Positions 1-64,000 of a stretch of 64,000 bases of DNA are shown one piece after another. Below the pieces are notes generated by a model. That model worked only from the letters and a program-made list of their open reading frames with translations. It had not been told where the DNA came from and searched no databases. The translations under genes were made by a program, and so were the position numbers. The stretch covers positions 124,001 through 188,000 of the forward strand of contig JAKARB010000008.1 of the NCBI GenBank assembly GCA_021819435.1, read 5' to 3'. Each line of letters starts with the position of its first letter. Position 1 is the first letter of the stretch. This DNA is from Pseudomonadota bacterium. Lineage in GTDB: Bacteria; Pseudomonadota; Gammaproteobacteria; Burkholderiales; Burkholderiaceae_C.

Positions 1-661
1 GCAGGCTGGCGGTGGGCGCAAGCAGGAACAGGGTGCGCATCCAGCGTCCGGGCTGCCAGAAGGCGATCAGCATGGGCAGGAAGCACACCATGGTCTGGGC
101 GTAGTCGTTTGGATCGCCCAGGAAGCCCACCGAACGAATGCGCCAAAGGTAGCGCCCGGAGGTGTCTAGCGCGGGGACGTCATTGGCCTCGATGACGGCC
201 GCAAATCCGCTGTCCGGGCCGGTGCCGTTTTCCTTCATGGTGAGCGTGTCGACCATGAAGCCTGTGTGATAACACGCGATGCTCATGCAGGCCAGGATGG
301 CCAGGCAGCCGATGATGACGGCTGCGGTGCTCTTGACCCGTTGCATGCTGGTGAGGTTCATGCCCGAGATGAAAAACAGCATCGGCGTGGGCAGGAAGGT
401 GATCACCGCGCCAACGGCGTCTCCCACACCTGCGGCCATGGCATCGGAGATGAACACCATGGCGATGATTCCCCACATCAGCCGCTGGTGCTGCTTGCTC
501 AAGGCGCTGCCGCCTTGCTTCTTCAGGTCGGAGATGGACAAGCCCAGCACGATCAGCATGAGCAGCAGCATGGGCCGCAGCGGCGCCAATTCCGGGGCGA
601 AGAGCTCGAAGATGCGCAGGTAGGACAGCGCCATCAGCAGCAGGTACAGCTTGAAAGTCAT
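1..661 (-). CDS. O-antigen ligase/polymerase-like membrane protein (3' end outside window)
   Basis: The reading frame starts at ATG 659-661 and stays open to base 1, giving about 220 residues with the C-terminus missing. It is rich in hydrophobic segments: the first about 30 residues, then around 'LMWGIIAMVFIS' and 'VIIGCLAILACMSI'. Near residue 185 it carries the GFLGDPNDYAQ segment, typical of the large loop of O-antigen ligase/Wzy-type proteins, including those linked to exosortase systems. Inferred role: an inner-membrane enzyme polymerising or ligating the glycan made by this locus. Its ATG overlaps the TGA of the upstream acyltransferase gene (ATGA), so it is probably translationally coupled as the last visible gene of the operon. 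The exact subfamily cannot be fixed from the partial protein. Confidence 0.75.
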   Translation of the reverse strand, partial: MTFKLYLLLMALSYLRIFELFAPELAPLRPMLLLMLIVLGLSISDLKKQGGSALSKQHQRLMWGIIAMVFISDAMAAGVGDAVGAVITFLPTPMLFFISGMNLTSMQRVKSTAAVIIGCLAILACMSIACYHTGFMVDTLTMKENGTGPDSGFAAVIEANDVPALDTSGRYLWRIRSVGFLGDPNDYAQTMVCFLPMLIAFWQPGRWMRTLFLLAPTASL

Positions 662-1800
662 GGCGCTCCCGCGGTTGATCGGGCCGGCGAGCCGTGCAGG
701 CGTTCCTTCAGGCGCAGGAAGGGCTGTTCGATGAATCGGTAGGACAGCCACGCCGCTATGAAGCTCAGCAACAGGTTGAACGGGAAGCGCGTTTCCCAAC
801 TGTCGACCAGGAAGTAGAGGAAGGGCTCCTGCCAGAGATAGAGCGAGTAGCTCATGGCCCCAACCAGTGCCACGGGCTTGAGATTGGCGATGCGGCCAGC
901 CCAGGCATCAGGCGTGCGCACCAGGTGCTGCAGGATGATGACGATGCCGAGGTTGCTGAGGACCTGCCCGCCGACGAAGGCGAAGGGCCGTGACACCAGC
1001 GCTGAGGCATAGGCTGCGCCGATGAGCAATGCCCCTGCGGCCAGCGGTGCGAGAGGGTGGGTCAGGAAGGCCTTGATGCGCGGCATGGCGCTCAGGCGTG
1101 TGTGCAACATCGCGGCCAGGCAACCCATGGCCAGGGCGTCGGCGATGGCCTGGAACTCGCGGTTGAAGGCGATCTCGGGCACATCAGCCCACAGGTGCAT
1201 GGCGAGGCGGATGAGTGGGCAAAGCAAGATCACGGCGACGGCCACGCGAAGGCTGCGGCTGAGCCCTGCCAGCACCATCACGAAAGGCCACAGCAGGTAA
1301 AACTGCTCTTCGACCGACAGCGACCACAGATGGTTGTAATACCAGTTGTAGTCGTGGTTGTAGTTGGCGGTGAAGGTCAAGGCGTGCAGCAAGTGACGCA
1401 GGGGGGCGTCTTGATCCTGCGCGCGGGTGGGCACGCTCAGCGACAGGTCGATCCAACCGAGCTGGAAGGCCAGCCAGATCACGCCGATGTAGGTGAGTGC
1501 GGCAGGCAGGATGCGGTAGGCCCGCCGCAAGTAGAACTGGGCCAAGTCGATGCGGCCTGTGCGTGCGTGCTCGCGCAACATCAGGGTGGTGATGAGGAAG
1601 CCGGAAATCAAGAAGAAGAACCGCACACCGATGTTGCCCAGCGAGGTGATGGCGGGCTTGTCCATCCAAAGCGGAGCGCCATGTGTGGCCGCGACATGGC
1701 CGATCAGCACGAGCAACACCGAAAACGCACGCAGGCCGTCGAGCGAGGGGATGTGCCTGCTCAGGTCTGGAGGCTGGATGGCCGGGCTATGACGTGTCAT
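658..1800 (-). CDS. Acyltransferase family 3 (OafA/YrhL-like) integral membrane protein
   Basis: 380 residues, multi-spanning. The N-terminus has the family signature SLDGLRAFSVLLVLIGH with the conserved His near residue 35. SVEEQFYLLWP, the second conserved block, lies near residue 162. Such proteins move acyl (usually acetyl) groups from the cytoplasm onto glycans or lipids at the inner membrane. Its ATG overlaps the TGA of the SGNH-hydrolase gene upstream, and its own TGA overlaps the next ATG, so it is tightly embedded in the operon. Together with the MBOAT and SGNH genes it suggests that the exopolysaccharide is O-acylated. Full length for the family without an extra C-terminal SGNH domain, which may be supplied by the neighbouring gene. 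Confidence 0.88.
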   Translation of the reverse strand: MTRHSPAIQPPDLSRHIPSLDGLRAFSVLLVLIGHVAATHGAPLWMDKPAITSLGNIGVRFFFLISGFLITTLMLREHARTGRIDLAQFYLRRAYRILPAALTYIGVIWLAFQLGWIDLSLSVPTRAQDQDAPLRHLLHALTFTANYNHDYNWYYNHLWSLSVEEQFYLLWPFVMVLAGLSRSLRVAVAVILLCPLIRLAMHLWADVPEIAFNREFQAIADALAMGCLAAMLHTRLSAMPRIKAFLTHPLAPLAAGALLIGAAYASALVSRPFAFVGGQVLSNLGIVIILQHLVRTPDAWAGRIANLKPVALVGAMSYSLYLWQEPFLYFLVDSWETRFPFNLLLSFIAAWLSYRFIEQPFLRLKERLHGSPARSTAGAP

Positions 1801-2861
1801 GGCTTTGGCTGGGCGGCCGGTGTGGCGAGGATGGCGCGGCTCAAGCTCGTGGCGAGCAGGCGAGCGCCCTCATCGGTGAAGTGGACGAAGTCGGCGTAGT
1901 GCTCTGGACCGGGGGGCACAGCCTCGGTGACGTCGACCAGCACGGTGCCCCGCTCATCGTGGGCGACTCGCTTGATCACCTCGTTGGCGCGGTCCTCCAT
2001 GTCAAGGAAGCCAGCCTCGCTCAGCTCCGGATAGAAGCGTCGCCATGCAACGAGCATGGGCCGGTTCTCGGGGGTGATGCGGTCGCCGAAGTGGTTGCCG
2101 TGGGTCAACAGGACAGGAACCGCGCCTGCACGACGGGCGCGCTCGACCACGCATCGCAAGTCTTTCTCGAAGCTCTGCATTGATGCGTCCGGCAAGCGGT
2201 CCATGACCTGCAGTTCGCGGGTGGCGTGCCAGATGCCAAACTCCTTGATCGCTGTCATCAAGGATTCAGGTGCCACTTGCTTGGCAACCAGTTCGAGCTT
2301 GCCTTTTAGGCGCAGACGATGCTCGCTGCTGGCATGGAGCTGAGCAGGCCAGGTCGCGGGCTGCTCGCAGAAAGGCTTGTCTACCCCGATGTACGCGGCT
2401 GGTGTCGGGTAGACAACGAGGTGGCTGGCCGGTGCCTTCTCAAGGATGCGGTCGAGGTAGCCCATGCGGCCGATGCGCAATCCCGGAACCGCCGCGTTGA
2501 GCACGTTGTAAGCCCCTGGGCGGGCCTCTTCCAGCAGGCGTTCGAGCTGGCGTGGGTACTCGTGCTCAGGGCTTTCGTAGATGCCGAAAGACTCCGAGGC
2601 ACCGTAAATCAGGATGTTGTGCCGACCAGCGACGGGCTCGGGGCCACGGAAGCCCAGGCTGTTCATCTGCCACTTGCCGTAGTGGGCGCCCGGCTTGCCA
2701 GCCTTGACGCCTGGCGCGCTCAAGAACACGGTGTCGATGTCGTGGTTGCCCGTGAGCGGCGTGCCTTCGCGCAGCCAGTCGTCCAGGCGCGCCAGGGCCT
2801 CCAGCGTCAGCAGGAAGATCAGGCTGTAGGCCACCCAGCGGGCCACGGTTCGCAGGCGCAT
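1797..2861 (-). CDS. SGNH/GDSL-type hydrolase or O-acetyltransferase partner, membrane anchored
   Basis: 354 residues. An N-terminal hydrophobic segment (about residues 8-23) predicts a signal anchor with the catalytic part in the periplasm. IYGASESFG (Ser near 89) fits the SGNH block I nucleophile. A glycine/asparagine stretch, THGNHFGD, lies mid-protein and the C-terminal DFVHFTDEGARLL supplies the Asp-x-x-His pair. It sits 3 bases downstream of the MBOAT gene and overlaps the acyltransferase-3 gene by 4 bases. By analogy with AlgJ/AlgX-type partners of MBOAT proteins it may complete glycan O-acetylation, or remove acyl groups. Which of the two cannot be decided from sequence. Confidence 0.72.
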   Translation of the reverse strand: MRLRTVARWVAYSLIFLLTLEALARLDDWLREGTPLTGNHDIDTVFLSAPGVKAGKPGAHYGKWQMNSLGFRGPEPVAGRHNILIYGASESFGIYESPEHEYPRQLERLLEEARPGAYNVLNAAVPGLRIGRMGYLDRILEKAPASHLVVYPTPAAYIGVDKPFCEQPATWPAQLHASSEHRLRLKGKLELVAKQVAPESLMTAIKEFGIWHATRELQVMDRLPDASMQSFEKDLRCVVERARRAGAVPVLLTHGNHFGDRITPENRPMLVAWRRFYPELSEAGFLDMEDRANEVIKRVAHDERGTVLVDVTEAVPPGPEHYADFVHFTDEGARLLATSLSRAILATPAAQPKP

Positions 2862-2864
2862 GAC

Positions 2865-4295
2865 TCAGAACTGGAAGTAGACGAAGGACTGCGGCGTACC
2901 GCCCAGGAACACCGTCGCATAGAACATGCCGGCGTAGAGCACAGGTTTGAGCCAGCTGGGGATGATGGGCAGGCGCATGAACTGGAGTTCACCGCTGCGC
3001 CATTGCAGCCATTGCACGATCACCAGCGGCAGGGCGTACAGGCCGATCTTCTGCAAGGCCGCCACATCCAACCCATCGAAAGGCCGCGCCAACGCATGGC
3101 TCATGTCGACCACCTGGTCCAGCGAGGTCGCGCGAAACAGCAGCCAGCCATAGCAGGTCATGACGAACATGCACGCGATGTTGACCGCCAGCCACAGAGC
3201 GCGAGGCAGGGGAATGGCCTGTTCGAAGCGTTTCAGATAAGGGCTCAGGTAGCGGTGGATGCACAGCAGGCCGCCATGGTAGAAGCCCCAGAGCACGAAG
3301 TTCCAGGCCGCGCCGTGCCACAGGCCGCCCAACACCATCGTGATCATCAGGTTGCGGTACGTGAAGAGCGTGCCGCCTCGGTTGCCGCCCAGCGACTTGT
3401 AGAGGTAGTCGCGCAGCCACTGCGACAGGCTGATGTGCCAACGCCGCCAGAAATCGGACGGATTGGTCGCGAAGTAGGGCAGGTTGAAATTCAGGCTGAA
3501 CTCGAAGCCCATGATCTTGGCGATGCCCCGTGCGATGTCCGTGTAGCCGGAGAAGTCGCCATAGATCTGGAAGGTGAAGGCCAGCACGCCGACGAGAACC
3601 TCGCCGCCAGTCGGGTCGGTCTTGTGGAAGACCTGGTCGGCGATGGGCGCCAGGTTGTCAGCCAGGAAGACCTTCTTGAAGAAGCCCCACATCATCAAGT
3701 GCAGGCCGTCTTCCCATTGCTGGCGCGTGGTATGACGGGGCTTGAGCACCTGCGGAAGCAGGGTGGAGGCGCGCTGGATCGGGCCGGCCACCAGGTGCGG
3801 GAAGTACAGCACGCCCAGGAAGAAGTCCCAGAACGTGCCCGAGGGGTGCAGCTCGCCCCGGTAAACGTCGATGGTGTAGGACAGGGCCTGGAAGGTGTAG
3901 AACGAGATCGCCACCGGCAGGACGATGTTCAGCGTGTGCAGCGACACGTCGAAGCCCAGCGTGGTCAGCACCGCCGAGGTCGACTCGATGAAGAAGTTGC
4001 AATACTTGAAGAAGCCCAGCAGTGAGAGGTTGGAGGCCACGCTGATCCAGACCAGCCGGCGCCGCTCCGACTCAGGGCCCTGCGCCTTGTGTGAGGTTTC
4101 AAGCCGGCCTGCGATCCAGTAGTCGAGGCCGGTGGTGCACAGCAGGGGCAGCAGGAAGCGCCAGTCCCAACTCGCGTAGAAGACGCAACTGGCCAGCACC
4201 AGGAAGGTATTCTGCTGCTTGTGCGGCAGCAAGTAGTAGACGATCAGGACGATCGGCAGGAAGAGGAAGAGGAACTCGACGGAGTTGAACAGCAT
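2865..4295 (-). CDS. MBOAT family O-acyltransferase (AlgI-like)
   Basis: 476 residues, polytopic, close to the usual length of AlgI/DltB-type proteins. The conserved block DFWRRWHISLSQWLRDY (His near 287) and the catalytic-His block LGGLWHGAAWNF (His near 327) are both intact. MBOAT proteins pass acyl groups across the inner membrane to periplasmic partners that modify polysaccharides. A good Shine-Dalgarno (GGAG, 7 bases before ATG) supports this start. It lies 15 bases after the GT2 gene and 3 bases before the SGNH gene, the arrangement expected of an AlgI-AlgJ/X-like pair. Substrate unknown. Confidence 0.92.
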   Translation of the reverse strand: MLFNSVEFLFLFLPIVLIVYYLLPHKQQNTFLVLASCVFYASWDWRFLLPLLCTTGLDYWIAGRLETSHKAQGPESERRRLVWISVASNLSLLGFFKYCNFFIESTSAVLTTLGFDVSLHTLNIVLPVAISFYTFQALSYTIDVYRGELHPSGTFWDFFLGVLYFPHLVAGPIQRASTLLPQVLKPRHTTRQQWEDGLHLMMWGFFKKVFLADNLAPIADQVFHKTDPTGGEVLVGVLAFTFQIYGDFSGYTDIARGIAKIMGFEFSLNFNLPYFATNPSDFWRRWHISLSQWLRDYLYKSLGGNRGGTLFTYRNLMITMVLGGLWHGAAWNFVLWGFYHGGLLCIHRYLSPYLKRFEQAIPLPRALWLAVNIACMFVMTCYGWLLFRATSLDQVVDMSHALARPFDGLDVAALQKIGLYALPLVIVQWLQWRSGELQFMRLPIIPSWLKPVLYAGMFYATVFLGGTPQSFVYFQF

Positions 4296-4310
4296 CGTGT
4301 GCTCCGTGGG

Positions 4311-5525
4311 TCAGCGCGCCGTGCGGCGCCAGGTGCCCTGTTGGGAGCCGCGCGCGTACCGGATCGAGGCCAACAGGAAGGCCCAGTTCAGGGCGAAGAA
4401 AAAGGTGGGCAGCTTCGCGATGCGCGGCAGCGTGGCGCCCGCCGAGCTCTGGCGGTACCACCAAGACACGAGTGCATAACCCAACGCCTGCATGCCGAGC
4501 CAGCCTTGCCAAAGCGCCTGATTCGGGTCGGGCAGCAAAGCCAGTACCACGCTGGCCAGCAGCGACGCCAGCAGCAGGTGGGGTGTCAGCCAGCGCAGCA
4601 CCTTGTGCGAGAGGTAGGCGAAGCGCGTGGCCGTGTTCGTGCGGGTGATGAATTCAGGGTGCTCGAACAGCGCCTGGAAGTTGCCCACCCCAATGCGCAG
4701 TCGGCGATGGTGTTCTTCGCGGATCTGCTCGGGCGTGTCTTCCTCGGCCCAGGCCGAAGGGTCGTAGGCCATGCGCCTGCCACTCGCGCTCACGTGCATG
4801 CCGATGAGGAAGTCGTCGCAGATGGCGTTCGAGGCCAGCTCGGGCCACAGCTCGCGGCGCACCGCGTAGATGGCGCCGTTGGCGCCCAACAGGCCACCGA
4901 TGCGGCCTTCGAAGAATTTGAGCGCCTGCTCGACGCGCCAGTACAGGCTGTCCTGGTTTTGACCGGCGTTGCCCAGCAGGCGCAGCTCGCCGCTGACGCC
5001 GCCCACCGCCGGGTTTTCAAACCAGCTCACCAGGCGCCGGATGGCCTGGCGATCGAAGAAAGTGTTGGCGTCGGAGAACACGACGATGGGGGCCGTGACC
5101 CGGCCGCGCAGGTCGTTGAGCACGTTGGCCTTGCCTCGGTTGGCCTCGAAGATGTGCGCTTGCAGGCGCTCATCCTGGATGCCTCGCAGGATCTCGGCGG
5201 TGCGGTCACGGCTGCCGTCGGAGCCGATGTGGATGCGCAGCTTGTCGGCCGGGTAGTCCTGCTCCAGCAGGTTCATGACGCGGGCGTGGATGTGCCGTTC
5301 TTCGTTGTAGGCGGCGATCACCACGGCGACTTCGGGCAGATCCTGCTCAGGTGCCCCCGCCTTGCAGCGGCGTTCGGCCTTGCTCATCACGAAGCGCAGG
5401 TCGGCCTTGAGCTGGTGCAGCGCGGCGACCAGGGCCAGCAGCACCGGGTAGCCAGCGTAGCTGTACACCACGAGGGCCCAGCCCCCGAGCGCGATGCAGA
5501 CCAGGGTCAGCGTCGCCGCATTCAT
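4311..5525 (-). CDS. Glycosyltransferase family 2, membrane anchored
   Basis: 404 residues. An N-terminal membrane segment (about residues 5-25) precedes a GT-A fold opening with VAVVIAAYNEE. Visible motifs are IGSDGSRD, the nucleotide-binding FSDANTFFD, an acceptor-side CDDFLIG and a basic RRLRIGVGNFQ resembling the (Q/R)xxRW block. Two or three further hydrophobic segments lie near the C-terminus, as in processive or polyprenyl-linked glycan synthases. It overlaps the upstream deacetylase-like gene by 4 bases (ATGA). Probable role: sugar transfer during exopolysaccharide assembly at the inner membrane. Donor and acceptor are unknown. Confidence 0.87.
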   Translation of the reverse strand: MNAATLTLVCIALGGWALVVYSYAGYPVLLALVAALHQLKADLRFVMSKAERRCKAGAPEQDLPEVAVVIAAYNEERHIHARVMNLLEQDYPADKLRIHIGSDGSRDRTAEILRGIQDERLQAHIFEANRGKANVLNDLRGRVTAPIVVFSDANTFFDRQAIRRLVSWFENPAVGGVSGELRLLGNAGQNQDSLYWRVEQALKFFEGRIGGLLGANGAIYAVRRELWPELASNAICDDFLIGMHVSASGRRMAYDPSAWAEEDTPEQIREEHHRRLRIGVGNFQALFEHPEFITRTNTATRFAYLSHKVLRWLTPHLLLASLLASVVLALLPDPNQALWQGWLGMQALGYALVSWWYRQSSAGATLPRIAKLPTFFFALNWAFLLASIRYARGSQQGTWRRTAR

Positions 5526-6706
5526 GCGTCCACCCGTGGGGCGTAAGCCGGACGGGGGATCACGAAATCGCGGTAGGCGTTGGGGTCACCGGTGAGACCC
5601 TGTTCGGCCGCCTTGACGATGTTGTACATCTCCCGCGCGCTCACATAGTGCAGCTTCCACTCGCGGCCACAGTTGTACTTCGTCTCCATGTAAGTGAAGC
5701 AGTCGTCCATGGCCGGGCCCAGCAGGGTCGGCATGTCAGGCTCCTGGGTGCCATGCGTGTGCACCTTCACGAAGATCCACTCGGGGCGGCCCTTGACGTG
5801 GATGCCCGTGTCCACCCATGCATCGACGCGCTGGCGCGTGGGCGGGTTGTTGGTGCGCACATCGCTGTTCTCGATGCGCGGAATCAGGCCGAGCTTGCGC
5901 TTCTTGAAGTCGAAGGTCAGTGGGCCCTGGATGATCATCAGGTCGCCACTGGGCGGCGTGCCCACCCGCACGGGGATGCCATGGTCATGCGAGCGGGGGC
6001 GGTCCGGATCGTCCTTGGCGTAGTAGATCTGGTTGATCGTCACCGTCTGGCAGGGGTTGGGTGCGGCGGGCAGGGTGTAGTCGGCGTAGCAGCCCTCTTC
6101 ACGCAGGATGATGAGTTCGTTGTTGACGCCGCAGCCCGTGCCATCTGGGTGGGCGTTGTCCAGCGCCCAGTTGCCGTGGATGAAGGCCCAGCGGGCCTGT
6201 CCTGTCACCGAGTCGACCGGCAGGGCGTCATGGCGGTCGATCAGTGTGCGGGTGAAGCGTCGGAGCTTTTCACGCAGGCCGGCATCGGTGTCGTCTTCGT
6301 GGTGCAGGTGGATCTCGATCTCACCGAGGCGCATGCGGCACAGGTCGACGATGTCATCGAGGTGCTCTGGGCGGTATTCCTCTTCGGGGTAGAAGAAGGT
6401 GTGCACCGGCGGGAAGCCATCGGCGTCACGGTGCTTGGCGCACAGTTCGGGGTAGCGCTGTTTCCACTCCAGCACCCTCTTGCGCTCTACGTCGTAAGTG
6501 GGGCGGGCCCAGGCAGGTTCGTAGTGATCCACGAAGCAGAACATCAGGTGGCGCAGGGTGCCTGGTGCCACAGGCTCACGCCAGTCCTGCTTCAGCCAGG
6601 AGCGGAACCAGATGCCGATGTGGCGGCTGCGAATTTCGCGCGCCAGGACGCCGACTGCTGCAAGCAACACCGCTGCGGCCAGGCCCAATCCCCAGTAGAT
6701 GTACAT
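5522..6706 (-). CDS. Polysaccharide deacetylase-like protein of unknown specificity
   Basis: 394 residues from ATG 6704-6706. An upstream in-frame extension exists but has no fold-like content. A single N-terminal membrane anchor (about residues 2-22) is followed by a soluble domain. FCFVDHYEP, EIEIHLHHEDDT, FIHGNWALDN and VKVHTHG look like the Asp, His-x-His-His and later His motifs of the NodB / glycoside hydrolase-deacetylase fold, but the canonical TFDDG block is absent. No strong Shine-Dalgarno is seen. It is the first gene of the six-gene operon and overlaps the GT2 gene. I do not recognise a named family. A role in trimming or modifying the exopolysaccharide is inference from fold and context. 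Confidence 0.6.
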   Translation of the reverse strand: MYIYWGLGLAAAVLLAAVGVLAREIRSRHIGIWFRSWLKQDWREPVAPGTLRHLMFCFVDHYEPAWARPTYDVERKRVLEWKQRYPELCAKHRDADGFPPVHTFFYPEEEYRPEHLDDIVDLCRMRLGEIEIHLHHEDDTDAGLREKLRRFTRTLIDRHDALPVDSVTGQARWAFIHGNWALDNAHPDGTGCGVNNELIILREEGCYADYTLPAAPNPCQTVTINQIYYAKDDPDRPRSHDHGIPVRVGTPPSGDLMIIQGPLTFDFKKRKLGLIPRIENSDVRTNNPPTRQRVDAWVDTGIHVKGRPEWIFVKVHTHGTQEPDMPTLLGPAMDDCFTYMETKYNCGREWKLHYVSAREMYNIVKAAEQGLTGDPNAYRDFVIPRPAYAPRVDA

Positions 6707-6907
6707 GTTCAATCGCGGCAAGCTCAAAAGGTGGCAATGAACGCAAGTGCACTGCCTGGCGAGCCGATGCGCGCGGGCCATGCCCTCTTGCCGCGGCACT
6801 GCGGCAGCCCGTGGACACGGGGAGTGGGCGGATGATAGCGGAGATTGCCCCAGGGCAGACCGTATGATTAAGGGGGCAATTTGCTGGGCCTTTGTGCCAT
6901 CCATCAC

Positions 6908-8113
6908 ATGATCAAAAGAGTTCTGTATCACCATCGCACACAGGGCAAGGCGGTCGAGGGGGTCCACATCCGTGGCATCACCGATGCGTTGCGCGCCGAT
7001 GGCACCGTGGTGGATGTGTTGTCCCTGCCTGGCGCCGACCCCTATTCATCGCCCAAAACGCTGTCGCCGACCAAGCAGGCCAAATGGTGGATGAAGTTGG
7101 TGAGCAGCCTGCCCGAGCCGCTGTTCGAACTGGCCGAGCTGGCCTACAACGCCGTGGCCGCCTACCGGGTGGGGCGTTACCTGCTCAAGCACCGCGACAC
7201 CGAACTGATCTACGAGCGCTACTCGCTGTTCATGTTCGCCCCGACGCTCATCGCGCGCTGGTTCGGCGTGCCGATGATCCTGGAGATCAACGATTCCGCG
7301 ACCGTCTACCGCGTGCGCCCCTTGTCTCTTTCGCGGCTGGCCATCTGGCTGGAGCGCTGGACGGTGCGCCGCGCCGATGGCCTGGTCTTCGTGTCGTCCG
7401 TGTTCCGCGATCGCCTGGCCCAGGCGCACGGCTGGATGGCTCCGGCGATTGTTTCGCCCAATGCCGCCAACCTGTCGCAGTTTTCCTTCACGCCCGAGCA
7501 GCGCGATGCGGCCCGCCGCAAGTGGGGGCTGGAGGGGGCCACGGTCTGTGGCTACCTGGGCGCTTTCTTGCCCTGGCACGCCATCGACCAGTTTGTCTAC
7601 CGCATCGCCGACCGCCTCAAGAGCGAGCCCCAGCTCAAACTGCTGCTGATCGGTGATGGCATCACCTCCGACGAGGTGCGCGCCTTCGTGAATGAAAAAG
7701 GCCTGAATGACCAGGTGATCCTCACGGGTCGGGTGGCCCACGAGGAGGTGCCGGGCTTGCTAGCGGCGATGGACCTGGCCGTGCTGCCCAGCGCGGGCGA
7801 TTACACCTCGCCGGTCAAACTGTTCGAGTTCATGGCCTGCGGCATCGCCCCGATCGCGCCGGATTTCGAGCCGATCAAGGAAGTGCTCAAGATCGATGAA
7901 ACCGGCTGGGTGTTCCGCGCGGGCGACCTCGATCATGCCGTGGCGTGTGTGCTGGAGCGCTCGCGCCAGCCTGCCGAGCTTGCGAGGGTGGGGGCAGCTG
8001 CTCGTGACTACATTGGCCGTGAACGTCAGTGGTATCACAACACGCGCCAGCTCGAAGCTTTTCTGGCGGACATCCAGTCGGGCAAGGCGGTGCCCTGCGA
8101 GGCACGCTCCTGA
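6908..8113 (+). CDS. Glycosyltransferase family 4 (group 1)
   Basis: 401 residues from ATG 6908. A TTG at 6881 preceded by AGGGGG is an alternative start. The opening VLYHHRTQGKAVEGVHI fits the GT-B N-terminal domain. The C-terminal half has the nucleotide-sugar block with the E-x7-E-like region SPVKLFEFMACG and the following PIAPD. Retaining GT4 enzymes act at the cytoplasmic face on lipid-linked glycan intermediates. It diverges from the exopolysaccharide operon across a 201-base gap (6707-6907) in which only weak -10-like boxes are visible, and it converges on the next GT2 gene, leaving 17 bases between stops. Confidence 0.85.
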   Translation: MIKRVLYHHRTQGKAVEGVHIRGITDALRADGTVVDVLSLPGADPYSSPKTLSPTKQAKWWMKLVSSLPEPLFELAELAYNAVAAYRVGRYLLKHRDTELIYERYSLFMFAPTLIARWFGVPMILEINDSATVYRVRPLSLSRLAIWLERWTVRRADGLVFVSSVFRDRLAQAHGWMAPAIVSPNAANLSQFSFTPEQRDAARRKWGLEGATVCGYLGAFLPWHAIDQFVYRIADRLKSEPQLKLLLIGDGITSDEVRAFVNEKGLNDQVILTGRVAHEEVPGLLAAMDLAVLPSAGDYTSPVKLFEFMACGIAPIAPDFEPIKEVLKIDETGWVFRAGDLDHAVACVLERSRQPAELARVGAAARDYIGRERQWYHNTRQLEAFLADIQSGKAVPCEARS

Positions 8114-8130
8114 GCATTTGCTCGGGCTTG

Positions 8131-9057
8131 TCAGGCTGCCTGTTTGCGGCGGCTGCCGAACTGTTCGCGCAGCCAGCTGGGCAGGCAAGCCTTGGCCATG
8201 AGTGGCCAGGAGGCGCTTGAAGGCCCATGCCGGCGGGCCTGCCAGGCCGCTCGCCAAGCTTCGCGGTTTTCGCCGATCCAGAGGTGGCTGCGCGCCAGGT
8301 CAAGGTAGAGCTTGTGATAGGCCTGTTCGATGCGATGGCTGCCGATCACATCGCGGGCCTCCGGGTGGCTCGCCAGGAAACGGTCGTAGACCTTGAGCAG
8401 TTGGTGATAGCCGGCCACGCTGTCATCGCCCAGGCTGCCGGGCACCGGGCGCTTGTATACGAGCACCTGCGTCATCTTGATCACCAAAGGGCGGCGCACC
8501 AGGACGCGCAGGTAGAAATCCACGTCCTCGGCGATGCGCAAGCGAGTGTCGAAGCCTCCGGCCTCTTCAAAGGCGGCGCGACGCACCATCACCGTCGATG
8601 TGGTCAGGTAGGGCACCAGGAAACTGCTGTGGAAGTCCGGGATGAGTTGGTGCGGCGCACCTGCCTCACGCTGACCGTGCTGGATCTCTGCCTGCCGAGC
8701 GGGGTCGCTGACGGCCTCTGTGCGGCTGAAGACGCTGTCAGGGTGTTGGCGCATGGCCTCGACTTGCTGGCGTAACTTGTCTGGGTGCCAGAGGTCGTCC
8801 GAGTCCAGGAAGGCGAGGAACTCGCCCCGCGCATGTGCAGCCCCCGTGTTGCGCGCGGCTGACACGCCAGCGTTCTGCTGGTGCACGTAACGCACCGCCG
8901 GGAAGGCCTGCGCGACCTGCGCCGTGTTGTCCTTGGATCCGTCATCGACCACGATGACCTCGATGTCGGATAGCGTTTGGCCCAGGGCCGATTTCAATGT
9001 CTCAGCGAGGTAGCGGGCAGCGTTGTAGGCCGGGATGATGACGCTGACGATGGGCAT
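8131..9057 (-). CDS. Glycosyltransferase family 2
   Basis: 308 residues from ATG 9055-9057, chosen because MPIVSVIIPAYNAA is the normal GT2 beginning. The longer open frame adds 22 unlike residues. IEVIVVDDGSKDNT (donor binding) and FLAFLDSDDLW (the metal-binding DxD region) are intact. ARNTGAAHARGEF is the usual linking block. No membrane segments, so it is likely a peripheral cytoplasmic enzyme adding a single sugar. It is transcribed towards the GT4 gene. The region 9058-9249 separates it from rraA and should hold divergent promoters, but I see no clear boxes. Confidence 0.88.
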   Translation of the reverse strand: MPIVSVIIPAYNAARYLAETLKSALGQTLSDIEVIVVDDGSKDNTAQVAQAFPAVRYVHQQNAGVSAARNTGAAHARGEFLAFLDSDDLWHPDKLRQQVEAMRQHPDSVFSRTEAVSDPARQAEIQHGQREAGAPHQLIPDFHSSFLVPYLTTSTVMVRRAAFEEAGGFDTRLRIAEDVDFYLRVLVRRPLVIKMTQVLVYKRPVPGSLGDDSVAGYHQLLKVYDRFLASHPEARDVIGSHRIEQAYHKLYLDLARSHLWIGENREAWRAAWQARRHGPSSASWPLMAKACLPSWLREQFGSRRKQAA

Positions 9058-9249
9058 GAGCGAGGGGATGCTTGAGGATGTGAGCGCTGGCGCGCGCAAT
9101 TTAGCATGCGCCCCGCCTCTCATGAGCGGTGGGGTGCTGCGATACGATCAAGGCATTCCTTTTGCGTGCACTCCAGCCGTGGTGCTCCATTTGCGGAGCC
9201 ATGCGGCGGATGGGCCACCCTATGACACGATCGAAGACTGGAGCCTGAC

Positions 9250-9753
9250 ATGACCATGACCTCGTCTTTTGCCACTTGCGACCTGTGCGATGAGCACAAG
9301 AACAACACCGATGGAGACTTCCGCGTGCTGCCACCTGTGTTCAAAGACTATGGCCGCCGCATCAAGTTTGCCGGGCAAGTCAGCACCGTGAAGTGCTTCG
9401 AGGACAACACCCTCGTCAAGGCTGCGGTCGACTCGCCCGGCAACGGCCGTGTGTTGGTGGTCGATGGTGGGGCCTCGCTGCGCCGCGCGCTGGTGGGTGG
9501 CAACCTGGGCAAGGCTGCTGCGAAGAACGGTTGGGCTGGCGTGGTCGTCGACGGCTGTGTGCGTGACTCGGCCGAACTCGCCGAGTGCGATGTCGGCATC
9601 CGGGCTTTGGCGCTGATGCCCTTGCCCACCGAAAAGCGCCAAGAAGGCCAGAAGGACGTGGCGGTTCAGATCCAGGGTGTCTGGGTGCGCCCGGATGACT
9701 GGCTGTATGCCGATGAAGACGGGATCGTGGTGGTTTCCCGCCCGTTGATCTGA
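9250..9753 (+). CDS. rraA: RraA family protein (RNase E regulator / HMG-CHA aldolase-like)
   Basis: 167 residues, the usual size for RraA. The characteristic core is present: VLVVDGGASLRRALVGGNLG followed by GWAGVVVDGCVRDS, containing the Gly-rich loop and the Arg-Asp pair. Family members either inhibit the RNase E degradosome or act as 4-hydroxy-4-methyl-2-oxoglutarate aldolases. Sequence reading alone does not separate these roles. GGAG about 7 bases before ATG 9250 supports the start, and a second ATG lies at 9256. It is convergent with serB. The 103-base gap (9754-9856) holds a GGGCTGA...TCAGCCC inverted repeat but no clear T-run. Confidence 0.88.
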   Translation: MTMTSSFATCDLCDEHKNNTDGDFRVLPPVFKDYGRRIKFAGQVSTVKCFEDNTLVKAAVDSPGNGRVLVVDGGASLRRALVGGNLGKAAAKNGWAGVVVDGCVRDSAELAECDVGIRALALMPLPTEKRQEGQKDVAVQIQGVWVRPDDWLYADEDGIVVVSRPLI

Positions 9754-9856
9754 GTTGCCTTTGGCGGTGGGCCTTGCTGGCTCCGGAACCAATGGGCTGA
9801 TGGGGAGGCCGCGTTGAGTCGGCAGCCCGTCAGCCCTGGGCGAAGCTCAGAAAAGC

Positions 9857-10555
9857 TCAGCGAATCAATTCTAGGAGGCGGTCGAGCCCGCCTTCCTGGA
9901 TGGACACCATGGCTTGTTCCCGCACCTTGGGCTTGGCGTGGTAAGCCACACTGAGGCCCGCCACGCCCATCATGGGCAGGTCGTTTGCCCCATCGCCGAC
10001 GGCGATCGCGGCTGAGGTTGGGGAGCCCAAGCGTGCACACAGCGCCGTGAGGTGCTGCTTCTTGGCTTCCCCATCGACGATGTCACCGATGACTTCGCCT
10101 GTCAGCACGCCTCCCTCAATGGCCAGCACATTGGCATGCGCCTCGTGCATGCCCAGTCGGGACTTCACGCGCTCGGCAAAGAAGGTGAAGCCGCCAGAAA
10201 CGAGCAGGGTATGCAGTCCGGCTGCCTTGGCTGCATCCATCAATGCTTTTGCCCCCGGGTTCAGCTTCAGGCGCTGTTCGTAAACCTGGGCAAGGCTTTC
10301 AGCCGGCACGCCCTTGAGCAGGGCCACGCGCCGCCTCAGGCTGTCCTTGAAGTCGGTGATCTCTCCTCGCATGGCGGCCTCGGTGATGGCTGCGACCTCG
10401 GCTTTCTTGCCCGCAGCGTCGGCGATCTCGTCAATGCATTCGATGTTGATCAACGTGGAATCCATGTCGAAGGCAATTGCCTTGAACGAGGACCAGTTCA
10501 GCGGCGGGGTGATGCCTCGGATGGCGAGGCCCGGCGAGTGGAAATGGGCGGACAT
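9857..10555 (-). CDS. serB: Phosphoserine phosphatase SerB
   Basis: 232 residues. HAD-superfamily motifs are all visible: FDMDSTLI (nucleophile Asp), LLVSGGFTFF (motif II Ser/Gly), a Lys at AKKQHL and VGDGANDLPMM (motif IV metal site). SerB catalyses the last step of serine synthesis, dephosphorylating O-phosphoserine in the cytoplasm. It lacks the N-terminal ACT-like extension of longer SerB proteins. The start has no Shine-Dalgarno. It lies right after a T-rich tract that ends a hairpin (10565-10610), which is probably the terminator of the PEP-CTERM gene upstream. Confidence 0.93.
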   Translation of the reverse strand: MSAHFHSPGLAIRGITPPLNWSSFKAIAFDMDSTLINIECIDEIADAAGKKAEVAAITEAAMRGEITDFKDSLRRRVALLKGVPAESLAQVYEQRLKLNPGAKALMDAAKAAGLHTLLVSGGFTFFAERVKSRLGMHEAHANVLAIEGGVLTGEVIGDIVDGEAKKQHLTALCARLGSPTSAAIAVGDGANDLPMMGVAGLSVAYHAKPKVREQAMVSIQEGGLDRLLELIR

Positions 10556-10610
10556 GAAAAGAAAATCGGTGCGCGAGGGCTGTGATTATCACAGCGCCAC
10601 GGGCACCGAT
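10555..10610 (-). terminator. Intrinsic terminator of the PEP-CTERM gene, abutting serB
   Basis: Reading the minus strand, ATCGGTGC (10610-10603) pairs with GCACCGAT (10572-10565). Inside it CTGTG/CACAG form an apical stem, and the tract TTTTCTTTTC follows directly. The T-tract ends at the serB ATG. The minus-strand TGTGATAAT inside the hairpin also resembles an extended -10, so a serB promoter may overlap this terminator. Confidence 0.6.
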
Positions 10611-10647
10611 CAGATGGGGGAAAAGCGATCGATCAGGCTTGTATCAA

Positions 10648-11328
10648 TCAGGCTTGTTGGCGGCGACGGCGGGTGGCGACAGCGCCGACCACAGCCAGGC
10701 CCAGGCCGGCCATGGCGATGCTGCTGGCTTCGGGCACGGGGGTGGCGTTGAAGGCCACTTCACCGATGCTGCAACCGACCCAGGTGCTGCTCGAAGGGCA
10801 CTGGCTGGCTTCCAGCTTGATGAATCGGACCGGGGTGGTGAGCCAAGAGAAAACGTCTGCGCCGTAGTCCACGCCTTGGGCGTGATCTGTGGGGGTCAGG
10901 TTGCTCTTCAAGCTGGTCCAGGTCACGCCGTCAATCGAGCCCAGGATGTTGAGCTTGCCGATGCCGTTGCCGTCTTCGTTCCACAGGGCCATGCCGTGCA
11001 CATCGTAAACCTCGCCCAGGTCATAAGACACGGTGGCGGCGGTGGTGCCGAAGTTGGAGAACCACTCATAGTAGTAGGTCGTGCCGGCGTCGACCACGCT
11101 GAAGTCCCACGCATGCAGCGGGTTCTGAGCAATGTAGGCGTCGAAGTCGGTCACGCCGCTTTCGTAGTCAGTCAGCAGGCCGTATTGGTCGTAGGTGCTG
11201 GAGATGGCGCCAGAGCCTGGGCCGCCAGAAATGATCTGTGCGGATTGTGCGCCGACAATCACACCGGCTTGAGCCGAGGTCAGGGCGGCCGAGGACAGGG
11301 CGGCTGCGATGGCGAGCTTCTTGATCAT
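10648..11328 (-). CDS. PEP-CTERM sorting domain protein with discoidin-like domain
   Basis: 226 residues. Signal peptide at residues 1-21 (ends SAQA). The body resembles an F5/8-type (discoidin-like) carbohydrate-binding sandwich: the stretch DVHGMALWNEDG followed by KLNILGSIDGVTWTSL, then VRFIKLEAS, is typical. The C-terminus has the tripartite exosortase signal: VPEAS, a hydrophobic helix, and RRRR before the end. Such proteins are cut and anchored by exosortase and are tied to exopolysaccharide production, which matches the glycan locus at the left of the window. AGGAG before the ATG supports the start. The exosortase itself is not present here. Confidence 0.85.
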   Translation of the reverse strand: MIKKLAIAAALSSAALTSAQAGVIVGAQSAQIISGGPGSGAISSTYDQYGLLTDYESGVTDFDAYIAQNPLHAWDFSVVDAGTTYYYEWFSNFGTTAATVSYDLGEVYDVHGMALWNEDGNGIGKLNILGSIDGVTWTSLKSNLTPTDHAQGVDYGADVFSWLTTPVRFIKLEASQCPSSSTWVGCSIGEVAFNATPVPEASSIAMAGLGLAVVGAVATRRRRQQA

Positions 11329-11345
11329 GGTTGTGCTCCTGTTTT

Positions 11346-11358
11346 GGGGAAATTCCCC
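11346..11358. promoter_or_regulatory. GGGGAAATTCCCC palindrome in the PEP-CTERM gene leader
   Basis: A perfect dyad (GGGGAA-A-TTCCCC) lies 18-30 bases upstream of the PEP-CTERM start, just before its Shine-Dalgarno. It could be an operator or an RNA hairpin. No regulator can be named. Confidence 0.3.
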
Positions 11359-11463
11359 TGGGGCGTTTAGAGTTAACTGGCACGTTACTGTGAATCCATC
11401 ACACTTGACAACCCCTTGTTCCCGGGCCTGTGGCCCGTGGTCAACCCCGGACAGGAAGATCCC

Positions 11464-12147
11464 ATGCCACGTGAACCGTTCAGCTCATCCGATTCGGCTG
11501 TGCAGCACGTTGTCGACCTGATGGATCGGTTTGGTCCCGTGCGGGCGCGCGCGATGTTTGGCGGGCATGGCTTGTACCGCGAGGGCGTCATGTTCGCCTT
11601 GTTGGCTGGTGGGGGGCTATACCTCAAGGTGGATGAGCTGTCCCGGCCTGTTTTTGCAGGGCGGAATTTGAAAGCCTTTTCATTCTCGGCCAGGGGGCGC
11701 ACGGTGCATTTGAGTTACCACGAGGCACCGCCCGAGGCACTTGAAAACGAGGCTGAGATGGCCGATTGGTGCCAACTGGCCTGGCAGGCGGCGCTGAGGG
11801 CAAAAGAGAAGGGGCCCGGCAAGGGCGCGAGGGCCGTGAAAACGGAGGCCAAAGTGCATGCCTCGGCGGCGCAGCGGCCCAGCTCGGCTGATCTGGCCGG
11901 CCTGCCCAACCTGGGGCCGCGCAGCATCGAGTTCCTGGCTGCTGCGGGCATCACCCGCCTGTCGCACCTGAGGGAGTTGGGGGCGGTGCGGGCATTCGTG
12001 CGTGCCCGCGCCCTCAACCCGGCCGTCAGCTTGAACCTGCTGTGGGGCTTGGAGGGCGCGCTCACAGGCCGGCGCTGGCAGGTTGTGGCCGAGACGGACC
12101 GCGCGAGCCTGTTGATGGCGCTCGAGGACGCGTTGCGCGAGGCGTGA
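11464..12147 (+). CDS. TfoX/Sxy family protein, two-domain
   Basis: 227 residues from ATG 11464, which has AGGAAG 8 bases upstream. The N-terminal TfoX domain shows RFGPVRARAMFGGHGLY. A Lys/Ala-rich linker (about residues 112-135) follows, then a TfoX C-terminal domain opening LAGLPNLGPRSIEFLAAAGI, a helix-hairpin-helix-like module. Family members include Sxy/TfoX, which turns on CRP-S competence genes, but betaproteobacterial members are mostly uncharacterised. It diverges from the PEP-CTERM gene and is convergent with mfd. No competence genes lie beside it. Confidence 0.82.
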   Translation: MPREPFSSSDSAVQHVVDLMDRFGPVRARAMFGGHGLYREGVMFALLAGGGLYLKVDELSRPVFAGRNLKAFSFSARGRTVHLSYHEAPPEALENEAEMADWCQLAWQAALRAKEKGPGKGARAVKTEAKVHASAAQRPSSADLAGLPNLGPRSIEFLAAAGITRLSHLRELGAVRAFVRARALNPAVSLNLLWGLEGALTGRRWQVVAETDRASLLMALEDALREA

Positions 12148-12195
12148 CATCTCGGGCGCTGCGGGGGGCGTACGCCATGCCGCGTCGCCGGAGCC

Positions 12196-15100
12196 TCAAG
12201 CCTTGATCGGCTGCCCAAGTTGTTTGAACAGGTCTCGCACGTACTGGGCACGGTCTTTCGGGTCTTTCAACTCCTTTTCAATGCGCAGCTTGTCGTTGCC
12301 AGCCAGCTTGATGTGGCGGTTCTTCTGCACCAGCTCGATGATGCGCATCGGGTCGATGGGCGGGTTGGGGCGGAATGTGACGTTGATGATGCCCGGGGCC
12401 GCATCGATCTTGATCACGCCATAGGGCTTGGCCTGCACGCGCAGCTTGTGGGTGTCGAACAGGGCCTGGGCCTGGGGCGGCAGCTTGCCGAAGCGGTCGA
12501 CCAGTTCTTCCAGCATGGCTTCGATCTTGTCGAGCGAGTCCGCGGTGGCCAGGCGTTTGTAGAGGCTCAGGCGCACGTGCACGTCGCCGCAGTAGGCATC
12601 TGGCAGCAAGGCGGGGGCGTGCAGGTTGATGTCCGTGTTGCTGCCGAACAGGCCCGAAGGAGAGAGCAGGTCGGGCTCCTTGCCGGACTTCAGCGCGCGC
12701 ACGGCTTCGGCCAGCATCTCGTTGTAGAGCTGGAAGCCCACTTCCATCATGTTGCCGCTCTGGTTGTCGCCCAGCACCTCGCCGGCACCGCGGATCTCCA
12801 GGTCGTGCATGGCCAGGTAGAAGCCGCTGCCGAGCTCTTCCATGTTCTGGATGGCGTCCAGGCGTTGCTGGGCCTGCTTGGTCAGGCCCTCGACGTCGGG
12901 CACCAGCAGGTAAGCGTAGGCCTGGTGGTGCGAGCGGCCCACGCGGCCACGCAACTGGTGCAGCTGCGCCAGGCCGAACTTGTCAGCGCGGGTGATGACG
13001 ATGGTGTTGGCCGAAGGCACGTCGATGCCGGTTTCGATGATGGTCGAGCACAGCAGCACGTTGTGGCGCTGGGCCACGAAATCGCGCATCACACGTTCAA
13101 GCTCGCGCTCGGGCATCTGCCCGTGGGCGATGGCGATGCGCGCCTCCGGGAGCAACTCGACCAGTTTGTCGCGCCGGTTCTCGATGGTCTCGACCTCGTT
13201 GTGCAGGAAGTAGATCTGGCCGCCGCGCTTGAGTTCACGCAGCACGGCTTCGCGGATCACGCTGCTCGATTCGCTGCGCACGAAGGTCTTGATGGCCAAG
13301 CGGCGCTGCGGCGCGGTGGCGATGACGCTGAGGTCGCGCAGGCCTTCCATCGCCATGCCCAGCGTGCGGGGGATGGGGGTGGCCGTGAGTGTGAGCACGT
13401 CGATGTCGGCGCGCATGGCCTTGATGGCCTCTTTGTGGCGCACGCCGAAACGGTGCTCCTCGTCGATGATGAGCAGGCCCAGGCGCTTGAACTTGACGGA
13501 CTCGCTCAGCAGCTTGTGCGTGCCCACGACGATGTCAATGGTGCCGTCTTCGATGCCCTGCATCGCCTGCTTGATCTCCTTGGCCGAGCGGAAGCGCGAC
13601 ATCTCGGCCACCTTCACGGGCCATTGCGCGAAGCGGTCGGCGATGTTCTGGTAATGCTGCTCGGCGAGCAGGGTGGTGGGTGCCAGCAGGGCCACCTGCT
13701 TGCCGCTGGTCACGGCCACGAACATGGCGCGCAGGGCGACTTCCGTTTTGCCGAAGCCCACGTCGCCGCAGACCAGGCGGTCCATCGGGCGGGGGCTGAT
13801 CATGTCCTGGATGACGGCGTGGATGGCGGCGCGCTGGTCGGGCGTCTCCTCGAAGCCGAAGCTGGTGGCGAAGGCCTCGTAGTCTTGTGCGCTGAAGCGG
13901 AAGGCGTGGCCTTCGCGGGCAGCGCGGCGGGCGTAGAGGTTGAGCAGCTCGGCGGCGGTGTCGCGCACCTGCTCGGCGGCCTTGCGCTTGGCCTTGTCCC
14001 ATTGCGGCGAACCCAGCTTGTGCAGCGGCGCTTCTTCGGCGCTGACGCCGGTGTAGCGGCTGATGAGGTGCAACTGCGAAACGGGCACGTAGAGCGTGGC
14101 CTTGTCGGCGTACTCCAGGTGCAGGAACTCTGAAGGGCCTTCGCCGAGGTCGAGGTTGATGAGGCCCTGGTAGCGGCCGATGCCGTGGTTGCTGTGCACC
14201 ACGGGGTCGCCCACGTTGAGTTCGGACAGGTCCTTGATGAGCGAGTCGACGTCGGTGGTCTGCTCGTTCTTCTTGCGGCGTCGGCGCGTGCTTGGGCTGG
14301 CGTCGAATAGCTCGGTCTCGGTGACGAGGTGAAGGCTGTGCGCGTTGCCTTGGCTGGCATCGGCCTGCCAGATGAAGCCAGCGGCCAGCGGCGCGGCGGT
14401 GATGGCGTGGCGGTGGTCGCTTTCGGCAAAGGCCTTCAGGTTGTCGACGCTGGGCAGCTCCAGCTTGTGGTCGCGCAGCAGCTCCATGAGGCTTTCGCGG
14501 CGGCCGGCGCTTTCGGCCACCACCAGCACGCGGGCGTCGGTTTTGCTCAGGTGCTGCTCGAGCTTGCGCAGCGGGTCCTGGCCGCCGCGCTCGACGCTCA
14601 GGTTGGGCAGGGGGCGGGCCCATTCACAAGGCTCGCTGCCGCGCACCACCAGCACAGCGTGGGCGTTGGCCTGCGCGAAGAAGTCGTCGGGCTTGAGGAA
14701 GATGTCCTCGGGCTGAAGCAGTGGGCGCTCGGGGTCATGCTGCAGGAAGCGGTGGCGCTCGCGGGTCTCGGTCCAGAAGCGGCGCAGGGCCTCGTCGATG
14801 TCGCCGTGCAGGACGATGGCGGCGGCGCCCTGTGCGGGGTCGCCAAGGTGCTGGAAGAAGGTCGAGGTCTCGTCGAAGAACAGCGGCAGGTAGTACTCGA
14901 TGCCGGCCGTCGCCACGCCCGTGCCGATGTCCTTGTAGATGCGGGACTTGCTCGGATCCCCTTCGATGCGTTCGCGCCAGCGGTCGCGAAAGGCGGCGCG
15001 CGCGGCCTCGTCCATCGGGAACTCGCGGCCCGGCAGCAGGCGCACCTCTGGAACGGGGTAGAGGCTGCGCTGGGTGTCGGGGTCGAAGGTGCGGATGGAG

Positions 15101-15699
15101 TCGATCTCGTCGCCGAACAGGTCGACCCGGTAAGGCACGGGCGAGCCCATGGGGTAGAGGTCAATGAGCCCGCCGCGAACGGCGTATTCACCCGGTGAGA
15201 CGACTTGGCTGACGTGGTTGTAGCCCGCCAGGGTGAGCTGCGATTTGAGTGCCGCTTCGTTGAGCTTTTGCTTCTGCTTGAAATGGAAGGTGTATGCGGC
15301 CAGGAAGGACGGCGGGGCCAGGCGTGTGAGGGCCGTGGTGGCGGGCAGCATCACCAGGTCGACGCCCTTGTCGCCTTCGCCGGCCACGCCGTTCTGCATG
15401 CGCCACAGCGTGGCCAGGCGCTCGGAGATCAGGTCCTGGTGAGGCGAGAAGGTGTCGTAGGGCAGCGTTTCCCAGTCGGGGAAGATGGCGCAGCGCAGAT
15501 CGGGCGCGAAGAAGGCGACCTCGTCGAGCAGGCGCTGGGCGTCTGCCGGGTCGGCTGTGAGCAGGGCGGTGAGCTGGCCTTGGGCCTTGCGTGCCAGGGC
15601 GAAGTGAGCCAGCAGGGCGGCGTCCGCCGAGCCGATGGGGCGGGGCAGGGTGAAGCGTTTGCCGGGGGCGATGACGGGCAAGGGCAGGGCGGGCAGCAT
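12196..15699 (-). CDS. mfd: Transcription-repair coupling factor Mfd
   Basis: 1167 residues, full length. In order: UvrB-homology domains 1-2, a central linker, the RNA polymerase interaction domain (around DPVVHSNHGIGRY), then RecG-like translocase domains with Walker A GDVGFGKTEVA, DEEH box IIDEEHRFG, TATPIPRTL, and ATPase motif VI region QLRGRVGRS. The TRCF C-terminal domain ends the protein. Mfd removes stalled RNA polymerase at lesions and recruits UvrA. The next gene, ispD, is divergent. No Shine-Dalgarno is obvious at ATG 15697-15699, but the N-terminus matches the family. Confidence 0.98.
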   Translation of the reverse strand: MLPALPLPVIAPGKRFTLPRPIGSADAALLAHFALARKAQGQLTALLTADPADAQRLLDEVAFFAPDLRCAIFPDWETLPYDTFSPHQDLISERLATLWRMQNGVAGEGDKGVDLVMLPATTALTRLAPPSFLAAYTFHFKQKQKLNEAALKSQLTLAGYNHVSQVVSPGEYAVRGGLIDLYPMGSPVPYRVDLFGDEIDSIRTFDPDTQRSLYPVPEVRLLPGREFPMDEAARAAFRDRWRERIEGDPSKSRIYKDIGTGVATAGIEYYLPLFFDETSTFFQHLGDPAQGAAAIVLHGDIDEALRRFWTETRERHRFLQHDPERPLLQPEDIFLKPDDFFAQANAHAVLVVRGSEPCEWARPLPNLSVERGGQDPLRKLEQHLSKTDARVLVVAESAGRRESLMELLRDHKLELPSVDNLKAFAESDHRHAITAAPLAAGFIWQADASQGNAHSLHLVTETELFDASPSTRRRRKKNEQTTDVDSLIKDLSELNVGDPVVHSNHGIGRYQGLINLDLGEGPSEFLHLEYADKATLYVPVSQLHLISRYTGVSAEEAPLHKLGSPQWDKAKRKAAEQVRDTAAELLNLYARRAAREGHAFRFSAQDYEAFATSFGFEETPDQRAAIHAVIQDMISPRPMDRLVCGDVGFGKTEVALRAMFVAVTSGKQVALLAPTTLLAEQHYQNIADRFAQWPVKVAEMSRFRSAKEIKQAMQGIEDGTIDIVVGTHKLLSESVKFKRLGLLIIDEEHRFGVRHKEAIKAMRADIDVLTLTATPIPRTLGMAMEGLRDLSVIATAPQRRLAIKTFVRSESSSVIREAVLRELKRGGQIYFLHNEVETIENRRDKLVELLPEARIAIAHGQMPERELERVMRDFVAQRHNVLLCSTIIETGIDVPSANTIVITRADKFGLAQLHQLRGRVGRSHHQAYAYLLVPDVEGLTKQAQQRLDAIQNMEELGSGFYLAMHDLEIRGAGEVLGDNQSGNMMEVGFQLYNEMLAEAVRALKSGKEPDLLSPSGLFGSNTDINLHAPALLPDAYCGDVHVRLSLYKRLATADSLDKIEAMLEELVDRFGKLPPQAQALFDTHKLRVQAKPYGVIKIDAAPGIINVTFRPNPPIDPMRIIELVQKNRHIKLAGNDKLRIEKELKDPKDRAQYVRDLFKQLGQPIKA

Positions 15700-15803
15700 G
15701 GCTCAGTAAATGCCGAAATGCCCGGGCACAGAGGTGGCCGGGCGCATCGGGTTCTGGGTTCTCGAAAGCGAGAGCGTCATTTTAGGTGCGAGACAATCGC
15801 ACC

Positions 15804-16568
15804 ATGTCCGAGCCCCTGCCGATCACACTGACCTCGCCCGACTTACAGCCCCGGTGTTTCGCGCTCGTGCCTTGCGCGGGCGTGGGTGAGCGGGCCGGCG
15901 TGGGCGGTCCCAAGCAATACCACCCGGTGGCTGGCCGTGCGGTGGTGGCCCACACCCTATCTGCTTTGCTGGCCGTGCCTCGGCTATCAGCCACGCTGGT
16001 GGTGCTTTCGCCGTTGGATGCCCAGTTCGAGCAGCGCGTGCCAAATTTCACCGGCGAGCGCGCCTGGGTGACGCGTGTTGGTGGCGCCACGCGTGCGGAA
16101 AGCGTGCGCAACGGCCTTGCCGAACTGCTGGCCCGAGGTGCCCAGCCGCATGATTGGGTGCTGGTGCATGACGCTGCCCGTTGCCTGCTGCGACCCGAGT
16201 GGGTCGAGCGGTTGATCTCGGCCTGCGATGGCGACGAAGTGGGCGGTCTGCTGGCCATGCCCCTGGCTGACACCCTCAAGGCCGCCGTGGCCGGCGCCGA
16301 GGGCGAAGCCCGAGCCCTGCGGACCGTGGATCGCAGCGCCAAGTGGGTTGCCCAGACGCCGCAGATGTTCCGCCTGGGCCTGCTTCAGCCGGCCTTGGTG
16401 AGTGCTTTGTCTGACCCAGCCACGGCCGCAGCGATAACCGACGAGGCCAGCGCCATCGAGGCTCTGGGGCATGCACCGCGCCTGGTGCCCGGTGAATTCG
16501 AAAACCTCAAGCTCACTTGGCCGGGCGATTTCGCTTTGGCGGAGCGCCTGATGGCGACGCGGCCTTGA
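15804..16568 (+). CDS. ispD: 2-C-methyl-D-erythritol 4-phosphate cytidylyltransferase IspD
   Basis: 254 residues from ATG 15804 (an in-frame GTG lies at 15786). The nucleotide-binding loop is VPCAGVGERAGVGGPKQY. The core WVLVHDAARCLL and the later DEASAIEALGH are diagnostic. It makes CDP-methylerythritol in the MEP isoprenoid pathway. ispF, normally adjacent in betaproteobacteria, is about 3.7 kb downstream. The last 56 bases of ispD overlap, tail to tail, the 3' end of the zeta-toxin gene on the other strand. Confidence 0.96.
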   Translation: MSEPLPITLTSPDLQPRCFALVPCAGVGERAGVGGPKQYHPVAGRAVVAHTLSALLAVPRLSATLVVLSPLDAQFEQRVPNFTGERAWVTRVGGATRAESVRNGLAELLARGAQPHDWVLVHDAARCLLRPEWVERLISACDGDEVGGLLAMPLADTLKAAVAGAEGEARALRTVDRSAKWVAQTPQMFRLGLLQPALVSALSDPATAAAITDEASAIEALGHAPRLVPGEFENLKLTWPGDFALAERLMATRP

Positions 16569-17307
16569 GACGTGGCTGTTTGGTCCCAGCCGCCGGAGGC
16601 GTGTCCGCTGACTTCGCTGCTTTCAATGCGCTCATCACCACTGGCTTGGCCCACTCCGGCGTCTGAGCCAAGGCCTCGGCCCCAACGGGCGCGCGCACCG
16701 TGCCGGCCTGCCAATGCAACACCAGCCGCGGTTGGGGCGCCTTTCCCTGGTGAGGATCGGCGTCGTGGCTGTTGTCGTAAACGCGCAGTTCCGCCAGATG
16801 CGGCAGGAGCTGGATCAATTGCAGGCGGCTCTGGTCGAAGCGGCGCCGGATGTCGGCTTCCGGGATGTCGTGGCCGCCCTTGCGCACCCGGGCTCTGACG
16901 CGAGCGAGATGCTGCTCGGGACTCGCCAGCCCCACGTACCAGATGCGCACTTCGAAGCCAGCTTCGGCGGCCTGCTTGAGCAGGCGCGTGAAACTCTGCC
17001 CACCCAGGGTGGTTTCGAAGTTGTGGTCCAGCCGCTCGGCGATGGCGTGCTGCAACAATCGTTTGCCCTCGTGCCAGGCGGCGCTGTTGGCCTGTGTTGC
17101 GCTCAGGTGTGGTTGGGCCGCCCGGATGCGCGCGGCGGCTTCGTCCGGGTTGAAATACTGGGCGCCGTGGGCGCGGATGGCGGCGCCGCCAATGCTGCTC
17201 TTGCCGGCACCGTTGGTGCCCGCCAGCACGAAGATGCGCGGGACGTGGGCGGTCTGGTCCACGGTGGGTCTCTCTGTTTGGTGGTCTGAAACGACAAGGC
17301 GCACCAT
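16513..17307 (-). CDS. Zeta-toxin family P-loop kinase
   Basis: 264 residues from ATG 17305-17307. A GTG at 17260-17262 with AGAGAG upstream is an alternative start. The P-loop is LAGTNGAGKSS (about 29-38), followed by YFNPDEAA, NFETTLGG and the conserved KGGHDIPEADIRRRF of the COG4185/zeta-like ATPases. Zeta toxins phosphorylate UDP-N-acetylglucosamine and block wall synthesis. Whether this member does so is inference. The C-terminal 45 residues are Ala/Pro/Lys-rich tail, partly encoded antisense to the end of ispD. It lies 60 bases downstream of a Phd-type antitoxin gene on the same strand, the normal antitoxin-first order. Confidence 0.82.
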   Translation of the reverse strand: MVRLVVSDHQTERPTVDQTAHVPRIFVLAGTNGAGKSSIGGAAIRAHGAQYFNPDEAAARIRAAQPHLSATQANSAAWHEGKRLLQHAIAERLDHNFETTLGGQSFTRLLKQAAEAGFEVRIWYVGLASPEQHLARVRARVRKGGHDIPEADIRRRFDQSRLQLIQLLPHLAELRVYDNSHDADPHQGKAPQPRLVLHWQAGTVRAPVGAEALAQTPEWAKPVVMSALKAAKSADTPPAAGTKQPRLKAASPSGAPPKRNRPAK

Positions 17308-17367
17308 CGAGGGTGCGCCTGAGGTGTGTGGCGCATCGGGGCGCCGAAGATGGAGGTGGTAGGGCGC

Positions 17368-17718
17368 TCAGTGAGCCGGCGTCACCGCAGCCAGGGCTGC
17401 CGCCCCCAACTCTTCAGGGGAGGCGTCAAAAGCGTTCATCATGCCCTGGCGCGAGGCCGGGGTCTGCATCTGCTGCAGCAAGGTGTCGAATTCATGGCTC
17501 AGATTGCCCAAGGCCTGATCGCGGGCATCGAGCAGTGCTTGATAGGCGTCGAGCGACAAGACGACAGCGGTGGGCCGATCCCGTTTGGTGATGGCCACCA
17601 TGCCCTGGCTGAAAGCGGTGTCCAGCACGCGCCCGAAGCTGTTTTTGGCTTCGGTGGCGGAGAACTCGGCAACGGCCACCTCTTCACCTCGGTGGTTGCG
17701 CAAAGTCAGTGCGGTCAT
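17368..17718 (-). CDS. Phd/YefM-family antitoxin
   Basis: 116 residues. The N-terminal DNA-binding/dimerisation module is clear: VAEFSATEAKNSFGRVLDTA, then GMVAITKRDRPTAVVLSLDAY. The C-terminal part (about 75-116) is helical and probably binds the partner toxin. Antitoxins of this fold normally repress their own operon. A 5-base inverted repeat (AACTG-N5-CAGTT) lies 19-33 bases upstream of the ATG. Its partner here is a zeta-type kinase rather than a Doc or RelE toxin, a cross-family combination. Confidence 0.85.
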   Translation of the reverse strand: MTALTLRNHRGEEVAVAEFSATEAKNSFGRVLDTAFSQGMVAITKRDRPTAVVLSLDAYQALLDARDQALGNLSHEFDTLLQQMQTPASRQGMMNAFDASPEELGAAALAAVTPAH

Positions 17719-17736
17719 GGGGCGCCCCTTGTGATC

Positions 17737-17751
17737 AACTGGGGATCAGTT
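17737..17751. promoter_or_regulatory. Candidate operator of the antitoxin-toxin operon
   Basis: AACTG-GGGAT-CAGTT forms an inverted repeat just upstream of the antitoxin ATG at 17716-17718, within a run containing three GATC sequences. The position fits autorepression by a Phd-type protein. The motif is short and not confirmed. Confidence 0.35.
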
Positions 17752-17770
17752 TGCGATCGATGGAGCTATT

Positions 17771-18601
17771 TTAGCCATTTCGCCTGATTTGTCCAGGTCG
17801 TCTGGCTAAAATGGCCATTCCGCCTGCGACGCAAAGCAGCAGGCTGGTCGGCTCAGGCACGCTCGATACCCATGTGGCTTGCTGACCCGAGGCGGCCATG
17901 GTGGCGTCGATCCAGCTTTTGTAGCTGGCCACTTGCACATAGGCCGAACCGATTGGGAGGGCCGTGTCGTTGTCGATCAGGACAGCCGAGGCGATGCCCA
18001 GCAGCAACTCGTGGGCACTGTCCGTTGCCTCGCCAGCGAACAGGGCGCTGCCACTGTCTCCGCTCTGCACGTAGGCCTGGCCCTGGGTTAGCAGCCAGTT
18101 CACCGTGACAGGGCTGCCCTGATCGGGCTGGTAAGTTTCCGCCACGTCATAGGCGGTCGTGGTGGCGTAGCCATTGGGCGCCTGGTTCTGGGCGGAAGCC
18201 ATGGTCAAGTTGCCCAGCGAAGCGACCTGCTGGGCCCCGATCACCACGTCATTCAGGACGGGGGTGACGACGTCAAGCGAGGCACTCAGGTGCACCAGGG
18301 CGATGTCGTGGCTTGGGAAGGCTGAACTCGAGAACGTGTAGATGGCGTCAATGGGCGATGAGCCCTCGAGCGACTTGAAATCGCTGGATCCCACAGTCAG
18401 TGATTTCGCCACATGGGCGGCGGTCAGCACCCAGTTGTCGGCGATGAGCACGCCTGAGGCGCCTCCCAATTCACCGACCGCAGCGAAGCTGGATGTGGGC
18501 GTGCCGTTGACAATCGCATGGGCGGGAAAAGCACTGCACAGCGCCGCTGCGACGGCGCAGGACGCCAGAACTGGGCGCAAAAGGGTTGGACGGTGTTCCA
18601 T
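17771..18601 (-). CDS. Trypsin-like serine protease with PEP-CTERM anchor
   Basis: 276 residues from ATG 18599-18601 (a longer GTG start at 18646 is less likely). Signal peptide to about residue 30 (ends PAHA), then the mature start IVNG as in S1 proteases. The catalytic triad is visible: His in LTAAHVA, Asp in SHDIALVHL and Ser in SGDSGSAL. The C-terminus carries VPEPTSLLL, a hydrophobic helix and an Arg-rich tail, a PEP-CTERM exosortase signal. It is therefore probably a secreted, surface-anchored protease processed by exosortase. It lies 129 bases downstream of amtB on the same strand. A role in biofilm or floc matrix is inference. Confidence 0.85.
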   Translation of the reverse strand: MEHRPTLLRPVLASCAVAAALCSAFPAHAIVNGTPTSSFAAVGELGGASGVLIADNWVLTAAHVAKSLTVGSSDFKSLEGSSPIDAIYTFSSSAFPSHDIALVHLSASLDVVTPVLNDVVIGAQQVASLGNLTMASAQNQAPNGYATTTAYDVAETYQPDQGSPVTVNWLLTQGQAYVQSGDSGSALFAGEATDSAHELLLGIASAVLIDNDTALPIGSAYVQVASYKSWIDATMAASGQQATWVSSVPEPTSLLLCVAGGMAILARRPGQIRRNG

Positions 18602-18730
18602 CGGGCTGAGGCGAGGCCTTGATTGAGCAAAGAAGTCCCAGGGCACCGTCCCGCCTTTTCTTGTGAGCGTTGTCCCTGGGGCCGTTTGGTGCGACGCCTC
18701 GTCACGGCGCGCGTTAATCAGCTTACAACA

Positions 18731-19933
18731 TCACCAAGACGTTTCCTGCTCAGGACTTGCCTTGATGCGGTGGATGGACAGGTCCGCCCCATCGAACTCT
18801 TCTTCTTGCGACAAGCGCAAGCCAAAGGCCTTGTTGAGCACCCCATAAACCACGAACCCGGTGAGCAGCGCGAAACCGAGCACGCCCAGCGTGCCCACGG
18901 TCTGTGTCAGCAGGCTCACGCCACCTGCGCCCCCGAGCGAGGGCTGCCCGAAGATGCCGGCCGCGATGCCGCCCCAGGCTCCGCACAGGCCGTGCAGGGG
19001 CCACACACCCAGCACGTCATCGATCTTCAGCTTGTTTTGAACCAAGGTGAACATGACGACGAAGATCGCGCCCGCAATGCCGCCCACGACCAGTGCGCCC
19101 GCCGGATGCATGATGTCCGAGCCAGCGCATACCGCCACCAGGCCGGCCAATGGGCCGTTGTAAGCGAAGCCGGGGTCGTTGCGCCCCATGAGCACGGCCA
19201 CCAAGGTGCCGCCCACCAGCGCCATCAGCGAGTTGACCGCCACCAAGCCCGAGATCTTGTCGATGGTCTGGGCGCTCATCACGTTGAAGCCGAACCAGCC
19301 CACCGCCAGGATCCACGAACCCAGCGCCAGGAAGGGGATGCTCGAAGGCGGGTGAGCCGACATCTCGCCATTCTTGCGATAGCGGTTGCGGCGCGCGCCC
19401 AGGATCAGCACGGCAGGCAGCGCCAGCCAGCCGCCGAAAGCGTGCACGACCACCGAGCCGGCGAAGTCGTGCATCGGCGTGCCCGACAGCGATTGCAGCC
19501 AGTCGGCCACGCCGAACTTGTTGTTCCAGATGGCGCCTTCGCACAGCGGGTAAAACAGGCCGACGATGGCGGCCGTGGCAATGAGCTGCGGGCCGAACTT
19601 GGCGCGCTCGGCGATGCCGCCCGAGATGATCGCCGGGATGGCCGCAGCGAAGGTCAGCAGGAAGAAGAACTTCACCAGTGCGTAGCCGTTGTTCTGCGCC
19701 AGGGTGCCCGCGCCAGCGTAGAAATCGACCCCATAGGCGATGGTGTAGCCCACGAAGAAGTAAGCCAGCGTCGACACGCAGAAGTCGACCAGGATCTTGA
19801 CCAGGGCGTTGACCTGGTTCTTGTGCCGCACGGTTCCCAATTCCAAGAAAGCGAAGCCGGCGTGCATGGCGAGCACCATCACGGCACCCAGGAGGATGAA
19901 CAGCGCGTCAGCGCCTTGTTTGAGTTGATCCAT
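18731..19933 (-). CDS. amtB: Ammonium transporter AmtB
   Basis: 400 residues from ATG 19931-19933, the normal size for mature Amt proteins, with no cleaved signal peptide apparent. About eleven membrane helices, with family blocks GFAFLELGTVRHKN, GGIAERAKF, FAGSVVVHAFGG (first pore His) and WPLHGLCGAWGG (second pore His). It takes up ammonium across the inner membrane and is normally gated by a PII protein, but no glnK is adjacent here. A sigma-54 promoter and NtrC-type sites lie upstream, so it should be induced on nitrogen limitation by the NtrBC system encoded at 53998-56791. Confidence 0.95.
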   Translation of the reverse strand: MDQLKQGADALFILLGAVMVLAMHAGFAFLELGTVRHKNQVNALVKILVDFCVSTLAYFFVGYTIAYGVDFYAGAGTLAQNNGYALVKFFFLLTFAAAIPAIISGGIAERAKFGPQLIATAAIVGLFYPLCEGAIWNNKFGVADWLQSLSGTPMHDFAGSVVVHAFGGWLALPAVLILGARRNRYRKNGEMSAHPPSSIPFLALGSWILAVGWFGFNVMSAQTIDKISGLVAVNSLMALVGGTLVAVLMGRNDPGFAYNGPLAGLVAVCAGSDIMHPAGALVVGGIAGAIFVVMFTLVQNKLKIDDVLGVWPLHGLCGAWGGIAAGIFGQPSLGGAGGVSLLTQTVGTLGVLGFALLTGFVVYGVLNKAFGLRLSQEEEFDGADLSIHRIKASPEQETSW

Positions 19934-20008
19934 TGTTTGGTTCCACAGCGGAGGCCGCACCGATCTGAGTCGTGCTGGACCGAATACATCAAAAAGCACC
20001 AAAAGCAT

Positions 20009-20023
20009 GCAAAATGCATGCCT
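20009..20023 (-). promoter_or_regulatory. Sigma-54 (RpoN) promoter of amtB
   Basis: Read on the minus strand, AGGCATGCATTTTGC matches the TGGCAC-N5-TTGC consensus with the invariant GG and GC at correct spacing and two mismatches at positions 1 and 6. Transcription would start near 19998, giving a leader of about 65 bases before the amtB ATG. The two GCATGC sequences here are explained by this element. Confidence 0.7.
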
Positions 20024-20072
20024 GATTTTGGGGCGGATGTGACCCGTATGTGCCATAAAAATGAATCGCAAT

Positions 20073-20117
20073 GGTGCATGCGAAGCTTGAGATGCGTTTA
20101 TGCACCTATGTTGTGCG
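20073..20117. promoter_or_regulatory. NtrC-type enhancer sites upstream of amtB
   Basis: TGCACC-TATGT-TGTGCG (20101-20117) matches the GCACC-N5-GGTGC dyad at 9 of 10 core positions. A further half site GGTGCA lies at 20073-20078. GGTGCAT (20073-20079) and ATGCACC (20100-20106) also form an inverted repeat. They sit about 50-95 bases upstream of the -24 element. This accounts for much of the 372-base gap between amtB and ispF. The rest (20118-20305) shows nothing I can assign. Confidence 0.55.
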
Positions 20118-20305
20118 TTCTTGCGGTGTGGCAAGGGAGGAGCGCCGAGTGCTTTTCTCGCTCTCGGCCGCCCTGGGGCGCTCATCTCGCCGGACAATCC
20201 GGGTTGTCGCCTCACGCCGGCCCCATCTCCGATGGATGGCCGCTCGTGCTCCCTTTCACTTGAGAACGCACCCAAAGGCGCCTCCCAAAGCGCGCCTCGG
20301 CACCC

Positions 20306-20794
20306 ATGAGCGCACCTGCCATCCGCATTGGTGAAGGGTGGGACACCCACGCCCTCGTCACCGGACGCCCCCTGATCCTCGGCGGCGTCACCATCCCGCA
20401 CAGCCATGGGCTGCTCGGCCATTCCGACGCCGACGCGCTGCTGCACGCCATCACCGACGCGTTGCTGGGCGCGGCTGGCCTGGGTGACATCGGCCGTCAC
20501 TTCCCCGACACGGACGAGCGCTTCAAGGGCGCCGATTCGGTCGTGCTGCTGCAGGAAGCCCACCGTCGCGTGCGGGAGTCCGGCTGGGGCATCGTCAACC
20601 TCGACTCCACCATCGTGGCCCAGGCGCCGAAGATGGCCCCTCACATCGGCGCCATGCGCCAACGCATTGCCCAGGTCCTCAACCTTGACGAGGCCGTGGT
20701 CAATGTGAAAGCCAAGACGGCCGAGAAGATGGGGCCGGTGGGCGAGGGCCGGGCCATCGAGACCCGCGCCGTCTGCCTGCTGTACCGGCTCTGA
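20306..20794 (+). CDS. ispF: 2-C-methyl-D-erythritol 2,4-cyclodiphosphate synthase IspF
   Basis: 162 residues, the standard length. Zn-binding DTHAL near residue 13, [12 protein letters not shown] and [11 protein letters not shown] are all diagnostic. It cyclises CDP-ME 2-phosphate in the MEP pathway, two steps after IspD. It is separated from ispD by the antitoxin/toxin, protease and amtB genes, so it needs its own promoter. None is obvious and no Shine-Dalgarno is seen. It is convergent with the histidine kinase gene. Confidence 0.97.
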
Positions 20795-20842
20795 CGGCTG
20801 TCAGGTATCAGTCCAGCAAGTCAGGGCTCGTGCAGGGCTGGT

Positions 20843-22171
20843 TCAAGGCGCACGCTTGAGTCGGATGTGGGCCACCAGCCCCCCGCCCGGCGCGTTCGCC
20901 AGCTCAAAAGAGCCGCCCATGCGCTGCAACGCCTTGTCGACGATGGCCAGCCCCAGGCCGGCGCCTGTGGCGGCCGTGCGCGCCGCGTCGCCCCGGAAGA
21001 AGGGCGTGGTCAACTGCGAGAGCTTCTCGGGCGCCACGCCGGGCCCATGGTCGCGCACCGACAAGATCACCCAGGCGCCTGAGCGTGTGTAGCTCACGTC
21101 CACATTGGTCACGCCCGTGTAGGTGTTGCGGCCGTAGCGGCGGGCGTTCTCGAACAGGTTGGTCAGCACGCGGCCGAGCTCGGTCTCGTCGGCCATGACG
21201 CGGGTGTCGATGGGCAACTTGGCCGTGATGCGGATGCGCTTGGTGTCGCGGAACTGGCTGATCGCCTTGTCCACCACGCTCGACACGTGCACTGCCACCA
21301 ACTCGACCTCGCCTGGCCGGGCGTAGTCCATGAACTTGTCGATGATGGCGTCGAGCTGGTCGATGTCGGCGGCCATGTTGCGCTTGGCCTCTTCGTCGAC
21401 CACGCTCATCTCGGCCTCCAGCCGCATGCGTGCCAGCGGCGTGCGCAGGTCATGCGAAATGCCCGCCAGCATCACGGCGCGGTCTTCTTCCACCTTGGCC
21501 AGCTCACGCGCCATGCGGTTGAAGCCCTGGTTCACCTCGCGGATCTCGCGCGTGATCATCGACTCGTCGAGCACCGAGTCGTACTCGCCCTCTCGGATGC
21601 GGCTGGCCGCGAACGACAGCTCCTTGAGCGGCTGGTTGATGAGCCGCGCAATGATCGCCGAGCCCAGCACTGTCGCCACCAGCGCGATGCCCACCCAGAT
21701 GAACCAGGTGCCGGCCGCCAGCGGCTCGACCCGGGTCGGATCGGCCTGCAGCCAGTAGTTGTCACGCTCGATCTGGAAGCCCACCCACAGCCCCGGCACG
21801 CCGTTGACGCTGCTGGCCACAACGGTGGTCGGCCCCAGGCGCGAGCGCAATTGCTCGCCGATGGCCCGCGTGAAGCGGCTCACCTCGAAGGCCTCGAAGC
21901 GATCGGCGGGCTCGCGCGGCTTGAGTCGGATGGATTCCTGGTCCGACAGCGTCTTGATCAGCGTGAGCCGGTTGATGCTGTCGGAGTAGCGCAGCGCCGC
22001 CCGCGACAGGTTGACCAAGCTGGCGATCTGCTGGGCGGCCTGCACCGCGCGCGGCTCGAATTCGAGCGCGCGGAAGGTCTGCACCCAGGCAAAGATGCCA
22101 GCCGTCAGCAGCAGGCCGAGCAGGATGAAGGTGCGCCAGAACAGGCTGAGGGCGAACCGTTTTCTCGGCAT
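20843..22171 (-). CDS. EnvZ-type sensor histidine kinase
   Basis: 442 residues: TM1 about 11-31, periplasmic sensor about 32-153, TM2 about 155-178, HAMP, then HisKA with GISHDLRTPLARM (His 240) and a HATPase domain with LFENARRYG (N box), DHGPGVAP and GAGLGLAIV. It starts 3 bases after the response-regulator stop, so the two are co-transcribed. The HisKA H-box and layout resemble EnvZ/RisS proteins that read envelope or osmotic state. The stimulus is not deducible. Confidence 0.92.
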   Translation of the reverse strand: MPRKRFALSLFWRTFILLGLLLTAGIFAWVQTFRALEFEPRAVQAAQQIASLVNLSRAALRYSDSINRLTLIKTLSDQESIRLKPREPADRFEAFEVSRFTRAIGEQLRSRLGPTTVVASSVNGVPGLWVGFQIERDNYWLQADPTRVEPLAAGTWFIWVGIALVATVLGSAIIARLINQPLKELSFAASRIREGEYDSVLDESMITREIREVNQGFNRMARELAKVEEDRAVMLAGISHDLRTPLARMRLEAEMSVVDEEAKRNMAADIDQLDAIIDKFMDYARPGEVELVAVHVSSVVDKAISQFRDTKRIRITAKLPIDTRVMADETELGRVLTNLFENARRYGRNTYTGVTNVDVSYTRSGAWVILSVRDHGPGVAPEKLSQLTTPFFRGDAARTAATGAGLGLAIVDKALQRMGGSFELANAPGGGLVAHIRLKRAP

Positions 22172-22174
22172 CGA

Positions 22175-22912
22175 TCAAGCCCCGCCATCCGGCACGAACA
22201 CATAACCCACGCCCCAGACCGTCTGGATGTAGCGGGGTTGTGCCGGATCGGGCTCGATCATCTTGCGCAGGCGCGAGATCTGCACATCGAGGCTGCGGTC
22301 GAAGGGCTCGAACTCGCGGCCGCGGGCCAGTTGGGCCAGCTTGTCGCGGCTCAGCGGCTGGCGAGGGTGGCGCACCAAGGCCTTGAGCATCGAGAACTCG
22401 CCGGTGGTCAGGGCAATGGGCTCGCCCTCCTTGCTCAGGCGGCGCAGGGCCAGGTCGAACTCGAAGGGGCCGAAGGTGACGGTCTGCGCCTCCTTGGCGG
22501 GCGCGCCGGGGGCTTCCTGGGCCGGGCGGCGGCGCAGCACGGCGTGGATGCGCGCCAGCAGCTCGCGCGGGTTGAAGGGCTTGGGCAGGTAGTCGTCGGC
22601 ACCCACCTCCAGGCCCACGATGCGGTCGACATCCTCGACCTTGGCTGTCAGCATGATGATTGGCGTGACGTCGTTGGCGGCGCGCAGGCGGCGGCAGATG
22701 GACAGGCCATCCTCGCCGGGCAGCATCAGGTCGAGCACGATCAGGTCGACCGTTTCGCGGGTGAGCAGGCGGTTGAGGGCCTTGGCGTCCTCGGCGAGGA
22801 GCACCTCGAAGCCCTCCTGGCTCAGGTAGCGCCGAAGCAGATCTCGGATGCGCGCATCGTCGTCCACGACGAGGACACGATCCGGACGCTGGTTGGCGGT
22901 GTTGGCGGTCAT
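22175..22912 (-). CDS. OmpR-family response regulator
   Basis: 245 residues from ATG 22910-22912, supported by AGGAA 7 bases upstream. Receiver domain with VLVVDDDARIR, phospho-acceptor Asp 61 in LIVLDLMLPGEDG, Lys in YLPKPFNPREL. The winged-helix effector has the DKLAQLARGREFEPFDRSLDVQ region typical of OmpR. First gene of the two-component operon and close to OmpR/RisA in layout. Target genes are unknown. Confidence 0.93.
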   Translation of the reverse strand: MTANTANQRPDRVLVVDDDARIRDLLRRYLSQEGFEVLLAEDAKALNRLLTRETVDLIVLDLMLPGEDGLSICRRLRAANDVTPIIMLTAKVEDVDRIVGLEVGADDYLPKPFNPRELLARIHAVLRRRPAQEAPGAPAKEAQTVTFGPFEFDLALRRLSKEGEPIALTTGEFSMLKALVRHPRQPLSRDKLAQLARGREFEPFDRSLDVQISRLRKMIEPDPAQPRYIQTVWGVGYVFVPDGGA

Positions 22913-23098
22913 GGTGCGTTCCTGGAGATTTGTAACAAGCGCGGATTGTGTGCGGTTTGCGAGCTGCAAACGGCCGTATTTGACCGGCTGTTACAATTTT
23001 TGCCCCTCTATGACGCTCCCGTCAAGCCACATGGATGTCGACGAGACAGTCGCATTTCGCGTTCAGAATGGGCCTCCAACTGACCACAAAGGTTGACC

Positions 23099-23833
23099 AT
23101 GCCCCTGTTTCCCCGTCCCGCTGTCCGCCAATTGACAATCGCCTGCGTCCTGGCCGCTGCCGCCTGTGGCGCCCAGGCCGAAGGCGTCCGTCAGAACACC
23201 GTGAACTTCAGCGCCACGGCCCATCGCGAGGTGACGCAGGATGAGCTCACGGTCGTGCTCGAAGCCGTCAAGACCGGCAACCAGGCGGCCGAAGTGCAGG
23301 CGGAACTCAAGCGCACGCTCGAAGCTGCCCTGACCGAGGCCCGGGCCCTCACCAAAGGCGCCGCGCCCGAGGCCGTGAGCGTGCAAACCGGTGGCTTCAA
23401 CCTCTACCCGCGCTACGGCAACAACAGCCGCATCAACGGCTGGCAGGGCACGGCGCAACTGGTGATTTCCGGCACCGATGCCGGCAAGGTGTCCACCGTT
23501 TCGGGCAAGCTCAACCAGCTCAACATCACGCAGGTGCGGTACGGCCTGTCACGCGCCCTGCGCGAACAGCACGAAGCCTCGCTCACGACCGAGGCGATCC
23601 GCCAGTTCAAGGCCCGGGCCGGGCAACTGGCGACTGATTTCGGCATGAAGGGCTATACCCTGGGCGCGGTCTCGGTGTCGTCCACCGACGGTGGTTTCGA
23701 GGGGCGGCCGGTGCCCATGATGGCGATGGCCAAGGCGGCTGGCGCTGGCATGGAAGACGCGGCCCTGCCCGTGGCGCCGGGCAAGGGCGTGCTGACCATC
23801 ACCGTTTCGGGTGACGTGCTGCTGACCCCCTGA
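23099..23833 (+). CDS. Periplasmic SIMPL (DUF541) domain protein
   Basis: 244 residues from ATG 23099, with AAAGG 6 bases upstream. Signal peptide at about residues 1-27 (ends AQA). The SIMPL domain follows, with NFSATAHREVTQDELTV at its start and GWQGTAQLVISGTD, and ends in a VLTITVSGDV strand. Family members are secreted or periplasmic proteins of poorly defined role (BP26/OMP28-like channels, stress protection). Its TGA directly abuts the stop of bpt on the other strand. Confidence 0.85.
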   Translation: MPLFPRPAVRQLTIACVLAAAACGAQAEGVRQNTVNFSATAHREVTQDELTVVLEAVKTGNQAAEVQAELKRTLEAALTEARALTKGAAPEAVSVQTGGFNLYPRYGNNSRINGWQGTAQLVISGTDAGKVSTVSGKLNQLNITQVRYGLSRALREQHEASLTTEAIRQFKARAGQLATDFGMKGYTLGAVSVSSTDGGFEGRPVPMMAMAKAAGAGMEDAALPVAPGKGVLTITVSGDVLLTP

Positions 23834-24583
23834 TCAGCCTTCGCGCCACTGACCGCCCTGCAGCAACTGGTGCGGTCTGAAGCGCGTTTTGTACGTCATC
23901 TTGGGACTGGCCTCGATCCAGTAGCCCAGGTAGAGGTGGTCCAGCCCCAGGTCGCGCGTCTGCTCGATCTGCCAGAGCACGTTGTAGGTGCCATAGCTGG
24001 TGTCGGGCTCCGGCTCGTAGAAGGTGTAGACAGCGGAGAGGCCGTCTTCGAGCACGTCAAGCACCGAAACCATCTTCAGCGCGCCGGGTTGGCCATCGGC
24101 CTTCGCTGGTTCACGGAATTCCACCAGGCGCGAATTGACGCGGCTGTGCAGCAGGAACTGGGTGTACTGGTCCACCGAATCGTGGTCCATGCCGCCCCCC
24201 TGGTGCCGGCCACGCTGGTAGCGCAGGTAAAGCTGGTAGTGCTCCGGGCTGAAATTCAAGCGCAGCACGCGGGCTTCGAGGTGCTGGTGGGCCCGCCAGG
24301 CGCGTGCTTGGCTACGCGAAGGCGTGAACCGATGCACCGGGATGCGCAGCGGCACACAGGCCTTGCAACCGTCGCAATGCGGCCGGTAGGTGAACATGCC
24401 GCTGCGGCGAAAACCCGTGGCCACGAGGCCGGAGTACACGTCGGCGTTGATCAGGTGACTGGGCGTGGCCACCTGCGAGCGAGCCGTGCGCCCGTCCAGG
24501 TAGCTGCAGGGATAGGGCGCCGTCGCATAGAACTGCAGGGAAGCAAGCGGCAGGTCTTTGGGGTGCGTCACGGCGGGCTTCAC
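23834..24583 (-). CDS. bpt: Aspartate/glutamate leucyltransferase Bpt
   Basis: 249 residues from GTG 24581-24583. A GTG at 24569-24571 (giving MTHPKDLP) better matches related proteins, so the true start may be there. The N-terminal ATE domain has [14 protein letters not shown] and [19 protein letters not shown], the Cys cluster of the family. The C-terminal acetyltransferase-like part ends [15 protein letters not shown]. Bpt transfers Leu from tRNA to N-terminal Asp/Glu, making N-degrons for ClpS/ClpAP. It lies 6 bases after aat, so both leucyl-transferases share an operon. Confidence 0.95.
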
Positions 24584-24589
24584 GGGGTG

Positions 24590-25324
24590 TCAGCGGGGGA
24601 TCAGTTGATCCCAGAAAGAATCATGATAGGTCCAATCGGTGGGGCCTGGCTCATCGACCACCTGCTTGAGGTGGGCCTCGAAATCCTGCCTTGACCACGG
24701 GCGTGCGCCCAGGCTGGCCAAGTGTGCCGTCTCTTGCTGGCAGTCGATCACAGGCAGCCCATTGGCGCGGCAGAAGCACACCAGGGCGGACAGGGCGATC
24801 TTGGATGCGTCCGTGCGGTGGGAGAACATCGATTCGCCGAAAAACATGCGGCCAATGTGGATGCCATAGAGGCCGCCGACGAGTTCGCCATTCACCCAGG
24901 TTTCGACGGAGTGCACATGCCCCTCGCGGTGCCATTGACCATAGGCGTTGCGCATCTCCGGCACGATCCAGGTGCCACGTTGGCCTTCCCGTGGCGTGAG
25001 GGCGCAATGGTGCATGACCGCGTCGAAGTGGGAGTCGAAGCGCACTTCGCAACCGGGTGTCTGTCGGAATCGCCGCAGCGTCTTGCGCAAGGAGCGCGAG
25101 AGCTTGAACTCAGCCACTGGCAGGACCATGCGTGGGTGGGTGCTCCACCAAAGGATGGGTTGACCTTCGCCAAACCAAGGGAAGATGCCTCGGCGGTAGG
25201 CCTGCTCCAGGCGCCTTGTGCCCAAGTCTGCGCCGGCGGCGAGCAAGCCAGGGGCGTCCGAGCCAGGCCCCAGCGCCTCTCGCGTGTCGGGAAACGGGGT
25301 GTCTGGTTCCAGCCAAGGGATCAT
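24590..25324 (-). CDS. aat: Leucyl/phenylalanyl-tRNA--protein transferase Aat
   Basis: 244 residues from ATG 25322-25324, where the family N-terminus begins (the frame extends upstream without homologous content). Diagnostic blocks: AYRRGIFPWFGEGQPILWWSTHPR, then GGLYGIHIGRMFFGESMFS and DCQQETAHLASLGA. It adds Leu or Phe to N-terminal Arg/Lys, creating primary N-degrons. With bpt directly downstream, all four secondary destabilising residue classes are served by one transcript. Confidence 0.96.
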   Translation of the reverse strand: MIPWLEPDTPFPDTREALGPGSDAPGLLAAGADLGTRRLEQAYRRGIFPWFGEGQPILWWSTHPRMVLPVAEFKLSRSLRKTLRRFRQTPGCEVRFDSHFDAVMHHCALTPREGQRGTWIVPEMRNAYGQWHREGHVHSVETWVNGELVGGLYGIHIGRMFFGESMFSHRTDASKIALSALVCFCRANGLPVIDCQQETAHLASLGARPWSRQDFEAHLKQVVDEPGPTDWTYHDSFWDQLIPR

Positions 25325-25370
25325 GGGCGGGCAGGCATCAAGAGGGTGACAGCGGTGACAGCAGTCGGGC

Positions 25371-25402
25371 AAGAAAAAAGCCCGGTGGCAAGCCACCGGG
25401 CT
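25371..25402 (-). terminator. Rho-independent terminator of the phasin gene
   Basis: AGCCCGGTGGC (25379-25389) and GCCACCGGGCT (25392-25402) form an 11-bp stem with a 2-base gap. On the minus strand it is followed by CTTTTTTCTT. It ends the phasin transcript about 170 bases after its stop. The long 3' UTR also has AAAGGTT/AACCTTT repeats (25416-25450). Confidence 0.88.
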
Positions 25403-25570
25403 GAAAGGTACCTTAGAAAAGGTTCGACAGGTACCGAGGAGACAACCTTTCAGGGAGTGCCGCTTGTCCAGAGCGGCCCTGGTCAGATCAGGGCTCGCGC
25501 GGGAAGTTCAAGCAATCAACTCCGGTATCTTGCAAAGATTTGTCAACCGAGGCAGGCCCGATCTCCGGGA

Positions 25571-26128
25571 TCAGGCGGCCTTGCGCTTGGCGGCCGTGGT
25601 GGCAGCCTGGGAGGCCTTCACGGCGGTGTTGGTGATGGCCTGGAAGTTGGCTTCGGCCACGTCGGCTGCCTGCTTGGCGGCCTTGTGAACGGAGTCGAAA
25701 GCGTTGTTGGCGGCGGCCACGGCAGACTTCACCAGCACGACAGCGTTTTCAGTGCCAGCAGGAGCATTCTTCACTGCGTTGTCAACGACAGCGGCGAACT
25801 TCTTCTGGGCTTCTGCGACTTGCGACTCGGCCAGCTTGCTCACCTCGGCGCTGGTGGTCGAAGCGATGTCGTACAGGTGACGACCGTAAGCGGCAGCCTT
25901 TTCGGCGGAAGGTTGCAGCAGCGAGGCTTGCAGGGCCAGCAGTTCCTGGGCGTCCTTGACGGCCAGCACGGCCTTGGCGTGCTCGGAAGCTTCCTCAAGC
26001 GAGGTCTTGGCAACTTGCAGGTTCAGTTCGACGACCTTCTCGACGCCTTCGAAGGCCTTCTGACCCAGATCGAACAGGGTGGCCAGGCTGGCTTTTTGAG
26101 AAGCGAGGATTTGTTCGGCAGTCAGCAT
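25571..26128 (-). CDS. phaP: Phasin (PHA granule-associated protein)
   Basis: 185 residues from ATG 26126-26128, with GGAGA 6 bases upstream. It is Ala/Lys-rich and almost entirely helical. The phasin_2 pattern is clear: [41 protein letters not shown] and a basic KAAKRKAA-type tail. Phasins coat polyhydroxyalkanoate granules and control their size. Its promoter and terminator are both visible. No PHA synthase gene is in this window. Assignment to the family is firm, to a given paralogue it is not. Confidence 0.93.
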
Positions 26129-26203
26129 TTCAATCTCCGTTATGAGGGGTTGATCGCAAACCGCAGCTTCGAACTTCAATTGCTGCGTTGCAACATGGCT
26201 CGA

Positions 26204-26231
26204 AGTATAAGAGTGCCAGCCACGATTGCAA
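26204..26231 (-). promoter_or_regulatory. Sigma-70 type promoter of the phasin gene
   Basis: On the minus strand TTGCAA (26231-26226), 16 bases, then TATACT (26209-26204). The start point would be near 26197, giving a leader of about 70 bases. The leader includes TGCTGCGTTGCAAC-like sequence, which could bind a PhaR-type repressor, though that is only a guess. Confidence 0.55.
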
Positions 26232-26389
26232 GCACTTTTTTGTGCGGTGCAGCAACCGATTGTGAGAATGTCTGATTTTCGACAATTTTTGGCGTGCTCC
26301 GTGGCGCGGGAACGGGGGCGCCAGGGCGTCCGCCTCGCCTACACTCTCGACTTCACCGAATCCCAACTGCTCAAAGCTGACAGATCACC

Positions 26390-26923
26390 ATGAGCCTGCT
26401 CAACGTCCCCGCCGGCGCCAAGGCGCCTGACGCTTTCAACGTCATCATCGAGATCCCCGCCAACGCCGATCCGATCAAGTACGAGATCGACCACGAGACT
26501 GGCGCGGTCTTCGTCGACCGTTTCATGGGCACTGCCATGCACTACCCCTGCAACTATGGCTACGTGCCGCAGACCATCGCCGCCGACGGCGACCCGGTCG
26601 ACGTGCTGGTCGTGACCCCATTCCCGTTGCAGCCGGGCGTGGTCATCCCCTGCCGCCCGCTGGGCATCCTGAAGATGGAAGACGAGGCCGGCGGCGACTC
26701 CAAGCTGGTGGCCGTTCCGACCGAGAAGATCTGCGCCATGTACAAGGGCATCCAGAAGTTGGAAGACCTGCCTGAACTGCTGATCAACCAGATCAAGCAC
26801 TTCTTCGAGCACTACAAGGACCTGGAGCCCGGCAAGTGGGTGAAGGTGGTCGGCTGGGATGGCATCGACGCCGCCAAGGCCGAGGTCGTGACCGGACTGG
26901 AAACGTTCAAGAAGCAACACTGA
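26390..26923 (+). CDS. ppa: Inorganic pyrophosphatase
   Basis: 177 residues, typical of bacterial family I PPases. The signature DGDPVDVLV lies near residue 64 and the active-site residues around KYEIDHETG and [12 protein letters not shown] are conserved. It hydrolyses cytoplasmic PPi to drive biosynthesis. It diverges from the phasin gene across 261 bases. A terminator follows at 26964. Confidence 0.97.
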
Positions 26924-26963
26924 GGTGCTGGGGGTGCGTATCGCCCCGTCAGTTCCTCCTCCC

Positions 26964-26998
26964 AGCCGCCTGCGCCTTCATGGCCCTGGCGGCTTTTT
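26964..26998 (+). terminator. Rho-independent terminator after ppa
   Basis: AGCCGCC (26964-26970) pairs with GGCGGCT (26988-26994) across a 17-base loop region and runs into TTTTT. It separates ppa from the aceA promoter. Confidence 0.75.
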
Positions 26999-27084
26999 CA
27001 TGCGGCGCGGCGTTCGCGACGCTTGGCTCAGTGGCATTCGGCGATGCGCCATCTTGCGGGTTAACGCGCCCCTCATTTGAGTGG

Positions 27085-27098
27085 GTCTTATATAAGAC
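27085..27098. promoter_or_regulatory. Perfect 14-bp palindrome in the aceA promoter
   Basis: GTCTTATATAAGAC is a perfect dyad. A -35-like TTGAGT lies at 27077-27082 and a -10-like ATAAGT at 27099-27104, so the dyad occupies the spacer, a classic repressor position. The aceA ATG is 79 bases further on. It looks like a GntR-type operator, but the regulator is not identified. Confidence 0.55.
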
Positions 27099-27176
27099 AT
27101 AAGTCCACACGAATTCTCGCAAATCCTGATAGAGTCACGGCTTTTCTAGCACCTCCCTTCAACCCCGGAGATCGTC

Positions 27177-28493
27177 ATGACTCAACTCACCCGTGAACAG
27201 CAAATCGCTGCCCTGGAAAAGGACTGGGCCGAAAACCCCCGTTGGAAGCTCGTCAAGCGCGGCTACTCCGCTGCCGACGTGGTTCGCCTGCGTGGCAGCC
27301 TGCAGCCCGAGTACACCCTGGCCAAGCGCGGCGCTGAAAAGCTGTGGGAAAAGGTCAACGGCGGTGCCAAGAAGGGCTACGTGAACGCTTTCGGCGCCAT
27401 CACCGCCGGTCAAGCCATGCAACAGGCCAAGGCTGGCCTGGAAGCCGTGTACCTGTCGGGCTGGCAAGTCGCCGCCGACGGCAACACCTCGGAAACCATG
27501 TACCCCGACCAGTCGCTGTACGCGTACGACTCGGTGCCCACCATGGTTCGCCGCATCAACAACACCTTCAAGCGCGCTGACGAAATCCAATGGTCGCGTG
27601 GTGTGAACCCCGGCGACGAAGGCTTCGTCGACTACTTCCTGCCCATCGTTGCTGACGCTGAAGCCGGTTTCGGCGGCGTGCTGAACGCCTTCGAACTGAT
27701 GAAGAACATGATCGCCGCCGGTGCCGCTGGCGTTCACTTCGAAGACCAGCTGGCCGCCGTGAAGAAGTGCGGTCACATGGGTGGCAAGGTGCTGGTTCCC
27801 ACGCAAGAAGCCATCGAGAAGCTGATCGCTGCTCGTTTCGCTGCTGACGTGATGGGCGTGCCCACCATCGTTCTGGCCCGCACCGACGCTGAAGCCGCCA
27901 ACCTGCTGACCAGCGACCACGACGCCAACGACAAGCCCTTCCTGACCGGCGAACGCACCCAAGAAGGCTTCTACCGCGTCAAGAACGGCCTGGAGCAATC
28001 CATCAGCCGTGGCGTGGCCTACGCTCCGTACGCCGACCTGGTGTGGTGCGAAACCGGCGTGCCTGACATTGGCTTCGCCCGTGAATTCGCCCAAGCCGTG
28101 CACGCCAAGTGCCCGGGCAAGCTGCTGTCGTACAACTGCTCGCCTTCCTTCAACTGGAAGAAGAACCTGGACGACAAGCAGATCGCCAAGTTCCAGCAAG
28201 ACCTGTCGGACCTGGGCTACAAGTACCAGTTCATCACGCTGGCTGGCATCCACATCAACTGGTACAACACGTTCCAGTTCGCCCACGCTTACGCCCGCGG
28301 CGAAGGCATGAAGCACTACACCGAAATGGTGCAAGAGCCCGAATTCGCAGCTCGCGAAAAGGGCTACACCTTCGTGTCGCACCAACAAGAAGTGGGCGCT
28401 GGCTACTTCGACGACGTGACCACTGTGATCCAAGGTGGTTCGTCTTCCGTGAAGGCTCTGTCGGGCTCGACCGAAGAAGAACAGTTCCACTGA
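27177..28493 (+). CDS. aceA: Isocitrate lyase
   Basis: 438 residues. The catalytic signature [15 protein letters not shown] lies near residue 200, preceded by HFEDQLA. Other conserved blocks are [11 protein letters not shown] and SPSFNWKK. It splits isocitrate into succinate and glyoxylate, the first step of the glyoxylate bypass for growth on acetate and fatty acids. GGAG before the ATG. Codon use is unusually uniform compared with neighbours, suggesting high expression. No malate synthase gene lies nearby. Confidence 0.97.
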
Positions 28494-28538
28494 TCCGCGC
28501 GGGCCGCGAGGCCCGTCGCCTGATCGGCTTGAACAGCA

Positions 28539-28562
28539 ACGGCACCTTCGGGTGCCGTTTTT
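28539..28562 (+). terminator. Rho-independent terminator after aceA
   Basis: ACGGCACC (28539-28546), loop TTCG, GGTGCCGT (28551-28558), then TTTT. The UUCG tetraloop makes it strong. Confidence 0.88.
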
Positions 28563-28587
28563 CGTGGCGAGCCCTTTTCGGGGCCGC

Positions 28588-28593
28588 TACAAT
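28588..28593 (+). promoter_or_regulatory. Candidate -10 box for the thrS leader transcript
   Basis: TACAAT lies between the aceA terminator and the leader peptide. The -35 region 17 bases upstream (TGGCGA) is weak. Start near 28600 would give a leader RNA of about 205 bases up to the attenuator. Confidence 0.4.
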
Positions 28594-28684
28594 CAAGTAC
28601 CCAAGCGCATCTGCGCAGGCGAATCCAGTTGTGGCGCTCGCCATCTTGCTCAAGCATAAGGAACGTAGAAAGGCACACACGGTT

Positions 28685-28732
28685 ATGACACCGCGAACTT
28701 CGACCCCCACTGTCACCTCGACCGAGGTCTAG
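28685..28732 (+). CDS. Threonine-rich leader peptide of thrS
   Basis: A 15-residue reading frame, MTPRTSTPTVTSTEV, with six Thr codons (ACA, ACT, ACC, ACT, ACC, ACC at 28688, 28697, 28703, 28709, 28715, 28721). AGAAAGG lies 11 bases upstream, a longish but usable spacing. It is followed within 3 bases by a sequence that can pair with the left arm of the terminator at 28778-28805, in front of threonyl-tRNA synthetase. Six Thr in fifteen residues exactly upstream of thrS is hard to explain except as a Thr-tRNA sensor. Inferred role: ribosome stalling on Thr codons when charged tRNA-Thr is scarce. Conservation in relatives has not been tested. Confidence 0.75.
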   Translation: MTPRTSTPTVTSTEV

Positions 28733-28734
28733 TC

Positions 28735-28805
28735 GGCTGGCCGCTGCTTTCGCAAACCTGTTTGCATCACGAACCTGAAAGCGCGGCAGCCACCGCGCTT
28801 TTTTC
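28735..28805 (+). promoter_or_regulatory. Transcription attenuator of thrS (antiterminator and terminator)
   Basis: Terminator: AAGCGCGG (28779-28786), loop CAGCCA, CCGCGCTT (28793-28800), then a T-run to 28804. Candidate antiterminator: GGCTG (28735-28739), CCGC (28741-28744) and GC (28746-28747), with single-base bulges, pair with GCGCGGCAGCC (28781-28791), destroying the terminator stem. A ribosome that reaches the leader stop at 28730-28732 would cover GGCTG and allow termination, while one stalled on Thr codons would leave it free. A small hairpin ACCTC/GAGGT (28715-28728) lies over the last Thr codons. This fills most of the gap between aceA and thrS. Confidence 0.72.
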
Positions 28806-28870
28806 TTGCCCAAACACCGCAAAGACGACGGCCGATCAGGCCGCAGGGCAATCCCACTGAGGACCTTCAC

Positions 28871-30790
28871 ATGATTTCGATCCAACTGCCCGACGGCTCC
28901 AAGCGCGAGTTCCCGCAGCCGGTGACCGTGGCCGAGGTGGCCGCATCCATCGGCGCGGGCCTGGCCAAGGCCGCCTTGGCCGGCCGCGTGGGGCAGGGCG
29001 ATGCCGCCCGCCTGGTCGACACCTCCTACCGCATCGACGCCGACACGCAACTCGCCATCGTCACCGAGAAGGACGCTGACGGCCTGGATGTCATTCGCCA
29101 CTCGACCGCCCACTTGCTGGCCTACGCTGTCAAGGAGCTGTTCCCCGAGGCGCAAGTCACCATCGGCCCGACCATCGAGGACGGCTTCTATTACGACTTC
29201 GCCTACAAGCGCCCCTTCACGCCGGAAGACCTTGCCGCCATCGAGAAGAAGATGGCCGAGCTGGCCAAGAAGGACGAGAAGGTCGAGCGCCGCGTGCTGC
29301 CGCGCGACGAGGCCGTGGCCTACTTCAAGAGCCTGGGCGAGCACTACAAGGCCGAGATCATCGAGAGCATCCCCGCCGATCAGGATGTGTCGCTCTACAG
29401 CGAAGGCGCCTTCACTGACCTGTGCCGCGGCCCGCACGTGCCCAGCACGGGCAAGCTCAAGCACTTCAAGCTGATGAAGGTCGCTGGTGCCTACTGGCGC
29501 GGCGACCATCGCAATGAGCAGTTGCAGCGCGTCTACGGCACGGCCTGGACGAGCAAGGAAGACCTGCAGCTCTACCTGACTCGCCTCGAAGAAGCCGAAA
29601 AGCGCGACCACCGCAAGCTGGGCCGCGAGCTCGACCTGTTCCACATCGACGAGCACGCGCCGGGCGTGGTGTTCTGGCACCCCAAGGGCTGGACGGTGTG
29701 GCAGGCCGTGGAGCAGTACATGCGCCAGGTCTACCGCGACAACGGCTATCAAGAGGTGAAGGGCCCGCAGATCATCGACAAGACGCTGTGGGAGAAGACC
29801 GGGCACTGGGACAAATACCGCGAGAACATGTTCACCACCGAGTCGGAAAAGCGCGACTACGCGCTCAAGCCGATGAACTGTCCTGGCCACATCTTGATCT
29901 TCAATCAGGGCATCAAGAGCTACCGCGACCTGCCCATCCGCTACGGCGAGTTCGGTCAGTGCCACCGCAACGAGCCCACCGGTGGCCTGCACGGCATCAT
30001 GCGCGTGCGCGGCTTCACGCAGGATGACGGCCACGTCTTCTGCACCGAAGACCAGATCCTGCAAGAGTGCGTGGACTTCACGGCGCTGCTGCAAAAGGTC
30101 TACGCCGACTTCGGCTTCACCGACATCATCTACAAGGTGGCCACGCGGCCTGAGAAGCGCATCGGCTCTGACGAGGTGTGGGACAAGGCCGAGAACGCGC
30201 TGATGGAAAGCCTCAAGGCCACCAACAGCGAATTCACCATCGCCCCGGGTGACGGCGCCTTCTATGGCCCCAAGATCGAATACACGCTCAAGGATGCGCT
30301 GGGCCGCCACTGGCAGTGCGGCACGATCCAGGTCGACTTCTCGATGCCCGAGCGCCTGGGCGCTGAGTACGTGACCGAGGCAAGCGACCGCAAGCACCCC
30401 GTGATGCTGCACCGCGCGATCCTTGGCTCGCTCGAGCGCTTCATCGGCATCCTGATTGAGCAGCACGCGGGGGCCTTGCCCGTTTGGCTGTCGCCGGTGC
30501 AGGCCGTGGTGCTCAACATCACCGACGCCCAGGCCGATTACGCGCACGAGGTGGCCGCTGCGCTCACCAAAGCCGGCATCCGCACCAAGCTCGACACCCG
30601 CAACGAGAAGATCACCTACAAGATCCGCGAACACGCGCTCCAGAAGGTGCCTTACTTCATCGTGCTGGGCGACAAGGAAAAGGAAGCGGGCAAGGTGGCC
30701 GTGCGCGCCCGTGGCAACCAGGACCTGGGCGTGATGGACCTGTCGGCGCTGACCTCGCTCATCCAGCAGGCCGTGGCTGAGCGCCGCTGA
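28871..30790 (+). CDS. thrS: Threonyl-tRNA synthetase
   Basis: 639 residues, full length. N-terminal TGS domain (1-61), then the editing domain with the HxxxH pair in [16 protein letters not shown], the class II catalytic core ([10 protein letters not shown] supplies a zinc Cys, [12 protein letters not shown] is motif 2, the final [12 protein letters not shown] is motif 3), and the anticodon-binding C-terminal domain. It charges tRNA-Thr. A Thr-rich leader and attenuator precede it. The usual downstream partner infC is 3.4 kb away because a kinase gene on the opposite strand lies between. Its TGA directly abuts the kinase stop. Confidence 0.98.
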
Positions 30791-33757
30791 TCAGGTGACT
30801 GGCCCTCCGCCGTCTTGATTGGCGGGGGCCAGCCATTGCTTGAGCGTCTGCGTCAGGCGTGTGAGCTCGAAGGGCTTGGGCAGGTGATCGTCCATGCCCG
30901 CGTCGATGCAGCGTTGGCGGTCCTCCAATGAGGCATTGGCCGTCATCGCGATGATGGGCAGGTGCTGGCGGTTTGGCATTTGGCGCAGCAGGCGCGTCGC
31001 TTCCAGGCCATCCATCTCGGGCATCTGCATGTCCATGAGGACGAGGTCGATGCGACGTTCGGCCTGCGCCGCGAACTCGACTGCTTCGCGCCCGTTGGTG
31101 GCGGTGTCCACGGTCAAACCATGCAGTCGCAGCAACTCGCAGGCAAGCTCGCGGTTGAGTTCATTGTCCTCCACCAGCAAGACCCGCAGTCCGCTGGGCA
31201 GCCCTGACAGCGACGGGGCGCACGATGGGGTTGCGGCTGACGCTGCCGATGGAAGTTGCGATGAGGTGCCCGAGGGCGGGGAGGCTGCTTGGCTGCCTTC
31301 TGACGGCGGGTTCTCCGCATCCAGCGGGATCTCCAGCCAGAATGTGGACCCTCGGCCTGGCGTGCTCTCTACCCCGATCTGCCCACCCATGAGTTCGACG
31401 ATGCGTCGGCTGATGGCCAACCCGAGGCCTGTGCCGCCAAAGCGCCGTGTGGTGGAATTGTCTGCCTGCTGAAATGGCTTGAAAAGCCGCGCCAAGGCGT
31501 CCTCATCGATGCCGATACCGGAGTCCTGCACCTCGGCTCGCAAGGTGAGGCGATCCTGGGTGCCCGGCACGGTGAGCAGGCGGATGTCGATGCCGCCCGC
31601 ATCGGTGAACTTCACCGCGTTGCCCCCCAGGTTCAGCAACACCTGGCCCAATCGCATCGGGTCTCCCTGTAGCTGTTCGGGTACATCCGGGCTCACTTGT
31701 ACAGAGAAAGACAACCCTTTGGCCCGGGCTTGGTCTTCGAGCGTCCAGGCGAGCTGGCGCAGCAGCACCCGGGGTTCGAATCGCTGGTGTTCGATCTCCA
31801 GCTTGCCGGCTTCGATCTTCGAGAAATCGAGGATGTCGTTGAGCGTGCCCAACAGCAGTTGGCCTGCGCCTTCGATTTTGTGCAAGTGCTCGCGCACGCG
31901 CCTGGGTTCGAGCACCTCGTCGCGCAGCAGCAGCGAGGTCAGGCCGATGATCGCGTTCAGCGGCGTGCGGATCTCGTGGCTCATGGTGGCCAGGAAGGCG
32001 CTCTTGGCCTCGTTGGCGGCTTCGGCGGCTTCCTTGGCCTGTTTCAGGGGGGTGATGTCTTGAAGCGTGATGAGCAAGCCGTCGTCGCCGAGCAGTTGCC
32101 CGCCGATGAGCACGTCAAGCGTGTGTCCATGGCCCGTGGCGACGTGGTACTCCCTTGGTTGCACCGTGCCCGTGCCGACGCGGGCCTCGTCGACATCCTT
32201 TTGCCATTGCCGGGTGACCCACTCTCGGTAAGTCGCATCAGGGTAGGCGCGCAGGAACCATTGCCCGGGATCGCGGATGTCATCGGCGCTCAGCCCCAGC
32301 AGGCTGATGTAACGCTGGTTGACGGAGACCACCTGGTTTTCTCGCTGGAAGGCCATCGCGACGGGTGCCATCTCGTAGAGCACCTTGAAGAGTTGATTGC
32401 GTTCAGCCTCTGCGTGGGCGAGTCGTGCCTGCGCCGATTCGGCTTCGGCTTGCCGTCGCTGTGTGATGTCACGCGCGAGCATGAGCACGTGCAATTGCTG
32501 ACCGTGAACCTTGCGTGTGCTGGAGAGTTCCAGCCAGCGCAGCCCTGAAGGCAGCGTCAACTGGATCGTGCGCCCCAGGTCGCGGCCTTCCCGGCGCGCG
32601 GCGTCGATCGAGCTCTGGACGATGTCGGCAGCAGGCGAGGGCAGAAAAGCCTGTGGAGGCTGGCCGATGAGTCGTGCGGCATCTGCCTCGAACGCACTGC
32701 CTTCTCGGCCCGCGAAGGCATTGGCGACGCGGCCTTCGGTGTCGAACTCGATCAACCAGTCGGGGATGGCTTCGAGGGTCGCCGCCAAGTCGGCTCGTGC
32801 ACCTTCGGTGTCTTGGTGGGCTTGTCGCAAGGCCTTGAGGGCGCCGTGAAGGTCGGCGGTGCGGGTGCCCACGCGCTGGCGCAATTGGACGTTCCACAGC
32901 AGCAGCAAGCCGGCGCATGTCACCACCGCGCCAGCGCCCCACAAAACTTCGCGTGGCAAGCGCGTCGCGTCGTTGGTCCCCATCCATTTGTCGCGCAGTT
33001 CCTGCTCTTGGGCTGCGGAAATGGTCGCCATTCCTTTTTCCACAAAATTCAGCACATCCGTGCGCCCCTTCTTGACCGCGCGGTGGGCCTGGCCGGTGTA
33101 GAGCACGAAGGACAGCTTGAATTCGGTGTCAGCGCCGAGCTTGTAGAGGTAGAAGCGCGCAGGCCCCTCGTCCATGCAGAACACCTTCACTTCTTGCCGC
33201 TGCGCTGCGCGGATGAGCTGCTCGTAGTTGGGGTAGGTGGCGATGGTGGGGATGCCGGCTTCCTGGAGTTGTTCGACGCAGGCGTCGCCATCCTGGGCGC
33301 CAACGAGGAAACCCTTGAGCGTGGCCGTGTTGTGGATGCCGACGATGTCCCTGTGGCTGTAGATGCCGACGGGCATGTCGGCGTAAGGCCGGGAGAAGTC
33401 GTATTGCGACTCGCGGGAAGTGGTCCGGTAGATCAGGTCGATGACATCGGCCTCTCCGGCTTGCAGTGCACGCCGGGCCTCCGACCATGGCCGCAGGCTG
33501 AATTCGACTGGCACCCCGGTTTGACTCGACCACAGGCGCCAGCGATCGATGAGCAGCCCTTCAGGGCCGCCTTCGCTGTTGCGGTATGTGAATGGGGGGA
33601 AGTTCTCGTCGCTGACGACGCGCAACACCTTCAGTTCGGGTGGCTGGACGGGGGCACGAGACGCGTCCCGTGTCGCAAATGCGTCGGCGGCTGGCAGCAG
33701 GCACAAGGCCTGCGCGCTCAACACGCTCAGCAGGAGCCGGCGCCATTGGCGAAACAT
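30791..33757 (-). CDS. BvgS-like hybrid sensor histidine kinase
   Basis: 988 residues. Signal peptide about 1-27, one periplasmic solute-binding (SBP family 3) domain about 42-262 ([15 protein letters not shown] at its start), TM about 270-290, two PAS-like regions about 320-435 and 455-570, HisKA with [12 protein letters not shown] (His 594), HATPase with GNAVKFTD and [11 protein letters not shown], a Ser/Pro/Ala-rich linker about 815-855, and a receiver domain with LVEDNELNR, Asp 909 and Lys 961. No Hpt domain and no neighbouring regulator, so its output partner is elsewhere. It sits between thrS and infC on the opposite strand, breaking a normally conserved operon. The ligand is probably an amino acid or small organic compound (inference). 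Confidence 0.9.
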
Positions 33758-33864
33758 GAGCGATGGATGTGGAAGGTGGATCGGAGCATCGCGAAAGCCA
33801 TGCCGCAGTCTGCCACGGGGCGCTCATTCACGCTGCCTGGGCAAGGGTTTGCCAGTCGTTGGGT

Positions 33865-33893
33865 TTGCGCAACGTGCTGTGAGCGTGTAAACT
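33865..33893 (+). promoter_or_regulatory. Candidate promoter for infC
   Basis: TTGCGC (33865-33870), 17 bases, TAAACT (33888-33893). It would give a leader of about 300 bases to the infC start at 34207. The rest of the 449-base gap between the kinase and infC has no gene I accept and no clear repeat. Confidence 0.35.
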
Positions 33894-34206
33894 TCCGCGC
33901 GCAAAGGTCAGTCAGGCCGCCCGTGCCCGCATCGGATTCATCTAACCCCAGTTGAACCGCTGTGGCTTCGGTGGTCTGGGCATCAGCGGTGCCCGCACTG
34001 GCCTCGTGCGCGCCCGGGGCAACAGAACCTCGGCGCGATGTCGATGAAGACTTCTGCCTCGAAGCTCGATCCAGACATCGCCGGTCAGGCCTGACGCGTG
34101 CCGAGTCTGTTCGTGAAGTCTGGACAGCCGGTCGCTCAGCCTCTGGGCGCGTGTTCACAGACCATTGGTTCGAGCGATTTAAGCGCCGGGCCTGAAGGAA
34201 ACCGAC

Positions 34207-34755
34207 ATCGCTAACTTCTTTGACCGCCGCACGCGCAACGACGAGCGCAAGCACCGGCTGAACCGCGAAATCACTGCACCCGAAGTCCGCCTGAACGGAC
34301 CGGAGAACGAGCCCCTCGGCATCGTCAGCATCCAGGAAGCCCTGCGACTGTCGGCCGAGCACGATGTGGACCTGGTCGAGATCTCCGCCACGGCGGATCC
34401 TCCTGTCTGCCGCCTGATGGACTACGGCAAGTTCAAGTATCAGGAGCAGAAGAAAGCCCACGACGCGAAGCTCAAGCAGAAGGTCATCGAGGTCAAGGAA
34501 GTCAAATTCCGCCCCGGCACCGACGAGGGCGACTACCAGATCAAGCTGCGCAACCTGCGCCGCTTCTTGGAGGATGGCGACAAGGGCAAGGTCACGTTGC
34601 GCTTCCGTGGTCGGGAAATCACCCACCAAGAGCTTGGCATGCGCCTGTTGGAACGTGTGCGTGACGACCTGCAGGATTGCTCCCTGGTCGAAAACATGCC
34701 GAAACTCGAAGGGCGCCAAATGATCATGGTTCTGGGTCCCAAGAAGAAGAAATAA
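34207..34755 (+). CDS. infC: Translation initiation factor IF-3, AUC start codon
   Basis: 182 residues from ATC 34207. The frame is open only from 34183 (after TAA 34180-34182) and has no ATG, GTG or TTG before the conserved N-terminal domain ([14 protein letters not shown]). AAGGAA (34195-34200) lies 6 bases before this ATC. GTG 34366 would remove a third of the protein. infC genes are known for rare start codons (AUU in E. coli), through which IF-3 limits its own synthesis. Conserved blocks: [38 protein letters not shown] and [14 protein letters not shown]. The factor prevents premature subunit joining and checks initiator tRNA. It heads the rpmI-rplT run. Confidence 0.93.
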
Positions 34756-34757
34756 TC

Positions 34758-34766
34758 TGTTATGAT
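34758..34766 (+). promoter_or_regulatory. Extended -10 promoter candidate before rpmI
   Basis: TGTTATGAT fits an extended -10 (TGn-TATAAT with one mismatch), starting 3 bases after the infC stop. It could provide a separate rpmI-rplT transcript with a leader of about 230 bases. No good -35. Confidence 0.35.
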
Positions 34767-34769
34767 CTA

Positions 34770-35002
34770 GGGCTTTGATGAATTTGCCCTGAGTTGGGGG
34801 GTCATCAAGCCGAAGCCGACAGAAGTCTGCGAGGCGGATCACCCTGGGTAACGGGGTTGGCCGCCTTGTCGTTTCTGGCGGTCTCCAAGCCGAAGGGGTG
34901 TTCAACGAGCGTCCCGGAGGCCATCGAAGTGCCTGCAGGCCATCAAGACACGGACGTGGGTGCCGTGGCGCCTGGCAGGAACAAGTCATAAGGAGCATCA
35001 AC
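34770..35002 (+). promoter_or_regulatory. Long leader region of rpmI-rplT
   Basis: A 233-base untranslated stretch between infC and rpmI. CAAGCCGAAG occurs twice (34806-34815 and 34886-34895), with several GC-rich inverted repeats such as GCCTGCAGGC near 34930. In other bacteria this position carries an L20-binding autoregulatory leader. I infer the same here but cannot match a known structure. Confidence 0.35.
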
Positions 35003-35206
35003 ATGCCCAAGATGAAGACCAAGAGCAGCGCGAAGAAGCGTTTTCGCGTTCGTCCCGGTGGCACCGTCAAGCGCGGCCAAGCCTTCAAGCGCCACATCCT
35101 GACCAAGAAGACCACGAAGAACAAGCGCCAACTCCGCGGCGCCGTTAACGTGCACGAGACCAACATGGGCCACATGGCTCAGATGCTGCCTTTCGCCGGT
35201 CTGTAA
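35003..35206 (+). CDS. rpmI: 50S ribosomal protein L35
   Basis: 67 residues from ATG 35003, with AAGGAG 8 bases upstream. The basic signature [14 protein letters not shown] and the C-terminal HMAQMLPF are typical. It is part of the large subunit and lies in the standard infC-rpmI-rplT order. Confidence 0.98.
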
Positions 35207-35260
35207 GACCCGCAGCAGCCGTCTCGCATCGTCCTCTAGTCAACGCAGAAGGAGCTACAC

Positions 35261-35620
35261 ATGCCTCGCGTCAAACGTGGCGTCACCGCCCGTGCCCGTC
35301 ACAAGAAAGTCCTCGCCCTTGCCAAGGGTTTCCGCGGTCGCCGCAAGAACGTCTATCGCATCGCCAAGCAGGCGGTGATGAAGGCCGGTCAGTACGCCTA
35401 CCGTGACCGCCGCGCCAAGAAGCGCGAATTCCGCCGCCTGTGGATCGCCCGCATCAACGCCGGCAGCCGTGCCCTGGGCCTGACCTACAGCAAGTTCATC
35501 GCTGGCATCAAGAAGGCCTCGATCGAAATCGACCGCAAGGTCCTGGCTGACATGGCCGTCAACGACCCCGCTGCTTTCGCCAGCATCGTCGAAAAGGCCA
35601 AGGCTCAACTGGCTGGTTGA
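35261..35620 (+). CDS. rplT: 50S ribosomal protein L20
   Basis: 119 residues, AGGAG upstream. [33 protein letters not shown] and [15 protein letters not shown] are diagnostic. It binds 23S rRNA early in assembly and, in several bacteria, represses its own operon through the leader upstream of rpmI. A T-rich terminator lies 60 bases downstream. Confidence 0.98.
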
Positions 35621-35680
35621 TCTCCAGCACCTCATGTCAGACTGATGGTTGCCGGCCCGCCGGTGGCCTCGACTGAAACC

Positions 35681-35709
35681 AAGGCCAACCCCGTGTTGGC
35701 CTTTTTTTT
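35681..35709 (+). terminator. Intrinsic terminator/attenuator between rplT and pheS
   Basis: AAGGCCAAC (35681-35689), loop CCCGT, GTTGGCCTT (35695-35703), with a T-run to 35709. It would end the infC-rpmI-rplT message just before pheS unless it is regulated. GGTTGCC (35648-35654) can alternatively pair with GGCCAACC (35683-35690), with one bulge. Confidence 0.75.
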
Positions 35710-35712
35710 CGA

Positions 35713-36771
35713 ATGCATCCGATGAACGACTCGTCCAGCGACCTCCAAGCCTTGGTGCAATCGGCCCAGTCCGCGTTCGACGCCGCCGCCACGCCGGCCG
35801 ACCTTGAGAACGCCAAGGCTCGGTTCCTGGGCAAGGCAGGCTCGCTCACCGAGCTGCTCAAGGGCATGGCAGCCCTGAGTCCCGAAGACAAGAAGACCCG
35901 TGGCGCGGCCATCAACCAGGCCAAGCAGCAGGTCGAGGCGCTGCTCAATGCGCGTCGCCAGGCATTGGCTGACGCAGAGTTGGCTCAGCAACTGCGTGCC
36001 GAATCGCTGGACGTGACCCTGCCGGGTCGCCGCCGAGGCGAGGGCGGACTGCACCCCGTTTCGCTGAGCATTGAGCGCATCGAGGGCATCTTCGGCTCGA
36101 TGGGTTTCGCTGTGGCCGATGGCCCCGAGATCGAGGCTGACTGGCACAACTTCACCGCATTGAACACGCCGGAAGACCACCCCGCGCGCTCCATGCACGA
36201 CACCTTCTACGTCGAAGGTGGTCACCTGCTTCGCACACACACCAGCCCGATGCAGGTGCGCTACGCCATGCAGCACGTGCAGGACCATGCCGCGCAGCTC
36301 GCACGCGGTGAGCGCATCCCCGAAATCCGTGTGATCGCGCCCGGCCGTACCTACCGTGTCGACAGCGACGCCACGCACTCGCCGATGTTCCACCAGTGCG
36401 AAGGCCTGTGGATCGGTGAGAGCGTGAGCTTCACCGACCTGAAGGCCGTGCTGGGCGATTTCTTCAGCACCTTTTTCGAGACCGACGAGCTCGACATCCG
36501 CTTCCGCCCGTCGTTCTTTCCCTTCACAGAGCCCTCGGCCGAAGTGGACATCGCCTTCGCATCCGGCCCGCTCAAGGGGCGCTGGCTGGAGGTCGGCGGC
36601 GCCGGCCAGGTGCACCCGAACGTGGTGCGCAACTTCGGCCTGGACCCGGAGCAGTACATTGGCTTCGCTTTCGGCCTGGGCCCGGACCGCCTCACCATGC
36701 TGCGCTATGGTGTGAACGACCTGCGTCTGTTCTACGAAGGCGATTTGCGTTTCCTGCAGCAGTTCCAGTGA
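35713..36771 (+). CDS. pheS: Phenylalanyl-tRNA synthetase alpha subunit
   Basis: 352 residues from ATG 35713. ATG 35722 gives MNDSSS and may be the real start. N-terminal coiled coil (about 10-85), then the class II core with [22 protein letters not shown], an [16 protein letters not shown] block and the C-terminal motif 3 [13 protein letters not shown]. It forms an alpha2-beta2 enzyme with PheT. pheT is displaced downstream by an alcohol dehydrogenase gene. The start lies just after a terminator T-run and has no Shine-Dalgarno. Confidence 0.97.
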
Positions 36772-36864
36772 AGCAGCGGGCGAGGGCAGGGCGCCTGTCC
36801 TCCACCCGTTTCGTGTCGCGCCCAGCGCGTCAACGTCTCAACCCAGTCTGATGAGGATGCCCGC

Positions 36865-37902
36865 ATGACCACCACCACCGCCGCCAGCACAGCCATTCAG
36901 GCCTGGGCCGCCCAGGCCGCCGCCAAGCCGGTCGTGCCGTTCTCGTACGATCCGGGCCCGTTGGGCGCCGAGGAGGTCGAGATCCGTGTCGAGCATTGCG
37001 GTCTGTGTCACTCCGATCTCTCGGTGATCGACAACGAGTGGGGCTTTTCGGCCTACCCGGTCGTGGGCGGTCATGAGGTGGTGGGCACGGTGGTGGGCCT
37101 GGGCGAGCGTGCCAAGGGCCTCAAGCTTGGTCAGAAGGTGGGATTGGGCTGGATGTCGGTGAGCTGTCAGACTTGCCCGAGCTGCCTGAGCGGCCAACCC
37201 CAGCTTTGCCGCACGGGCGTGGCGACCATCGTGGGCCACCATGGTGGCTTCGCCGAGAGGGTGCGCGCCCATTGGCTGTGGGCCTGTCCCATTCCTGAGG
37301 GCCTGAACCCGGCCAAGGCCGGCCCGCTGCTGTGCGGCGGCATCACGGTGTTCTCGCCGTTCCTGAACTTCGGCATCAAGCCCGTGCACCGCGTGGGTGT
37401 GGTTGGCATCGGTGGCCTGGGCCACATGGCGCTGAAGTTCGCGCGGGCCTGGGGTTGCGAGGTCACGGCTTTCACCTCGAGCGAGTCGAAGCGAGACGAG
37501 GCGCTGGCGCTGGGCGCGCACCGCGTGGTCTCCAGCACCGACCCAAAGTCGATGAAGGCCATCGCCGGCCAGCTCGACATGGTGCTGGTCACCGTCAACG
37601 TCATGCTGAACTGGAAGGCGCTGATGTCGACGTTGGCGCCCAATGGCCGCCTGCACTTGGTGGGCATCCTGCCGCAGCCCATGGAGGTCGAGGCCTTCCC
37701 GCTGATCGGCGGGCAGCGCAGCGTGTCGGGTTCGCCCACGGGCTCGCGCCAGGACATCGACACCATGCTGGCCTTTGCCGCGCGCCATGGCATTGAGCCG
37801 CAGACCGAACACTTCCCGATGAGCCGCATCAACGATGCTTTGGATCACCTGCGCGCCGGCAAGGCCCGCTACCGTGTGGTCCTGGACGCTGAACAGAACT
37901 GA
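36865..37902 (+). CDS. Zinc-dependent alcohol dehydrogenase (YahK/CAD-like)
   Basis: 345 residues. The catalytic zinc region EHCGLCHSDL and GGHEVVG, a structural-zinc Cys set CQTCPSCLSGQPQLC, and the Rossmann loop GIGGLGHMALKFA are intact. This matches the cinnamyl-alcohol/YahK branch of medium-chain dehydrogenases, usually NADP-dependent aldehyde reductases of broad range. GAGGAT lies about 6 bases before ATG. It sits in the same orientation between pheS and pheT, splitting a pair that is normally contiguous, and is 21 bases from pheT, so probably co-transcribed. Physiological substrate unknown. Confidence 0.9.
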   Translation: MTTTTAASTAIQAWAAQAAAKPVVPFSYDPGPLGAEEVEIRVEHCGLCHSDLSVIDNEWGFSAYPVVGGHEVVGTVVGLGERAKGLKLGQKVGLGWMSVSCQTCPSCLSGQPQLCRTGVATIVGHHGGFAERVRAHWLWACPIPEGLNPAKAGPLLCGGITVFSPFLNFGIKPVHRVGVVGIGGLGHMALKFARAWGCEVTAFTSSESKRDEALALGAHRVVSSTDPKSMKAIAGQLDMVLVTVNVMLNWKALMSTLAPNGRLHLVGILPQPMEVEAFPLIGGQRSVSGSPTGSRQDIDTMLAFAARHGIEPQTEHFPMSRINDALDHLRAGKARYRVVLDAEQN

Positions 37903-37923
37903 ATTCCCCAAGGACCCTTTTCC

Positions 37924-40353
37924 ATGCAATTCCCCGAGTCCTGGTTGCGCACCTTCTGCAACCCCGATCTGAGCACACAGCAACTGGCCGACCTGCTGAC
38001 CATGGCCGGCCTAGAGGTCGAAGAGCTGCAGCCGGTTGCCCCTCGCTTCACGGGCGTGGTTGTGGCACAGGTGCTGGAAGTCGCCAAGCACCCGGACGCC
38101 GACCGCCTGAATGTGTGCAAGGTGGACGCGGGCACGGGCGAGGTGCTGCAGATCGTCTGTGGCGCGCCGAACGTGCGCCCAGGCATCAAGGTGCCGTGCG
38201 CGCTCGTCGGCGCCGAACTGCCCCCCGGCGCGGATGGCAAGGCCTTCGTCATCAAGAAGGGCAAGCTGCGTGGGGTGGAGAGCCTGGGCATGCTGTGCTC
38301 GGCCAAGGAGCTGGGCATCGCCGAGGAGTCGAACGGCCTGCACATCCTGGCCGATGAAGCGCCCGTGGGCGTCAGCATCCGCGACTTCCTCCGGCTTGAC
38401 GACACCTTGTTCACGCTCAAGCTCACGCCCAACCTGGCGCATTGCCTGAGCGTGGCGGGCGTCGCGCGCGAGGTGTCCGCGCTGACTGGCGCGCCGCTGA
38501 AGCTGCCTGCCAGCGAGCCGGTCAAGCCCGCCATCGATGCACGGCTGAAGGTCAATGTGGAAGCCGCCGATTTGTGTGGCCGCTTCGGTGGTCGCGTGAT
38601 TCGCGGCGTGAACCCCCAGGCCAAGACGCCCGACTGGATGGTCGAGCGCCTGGCGCGTTGTGGCCAGCGTTCGGTGTCGGCGCTGGTCGACATCTCCAAC
38701 TACGTGATGTTCGAGCTGGGCCAGCCCTCGCACGTGTTCGACCTGGACAAGATCCATGGCGAGCTGACCGTGCGTTGGGGTCGCGCGGGCGAACAGCTCA
38801 AGCTGCTCAATGGCAACACCATCACGCTCGACGAGCAGGTGGGTGTGATCGCCGATGACAGCCAGGTCGAGTCCCTGGCCGGCATCATGGGCGGCGACGC
38901 CACGGCCGTGGGCGACGAGACCCGCAACGTCTACCTCGAAGCCGCCTTCTGGTGGCCCAAGGCGATCGCCGGCCGCGCGCGCCGCTACAACTTCTCGACC
39001 GACGCCTCGCACCGCTACGAGCGCGGCGTGGACCCGGCGCCCACGGCCCAGCACATCGAGCGCATCACCCGCCTGATTCTCGAGATCTGCGGTGGCGAGG
39101 CCGGCCCGCTGGACGACTTGAAGGTGCACCTGCCCGAGCGCAAGCCCGTGACGTTGCGCCTGTCGCGCGCCCAGCGCGTCATCGGCATGCCGGTGACCTT
39201 GCCTGAGGTGCAAGCGGTGTTCCAGCGCCTGGATCTGCCTTATGGCACGCAAGCCCACAAGGACGACACCCACCTCATCGTGACCCCGCCGAGCTGGCGC
39301 TTCGACATCCAGATCGAGGAAGACTTGATCGAAGAGGTGGTGCGCGTCATCGGCTTCGACAAGCTGCCGCGCCGCGCGCCGAAGGCGCCCGTGGTCTCCG
39401 AGGTGCGCCCCGAGGCGCGTCGTGGCCTGTACGCAGTGCGCCGTGCCGTGGCCGCGCGTGGTTACCAGGAAGCCATCACCTTCAGCTTCGTCGAGGCCCG
39501 CTGGGAGGCCGATTTCGCGGGCAACACCAACCCCATCCAACTGCTCAACCCCATCGCCAGCCAGTTGTCGGTGATGCGCTCGTCGCTGATCGGCAGCTTG
39601 GTGGAGGTGCTGCGCACGAACTTGGCCCGCAAGGCCGAGCGCGTGCGCCTGTTCGAGGTCGGGCGCGTGTTCCGCCGTGATGCTTCCGTGGTCGATGGCA
39701 TGCAGACGGTGGCCAGCCTGGACCAGCCCGTTCGCGTGGCCGGTCTGGCCTACGGTCCGGCCGATGCGCTGCAATGGGGCCAGGCGGCCCGTCAGGTCGA
39801 TTTCTTCGATGTGAAGGGAGATGTCGAGTCGCTGCTGGCGCCGCGCCAGGCCAGTTTTGTTGCGGCCGAACACCCGGCTCTCCACCCGGGGCGTTGCGCT
39901 CAGGTGCTGGTCGATGGTCGTGCCGTGGGTTTTGTGGGTGAGTTGCACCCCAAGTGGCGGCAGGCCTATGACTTGGCCCAGGCGCCGGTGCTGTTCGAGC
40001 TTGATGCAGACGCGCTGGCGCAGCGTCCCGTGCCACGTTTCACCAGCGTGCCGCGCATGCAATCGGTCTTCAGGGATCTTGCCCTGGTGGTCAATGATCG
40101 CACCGCGCACGACGCCTTGATCGGCGCCATCGTGTCGGCACCGACAGACGGCCTGGTGCGCGGCGCCCGCCTGTTCGACATCTACAAGCCCAAGCAGGCG
40201 GTGGCCGGCATCGCCGAAGACGAGCGCAGCTTGGCCGTGCGCATCGATTTGCGCGACGACGAGCAGACGCTCAACGATGAGCGCATCGATGCGGCCGTGC
40301 AATCCGTGTTGCAGAATCTGGCCGACAAGGTGGGCGCGCGCGTGCGCGCCTGA
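37924..40353 (+). CDS. pheT: Phenylalanyl-tRNA synthetase beta subunit
   Basis: 809 residues, full length. N-terminal tRNA-binding (EMAP-like) domain to about 150, B3/B4 editing domain, B5 domain, class II-like core and a C-terminal ferredoxin-fold anticodon-binding domain ([15 protein letters not shown] onward). AAGGA lies 9 bases before ATG. Followed 25 bases later by ihfA, the conserved order. Confidence 0.98.
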
Positions 40354-40378
40354 GGCGTGAGAAGGGGAGACACCACGC

Positions 40379-40738
40379 ATGAACGACAAGATCAGCGACC
40401 TGACGGTGCTGTTGCCGACCATCGAAACGCCGACGCTCACCAAGGCCGAGCTTTCCGAGCTGCTGTTTGAGCGGCTCGGCCTGAACAAGCGCGAGTCCAA
40501 GGACATGGTGGAGGCCTTTTTCGAGCTGATCAACGACACGTTGGTGCAGGGCACGGATGTGAAGCTCTCCGGCTTCGGCAACTTCCAAATTCGTCAGAAG
40601 GCACCGCGCCCCGGGCGCAATCCGCGCACGGGCGAGGCCATCCCCATCAAGGCGCGGCAGGTGGTGACTTTCCACGCCAGCGCCAAGCTCAAAGGCATGG
40701 TGCAAGGCGATATTCCCGTGGGTGAAGACTTGGAGTAA
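40379..40738 (+). CDS. ihfA: Integration host factor subunit alpha
   Basis: 119 residues, about 20 longer than E. coli IHF-alpha because of an N-terminal extension ([18 protein letters not shown]) before the canonical [17 protein letters not shown]. The DNA-contacting arm [12 protein letters not shown] is intact and [10 protein letters not shown] precedes it. It forms the DNA-bending IHF heterodimer. IHF assists sigma-54 promoters, relevant to the two found here. A GGGGAG sequence precedes the start. Terminal position in the pheT operon is conserved. Confidence 0.96.
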
Positions 40739-40841
40739 AGTCTGAGGTCCCACCGCAATCTGGTTGATGCGGCAGGGCTTTTTGCTTGCGAGCCAACAGC
40801 GTCATCGCGCCAAAGCGTCACCGATGCCACCAGCAGGCCAC

Positions 40842-41354
40842 ATGGATCGAACCACCCACGACCTCCCGCCCATCCCGGCCAAACGCTACTTCACCATCGG
40901 TGAGGTGAGCGAGCTTTGCCATGTGAAGCCATATGTGCTGCGCTACTGGGAGCAGGAGTTCGTGCAGCTCAAGCCCATGAAGCGGCGCGGCAATCGCCGC
41001 TATTACCAGCACCACGAGGTGTTGCTGGTGCGTCGCATCCGCGAGCTGTTGTATGAGCAGGGCTTCACCATCAGCGGTGCGCGCAATCGGCTGGCCGAGT
41101 TGGGCCACGCGGCGCGCGTCGAAGCCGATGACGATGAATTGCCGGATGGTTTGTCTGCCGGCGCCATGATCGCTTCAGAGCGGTTGGTCGGCGGTGCTGC
41201 GTCATCGGTGTCACGCGCGCTGCAAGCGTCGCCTGCGGTCATGGCTGAATCCGGGTTCCTTGCTCCAGAGTTGCCTGACTTGTCGCTCCTGTCGCCGGAG
41301 GCGGCCGCGAGCCTGCGTGTTTCCTTGTTGTCGATTCGCGACCTGCTGTCTTGA
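40842..41354 (+). CDS. MerR-family transcriptional regulator next to ihfA
   Basis: 170 residues from ATG 40842 (ATG 40824 is an alternative). The winged-helix domain is KRYFTIGEVSELCHVKPYVLRYWEQEF, followed by RGNRRYYQHHEV and the dimer helix. This gene follows ihfA in many proteobacteria, where its function is unknown. There is no Cys metal-binding loop. The C-terminal 60 residues are Ser/Ala/Leu-rich and low in conservation. Confidence 0.88.
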   Translation: MDRTTHDLPPIPAKRYFTIGEVSELCHVKPYVLRYWEQEFVQLKPMKRRGNRRYYQHHEVLLVRRIRELLYEQGFTISGARNRLAELGHAARVEADDDELPDGLSAGAMIASERLVGGAASSVSRALQASPAVMAESGFLAPELPDLSLLSPEAAASLRVSLLSIRDLLS

Positions 41355-41369
41355 ATCGGGGTGGCTGGC

Positions 41370-41399
41370 TTGAGACGAGTGCTCAAAACATGCTATAGT
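41370..41399 (+). promoter_or_regulatory. Promoter of tRNA-Pro
   Basis: TTGAGA (41370-41375), 18 bases, TATAGT (41394-41399). Transcription would start about 5 bases before the tRNA. Confidence 0.75.
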
Positions 41400-41409
41400 C
41401 TAATTCTTG

Positions 41410-41487
<78 letters not shown>

Positions 41488-41499
41488 AGAAAATCACGA

Positions 41500-41526
41500 G
41501 GGCCAGAAGGAAACTTCTGGCCCTTT
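41500..41526 (+). terminator. Terminator after tRNA-Pro
   Basis: GGGCCAGAAG (41500-41509), loop GAAA, CTTCTGGCCC (41514-41523), then TTT. Outer bases CACGA/TCGTG extend the stem. It may also serve the opposite strand. Confidence 0.85.
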
Positions 41527-41567
41527 CGTGTTTTGGCCCGCGGAGCGAACGTTACCTCAGGGGTATG

Positions 41568-42389
41568 TCACTTCTGGATCGCGCGGTCAAACTCCTGTTG
41601 CAGCACCACCGGAAACGCGGCGCTCACGGAGCCGATGGCGAGGGGGCGCAGGCGTTCAAACAAGGCCTTGATCGCCTCAGCCAGGCGCACGTCGATGACG
41701 TTGCTGCCGGCGGACGCTTCGTCGCCGCTCGCCGAGGCGACGCTTCGCCGGGCATGGCTTTGGGTCACTGTGCGCGCCATGGCGATGAACAATTGCTCCA
41801 CGTAGGCCCGCGCGATGGCGCGGCTGTGGCGGATGAGTTCGTCTTGCAGATCGAGTACGGTGTCCAGCGGCACGTCGAGTTCGGCGAGCTGGATGCCAAT
41901 GCGCTCGAGTGCGGGTGACAGCATCTCGACCTCATCGGGGCCAAGACGCCGGTAAAGGCCGTTCTCGCTGAGGCGATCTTTTTGCTGCTGTGTGGCTGGC
42001 TCGGCCCAGTGGGATGCCATCTCGGACAGGGCTTTGCGCTGAGGCTGCTCGACGGTGAAGAAGGTGGTCGAAAAAAGGTGGCTGACGAGGGAATACTCGC
42101 TCCAGGCACCGTCGGGCGTTCCGGTCAGCATGGCCTTGATGGCATCGAGCTTGAATCCCTGCTTGCGCAGATCCCGGATGAGTTCGAGCTTGCCGAGGTG
42201 TTCGGCGTTGTAAAAGGCGGTGCGGCCTTGCAGGCGCGGTGGTGGCATCAGCCCGGCCGTCTGGTAGGCGCGCACGTTTCGAACGCTCACGCCGGCACGC
42301 TCTGACAGCGTTTCAACGGTGAATTCGCCATTTGCGGCGGGGGGCGCTGCCCTCGGGCGGCGAGGCTGGCGCATTTGTTTGTCGGGCAT
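41568..42389 (-). CDS. MerR-family transcriptional regulator
   Basis: 273 residues from ATG 42387-42389. A longer frame upstream lacks support. The N-terminal domain reads FTVETLSERAGVSVRNVRAYQTAGLMPPP, then LQGRTAFYNAEHLGKLELI, a MerR winged helix. The remaining 180 residues form a long, mostly helical region without visible effector motifs. Likely a cytoplasmic activator or repressor, ligand unknown. Its stop is 41 bases from the tRNA terminator. It is transcribed away from ubiE's 3' end on the same strand with an 88-base gap. Confidence 0.82.
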   Translation of the reverse strand: MPDKQMRQPRRPRAAPPAANGEFTVETLSERAGVSVRNVRAYQTAGLMPPPRLQGRTAFYNAEHLGKLELIRDLRKQGFKLDAIKAMLTGTPDGAWSEYSLVSHLFSTTFFTVEQPQRKALSEMASHWAEPATQQQKDRLSENGLYRRLGPDEVEMLSPALERIGIQLAELDVPLDTVLDLQDELIRHSRAIARAYVEQLFIAMARTVTQSHARRSVASASGDEASAGSNVIDVRLAEAIKALFERLRPLAIGSVSAAFPVVLQQEFDRAIQK

Positions 42390-42477
42390 CTTCGAGAGCC
42401 AAAGGGGCGGGCGCGCCAATGATAGCGATGCCACTCACATGCGGCTGCCAAACGTCACGCGGAGGCCTCGGCCCTGC

Positions 42478-43209
42478 TCAGCACTTGATGCCCAGGTGCA
42501 GGGCCACGACGCCACCGGTCATGTTGTGCACATCGACATGGCCGAAGCCCGCTGTCTTCATCATGGCCTTGAGCGTGGCCTGGTCGGGGTGCATGCGGAT
42601 GGACTCGGCCAAGTACTGATAGCTGGCTGCATCGCCGGCGACGAGCTGCCCCAGGCGAGGCAGCACTTTGAACGAGTACCAGTCGTAAGCTTTCTCAAGT
42701 GGCTTGGCCACCTTCGAAAATTCCAGCACCAGCAGGCGGCCGCCCGGCTTGAGCACGCGGCACATCTCCGCCAGGGCAGCGTCCTTGTGCGTCATGTTGC
42801 GCAGGCCAAAGGCCACGGTGACGATGTCGAAGGTCTCGCTGGGAAAGGGCAGTTTCTCAGCGTCGCACAAGGTCGTGGGCAATGCCAAGCCTTTGTTGAG
42901 CAGGCGGTCGCGGCCCGTGCTCAACATGGCCTCGTTGATGTCGGTGTGCACCACCATGCCTGTGGGGCCGACGCGGCCGGCGAAGGCCTCGGACAGGTCG
43001 CCGGTGCCGCCGGCGATGTCGAGCACCTTGTGCCCTTCGCGCACCCCGCTGGCAGCGATGGCGTAGGCCTTCCAGAGTCGATGCAAGCCCATCGACATCA
43101 GGTCGTTCATGACGTCGTACTTGTTGGCCACCGAGTCGAAGACGCCGCGCACGCGCTGGGCCTTTTGGGACTCGTCAACCTGCTGGAAACCGAAATGCGT
43201 GGAGCTCAT
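42478..43209 (-). CDS. ubiE: Ubiquinone/menaquinone methyltransferase UbiE
   Basis: 243 residues from ATG 43207-43209. Longer frames upstream are read-through. The UbiE/Coq5 signature [21 protein letters not shown] motif [15 protein letters not shown] and FGLRNM are intact. It C-methylates the demethoxy-quinol ring in ubiquinone synthesis. It lies 11 bases downstream of the flavoprotein gene. Confidence 0.97.
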
Positions 43210-43220
43210 GGGGCGGCATC

Positions 43221-44516
43221 TTATACGTTCGTTGGCGCGGCCTGAAGGGCGCGGGCGCAGGCCATGGCGCTGGCCCAGGCCCATTGGAAGTTGTAGCCGC
43301 CCAGCCAGCCGGTGATGTCCACGACCTCGCCGATGAAATGCAGCCCAGGCACGATGCGGCTTTCCATGCTTTGCTGTTGCAGCTCGCGGGTGTCCACGCC
43401 GCCCGCAGTGACCTCGGCCTTGGCGTAGCCCTCGGTGCCGGAAGGGGTGATGGACCAGGCGTTGGCGGCTTGCCCAAGGGTCTCCAGGTCCTTGTCCTTG
43501 AGTTCGGCCAGGGCGGCCTGTGAATGCAGGGCGGGCACGCGCTGTGCCATTTGCGCCAACCAGGTCTGCGCCAAGCGCTGGGGCACGGCTTCCCCCAGGG
43601 CCAGGCCCCATGCGGTGGAGAGCTGCTTGCGCGAGCCCGCCTTGGCGGCCTTGAGTTCGCCAGCCAGGTCGTGCATCGGGCTCAAGTTGATGGTGAGCGC
43701 TTGGCCAGGCTGCCAATGGCTGGAGATCTGCAGCACACCAGGCCCGCTGAGGCCTCGGTGGGTGAAGAGCAGGTCTTCGGTGAAGCGGGCCAGGTGAGGG
43801 CCTTTGGTTTTGCAGCCACGCTGCACGGGCGGCACGGTGGTGGGCGTCTCGATGATGACTTCCAGCGAGAGTCCGGCCAGTTCAGAGAAAGGCACCCAGG
43901 TGGCTGCGTCGAAGGTCAGCGGCACGAGGGCGGGGCGCAGTGGCACGACTCGGTGGCCCAGTTCGCGGGCCCAGCGCTGGCCTGTGTCGGTGGCACCGAT
44001 TTTGGGAATCGAGGGTCCACCGGTGGCCACCACCACTTGGTGGGCGCGCAGCACGCCCCGGTCGGTGTCGAGTTCGAAGCGGCTGCCGTCATCGGCTTGC
44101 AGGCCCAGCGGGCGGATGCCATCGACGCGGCAGGGTTGCCAGCGTTGCACGCCACCAGCTTCGCACTCGCGCAGCAGCATCTGGATGATGTCATCGCTGC
44201 GGTGGTCGCAAAAAAGCTGGCCGCGGTGCTTCTCGTGCCAGCGCACGCCGTGGCGTTCGATCAGCTCGATGAAATCCTGCGGGGTGTAGCCGCTCAGCGC
44301 GGAGCGGCAGAAGGCGGGGTTCTCGCCCAGGAAGTTGGCCACGCCGACTTCGCGGTTGGTGAAGTTGCAGCGGCCTCCTCCCGAGATGCGGATTTTCTCG
44401 GCGACCTTGGGTGCGTGGTCGAGCAGCAGGACTCTCAGGCCACGCTGGCCGGCCACGCCTGCGCAGAACAGGCCGGCGGCGCCGGACCCGATGATGATGA
44501 CGTCGAATGCGGGCAT
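43221..44516 (-). CDS. YhiN/HI0933-family flavoprotein oxidoreductase
   Basis: 431 residues. N-terminal FAD-binding loop [13 protein letters not shown] and the family block [11 protein letters not shown] with GENPAF nearby. The C-terminal region has [18 protein letters not shown]-like sequence with the second dinucleotide contact. COG2081 proteins are annotated as NAD(P)/FAD-dependent oxidoreductases with no firm substrate. Possibly co-transcribed with ubiE downstream. Confidence 0.9.
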
Positions 44517-44593
44517 GCCGAGATTGTCGTGGCTGTGTCGACGCTTTCGGCTGGGTCGCCTCTGGCCGTCAACTCACTTGGCCCGTCAGGAGG

Positions 44594-45832
44594 TCAATCG
44601 AGCCCCAGTGGCCGGCTGGCTGAGAAGACAGGACGGCCTTCGAGGTCGTCGGCCCGCACGAGGCGGTTGCGACCCTGGCGGCGTGCTTCGGCCAGGGCTT
44701 CGTCCGCGCGGTGGATGGCCTCGTCGATCGATTCGCCTGGCTGGATCTGGACCACGCCGAAGCTCAGGCTCAGCACCGGGCGCTGCTGGCTGCTGCGAAC
44801 CTTGTCGACATGGCGCACCATGCGGTCGGCCACATGCAGCGCATCGGCCACGCCGGTTTCTGGCAAGAGGGCGACGAAGGCCTCGCCGCCCAGTCGCCCC
44901 ATCAGGTCGCGGCTGCGCAGCAAGGCGCGTGCGCTGGAAGCGACGAACTTCAGTGCCTCGTCGCCAGCGGCGTGGCCATGGTCAACGGTGAAAAGCCTGA
45001 AATCGTCGATGTCGAAGCGCATGAGGGTGGCGCTGCCCGGGGTGCTGAGACTCAGGGCCTGTGTGGCCAGTTCCTGGAAGTGACGGCGGTGGGGCACCAG
45101 CGTGAGCAGGTCAAAGTCCGCCATCAGGCGCAGTTGCTGGTGGGATTCGCGCAGGTCTTGTTCTGTGCGCTCATAGGTCAGCAACAGGCACATGTAGACC
45201 GAGAACATCACGCCGGCTACCAGGCCGACGAGCACCACGGGTTGCTGAATCTGCATGGGGTTGACGACGGGTGCGCCCCATACACCCAAGGCTGAGATCA
45301 GCCGGGGCACTTGGATGAGCGCTGCCGCCAGCATGAACAGCCCCACCGCTTTGAGATAGGGGCCAGAGCGGCCCGGGCTCTGGTGCCTGACGCCGTGCAC
45401 CAGCCATGCGGCATAGAGGTAGCCTGTCACGCTGGCGAGGCTGAAGGTGGCGACGCGGGCGCCAAGGTCGTCCGCCGAGTGCAACCACATCACCATGTAG
45501 GCGCCAGCGCCAGAGGCCAGCACGACCAGATCAACCCAGGCGGGCGTGCGGAAGTCACTGCGGATGTAGAACTGCCTGAGGCCGCCGAGCATGGTCAGCG
45601 GCCATTGCAGGGTCAGCAGGACGCTGACCGGGAGCAGCCAGGGGTGGCGGTCTTTGAGGAACAGGCAGATGGCACCTGCCGTGTTGAGCCACTGCGCGGT
45701 GGTCCACCAGCCGTAGCCGAGGTAGGTTCGCTGGGTCTGCCCGACCAGCGTCATGGTTGCGGCGGCCGTGAACAGCACCACGCAGACCACGAGCGTGAGG
45801 GTGGGTACGTGCAGATCGAAAAAAGGTGGCAT
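44594..45832 (-). CDS. Membrane diguanylate cyclase-like protein with GGEAF motif
   Basis: 412 residues from ATG 45830-45832. About six membrane helices fill residues 10-220, followed by a GGDEF domain (about 235-390) with [22 protein letters not shown] and [13 protein letters not shown]. The signature reads GGEAF, with Ala in place of the fourth acidic residue. The metal-binding Asp of FDIDDF and the GDEAL block are kept, so activity is possible but not assured. It would make or sense cyclic di-GMP at the inner membrane, relevant to exopolysaccharide control. It diverges from the AIM24 gene. Confidence 0.87.
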
Positions 45833-45950
45833 GGCTTTCGGACACAATCTCGTGGCGCAGTATCCCCGATTGGGCGGCGTGTCACGCAGCCGAAATCCCT
45901 CAGGACGAGGGTGGGTCAGCGCATCTTTTTTCAGCACGGAGCAAATCAAC

Positions 45951-46775
45951 ATGGCCATGGATGTGGTGGATCACGAGATTCGCGGCGCCGAAATGCAGTT
46001 CGTCGAGGTCGAACTCGACCCTGGCGAGGCCGCGATCGGCGAGGCCGGCAGCATGATGTTCATGGAGCCTGGCATTGAGATGGACACGGTCTTCGGCGAT
46101 GGCTCCAGGCAGCAAAGCGGCATCTTCGGCAAGCTGCTGGGCGCCGGCAAGCGCCTGATCACCGGCGAAAGCCTGTTCACGACCATCTACACGAACCAGG
46201 GACAAGGCAAGCGCCGGGTGGCGTTCGCCGCGCCTTACCCGGGCAAGATCCTGCCTATGAACCTGGGGCAACTGGGCGGCACTTTGATGTGCCAGAAGGA
46301 TGCGTTCCTGTGCGCGGCTCGCGGTGTTTCGCTGGGCATCGCCTTCCAGAAGCGCCTGGGCGCTGGTTTCTTCGGCGGCGAGGGCTTCATCCTGCAGAAG
46401 CTCGAGGGCGATGGCATGGCCTTCGTGCACGCGGGCGGCACGGTGGTTCGGCGTGAACTGAAGGCCGGTGAGAGCCTGCTGGTCGACACCGGTTGCGTGG
46501 TGGCCTTCACCGCCGAGGTGGATTTCGATATCCAGTACGTCGGCAAGATCAAGACGGCGCTGTTCGGCGGAGAAGGCCTCTTCCTGGCCAAGTTGAGCGG
46601 CCCTGGGCACATCTGGTTGCAGAGCCTGCCGTTTTCGCGCTTGGCATCGCGCATTTTCGCTGCGGCGCCTCAGAACCCCGGCGGTGGCGGCCGCGAAGAG
46701 GGTGGTTTGCTCAGCGGTGTGGCCGCCGGGGGCGTGGGCGGCTTGCTGGGCTCGGTGCTTGGCGGAGACGAGTGA
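45951..46775 (+). CDS. AIM24/TIGR00266 family protein
   Basis: 274 residues from ATG 45951 (ATG 45957 also possible), with GGAG upstream. The Gly-rich beta-prism pattern is clear: [59 protein letters not shown] and a Gly-rich C-terminal tail [14 protein letters not shown]. Function is unknown in bacteria. Some members are linked to membranes or tubular assemblies. The Gly tail suggests self-association. Confidence 0.85.
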
Positions 46776-46874
46776 ATTGGCCTCGCGCGCTGTCGTTCGC
46801 TGAGCCATGTCATCGCTGTACCTGCCTGCCGCGCTTAAACTGGAAGGCTTGACTGAAGAGAAGGTTTGCTCGGG

Positions 46875-48035
46875 ATGAGTGGGGACAAGTTCATGCGCGG
46901 GGTGCCTGAGGCACAGAAAGAACCCGCCGAGGCGTCGCGCCGGGCCATCGGCCTGGCGGGCCTGGGCCTGCTCGCCCAAGGGGTGATCTCTGCAGGGCTG
47001 ACCGGTTTTGTCGCGCCGGTTGCGGCCATGGGCGATCGGCCCAAGTCCAGACCGTCGTTGACACCTGCGCCATCGACATCGACATCGACTGCGCCGACGC
47101 CTGCCCTGGCCCGCCCACCCATCTTCGTGCTGAACTCGCTGGACGCGAACGTCAGCATCATCGACCCGGTGAGCTACACCGAGATCCGGCGCGTGCCCAC
47201 GGGCAAGGAGCCGCACCACCTCTACCTCTCGCCCGACGAGAAATCGCTGCTGGTGGCCAATGCGCTGTCCGACTCGCTGACCCTGCTCGACCCGAAGACC
47301 GGCGCCGTGCAGCGCGTCATCGAGGGCATCGTCGACCCCTACCAGCTGCGCTTTTCGCCAGACATGAAGTGGTTCCTGACGGCGGCCAACCGCCTCAACC
47401 ACGTCGACATCTACCAGTCCACGCCTTCGCCGAAGGGCGGCGTCGACCTGAAACTCGTCAAGCGCGTCACCACGGCCAAGACGCCCAGCCACCTCAACAT
47501 CGACTCGCGCAGCACCGTGGCCTACGTCACCATGCAGGACAGCGACGAGATGGTGGCCATAGAACTGGCGACGCAGACCATCCTCTGGCGCATCCGCGTG
47601 GGCAAGATGCCCGCCGACGTGTACGTCACGCCTGACGACCGTCACGTGCTGATCGGCCTGACGGGCGACCGCTACGTCGAGGTCTACGATGTGAGCGGCC
47701 CCAAGCCCCAGCTCGTGAAGCGCATCGAGACGGGCAACGGCGCCCACGCTTTCCGTTCCTGGGGCGACAAGCGGCACGTGCTGGTCAGCAACCGCGCGGG
47801 CAACTCCATCAGCCGCATCGACCTGCAAAGCTGGAAGGTGGTGGCGAACTACCCGGCACCCGGCGGCCCCGACTGCATGGATCTGCTCGCCGATGGCCGG
47901 ACCATCCTGGTGACCTCGCGTTGGGCGCGCCAGTTGACCGTCATCGACACGGTCAAGGGCGAGGTCATCAAACAAGTACCCGTGGGCCGCTCGCCGCACG
48001 GGGTCTGGACCTTGCAACATGCGCCGCGCAACTGA
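46875..48035 (+). CDS. YVTN/YncE-type beta-propeller protein
   Basis: 386 residues from ATG 46875 (TTG 46866 and ATG 46902 are alternatives). An N-terminal hydrophobic segment (about 28-52) suggests export or membrane anchoring, then a Pro/Thr/Ser linker, then seven propeller repeats: IFVLNSLDANVSIIDP, LLVANALSDSLTLLDP, VLVSNRAGNSISRIDL and others. Such proteins are periplasmic or surface-exposed and often bind ligands or heme. It overlaps the NodB gene by 17 bases, suggesting joint function. Confidence 0.83.
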   Translation: MSGDKFMRGVPEAQKEPAEASRRAIGLAGLGLLAQGVISAGLTGFVAPVAAMGDRPKSRPSLTPAPSTSTSTAPTPALARPPIFVLNSLDANVSIIDPVSYTEIRRVPTGKEPHHLYLSPDEKSLLVANALSDSLTLLDPKTGAVQRVIEGIVDPYQLRFSPDMKWFLTAANRLNHVDIYQSTPSPKGGVDLKLVKRVTTAKTPSHLNIDSRSTVAYVTMQDSDEMVAIELATQTILWRIRVGKMPADVYVTPDDRHVLIGLTGDRYVEVYDVSGPKPQLVKRIETGNGAHAFRSWGDKRHVLVSNRAGNSISRIDLQSWKVVANYPAPGGPDCMDLLADGRTILVTSRWARQLTVIDTVKGEVIKQVPVGRSPHGVWTLQHAPRN

Positions 48036-48864
48036 CAAGACGAGGGGCTGGATGTCCAGCCTGCTGGCCGGCGTGATGCTGATGACGGGCTTGCCCGCTC
48101 ACGCTTCGGCCACGGCCCGCTGCGACAAGCCCGTCTACCTGACCATCGACACCGGCCACATGGGCGTGGCCCCGCTGGTGGCCGATGTGCTGGCGCGCCA
48201 TGAAGTGCGCGCCACCTTCTTCCTGGCCAACGAGCGGACACAAGCCGTGGGTGGGCGCCCCGAGGGCAGCACCCTGGATGACCATTGGGCCGGCTGGTGG
48301 AAGCAACTGGCCGCGCAGGGGCACGATTTCGGCTCCCACACCTGGGACCACATGGTGTGGCAGGCAGACCGGCCCAAGGGCTTCAGGGTGAAGCCCACTG
48401 CCGGCCCGCACAATGGCGAGCGCATGGACATCTCCGATGCGGCCTATTGCGAACAACTCCAGCGCCCGGCCACCCGCTTCGAACAGATGACCGGGCAGCG
48501 CATGCGCGCCATCTTCCGTGCGCCCGGTGGCCGAGTTTCACCGCGCTTGCTGGCCGTGGCCCGCAAATGCGGCTGGCAGCACGTGCCCTGGACACCCAAT
48601 GGTTTCCTGGGCGACGAACTCGACAGCAGCCGGTATTCCAACGCGGCTTTGCTGGAGCAGGCCTTGCAGCGCGTGCGCGCTGGCGACATCCTGCTGATGC
48701 ACTTGGGCATCTGGAGTCGGCAGGACCCTTGGGCGCCGGCCGTGCTGGAGCCGCTCATCGTCGGCTTGAAGTCTCGCGGCTTCTGCTTTGAAACCCTCAG
48801 GCAGCACCCGACCTTCGGTGCGACTGGGCCGGCGCCGCGTGAAGGGCAAGTCCCCGCCCGTTGA
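48019..48864 (+). CDS. Polysaccharide deacetylase (NodB domain), exported
   Basis: 281 residues. Signal peptide about 1-29 (ends AHA). NodB motifs: YLTIDTGHMG (the first Asp is kept but the second, metal-binding Asp of TFDDG is Thr), GSHTWDH (His pair), RAPGGR and HLGIWS near the end. It would remove acetyl groups from peptidoglycan or a glycan in the periplasm. The altered metal position makes activity uncertain. It is coupled to the propeller gene upstream and 24 bases from the sterol-desaturase-type gene. Confidence 0.83.
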   Translation: MRRATDKTRGWMSSLLAGVMLMTGLPAHASATARCDKPVYLTIDTGHMGVAPLVADVLARHEVRATFFLANERTQAVGGRPEGSTLDDHWAGWWKQLAAQGHDFGSHTWDHMVWQADRPKGFRVKPTAGPHNGERMDISDAAYCEQLQRPATRFEQMTGQRMRAIFRAPGGRVSPRLLAVARKCGWQHVPWTPNGFLGDELDSSRYSNAALLEQALQRVRAGDILLMHLGIWSRQDPWAPAVLEPLIVGLKSRGFCFETLRQHPTFGATGPAPREGQVPAR

Positions 48865-48888
48865 ATCGGCTGAAACCCGCCTTGGCCC

Positions 48889-49884
48889 ATGCTTGACGAA
48901 CTCATCATCCAGCCCCTCACCGATGTCTTCGGGCGCCTTCAGCAAGGCTTGTTCGAATCGGTCGTGCAGCCGCTGTTGTTCAACGCAGGCCAGGGCAATT
49001 TGCTGGAAGACGGCTACGCGGCCACGGGTTGGCTGCTCGTGGGCCTGATCCAGTTGGTGTTGATGCTGTTGCTGTTCGCGCCGCTGCAGCGCTGCCGCCC
49101 GGCCGAGTCGCAGACCGGCGACGCCCGCGCCGTCCGCGTCGATGTGCTCTACACCCTGCTGCACCGCCTGGGCCTGTTCCGCCTGGCGATGTTCTTCTCT
49201 GTCGAGCCCCTGCTGGACACCTTGTTCGGCGAGGCAGCGGTGCAAGGCGTGCAGGGCATCCAGCTCGATGCCCTGGTGGCGCCGCTTTGGCCCGGCGTGC
49301 TCGATTCAGCCTGGGCCAGCTTCCTGCTCTACCTGCTCGCCTTTGACCTGCTGGACTACTGGATCCACCGGGGTCAGCATCACTTTGACCGCTGGTGGGC
49401 CCTGCACGCCGTGCACCACAGCCAGCGGCGCATGACCCTTTGGAGCGACAACCGCAACCACCTCCTCGACGACCTGATCCGCGACGTGCTGCTGGCCTTC
49501 ACGGCCCGCGCCATCGGCGTGGCGCCGGGGCAGTTCGTGGCCGTCGTGGCGGTCACGCAGTTGATCGAGAGCCTTTCTCACGCCAACACCCGCCTGAGCT
49601 TTGGCTGGCTGGGTGAGCGCCTGCTGGTGGGGCCGCGTTTCCATCGCCAGCACCACGCCATTGGCATCGGCCATGAGAGCCAGGGGCCTGGCACCCTGGG
49701 TGGCTGCAATTTCGCGGTGCTGTTCCCCATGTGGGATTTGCTGTTCGGCACGGCGCGCTTCGACGGCCGCTACGAGCCCACGGGCATCCGAGATCAGTTG
49801 CCCGAGCATGGCGCGCGCGACTATGGCGAGGGCTTCTGGGCCCAGCAGTGGCTGGGCTTGCGGCGCCTGTTCGGCCGGGTTTGA
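48889..49884 (+). CDS. Sterol desaturase / fatty acid hydroxylase family protein
   Basis: 331 residues, integral membrane. The di-iron His clusters are all visible: HRGQHH, HAVHHS, HRQHHA, with the N-side DYWIHRG and the late FAVLFPMWDLLFGTA. Family members hydroxylate or desaturate lipids (including hopanoid or ornithine lipid tails). Substrate here unknown. An N-terminal amphipathic segment precedes the first helix. Confidence 0.88.
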   Translation: MLDELIIQPLTDVFGRLQQGLFESVVQPLLFNAGQGNLLEDGYAATGWLLVGLIQLVLMLLLFAPLQRCRPAESQTGDARAVRVDVLYTLLHRLGLFRLAMFFSVEPLLDTLFGEAAVQGVQGIQLDALVAPLWPGVLDSAWASFLLYLLAFDLLDYWIHRGQHHFDRWWALHAVHHSQRRMTLWSDNRNHLLDDLIRDVLLAFTARAIGVAPGQFVAVVAVTQLIESLSHANTRLSFGWLGERLLVGPRFHRQHHAIGIGHESQGPGTLGGCNFAVLFPMWDLLFGTARFDGRYEPTGIRDQLPEHGARDYGEGFWAQQWLGLRRLFGRV

Positions 49885-49930
49885 CACGGCGGCTCTGCGG
49901 GCCTTTGCGTGCTTCGGTATGCTGCGCGGC

Positions 49931-50845
49931 ATGGATGACATCACCCCAACCGTGATCCCTGTCGCCGCCGTGAACGTGCGCCGGCCACCCGCGACCGCGC
50001 TGGCCTTGGACGCCGCTTGGCGCGCCTTTGCCTATTGCCTGCACCCTCGCGTCATCTGGCTCACCTTGTTGCCCATCCTGCTGTCGGCCACGCTGTTGTT
50101 GGGCCTGGCATGGTGGGGCTGGGGTGATGCCAACACCGCCTTGCGCGAGGCGCTGGAGAACTGGTCGCTGAGCCAGTCGCTGTTGTCATGGCTGGACCGC
50201 ATGGGCTGGCAGGGCCTGCGCGCCGCGCTCGTGCCGGCGCTGTTGCTGATCTTGGTCGTGCCGCTGGTGGTCGTCCTCACCCTCCTGCTGGTGGCGTGGA
50301 TGATCACGCCTTCGGTCGTGAAGCTGGTTCGCGGTCGGCGTTTCCCCGATCTGGTCTCGCGTTACCAGACGCCGGTCTGGCGCTCGGTCATGGTGTCGCT
50401 TGTCACCACGGTGGCCGCGCTGGCGGCCTTGCTCGTGACCCTGCCTCTGTGGCTGATCCCGCTGTTCGCACTCGTGGTGCCGCCCTTGATCTGGGGCTGG
50501 CTCACCTACCGTGTGATGGCCCACGACACGCTGGCCGATTTCGCCACGCCTGAAGAACAGCGCGAGCTCCTCGAACGCCACCGCACGACCCTGCTGGTGA
50601 TGGGCGTGGTCTGTGGCTACCTGGGTGCAGCGCCCGCCGCGGTCTGGGCGCTCGGTGTGCTGGCCATCGTGCTGGCGCCGTTCATCCTGGTCGTCTCTTT
50701 GTGGCTCTACACCTTGGTGTTCGTGTTCTCGAGCCTGTGGTTCGCCCATTTCCTGCTGACGGCGCTGGCCGGCTTGCGTGCCGAGCCGCTGCCCAATTCG
50801 CCCGCCAGCCTTCCTCCCAGCCCACCGTCCACGGCACATGACTGA
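49931..50845 (+). CDS. EI24-domain integral membrane protein
   Basis: 304 residues from ATG 49931 (ATG 49919 is an alternative). Six or so membrane helices, with the EI24 opening DAAWRAFAYCLHPRVIWLTLLP and the cytosolic loop VVKLVRGRRFPDL. Related to CysZ-type proteins, but no cysteine genes are near and the role is unknown. Its stop overlaps the CinA-N start by 8 bases. Confidence 0.82.
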   Translation: MDDITPTVIPVAAVNVRRPPATALALDAAWRAFAYCLHPRVIWLTLLPILLSATLLLGLAWWGWGDANTALREALENWSLSQSLLSWLDRMGWQGLRAALVPALLLILVVPLVVVLTLLLVAWMITPSVVKLVRGRRFPDLVSRYQTPVWRSVMVSLVTTVAALAALLVTLPLWLIPLFALVVPPLIWGWLTYRVMAHDTLADFATPEEQRELLERHRTTLLVMGVVCGYLGAAPAAVWALGVLAIVLAPFILVVSLWLYTLVFVFSSLWFAHFLLTALAGLRAEPLPNSPASLPPSPPSTAHD

Positions 50846-51656
50846 TCTCAGCTCTCCCCGCATCGGCCTCATCATCATCGGCGATGAAATCCTCAGCGGA
50901 CGCCGGCAGGACAAGCACCTCTCCAAGGCCATCGAACTGCTGACTGAGCGCGGCATGGCCGTGTCTTGGGTCCGCTACGTGGGTGACGAGCCCGCGAGCA
51001 TCACGGCCGACCTGCGCCATGCCTTGGCCTGCGGCGACATCGTGTTTTCCTTTGGCGGCATCGGCGCCACGCCAGACGACCACACCCGTGCCTGCGCCGC
51101 CGAGGCGGTCGGCCGTCCGCTGGTGCTGCACCCGGAGGCGCGCGAGCTGATCCTGGCGCGCTGTCGCGAAATGGCGGAGCAAGAGGGCGTGCCCTTCGAG
51201 CCCGACTCCGCCGACACCTTGCGCCGGCTGGAGATGGGCTGTTTTCCCGAAGGCGCGGACATCATCCCCAACCCTTACAACCGCATCCCTGGCTTCACGC
51301 TGGAAGGGCGCGTGCATTTCGTGCCGGGCTTCCCGGTCATGGCCTGGCCGATGGTGGCCTGGGCGCTCGACACCCTGCACGCCGACCTGCATGGGCGTGG
51401 ACGGCTCACCGAGCGCTCGGTGGTGGTGTACGGCGCCATCGAGTCTCGTTTGACCCCCCTGATGGTCGACATCGAGGCGCGTTTCGCACCGGTCAAGGTG
51501 TTCTCTCTGCCCAGCGTGGACCACCCGGTGCACGGCCGCCACATCGAACTCGGCGTGAAGGGGCGGGCCGATCAGGTGGATGCCGCCTTCCTGGCTCTGC
51601 ACAATGAGTTGATCAAATTTGGTGCAAACGTTGGCCCAGAGTTGGTGCAATCATAA
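50838..51656 (+). CDS. Competence/damage-inducible protein CinA-type (MoaB/Mog domain only)
   Basis: 272 residues from ATG 50838. The molybdopterin-binding fold of the CinA N-terminus is clear: IGLIIIGDEILSGRRQDKH, FSFGGIGATPDDHT and VHFVPGFPVMAWPM. The C-terminal NMN deamidase (PncC) domain is absent. Role not known for stand-alone N-domains (nucleotide pyrophosphatase-like activity has been reported for the family). Two NtrC-type half sites for the downstream glnA promoter lie near or within its 3' end. Confidence 0.85.
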   Translation: MTDLSSPRIGLIIIGDEILSGRRQDKHLSKAIELLTERGMAVSWVRYVGDEPASITADLRHALACGDIVFSFGGIGATPDDHTRACAAEAVGRPLVLHPEARELILARCREMAEQEGVPFEPDSADTLRRLEMGCFPEGADIIPNPYNRIPGFTLEGRVHFVPGFPVMAWPMVAWALDTLHADLHGRGRLTERSVVVYGAIESRLTPLMVDIEARFAPVKVFSLPSVDHPVHGRHIELGVKGRADQVDAAFLALHNELIKFGANVGPELVQS

Positions 51657-51688
51657 GATTCGCCCCTTTATTGCACCATTATGGTGAA
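51621..51688. promoter_or_regulatory. NtrC-type enhancer sites upstream of glnA
   Basis: TGCACC-ATTAT-GGTGAA (51672-51688) is a near-perfect NtrC dyad. Half sites GGTGCA at 51621-51626 and 51653-51658 lie just upstream, inside the end of the CinA-N gene. The spacing to the -24 element is about 140-200 bases, as at enhancer-type promoters. Confidence 0.7.
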
Positions 51689-51828
51689 TTTTGGGGTAAC
51701 TGCCTGCGTCCGTGATTTTCACCATGTGCGCCGTGGTCTTTTCCGGTGCGCCCTTGGATGGCGCATCTTGGCGCCCGGCCCCATCTGATCGAGTGAATCC
51801 GCGCGCGCCTTGCGTGCCCTCTGCCTGG

Positions 51829-51843
51829 AGGCACGCTTTCTGC
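51829..51843 (+). promoter_or_regulatory. Sigma-54 (RpoN) promoter of glnA
   Basis: AGGCACGCTTTCTGC matches TGGCAC-N5-TTGC with the invariant GG and GC correctly spaced and two mismatches (positions 1 and 12). Start near 51855 gives a leader of about 70 bases to ATG 51926. Confidence 0.78.
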
Positions 51844-51925
51844 TATTACACTCCGCGCTGTTTCTGGATCAGAGACAGAAAATTTCACTTCCTGCTTTCA
51901 TTAAGCCTGTTGCTAGGAGCTCCTG

Positions 51926-53344
51926 ATGGCCAACAAGACGGTCGCCGACGTGATGAAGATGGTGAAGGACAACGACGTCAAGTTCGTTGATTTCCGTTTC
52001 ACCGACACCCGTGGCAAGGAACAGCACGTCTCCGTGCCTGTTTCCCACTTCGATGAAGACAAGTTCACCTCGGGCCACGCGTTCGACGGTTCGTCCATCG
52101 CCGGCTGGAAGGGCATCGAAGCCTCCGACATGCTGCTGATGCCGGACCCCAACACCGCCAACGTCGACCCCTTCTTCGAAGAACCGACCCTGCTGCTGAC
52201 CTGCGACGTCATCGACCCCGCCGACGGCAAGGCCTACGAGCGCGATCCCCGCTCCCTGGCCAAGCGCGCCGAAGCCTACCTGAAGTCCTCGGGCCTGGGC
52301 GACACCGCCTACTTCGGTCCGGAACCCGAATTCTTCGTGTTCGACGGCATCCGCTGGGGCAACGACATGTCCGGTTGCTTCTTCGAGATCCAATCCGAAG
52401 AAGGCGCTTGGAACACCGGTACCAAGTACGAACACGGCAACACCGGCTACCGTCCAACCGTCAAGGGCGGCTACTTCCCCGTGCCCCCGGTCGACAGCGG
52501 CCAGGACATGCGCTCGGAAATGTGCCTGATCCTCGAATCGATGGGCATCCCCGTTGAAGTGCACCACCACGAAGTGGCCAACGCCGGCCAGATGGAAATC
52601 GGCACCAAGTTCGCCACGCTGACCCAGCGCGCAGACTGGCTGCAACTGCAAAAGTACATCATCACCAACGTGGCCCACGCCTACGGCAAGACCGCCACGT
52701 TCATGCCCAAGCCCCTGGTTGGCGACAACGGTTCCGGCATGCACGTCCACCAGTCCATCTGGAAGGACGGCAAGAACCTGTTCGCTGGCGACGGCTACGC
52801 CGGCCTGAGCGAATTCGCCCTGTACTACATCGGCGGCATCATCAAGCACGCCCGTGCCCTGAACGCCATAACCAACCCCGGCACGAACTCGTACAAGCGC
52901 CTGGTGCCTGGTTTCGAAGCCCCGGTGAAGCTGGCCTACTCGGCCAAGAACCGTTCCGCTTCGATCCGCATTCCGTACGTGTCGAACCCCAAGGGTCGCC
53001 GCATCGAGGCTCGCTTCCCCGATCCTTCGGCTAACCCCTACCTGGCCTTCTCGGCCCTGATGATGGCCGGTCTGGACGGCGTGGAAAACAAGATCCATCC
53101 GGGCGAAGCCGCCACGAAGGACCTGTACCACCTGCCGCCCGAAGAGGACAAGCTGATCCCCACCGTCTGCCACAGCCTGGACCAGGCCCTGGACGCCCTG
53201 GACGCCGACCGCGGCTTCCTGACCAAGGGTGGTGTGTTCACCGACGCCTACCTGGATGCCTACATCGACCTGAAGATGCAGGAAGTCACCCGCTTCCGCA
53301 TGGCCGTTCACCCGGTCGAGTACGACATGTACTACGCTCTGTGA
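51926..53344 (+). CDS. glnA: Glutamine synthetase type I
   Basis: 472 residues, full length. DGSSIAGW, the ATP-binding [25 protein letters not shown] and the adenylylation site [10 protein letters not shown] (Tyr 401) are intact, so activity should be controlled by GlnE. It combines glutamate, ammonia and ATP. AGGAG precedes the ATG. Codon use is strongly biased, as in highly expressed genes. It heads the glnA-ntrB-ntrC cluster under a sigma-54/NtrC promoter and ends at a terminator. Confidence 0.98.
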
Positions 53345-53368
53345 TTCGCTTCGGCGATTCACGAGGAG

Positions 53369-53392
53369 AGGGCGGCTTCGGCCGCCCTTTTT
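53369..53392 (+). terminator. Rho-independent terminator after glnA
   Basis: AGGGCGGC (53369-53376), loop TTCG, GCCGCCCT (53381-53388), then TTTT. It uncouples high glnA expression from ntrB/ntrC. Confidence 0.88.
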
Positions 53393-53450
53393 CTTTGTCC
53401 CGCCTTGGGGGCATACTGCATGGCATCCGGCTTGCACGCCGACTGACCGC

Positions 53451-53969
53451 ATGACGATGACGACTTCGATTCGCCTGTCTTCCAAGCTGATTTCTCTGGG
53501 CTGCTGTGCCTTGTTGGCCTGCACCGCCGCATGGGCGCAGGACAAGCCTGTCTACCGCTGCCCCGGCAACCTCTACACCGATTCGCTCAGTGCCAAGGAA
53601 GCGCGCGACAAGGGTTGCAAGACCCTCGAAGGCGCGCCCATCACGGTGATCCAGTCGCAAGTGCCGCGTGGAGCCGCCGCGCGCCCGACAGGCGGCGGTG
53701 CTTCGCAAGGCGAGCGAGTGGGAGCCGATGACCAGAAAGCGCGCGACAGCGATGCTCGGCGCATCCTCGAGGCTGAGCTCAAGAAAGAAGAGGAAGCCCT
53801 GGCTGCGCTGCGCAAGGATTTCAACGAAGGCCAGCCCGAGCGCCGGGGCGATGAACGCAACTACCAGAAGTACCTGGACCGCGTTGAACAGATGAAAGCC
53901 GAGATCGCCCGCAAGGAAGCCGATGTCGCCGCGCTCAAGCGCGAACTGGGCAAGTTCGGCCAGCGCTGA
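53451..53969 (+). CDS. Periplasmic coiled-coil protein, DUF4124-like N-terminus
   Basis: 172 residues from ATG 53451. Signal peptide about 1-29 (ends AWA), then VYRCPGNLYTD, similar to the short DUF4124-type module. Residues about 100-170 form a charged coiled coil (AELKKEEEALAALRKDF, then YQKYLDRVEQMKAEIARKEADVAALKREL). I do not recognise a named family. It sits between glnA and ntrB, 28 bases before ntrB and likely transcribed with it. A periplasmic, possibly envelope-associated role is inference. Confidence 0.7.
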   Translation: MTMTTSIRLSSKLISLGCCALLACTAAWAQDKPVYRCPGNLYTDSLSAKEARDKGCKTLEGAPITVIQSQVPRGAAARPTGGGASQGERVGADDQKARDSDARRILEAELKKEEEALAALRKDFNEGQPERRGDERNYQKYLDRVEQMKAEIARKEADVAALKRELGKFGQR

Positions 53970-53997
53970 ATCCGCCCAACCAACCAAGCTCCTTCCG

Positions 53998-55122
53998 ATG
54001 ACTGCTGCTTCTTACCCGCCCGCCGACATCGTGCAGGCGGTGTCCCGTGTTGATCCCATCGTGCCCGGCGGGCTGGAGGCTTTCGATCACCTCGGCACCA
54101 TGGTGTGCGTGGTGGTGCCTGATGGCCGCTGCCTCTACGCCAATTCGGCCTTCGAAGAAGGGTTGGGCCTGTCGCGCAAGTCCATGCTGCGCGAGTCCAT
54201 CTACGACTGGGTCGTGTCACCCGGGTTGTTGCGCGATGTGGTGTCCGCCGTGGCGCGCAACGAGTTCGCCACCAGCCGCTTGCAGACCGAACTGCGCCGC
54301 CACCTCCATGGTCACGGCGAGCCGCTGCCGGTGCAGGTGATCGTCACGCGGTTGGGGCAGGGCAGCTTGGTGCTGGTTGAGCTGGTGGAGGTCGAGCAGC
54401 AGACCCGCCAGGACCGCGAAGAGCGCGCCCTCGACCAGGTGCAGGCCAACAAGGAACTCATCCGCAACCTGGCTCACGAGATCAAGAACCCGCTGGGCGG
54501 CATCCGTGGCGCGGCCCAACTGCTGCAGATGGAGCTCGAGAGCAAGTCGCTCACCGAGTACACCCAGGTCATCATCCACGAGGCCGACCGACTCCAATCG
54601 TTGGTCGACCGGCTGCTGGCCCCGCATCGGCGTCCGCATGTGGTGGGGGATGTGAACATCCATGAGGTCTGCGAGCGGGTGCGTTCTCTCATCCTGGCCG
54701 AGTTCCCCAAGGGCCTGAAGGTCCAGCGTGATTACGACACGTCGTTGCCTGATTTCCGTGGCGATCGCGAGCAATTGATCCAGGCGGTGCTGAACATCGC
54801 GCACAACGCCGCTCAAGCCCTGGTCGATCGCATCGCGCAGGGTGATGGGCGCATCGTGTTGCGCACGCGCGTGGCCCGGCGTGTCACCATCAACCGTTCG
54901 TTGCACCGACTGGCACTGGTCTTGCATATCGAGGATAACGGCCCGGGCATTCCGGAATCCATCCGTGATCGCGTCTTCTACCCGCTGGTGTCGGGGCGCG
55001 ATGGCGGATCCGGCTTGGGCCTGACCTTGGCACAAACCTTCGTTCAACAGCATCAGGGCACCATCGAATGCGAAAGCGAACCCGGCCGCACGGTGTTCAG
55101 GATCCTCATCCCCTTGCCATGA
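53998..55122 (+). CDS. glnL: Nitrogen regulation sensor kinase NtrB (GlnL)
   Basis: 374 residues from ATG 53998. Cytoplasmic: an N-terminal PAS domain (about 30-130), then HisKA with NLAHEIKNPLGGIRGAAQ (His 160) and HATPase with NIAHNAAQAL, DNGPGIP and GSGLGLTLAQ. No membrane helices, as expected for NtrB. It phosphorylates NtrC when PII signals nitrogen shortage. It is 52 bases upstream of ntrC. Confidence 0.96.
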   Translation: MTAASYPPADIVQAVSRVDPIVPGGLEAFDHLGTMVCVVVPDGRCLYANSAFEEGLGLSRKSMLRESIYDWVVSPGLLRDVVSAVARNEFATSRLQTELRRHLHGHGEPLPVQVIVTRLGQGSLVLVELVEVEQQTRQDREERALDQVQANKELIRNLAHEIKNPLGGIRGAAQLLQMELESKSLTEYTQVIIHEADRLQSLVDRLLAPHRRPHVVGDVNIHEVCERVRSLILAEFPKGLKVQRDYDTSLPDFRGDREQLIQAVLNIAHNAAQALVDRIAQGDGRIVLRTRVARRVTINRSLHRLALVLHIEDNGPGIPESIRDRVFYPLVSGRDGGSGLGLTLAQTFVQQHQGTIECESEPGRTVFRILIPLP

Positions 55123-55174
55123 CCCGTGGCGCGGCGGACGGGTCGCCCGATGATGCAGACAACCACAGGCCAGC

Positions 55175-56791
55175 ATGAAACCCATCTGGATCGTTGACGA
55201 CGACCAATCCATCCGCTTCGTGCTTGAAAAGGCACTCGCCCGCGAGGAGCTGCCGGTGCGCAGCTTCACCAACCCCCGCGACGTGCTCGCGGCCCTGGAG
55301 GTCGATGAACCCCAGGTGCTGGTCTCCGACATCCGCATGCCGGGTGGTTCGGGCATTGATCTGCTGAGCAAGGTCAAGGCCCGCCACCCCGGGCTGCCGG
55401 TCATCATCATGACCGCCTACTCCGACCTGGACAGCGCCGTTTCGGCTTTCCAGGGCGGCGCTTTCGAATACCTGCCCAAGCCCTTTGATTTGCCCAAGGC
55501 GGTCGAGCTCATCCGCCGCGCGGTGGACGAGAGCGTGCGCGAAGAGGTGCTCGACGACCGCGTCACGCAGATGCCCGAGATGCTGGGCCAGGCGCCTGCC
55601 ATGCAGGACGTCTTCCGCGCCATCGGCCGGCTCAGCCAGAGCAACGTCACGGTGCTGATCACCGGTGAGTCTGGTGCTGGCAAGGAGCTGGTGGCACGGG
55701 CGCTGCATAAGCACAGCCCGCGCGCCAACGGGCCTTTCGTGGCCATCAACACGGCCGCCATCCCGAAGGATCTGCTGGAGTCCGAACTGTTTGGCCATGA
55801 GCGCGGCGCCTTCACCGGCGCGCAGACCATGCGCCGTGGTCGCTTCGAGCAGGCCGATGGCGGCACGCTGTTTCTCGATGAAATCGGCGACATGCCGTTT
55901 GATTTGCAGACGCGCCTGCTGCGCGTGTTGTCGGACGGTCAGTTCTACCGCGTGGGCGGCCACCAGCCGCTCAAGAGCAACGTGCGCGTGATCGCCGCGA
56001 CCCACCAGAACCTCGAAGAACGCGTGCGGCTCGGCGGCTTCCGCGAAGACTTGTTCCACCGGCTGAACGTGATCCGCCTGCGCCTGCCCGCCTTGCGCGA
56101 GCGACGTGAAGACATCCCGACCCTGGCGCGTTTCTTCCTGCAGAAAAGCGCCAAGGATTTGGGAGTCGAGGCGAAGCGCATCTCAGAGCCTGCCCTGGCT
56201 CGCCTGGCCGGCTTTGACTTCCCCGGCAACGTGCGTCAGTTGGAGAACATCTGCCACTGGCTGACCGTGATGGCCCCGGCTCAGGTCATCGAGACCAAGG
56301 ACTTGCCACCCGAGCTGCTCGATGGTTCTGTCGGGGTGGCCCATGACCATGGGCATGGCATGGCGGCGCCTTCGGCACCTGTGGCCATGGCGGACTGGGC
56401 ACCCGCGCCCACATCGGCACCCGCACCGCCTGCCATGCCAGCGCAGCCCGCGCTGCCTGCATCGTTTGGCGAATCGCCTCGTCCCCTCGGAGAGGGTGTC
56501 TCGACGGCAGCGCCTTCGGTTGGCGGTTTTGGCGACGTGGTTTCGCCGGAGGTCGCCGCAGTGCCGCCTCCGGGTATCACTTGGCTGGGCGATCTGCAGC
56601 GCGAAGCCCGGGAGCGCCTCAACGCCGGTCAGACCGATGTCTGGGATGCGCTGACGCGTCAGTTCGAGGCTCAATTGATCCTCACCGCGCTGGAGTTGAC
56701 TCGGGGGCGCCGCATCGAAGCTGCGCAAAAGCTGGGCATCGGGCGCAACACCATCACGCGCAAGATTCAGGAGCTTGGCATCGACGACTGA
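55175..56791 (+). CDS. glnG: Nitrogen regulation response regulator NtrC (GlnG)
   Basis: 538 residues, about 70 longer than E. coli NtrC. Receiver domain 1-120 (WIVDDDQSIR, Asp 52, Lys in YLPKPFD). AAA+ domain with Walker A GESGAGKE (164-171), GAFTGA (211-216, the sigma-54 contact) and Walker B LFLDEIGD. A Pro/Ala-rich, low-complexity linker spans about 385-468. The C-terminal Fis-type helix-turn-helix (RRIEAAQKLGIGRNTITRKI) ends the protein. It should activate the glnA and amtB sigma-54 promoters found here. Two promoters with matching sites in the window support the assignment. Confidence 0.96.
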   Translation: MKPIWIVDDDQSIRFVLEKALAREELPVRSFTNPRDVLAALEVDEPQVLVSDIRMPGGSGIDLLSKVKARHPGLPVIIMTAYSDLDSAVSAFQGGAFEYLPKPFDLPKAVELIRRAVDESVREEVLDDRVTQMPEMLGQAPAMQDVFRAIGRLSQSNVTVLITGESGAGKELVARALHKHSPRANGPFVAINTAAIPKDLLESELFGHERGAFTGAQTMRRGRFEQADGGTLFLDEIGDMPFDLQTRLLRVLSDGQFYRVGGHQPLKSNVRVIAATHQNLEERVRLGGFREDLFHRLNVIRLRLPALRERREDIPTLARFFLQKSAKDLGVEAKRISEPALARLAGFDFPGNVRQLENICHWLTVMAPAQVIETKDLPPELLDGSVGVAHDHGHGMAAPSAPVAMADWAPAPTSAPAPPAMPAQPALPASFGESPRPLGEGVSTAAPSVGGFGDVVSPEVAAVPPPGITWLGDLQREARERLNAGQTDVWDALTRQFEAQLILTALELTRGRRIEAAQKLGIGRNTITRKIQELGIDD

Positions 56792-56893
56792 AATGCCGCG
56801 CTTGGCGCGAGTGTTTTACGTTGGGAAACCCGGTTGTCAACGGCGGGGGCGGGCGCTGCGCTAAAGTAGATCAGTCCAACCAAGGTCTCGATC

Positions 56894-57454
56894 ATGCGCG
56901 TTGTTGCCCGCCCTCGCTCTGCTTCCATGTTGCATTTCTCTGCTCGCCCCCTGTTCGCAGCAGCGGGTCTTTGTTTGGCGGCTGCTTTGGCGGCCTGTTC
57001 CACCACCAGTCCGGATGTCATCAAACCGGGTGACGCACAGCGCCTGTCTCAGGTCTCCGATGCTGTCGTCCTCAGCGTGCGGCCGGTGACGGTGGAGGGC
57101 TCGCAAAGTGGTGGTGGGGCCGCAGCAGGTGCGGTCGTGGGCGGTATCGGCGGCAGCATGGCCACCAGCCATCGCCCCACCTCGGCCGCAGCGGCTGTCG
57201 TCGGTGCCGTGGTCGGTGGTGTCGTGGGTAACGCCGCCGAGCGTTTCGGCACCCGCGAGTCGGCCATCGAAATCCTCTTGCAGATGCCCAACGGTGATCG
57301 CCGCGCCATCGTTCAGGCGACCGGCAATGAATCGTTCCAGCCCGGCGATGCCGTCATCCTGGTCACCACAGGTGGCAAGACCCGCGTGATGTTGGCGCCC
57401 AAGACGACTCGTGGCGCGCCCGCGGCCCCCGTTGCCCCTGTGGCACCTCGTTGA
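56894..57454 (+). CDS. Glycine-zipper outer membrane lipoprotein
   Basis: 186 residues. Signal peptide with lipobox LAACS (Cys near residue 35). A glycine-zipper segment follows (AAGAVVGGIGGSMA and AAVVGAVVGGVVGNA), as in SlyB/Pcp-type lipoproteins. The tail is a small beta-rich domain and an Ala/Pro/Val-rich end. These proteins are outer-membrane-anchored and stress-linked. Its TGA overlaps the region upstream of the M16 gene. ATG 56894 is used, ATG 56927 is possible. Confidence 0.85.
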   Translation: MRVVARPRSASMLHFSARPLFAAAGLCLAAALAACSTTSPDVIKPGDAQRLSQVSDAVVLSVRPVTVEGSQSGGGAAAGAVVGGIGGSMATSHRPTSAAAAVVGAVVGGVVGNAAERFGTRESAIEILLQMPNGDRRAIVQATGNESFQPGDAVILVTTGGKTRVMLAPKTTRGAPAAPVAPVAPR

Positions 57455-57483
57455 ATACGTCGTTAAGCGTCCTGCTGCCATTC

Positions 57484-60315
57484 ATGCGATTCACGAACTG
57501 GTGGCCGTTGAGCCGGCCTGCTTCCGCCCTGGCTTGTGCCAGCCTGTCGATGTGCCTGCTGGCGGGCGTTGCCGAGGCCGAGGTGGCTGCGCCGGCCGCA
57601 CGGTCTGGCCATGCCGATCAGACCAAGGCGGCCTCGGTGGCCCAGGTTTCTTCGCCTGCTTCCGCTGCGGCCTGGCAACCTGTGGCCCAGGCGGAGGGCA
57701 TCAGCGAGTACCGGCTGCCCAATGGCTTGCAGGTGTTGCTGATCCCCGATGCGGCGCGCCCGACCACCACGGTGAACGTGACCTACCGCGTTGGGTCGCG
57801 CCACGAGGGCCTGGGCGAGACCGGCATGGCACACCTGCTCGAGCACCTGATGTTCAAAGGCTCGCCCAAGCACCCCAAGGTGTGGGCTGAGTTCACCCAG
57901 CGTGGCCTCAGTGCCAACGGCAGCACCTGGCTGGATCGCACCAACTACTACGCGAGCTTCGCGGCCAACGAGGACAACTTGCGCTGGTACCTCAACTGGC
58001 AGGCCGATGCGATGGTCAACAGCTTCATCGCGCGCAAGGACCTCGACAGCGAGATGACGGTCGTGCGCAACGAGATGGAGATGGGCGAGAATAGCCCCAG
58101 CCGCATCCTGCTGGAAAAAACCCTGGCCACGATGTACCAGTGGCACAACTACGGCAAATCGACGATCGGGGCGCGCACCGATGTCGAAGGCGTCGACATC
58201 GCGCAGTTGCAGGACTTCTATCGGCGCCACTACCGGCCCGACAACGCCACGCTGATCGTCTCGGGCCGCTTCGATGTGCCGCGCACCTTGGCCTGGATTC
58301 GCGAGGCTTTCGGCCCCATCCCCCGGCCGAAGCTGCCCCTGCGCGAGCCCTATACGCTCGACCCGGCACAGGACGGCGAGCGCAGCGTTACCTTGCGTCG
58401 CACAGGCGGGGTGCCCCTGCTGTACGCGGGCTACCACGTGATGCCTGGTGCGCATGCCGACTACGCTGCGGCGTCTCTGTTGGCGCTGATCCTGGGCGAC
58501 ACCCCGTCCGGGCGCCTGCACAAGCAACTCACCGAGCGCCAACTGGCGGCCTCCACCTTCGCCTTCACGCAAGGCTTGGCCGATCCGGGGTTCTTCATTG
58601 CGGGCGTGCAACTCGGGGCCGAGCAGGCGGTGCCACCTGCGCGTGAGGCGTTGTTGCGCACGGTCGAATCGTTCGCCAAGGAGCCCGTCACCGAGGCCGA
58701 GCTGGCGCGCGCCAAGTCGCGTTGGTTGAAGGACTGGGATGCGCTGTTCTCCGACCCACAGCATGTCGGTGTGGCTTTGTCCGAGTCGGTGGCGCAAGGC
58801 GACTGGCGGCTCTTCTTCCTCACGCGCGATCGCGTGCGCGACATCAAGTTGGCGGACGTTCAGCGGGTGGCCGCAGCTTACTTCGTGCAGGCCAACCGCA
58901 CCCTGGGCGAGTACGTGCCGACCGCGCAGCCCGTGCGTGCCCCGGCGCCTGCGCGAGTCGAATTGGCCGAGGTGCTCAAGGGCTTCAAGCCGCAATCTTC
59001 GGCTGCGGAGGTGGCGCCTTTCGATGCCAGCCCGGCCAACATCAATGCCAGCACGCAGCGCTTTGACTTGCCGCCAGGCATGAAGGTGGCACTGCTGCCC
59101 AAGCCCACGCGCTCGCAAGCGGTGCAGGCCACGCTGGTGTTCAACCACGGGTCGGCGGAGTCGCTCGCCAACTGGGGCGAGGCTCCGGCTGCCCTGGCCG
59201 CCTTGCTAGATCAGGGTACTCAGACGCTGTCGCGGCAGGCCTTGCAAGATCGACTCGACGCCCTGCAGACGGAGGTTGCCGTGAGCGCCGGAGCGGGCCA
59301 ACTCACCATTGGCTTGTCGTCTAGGCGCGAGCACATCGCAGAGGCGATCGCGGTGGTCGCGGACATGCTGCGCCGTCCTGCGCTGCCGCCCGATGGATTG
59401 GAGGAGATCCGTCGGCAGGCCATCGCGGGCATCGAGGCCCAACGCAAGGAGCCCGGCGCGGTGCTCGACGAGGCGCTTTCGCGCCATGGCGATCCCTATC
59501 CAGCGGGCGACGTTCGCCACGCGCGTTCATTCGACGAGATGAGCGCTGATTGGCGCAATCTGAAGTTGGAGCAAGTGCAGGCTTTCCACCGGCGCTTCCT
59601 GTCTGCATCGCATGCGCGCATCGGCATCGTTGGTGATTTCGATGCGGGGCAGGTGCGCGAGGCCTTGTCTTCAGCCTTTGGCGACTGGCGGTCCGAAGAG
59701 GCTTGGACGCCCGTGCCAACGCCCCTGCATTCGGTGCCCGCCGTGCGCCTGAGCCTTCGCACCCCCGACAAGCAGAACGCCAGCATGGAGGTGCGCCTTG
59801 GCCTGCCGGTGAACGACTCCCACCCCGACTACCCGGCACTGATGATGGCCAATCACCTGATGGGCGGCGGTGGCGACGCGCGGCTTTGGCGCCGCATTCG
59901 CGAGCAGGAGGGGTTGTCGTACAGCGTCTACAGCGCGGTCGAGTGGGGGCAGCGCGACCTGCATTCGCGGTGGGTTGCGAGCGCGATTTTCGCGCCACAG
60001 AATCGTGAAAAGGTGGAGAACGCCTTCCGCGAGGAAATCGCTCGCTCGCTGAAAACCGGCTTCACAGAGGCTGAATTGCGTGCGGCACAGCGCAGCCTGC
60101 TGAGTTTCCGCCAGCTTGGCCGTGCGCAAGACAGCCGCTTGGCGTCGGCCTGGGCCAGTAACCTTGATCTCGGGCGGGATTTCTCGGTTTCAGCGAAGGT
60201 GGACGAGGCCTTGCGCTCGCTCACACTGGAGCAGGTCAATGACGCTTGGAGGCGCTACATCCGACCCGATGCATTCGTGATGGGGGTGGCGGGAGACTTT
60301 CCCGCAGCGCCCTGA
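57484..60315 (+). CDS. M16-family metallopeptidase, exported, two-domain
   Basis: 943 residues from ATG 57484 (a TTG at 57451 overlapping the previous stop is an alternative). Signal peptide to about residue 33 (ends AEA). The N-terminal half has the inverted zinc motif HLLEH with a distal Glu (RNEMEMGEN). The second half is an inactive homologous domain with RLWRRIREQEGLSYSVYS, as usual. It is thus a periplasmic, PqqL/pitrilysin-like two-domain protease. Physiological substrate unknown. A bidirectional terminator separates it from the H-NS-like gene. Confidence 0.93.
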   Translation: MRFTNWWPLSRPASALACASLSMCLLAGVAEAEVAAPAARSGHADQTKAASVAQVSSPASAAAWQPVAQAEGISEYRLPNGLQVLLIPDAARPTTTVNVTYRVGSRHEGLGETGMAHLLEHLMFKGSPKHPKVWAEFTQRGLSANGSTWLDRTNYYASFAANEDNLRWYLNWQADAMVNSFIARKDLDSEMTVVRNEMEMGENSPSRILLEKTLATMYQWHNYGKSTIGARTDVEGVDIAQLQDFYRRHYRPDNATLIVSGRFDVPRTLAWIREAFGPIPRPKLPLREPYTLDPAQDGERSVTLRRTGGVPLLYAGYHVMPGAHADYAAASLLALILGDTPSGRLHKQLTERQLAASTFAFTQGLADPGFFIAGVQLGAEQAVPPAREALLRTVESFAKEPVTEAELARAKSRWLKDWDALFSDPQHVGVALSESVAQGDWRLFFLTRDRVRDIKLADVQRVAAAYFVQANRTLGEYVPTAQPVRAPAPARVELAEVLKGFKPQSSAAEVAPFDASPANINASTQRFDLPPGMKVALLPKPTRSQAVQATLVFNHGSAESLANWGEAPAALAALLDQGTQTLSRQALQDRLDALQTEVAVSAGAGQLTIGLSSRREHIAEAIAVVADMLRRPALPPDGLEEIRRQAIAGIEAQRKEPGAVLDEALSRHGDPYPAGDVRHARSFDEMSADWRNLKLEQVQAFHRRFLSASHARIGIVGDFDAGQVREALSSAFGDWRSEEAWTPVPTPLHSVPAVRLSLRTPDKQNASMEVRLGLPVNDSHPDYPALMMANHLMGGGGDARLWRRIREQEGLSYSVYSAVEWGQRDLHSRWVASAIFAPQNREKVENAFREEIARSLKTGFTEAELRAAQRSLLSFRQLGRAQDSRLASAWASNLDLGRDFSVSAKVDEALRSLTLEQVNDAWRRYIRPDAFVMGVAGDFPAAP

Positions 60316-60326
60316 CTTCGACCATG

Positions 60327-60356
60327 AAAAAGGGCCGGAATCATCCGGCCCTTTTT
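60327..60356. terminator. Bidirectional terminator between M16 and H-NS-like genes
   Basis: AAAAAGGGCCGG (60327-60338), loop AATCAT, CCGGCCCTTTTT (60345-60356): a symmetrical hairpin with A- and T-tracts, suited to both convergent genes. Confidence 0.92.
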
Positions 60357-60379
60357 GATTCATGTCGATTTGATGTGGT

Positions 60380-60712
60380 TCAAATCGCGAAATCTTCCAA
60401 TTTTTTGCCGGAGGCAACGGCCGCCTGAATCCATTTGGGTTGCAGACCGCGACCGGTCCAGGTTTCACCGGTGGCCTGATTACGGTACTTCGGGGCCACC
60501 TTCTTGCCTGCGGTGGTGCCCGTGGCGGCAGGCTTGCCGGGCTTGAGACCCAGGTCAGCAACGGTCAGGCCATGTTCGGCCAAAAGGGACTTGATCTGGT
60601 TGATCACGGCGGAGCGCTCTGCGCGACGAGCTTCTTGCAGTTGCTTGTCCAGGTCGGCGGCTTGTTTTTCGAGTGCTGCCTTCTGTGCGAGGAGTTCCTG
60701 ATAGTTGCTCAT
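60380..60712 (-). CDS. H-NS family nucleoid protein
   Basis: 110 residues. An N-terminal coiled-coil oligomerisation region (about 1-50) is followed by a basic linker and the C-terminal DNA-binding core TWTGRGLQPKWI (about 83-94), with GKKLEDF at the end. Small H-NS-like proteins silence AT-rich, often acquired DNA. Transcribed from 60712. The 171-base region upstream to the MltB gene has no boxes I trust. Confidence 0.9.
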   Translation of the reverse strand: MSNYQELLAQKAALEKQAADLDKQLQEARRAERSAVINQIKSLLAEHGLTVADLGLKPGKPAATGTTAGKKVAPKYRNQATGETWTGRGLQPKWIQAAVASGKKLEDFAI

Positions 60713-60883
60713 GTGCTTCCTTTGTTGCCCGGTGCCCAGGCTGGATACTTAACCACGGATGAATCTGAATCTGCGGCACTCCGGTGAAAGGAGATCTCTT
60801 GCAGCAGATGAGCGGATTCTATACGCAGGTTTTTGTGCGTCGCAAATCCATGCGGCAAGGAAGTGTGAATCAAAGTAAATGGC

Positions 60884-62263
60884 TTATTGGTTGCTGCGTG
60901 TCGCCCCCTGGGAAATCGCCTGTCCGAGTTCAATCACTGCCAGGGCGTAATAGCTTGACTGGTTGTATCGGGTGAGGGCGTAGAAATTGCGGGTTCCGGC
61001 AATGATGGTCGGTGCCCTGCCCGCGTTATGCAGCAGCACCATGGCCAGCGGACCGGGATGATTCATCGCGCTTTCGGGCAGTTGTGCGCCGAGTTCTCGC
61101 ATTTGACTGGCGGTGAATGTGGGGCGGATATCGGGTGCCAGCAAGGTGTCGAGTTGGGGGCCATTGGCCGGTGGGCGAACGGGAAAATGCGTCGGCCATT
61201 GAGCCTGCCAGCCATGCGCCGCCAGGAAATTGGCGACGCTGCCAATGGCATCCGACGGGCTGTTGATGAGATCGATGTGCCCATCACCATCGAAATCGAC
61301 GCCGTGTTTGCGAATCGAGCTCGGCATGAATTGCGGCCAGCCGATGGCGCCCGCGAACGATCCGAGCACCTGGCTGGGCTCCAGTCCTTGTTCCCGGCAC
61401 ATCAGCAGGAATTCGCCCAATTCCTGGCGGAAGAATGCGCTGCGATCGCTGCGGCCTTTTGGGAAATCCAGCGACAGCGTTGTCAAGGCATCCAGCACCC
61501 GGAATCGGCCCGTGTCTCGGCCATAAAGCGTTTCGACGCCGATGACGCCAGCGATGATGTGAGCAGGCACGCCGTAGAGTTCTTCCGCACGCCGCAAATC
61601 CGCCGCATTGGCCTGCCAGAAGCGTTGTCCTGAGCGCAGGCGCTGGGGTTCGACAAAGCGGCTGCGATAGGCTGCCCAATTTTTGGCGCCCGGGTTGGCA
61701 GCAGGCATGATCAGGCGAGGCACAACCTCGCGGTAACGCGCTTCGGCGATGACATCACGGGTCCATTGCACGGGGAGATTGAGGCTGCGTGCGAGCTCAT
61801 CTGCGAGTTGTGCGGCATCGGCCCGACCAGCGTAGCGGGATTGATCAACAGGCACGGGGCGAGGTTCGGTCAAGCTGATGGTTGGCTGCGCCACAGGTGT
61901 GACGATGGCCGTGAGCATGGCGGTCTCTTTGGCCGTTGTCGTTGTCGTCGACGCAGGTGTTTGAGCAGCATTGGCTTGGGCGGAGAGGTCGCTTCTGTTC
62001 GTGGCTGCCTGATGCGAAGCATGAACTGGCTGGGAGGACGCTTTGTCCTCAACCGAGGAGAGGCTGGACGATGAGCCGCAGGCCACGAGGCCCAGTGCGG
62101 CGGCGATGCTGGCCAACAGGGTGCGCAAATTGGTGTGCGGATGGGCATGCCTGACGTGCTGAGGAATGTCCGGGTGGTTTGGCTTCTCAGCGCCTGATCG
62201 AGGCTGCTTCTTGTTGCACGCGGTCGAGCGGGTGGTCAAGGGCGTTGCCGTGAGATCGTTCAT
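60884..62263 (-). CDS. Lytic murein transglycosylase B (MltB-like), lipoprotein
   Basis: 459 residues if ATG 62261-62263 is used. The true start is uncertain: a lipobox LGLVAC lies about 60 residues in, and a TTG at 62126-62128 would give an ordinary short lipoprotein signal. The frame is also open further upstream. The catalytic block GVIGVETLYGRDTG (Glu) and SFAGAIGWPQFMPSS are family-defining. DFDGDGHIDL resembles an EF-hand site. It cuts peptidoglycan strands from the outer membrane. The first about 100 residues after the lipobox are low-complexity Thr/Ala. Confidence 0.9.
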   Translation of the reverse strand: MNDLTATPLTTRSTACNKKQPRSGAEKPNHPDIPQHVRHAHPHTNLRTLLASIAAALGLVACGSSSSLSSVEDKASSQPVHASHQAATNRSDLSAQANAAQTPASTTTTTAKETAMLTAIVTPVAQPTISLTEPRPVPVDQSRYAGRADAAQLADELARSLNLPVQWTRDVIAEARYREVVPRLIMPAANPGAKNWAAYRSRFVEPQRLRSGQRFWQANAADLRRAEELYGVPAHIIAGVIGVETLYGRDTGRFRVLDALTTLSLDFPKGRSDRSAFFRQELGEFLLMCREQGLEPSQVLGSFAGAIGWPQFMPSSIRKHGVDFDGDGHIDLINSPSDAIGSVANFLAAHGWQAQWPTHFPVRPPANGPQLDTLLAPDIRPTFTASQMRELGAQLPESAMNHPGPLAMVLLHNAGRAPTIIAGTRNFYALTRYNQSSYYALAVIELGQAISQGATRSNQ

Positions 62264-62368
62264 GGGGTTTGTCATGGAGCGGAGCGGGGCACTCAGCGGA
62301 AGAGGAGGAAGTCGGATTTGGCGCATGGATGCGGGCGTTTCAAGCAGTTTGTCAGCCGACCTGAGCAA

Positions 62369-64000
62369 TCAGTCTTGGGCTCGCAATCCTGGGGGCTTGG
62401 CCTGGTGCTTCGATGCCAGTCGCTCCGACGCAGTCAGGCGAGACCATCGCGCGGCCAGCGCCAGCGTGTCCTTGAGCAGGGCTTGGCGTTGGCGCCGCGT
62501 GTCTTCTTGCGCAGGCGCATATCGCAGGGCATCAAGGCGTCGCAGGTGTTCGATCAGGGCTTGCGCGAGTTCAACCTGACGAGGCGATCGGCTTTGCCTC
62601 TGGCTTGAGCAAGCGATCGTGGTGGCCCAGTTCAACGCCGGTGCGGGAGCGGGGCAGTCGGCCGGCGCGGGCAGGCCTGCAGCCAGCAGACCACGGTGCA
62701 ATTTCATCAACGGAGCGTGCCACGGCGAGCGGCGAAGACGCGGGCGTTGCCACCACAGCCAAAGCAGCCCAGCGATGGCGAGCATGCCGATGATGGCTGC
62801 GCAGATTCGCACCAAAGTGACCCAGTCAGGTGACTCGAAGCCCCAGTTGCGCAGCAATGACATCTGCTGTTGGCGGGAGTACTGCAGCACCCACACATTC
62901 CAGCGGTGGTTGGCTGCATCGGTGTAAGCGCGCAGGCCACTCCAGAACGCTGGGTCGAGTCCTTGCAACGCTTGGGGCAATTGCTCCGGGTAGCGGATGG
63001 GGGGGCGAGGGCGGTCGATGCGGTTGGGCGCCACAGCCGCCGTCGGGTCAGCTCGGGTCCAGCCACGGCCGTCGGCCCAGTATTCGGCCCAGGCGTGTGC
63101 GTCGCTGTTGCGCACCACGTGCAGGCCATCCACCGGGTTGATCTCGGCGCCTTGGAAACCAGTGACCACGCGAGCGGGCACGTTCATGGCCCGGAGGATC
63201 ACGACGAAAGCGGTGGCGTAGTGTTCGCAAAAGCCGGTCTTGCGGTCCAGCCAGAATCGGTCGATGGGGTGAGCGTGTGAGGGGGGTGTCTGGCCTTCAG
63301 TGGCTTTGGTATCCGCGCTTGGTGACTGTTCGTCAACGGTGCCTTCGGGTGCGAGTGTGTAGCTGTAGCCGCCCTGGCGAATGTGCCAGAGCAGCGCTTG
63401 CACGAGGGCGTCGGCATCGGCATTTTGCAGGCCTGGCTGCTGATGAAAGCGAGCAGCCCAAGCCAGGGTGCGCGGGTTGTGGCCCGAGGGAAGTGCGAGG
63501 TTGGTGACGCCCGCTTCGGTGGCGCTCGGATCGCGGGTGTCTCGGGCGCCCATCCAGGCGCTGGCATCGATCTGCGTGCGCTCGGTCAGGGCTTGTTGTG
63601 CATGCCAGCTCAGGCCGTCCCGATGCAGTTTCATCGACGGCCCGTTGGGTGTGGTTTGCGCGGCCAGGGTCCCGTCAAGCAGAGGCACGGTGCGCAGCCG
63701 ATTCGGTTCAAGCGTGATCTGGTAATCGATTCTCCAGCCCACGGCTTGTGGTGACCCCGCCGAATCAGTCGATGGAGTGAGAGGAACGGGTTGCGATGGC
63801 CACCGCGTCATTGTGCTGCTGGTCCAGTTGCGTCCATCGAATTGGTCCAGCACCGGGCCACGGAAGTACATCTCCTGAGGACGGGGTGGCTGCCCCATGA
63901 AGCGCAGTCGCATGGCCACGCTGTCGTCCAGGGCCAGCTCGGACATCTTTCCCAGCTCGATGTGATCGGAAAGTCCGGTGCGGGGACCGCTGTCGGCCGG
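62369..64000 (-). CDS. TgpA-type transglutaminase-like protein (5' end outside window)
   Basis: The frame is open to base 64000, so the N-terminus (a DUF3488 multi-helix region in family members) is outside. Visible: the extracytoplasmic DUF3488-type lead-in LSDHIELGKMSELAL, the transglutaminase core with Cys in KTGFCEHYATAF, His in SDAHAWAEYW and Asp in TRADPTA, then a C-terminal helix (about 160 residues from the end) and a soluble tail. Such proteins act in the periplasm. They are known as essential TgpA in Pseudomonas. It overlaps none of its neighbours; mltB lies just downstream, possibly on the same transcript. Confidence 0.9.
   Translation of the reverse strand, partial: PADSGPRTGLSDHIELGKMSELALDDSVAMRLRFMGQPPRPQEMYFRGPVLDQFDGRNWTSSTMTRWPSQPVPLTPSTDSAGSPQAVGWRIDYQITLEPNRLRTVPLLDGTLAAQTTPNGPSMKLHRDGLSWHAQQALTERTQIDASAWMGARDTRDPSATEAGVTNLALPSGHNPRTLAWAARFHQQPGLQNADADALVQALLWHIRQGGYSYTLAPEGTVDEQSPSADTKATEGQTPPSHAHPIDRFWLDRKTGFCEHYATAFVVILRAMNVPARVVTGFQGAEINPVDGLHVVRNSDAHAWAEYWADGRGWTRADPTAAVAPNRIDRPRPPIRYPEQLPQALQGLDPAFWSGLRAYTDAANHRWNVWVLQYSRQQQMSLLRNWGFESPDWVTLVRICAAIIGMLAIAGLLWLWWQRPRLRRSPWHAPLMKLHRGLLAAGLPAPADCPAPAPALNWATTIACSSQRQSRSPRQVELAQALIEHLRRLDALRYAPAQEDTRRQRQALLKDTLALAARWSRLTASERLASKHQAKPPGLRAQD

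Follow-up and report, generated by a model that had tools for sequence, protein, structure and literature searches.

What governs the expression of thrS, the gene for threonine-tRNA ligase (ThrRS), in a member of the Burkholderiales is the question raised by a short threonine-rich reading frame, followed by an intrinsic terminator, that precedes this gene in the 64,000-nt stretch of DNA analysed here (the window). In E. coli, ThrRS binds the tRNA-like domains of the thrS operator at the ribosome site, a translational control that involves no leader peptide, and in Gram-positive bacteria thrS is subject to T-box control. Sequence comparison and computed folds suggest that the burkholderial locus is very probably a classic ribosome-mediated transcription attenuator, through which thrS expression would depend on charged threonine tRNA. 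The features of the locus are as follows.

27177-28493, aceA (isocitrate lyase), upstream neighbour of the leader region
28538-28562, aceA terminator, read from the sequence, between aceA and the leader
28588-28593, plus strand, probable thrS promoter -10 element TACAAT, located 97 nt 5' of the leader ATG
28667-28673, plus strand, leader ribosome binding site AGAAAGG, a conserved AGAAAGGC block in most alignment rows
28680-28693, plus strand, possible small hairpin CGGU-UAUGAC-ACCG at the leader start codon, from RNAalifold, without compensatory changes
28685-28732, plus strand, leader peptide reading frame MTPRTSTPTVTSTEV, indicated by an uninterrupted frame that, in relatives, is enriched in Thr and has in-frame indels
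28691-28698, plus strand, segment 1 (CCGCGAAC, codons 3-5), which is proposed to pair with segment 2 on ribosome-free RNA; the pairing exceeds that of shuffles, with no covariation beyond an invariant core
28735-28751, plus strand, segment 2, 5' strand of the antiterminator, from pairing and folding calculations
28777-28791, plus strand, segment 3, 3' strand of the antiterminator, comprising the terminator's left arm and some of its loop, from pairing and folding
28778-28804, plus strand, intrinsic terminator (stem 28778-28786/28793-28801, 6-nt loop, T run 28799-28804)
28871-30790, plus strand, thrS (threonine-tRNA ligase), the gene presumed to be controlled

The leader frame could be read directly and is as originally predicted: it opens with ATG at 28685-28687, has 15 codons (MTPRTSTPTVTSTEV), six of them for Thr (ACA ACT ACC ACT ACC ACC), and ends with TAG at 28730-28732. 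The gene placed at 28871 is indeed thrS, with a TIGR00418 match (E 2.5e-219) over 28871-30790. The terminator, originally put at 28778-28805, does have its hairpin and T run, the latter ending at 28804, not 28805; a simple terminator scanner reported 0 terminators, and this one is plain by eye and on folding. The claimed pairing of GGCUGgCCGCuGC (28735-28747) with GCGCGGCAGCC (28781-28791) is present with its 11 bp and two single-base bulges, and is lengthened to 15 bp by four more pairs (UUUC 28748-28751 with GAAA 28777-28780), giving an antiterminator duplex of -23.8 kcal/mol vs -15.4 kcal/mol for the terminator hairpin. A simple promoter scan found no promoter. Elements of the form TA[CTA]AAT lie 20-130 nt 5' of the leader at 27 of 29 same-genus and 58 of 95 family loci (2.3 expected from shuffles). 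Hardly any variation is seen in the GGTT before the leader ATG or in the ACACCG after it, and the two could pair as the small hairpin at 28680-28693, the conservation of these nucleotides being partly due to the choice of search motif.

Of 37 genomes in the genus, one being that of the window, 33 have thrS (three in pieces), and no match was found in the other four (G005, G009, G015, G030). The leader start is present at 32 of the 33 loci (L001-L030, L055-L057). At L027 it is gone and the hairpin is kept, and this locus was omitted from the genus alignment; at L028 the leader stops early, after MTP. The typical genus leader reads MTPRTSTxTxTSTEV and, L028 excepted, carries 4 to 9 Thr. Its length changes only by whole codons, as would be the case if the frame is translated. 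All 32 aligned loci, that of the window among them, have the intrinsic terminator; GGCTGGCCGCTGCTTTCG is unchanged in 22 and GAAAGCGCGG..CCGCGCTTTT in 26 of the 32.

For the family we used 120 genomes from 119 genera, drawn evenly from the GTDB family of the window. All have thrS; three (G085, G109, G139) were dropped as the N-terminus of ThrS was missing, and the DNA upstream of thrS was used for 117 genomes of 116 genera. An MTPRT leader precedes thrS in 97 of the 117 (95 by motif, plus L180 and L188), and variants occur at L195 (MAPRT), L290 (MTTRT) and possibly L278 (MQIFRTS). In 17 a recognisable leader is missing: ten of these keep a GCGG..CCGC hairpin (L193, L217, L240, L242, L247, L263, L266, L270, L283, L289; the call at L283 is from 205 nt of upstream sequence only) and seven do not, one of the seven, L228, having an imperfect hairpin. 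By eye, the ten leaderless hairpins and a T run lie shortly 5' of thrS, the T run being short at several of these loci, and most have a -10-like element upstream.

Because the leader search motif specifies most of codons 2-5, MTPRT is in part dictated by the search; codons 6 onward are free. Past codon 5, Thr makes up 222 of 880 codons (25.2%) in frame in the 95 family leaders, compared with 7.6% (sd 0.8) in shuffles, and only 10 of 777 and 20 of 776 codons in the two shifted frames of the same leaders. A short reading frame with at least six Thr in its last 18 codons was found in 20 of the 117 family regions upstream of thrS (a count in which the L180 and L188 regions were misplaced and L283 had 205 nt only). 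Mononucleotide shuffling yielded such a frame once in 1170 sequences, and none of the 117 reverse complements had one.

Thus far the comparison bears out the expectation that a Thr-rich leader, a terminator and an antiterminator would recur before thrS in Burkholderiales. The terminator stem is compensated, with four pairs changed on both sides among 65 aligned sequences (the window and 64 of 80 drawn relatives, from draws of 45 and 35, the others omitted for size only). The expected covariation of the antiterminator proved weak, and that of the ribosome-free 1:2 pairing is absent. With segment 2 shuffled at the 95 loci, the 2:3 pairing weakens from -16.81 to -14.01 (sd 0.32) kcal/mol and the 1:2 pairing from -13.96 to -11.80 (sd 0.30) kcal/mol. 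Swapping the 2:3 partners among genomes gave slightly weaker pairing, 68 of 5000 permutations equalling the cognate set; for 1:2, the swaps at the same 95 loci had no effect (2359 of 5000). For the pairing calculations, the search was confined to sequence 3' of the leader stop; the terminator picks of the family leader count lie upstream of the leader at 10 of the 95 loci, and at the other 85 the T run is 16-97 nt from thrS. By eye, segment 1 (CCGCGAAC) complements in many relatives a stretch just after the stop codon (GTTCGCG, or TAGTC plus GCG) that also complements the terminator left arm GCGCGGAC.

We then folded the RNA with a ribosome placed on the leader, removing the RNA under it (15 nt past the first base of the P-site codon) and taking the equilibrium probability of the terminator core stem. 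In the window, this probability was 0.00-0.03 whichever Thr codon the ribosome occupied, and it rose to 1.00 at the stop codon; the stop state needs a footprint of at least 14 nt (0.12 with 12 nt). The two structures are mutually exclusive in the computed folds, with the right geometry. On ribosome-free RNA the terminator reached 0.98 when the RNA began at 28655 and 0.04 when it began at 28600, and the 1:2 hairpin was rejected as a sure ribosome-free state, as the outcome hinges on the assumed RNA start. Across the genus (n = 32), the probability was 0.51 as a mean over Thr codons, 0.99 at the stop and 0.96 without ribosome; the stop-minus-Thr difference of 0.477 fell to 0.011 (sd 0.014) in 15 shuffled sets, exceeded 0.1 in 24 of the 32 and was reversed in none.

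The switch is less frequent in the family, where 86 of the 95 leaders were folded (the other nine were unmatched by the terminator pattern). The probabilities were 0.84 on Thr codons, 0.97 at the stop and 0.99 ribosome-free, with a difference of 0.127 vs 0.002 (sd 0.016) in eight shuffled sets; the difference exceeded 0.1 in the predicted direction in 21 of the 86 and was reversed in two. In most family members the terminator is the preferred equilibrium structure in all the states modelled, so a switch there would need to be kinetic. An earlier family run, comparing the last Thr codon with the stop, found the terminator likelier at the stop in 26 of 94 and less likely in two; only the core stem was used later because a stem running into the T tract was judged to over-count A-U pairs. 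The spacing, originally said to fit ribosome-mediated attenuation, does so in that the folds switch as predicted in the window and most of the genus, and less often in the family.

The following course of events is proposed. RNA polymerase would start about 85-90 nt 5' of the leader ATG, and a ribosome would begin the leader. With Thr-tRNA scarce, the ribosome would stall at a Thr codon (between codons 2 and 13), leaving 28735-28751 free to pair with 28777-28791; no terminator would form and thrS would be transcribed. With Thr-tRNA plentiful, the ribosome would reach the TAG at 28730-28732 and cover the start of segment 2, the terminator at 28778-28804 would form and transcription would end. 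In this scheme we infer the promoter, the direction of the response, the translation of the leader and in vivo termination at the hairpin.

The same switch might answer to another signal, either generally slow translation or the rare codons ACA (codon 2) and CGA (codon 4), a reading that overlaps with threonine-dependent attenuation and that we consider unlikely. In the 95 family leaders, codon 2 is ACA in 94, codon 4 is CGA in 90 and codon 5 is ACT in 83, figures partly preset by the motif; aceA and thrS of the window use ACA for 0 of 57 Thr codons and CGA for 0 of 58 Arg codons. Only two Thr codons are present in 8 of the 95 family leaders and in 7 of 28 leaders from the scan of the order described below. 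In the folding model any stalled codon gives antitermination: stalling on non-Thr sense codons equals stalling on Thr codons (0.51 vs 0.49 in 31 genus leaders), so that specificity for threonine would come from codon content alone. Against such a general signal stand the strong enrichment of Thr at free positions (25% vs 8%) and the identity of the controlled gene, which encodes ThrRS itself. These rare codons fit with RNA pairing, slow decoding or both; they also form segment 1, and RNA pairing may therefore explain them.

Beyond the family, the 25-base motif GGTTATGACACCGCGAACNNNNACC occurs at no fewer than 118 loci in reference genomes. Among the matches listed, thrS lies downstream in 114 of 118, and the other four sequences end within 212 nt; 80 titles among these matches all name Burkholderiales genera or families, bar one uncultured bacterium and one Betaproteobacteria bacterium. 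Genera among the matches listed include Burkholderia, Paraburkholderia, Cupriavidus, Massilia, Janthinobacterium, Herbaspirillum, Comamonas, Polaromonas and Roseateles. Thr or Arg-Thr leaders were recognised by eye in at least eight of 24 genomes from other families of the order (for example MQRTSTKTITYLG, MQLNRTTTTS, MTLRTCTKH and MGFRTCMPDSMHRF), and in four of those eight (L032, L037, L040, L043) a tRNA-Val gene is directly 5'.

A covariance model matched (E <= 0.01) in 104 of 200 genomes of the order and 51 of 232 of the class, most matches being weak and resembling plain terminators. Among the best 30 order loci, which include the window and five other family members, 29 precede thrS; L319 was rejected as an attenuator and is a gene-end terminator instead. 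Leaders could be read in 28 of the 29 (for example MSFRTTTTGTLYLG and MAVRTTTTHP), the element of the remaining one, L308, being further upstream than the sequence examined. Order matches ranked after the best 30 score no more than 37.5 bits; judged by coordinates, at least the ones in G038, G040, G041 and G049 are just before thrS. The 17 class loci outside the family score at most 27.7 bits and none of them contains thrS, so we do not claim the element outside Burkholderiales.

ARAGORN found tRNA-Val (GAC) directly 5' of the leader or hairpin at 21 of the 23 other-family loci given to it (L032, L037-L040, L043-L045, L297, L300, L302, L304, L306, L307, L309, L314-L318, L320). Since the tRNA adjoins the leader or hairpin, the attenuator may sit within a tRNA-thrS transcript.

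These tRNA-Val genes in several other families, like the hairpins that stand without a leader in 10 of the 117 family genomes, would suit an ordinary terminator of an upstream gene or tRNA, with a Thr-rich frame that is fortuitous or unrelated and with thrS expressed by read-through or from another promoter. We regard this as improbable, as aceA has its own terminator (28538-28562), a promoter-like -10 element lies between that terminator and the leader, and leader, segment 2 and terminator occur together, with a fold difference that vanishes on shuffling. Autoregulation by ThrRS, in which the protein would bind its own leader RNA much as it controls thrS translation in E. coli, has the same target gene in its favour, as well as the conservation of nucleotides near the leader start beyond what the peptide needs (in part a consequence of motif choice). 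It leaves the Thr codons and the antiterminator unexplained, and with the T run 16-97 nt from thrS at 85 of 95 loci there is little room for an operator at the start of the gene; we think it very improbable. A T-box riboswitch, which controls thrS in Gram-positive bacteria, is hardly credible here, the Rfam scan having given no match to a T-box model in the region.

Returning to threonine-dependent attenuation, its history may be sketched tentatively, in a form that we ourselves find rather doubtful. An attenuator common to the whole order would have an ancient core, CGAAC (Arg-Thr), serving at once as rare-codon coding sequence, stall site and segment 1; it would have arisen in tRNA-Val/thrS transcripts and later acquired its own promoter, and some genera would have lost the leader and kept the hairpin. 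If the leader was indeed lost in this way, the retained hairpin would have a second, leader-independent role in thrS expression.

The principle of such control is known. In the trp attenuator, segment 2 begins just past the leader stop codon, and Rfam includes a thr operon leader family. At gathering score, Rfam reported only a tRNA in the window and no attenuator family at the leader region; at a relaxed threshold, the only match in that region was L20_leader (E 3), far below its cut-off. The trp and his attenuators comprise a leader reading frame with cognate codons, alternative pairings I:II, II:III and III:IV, and a terminator before the gene (PMC1183508), and among tRNA ligase operons pheST is named as a classical case of attenuation (PMC1262725). 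Going by the available parts of these papers, the Burkholderiales leader resembles trp, his and pheST in its cognate-codon frame, predicted alternative pairings and terminator before the gene; it differs from them in that it would control thrS and in that the window has no match to an Rfam leader family.

In Streptomyces lividans TK24, thrL has been proposed as a threonine-dependent leader peptide before thrS (PMC8079986); the available part of that paper gives the peptide as MKRVRPFLETTPGFVPAR, with two Thr and a leaderless transcript, and describes termination as unclear, and by eye the peptide has no resemblance to MTPRT. Classic attenuators of Streptomyces trpS and leuS were predicted by comparison (PMC1262725, in the part available), and these too belong to tRNA ligases, but for other amino acids and in another phylum. 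The accessible portion of a further paper deals with hisS leaders and refers to E. coli ThrRS, and contains nothing on Burkholderiales thrS attenuation (PMC2965389). Our literature search, mostly at title and abstract level, as for PMC12452182, which mentions thrS and Burkholderia, and with two likely earlier surveys outside it, found no thrS attenuator reported for Burkholderiales or other Betaproteobacteria. Lopatovskaya et al. (2010) reportedly treated attenuation of amino acid and aminoacyl-tRNA operons and could have predicted a Burkholderiales thrS attenuator, as could Vitreschak et al. (2004). As far as we have checked, the predicted thrS attenuator of Burkholderiales appears to be new and widely conserved.

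It would provide a concrete, testable control of an essential tRNA ligase in an order rich in species from soil, plants and the laboratory. It would also be a further route for feedback of threonine supply on thrS, beside the T-box and the E. coli operator, with which the burkholderial leader shares feedback on ThrRS supply. If the attenuator operates in this way, ThrRS inhibitors should increase thrS transcription via the leader, and the leader could be used as a reporter of threonine charging. The data further suggest a well-populated Rfam family that would be new, and an evolutionary progression from tRNA-linked through free-standing to leaderless forms, the order of events being presumed.

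A few other observations concern the surroundings of thrS. Between the T run and the gene there is an inverted repeat at 28806-28851 (TTGCCC 28806-28811, GGGCAA 28846-28851), which encloses GGCC at 28830-28833 and at 28839-28842 and does not cover the thrS ribosome site; a few close relatives have similar repeats, judged by eye. The genes thrS and infC are neighbours in many bacteria; in the window a minus-strand gene (30791-33757), hybrid histidine kinase-like by eye, is found between them. Non-ATG starts are known for infC. The infC gene of the window (IF-3, 34207-34755) has the unusual apparent start codon ATC (ATC GCT AAC TTC), preceded by AAGGAAA, and the ORF finder places its start at an internal GTG at 34366.
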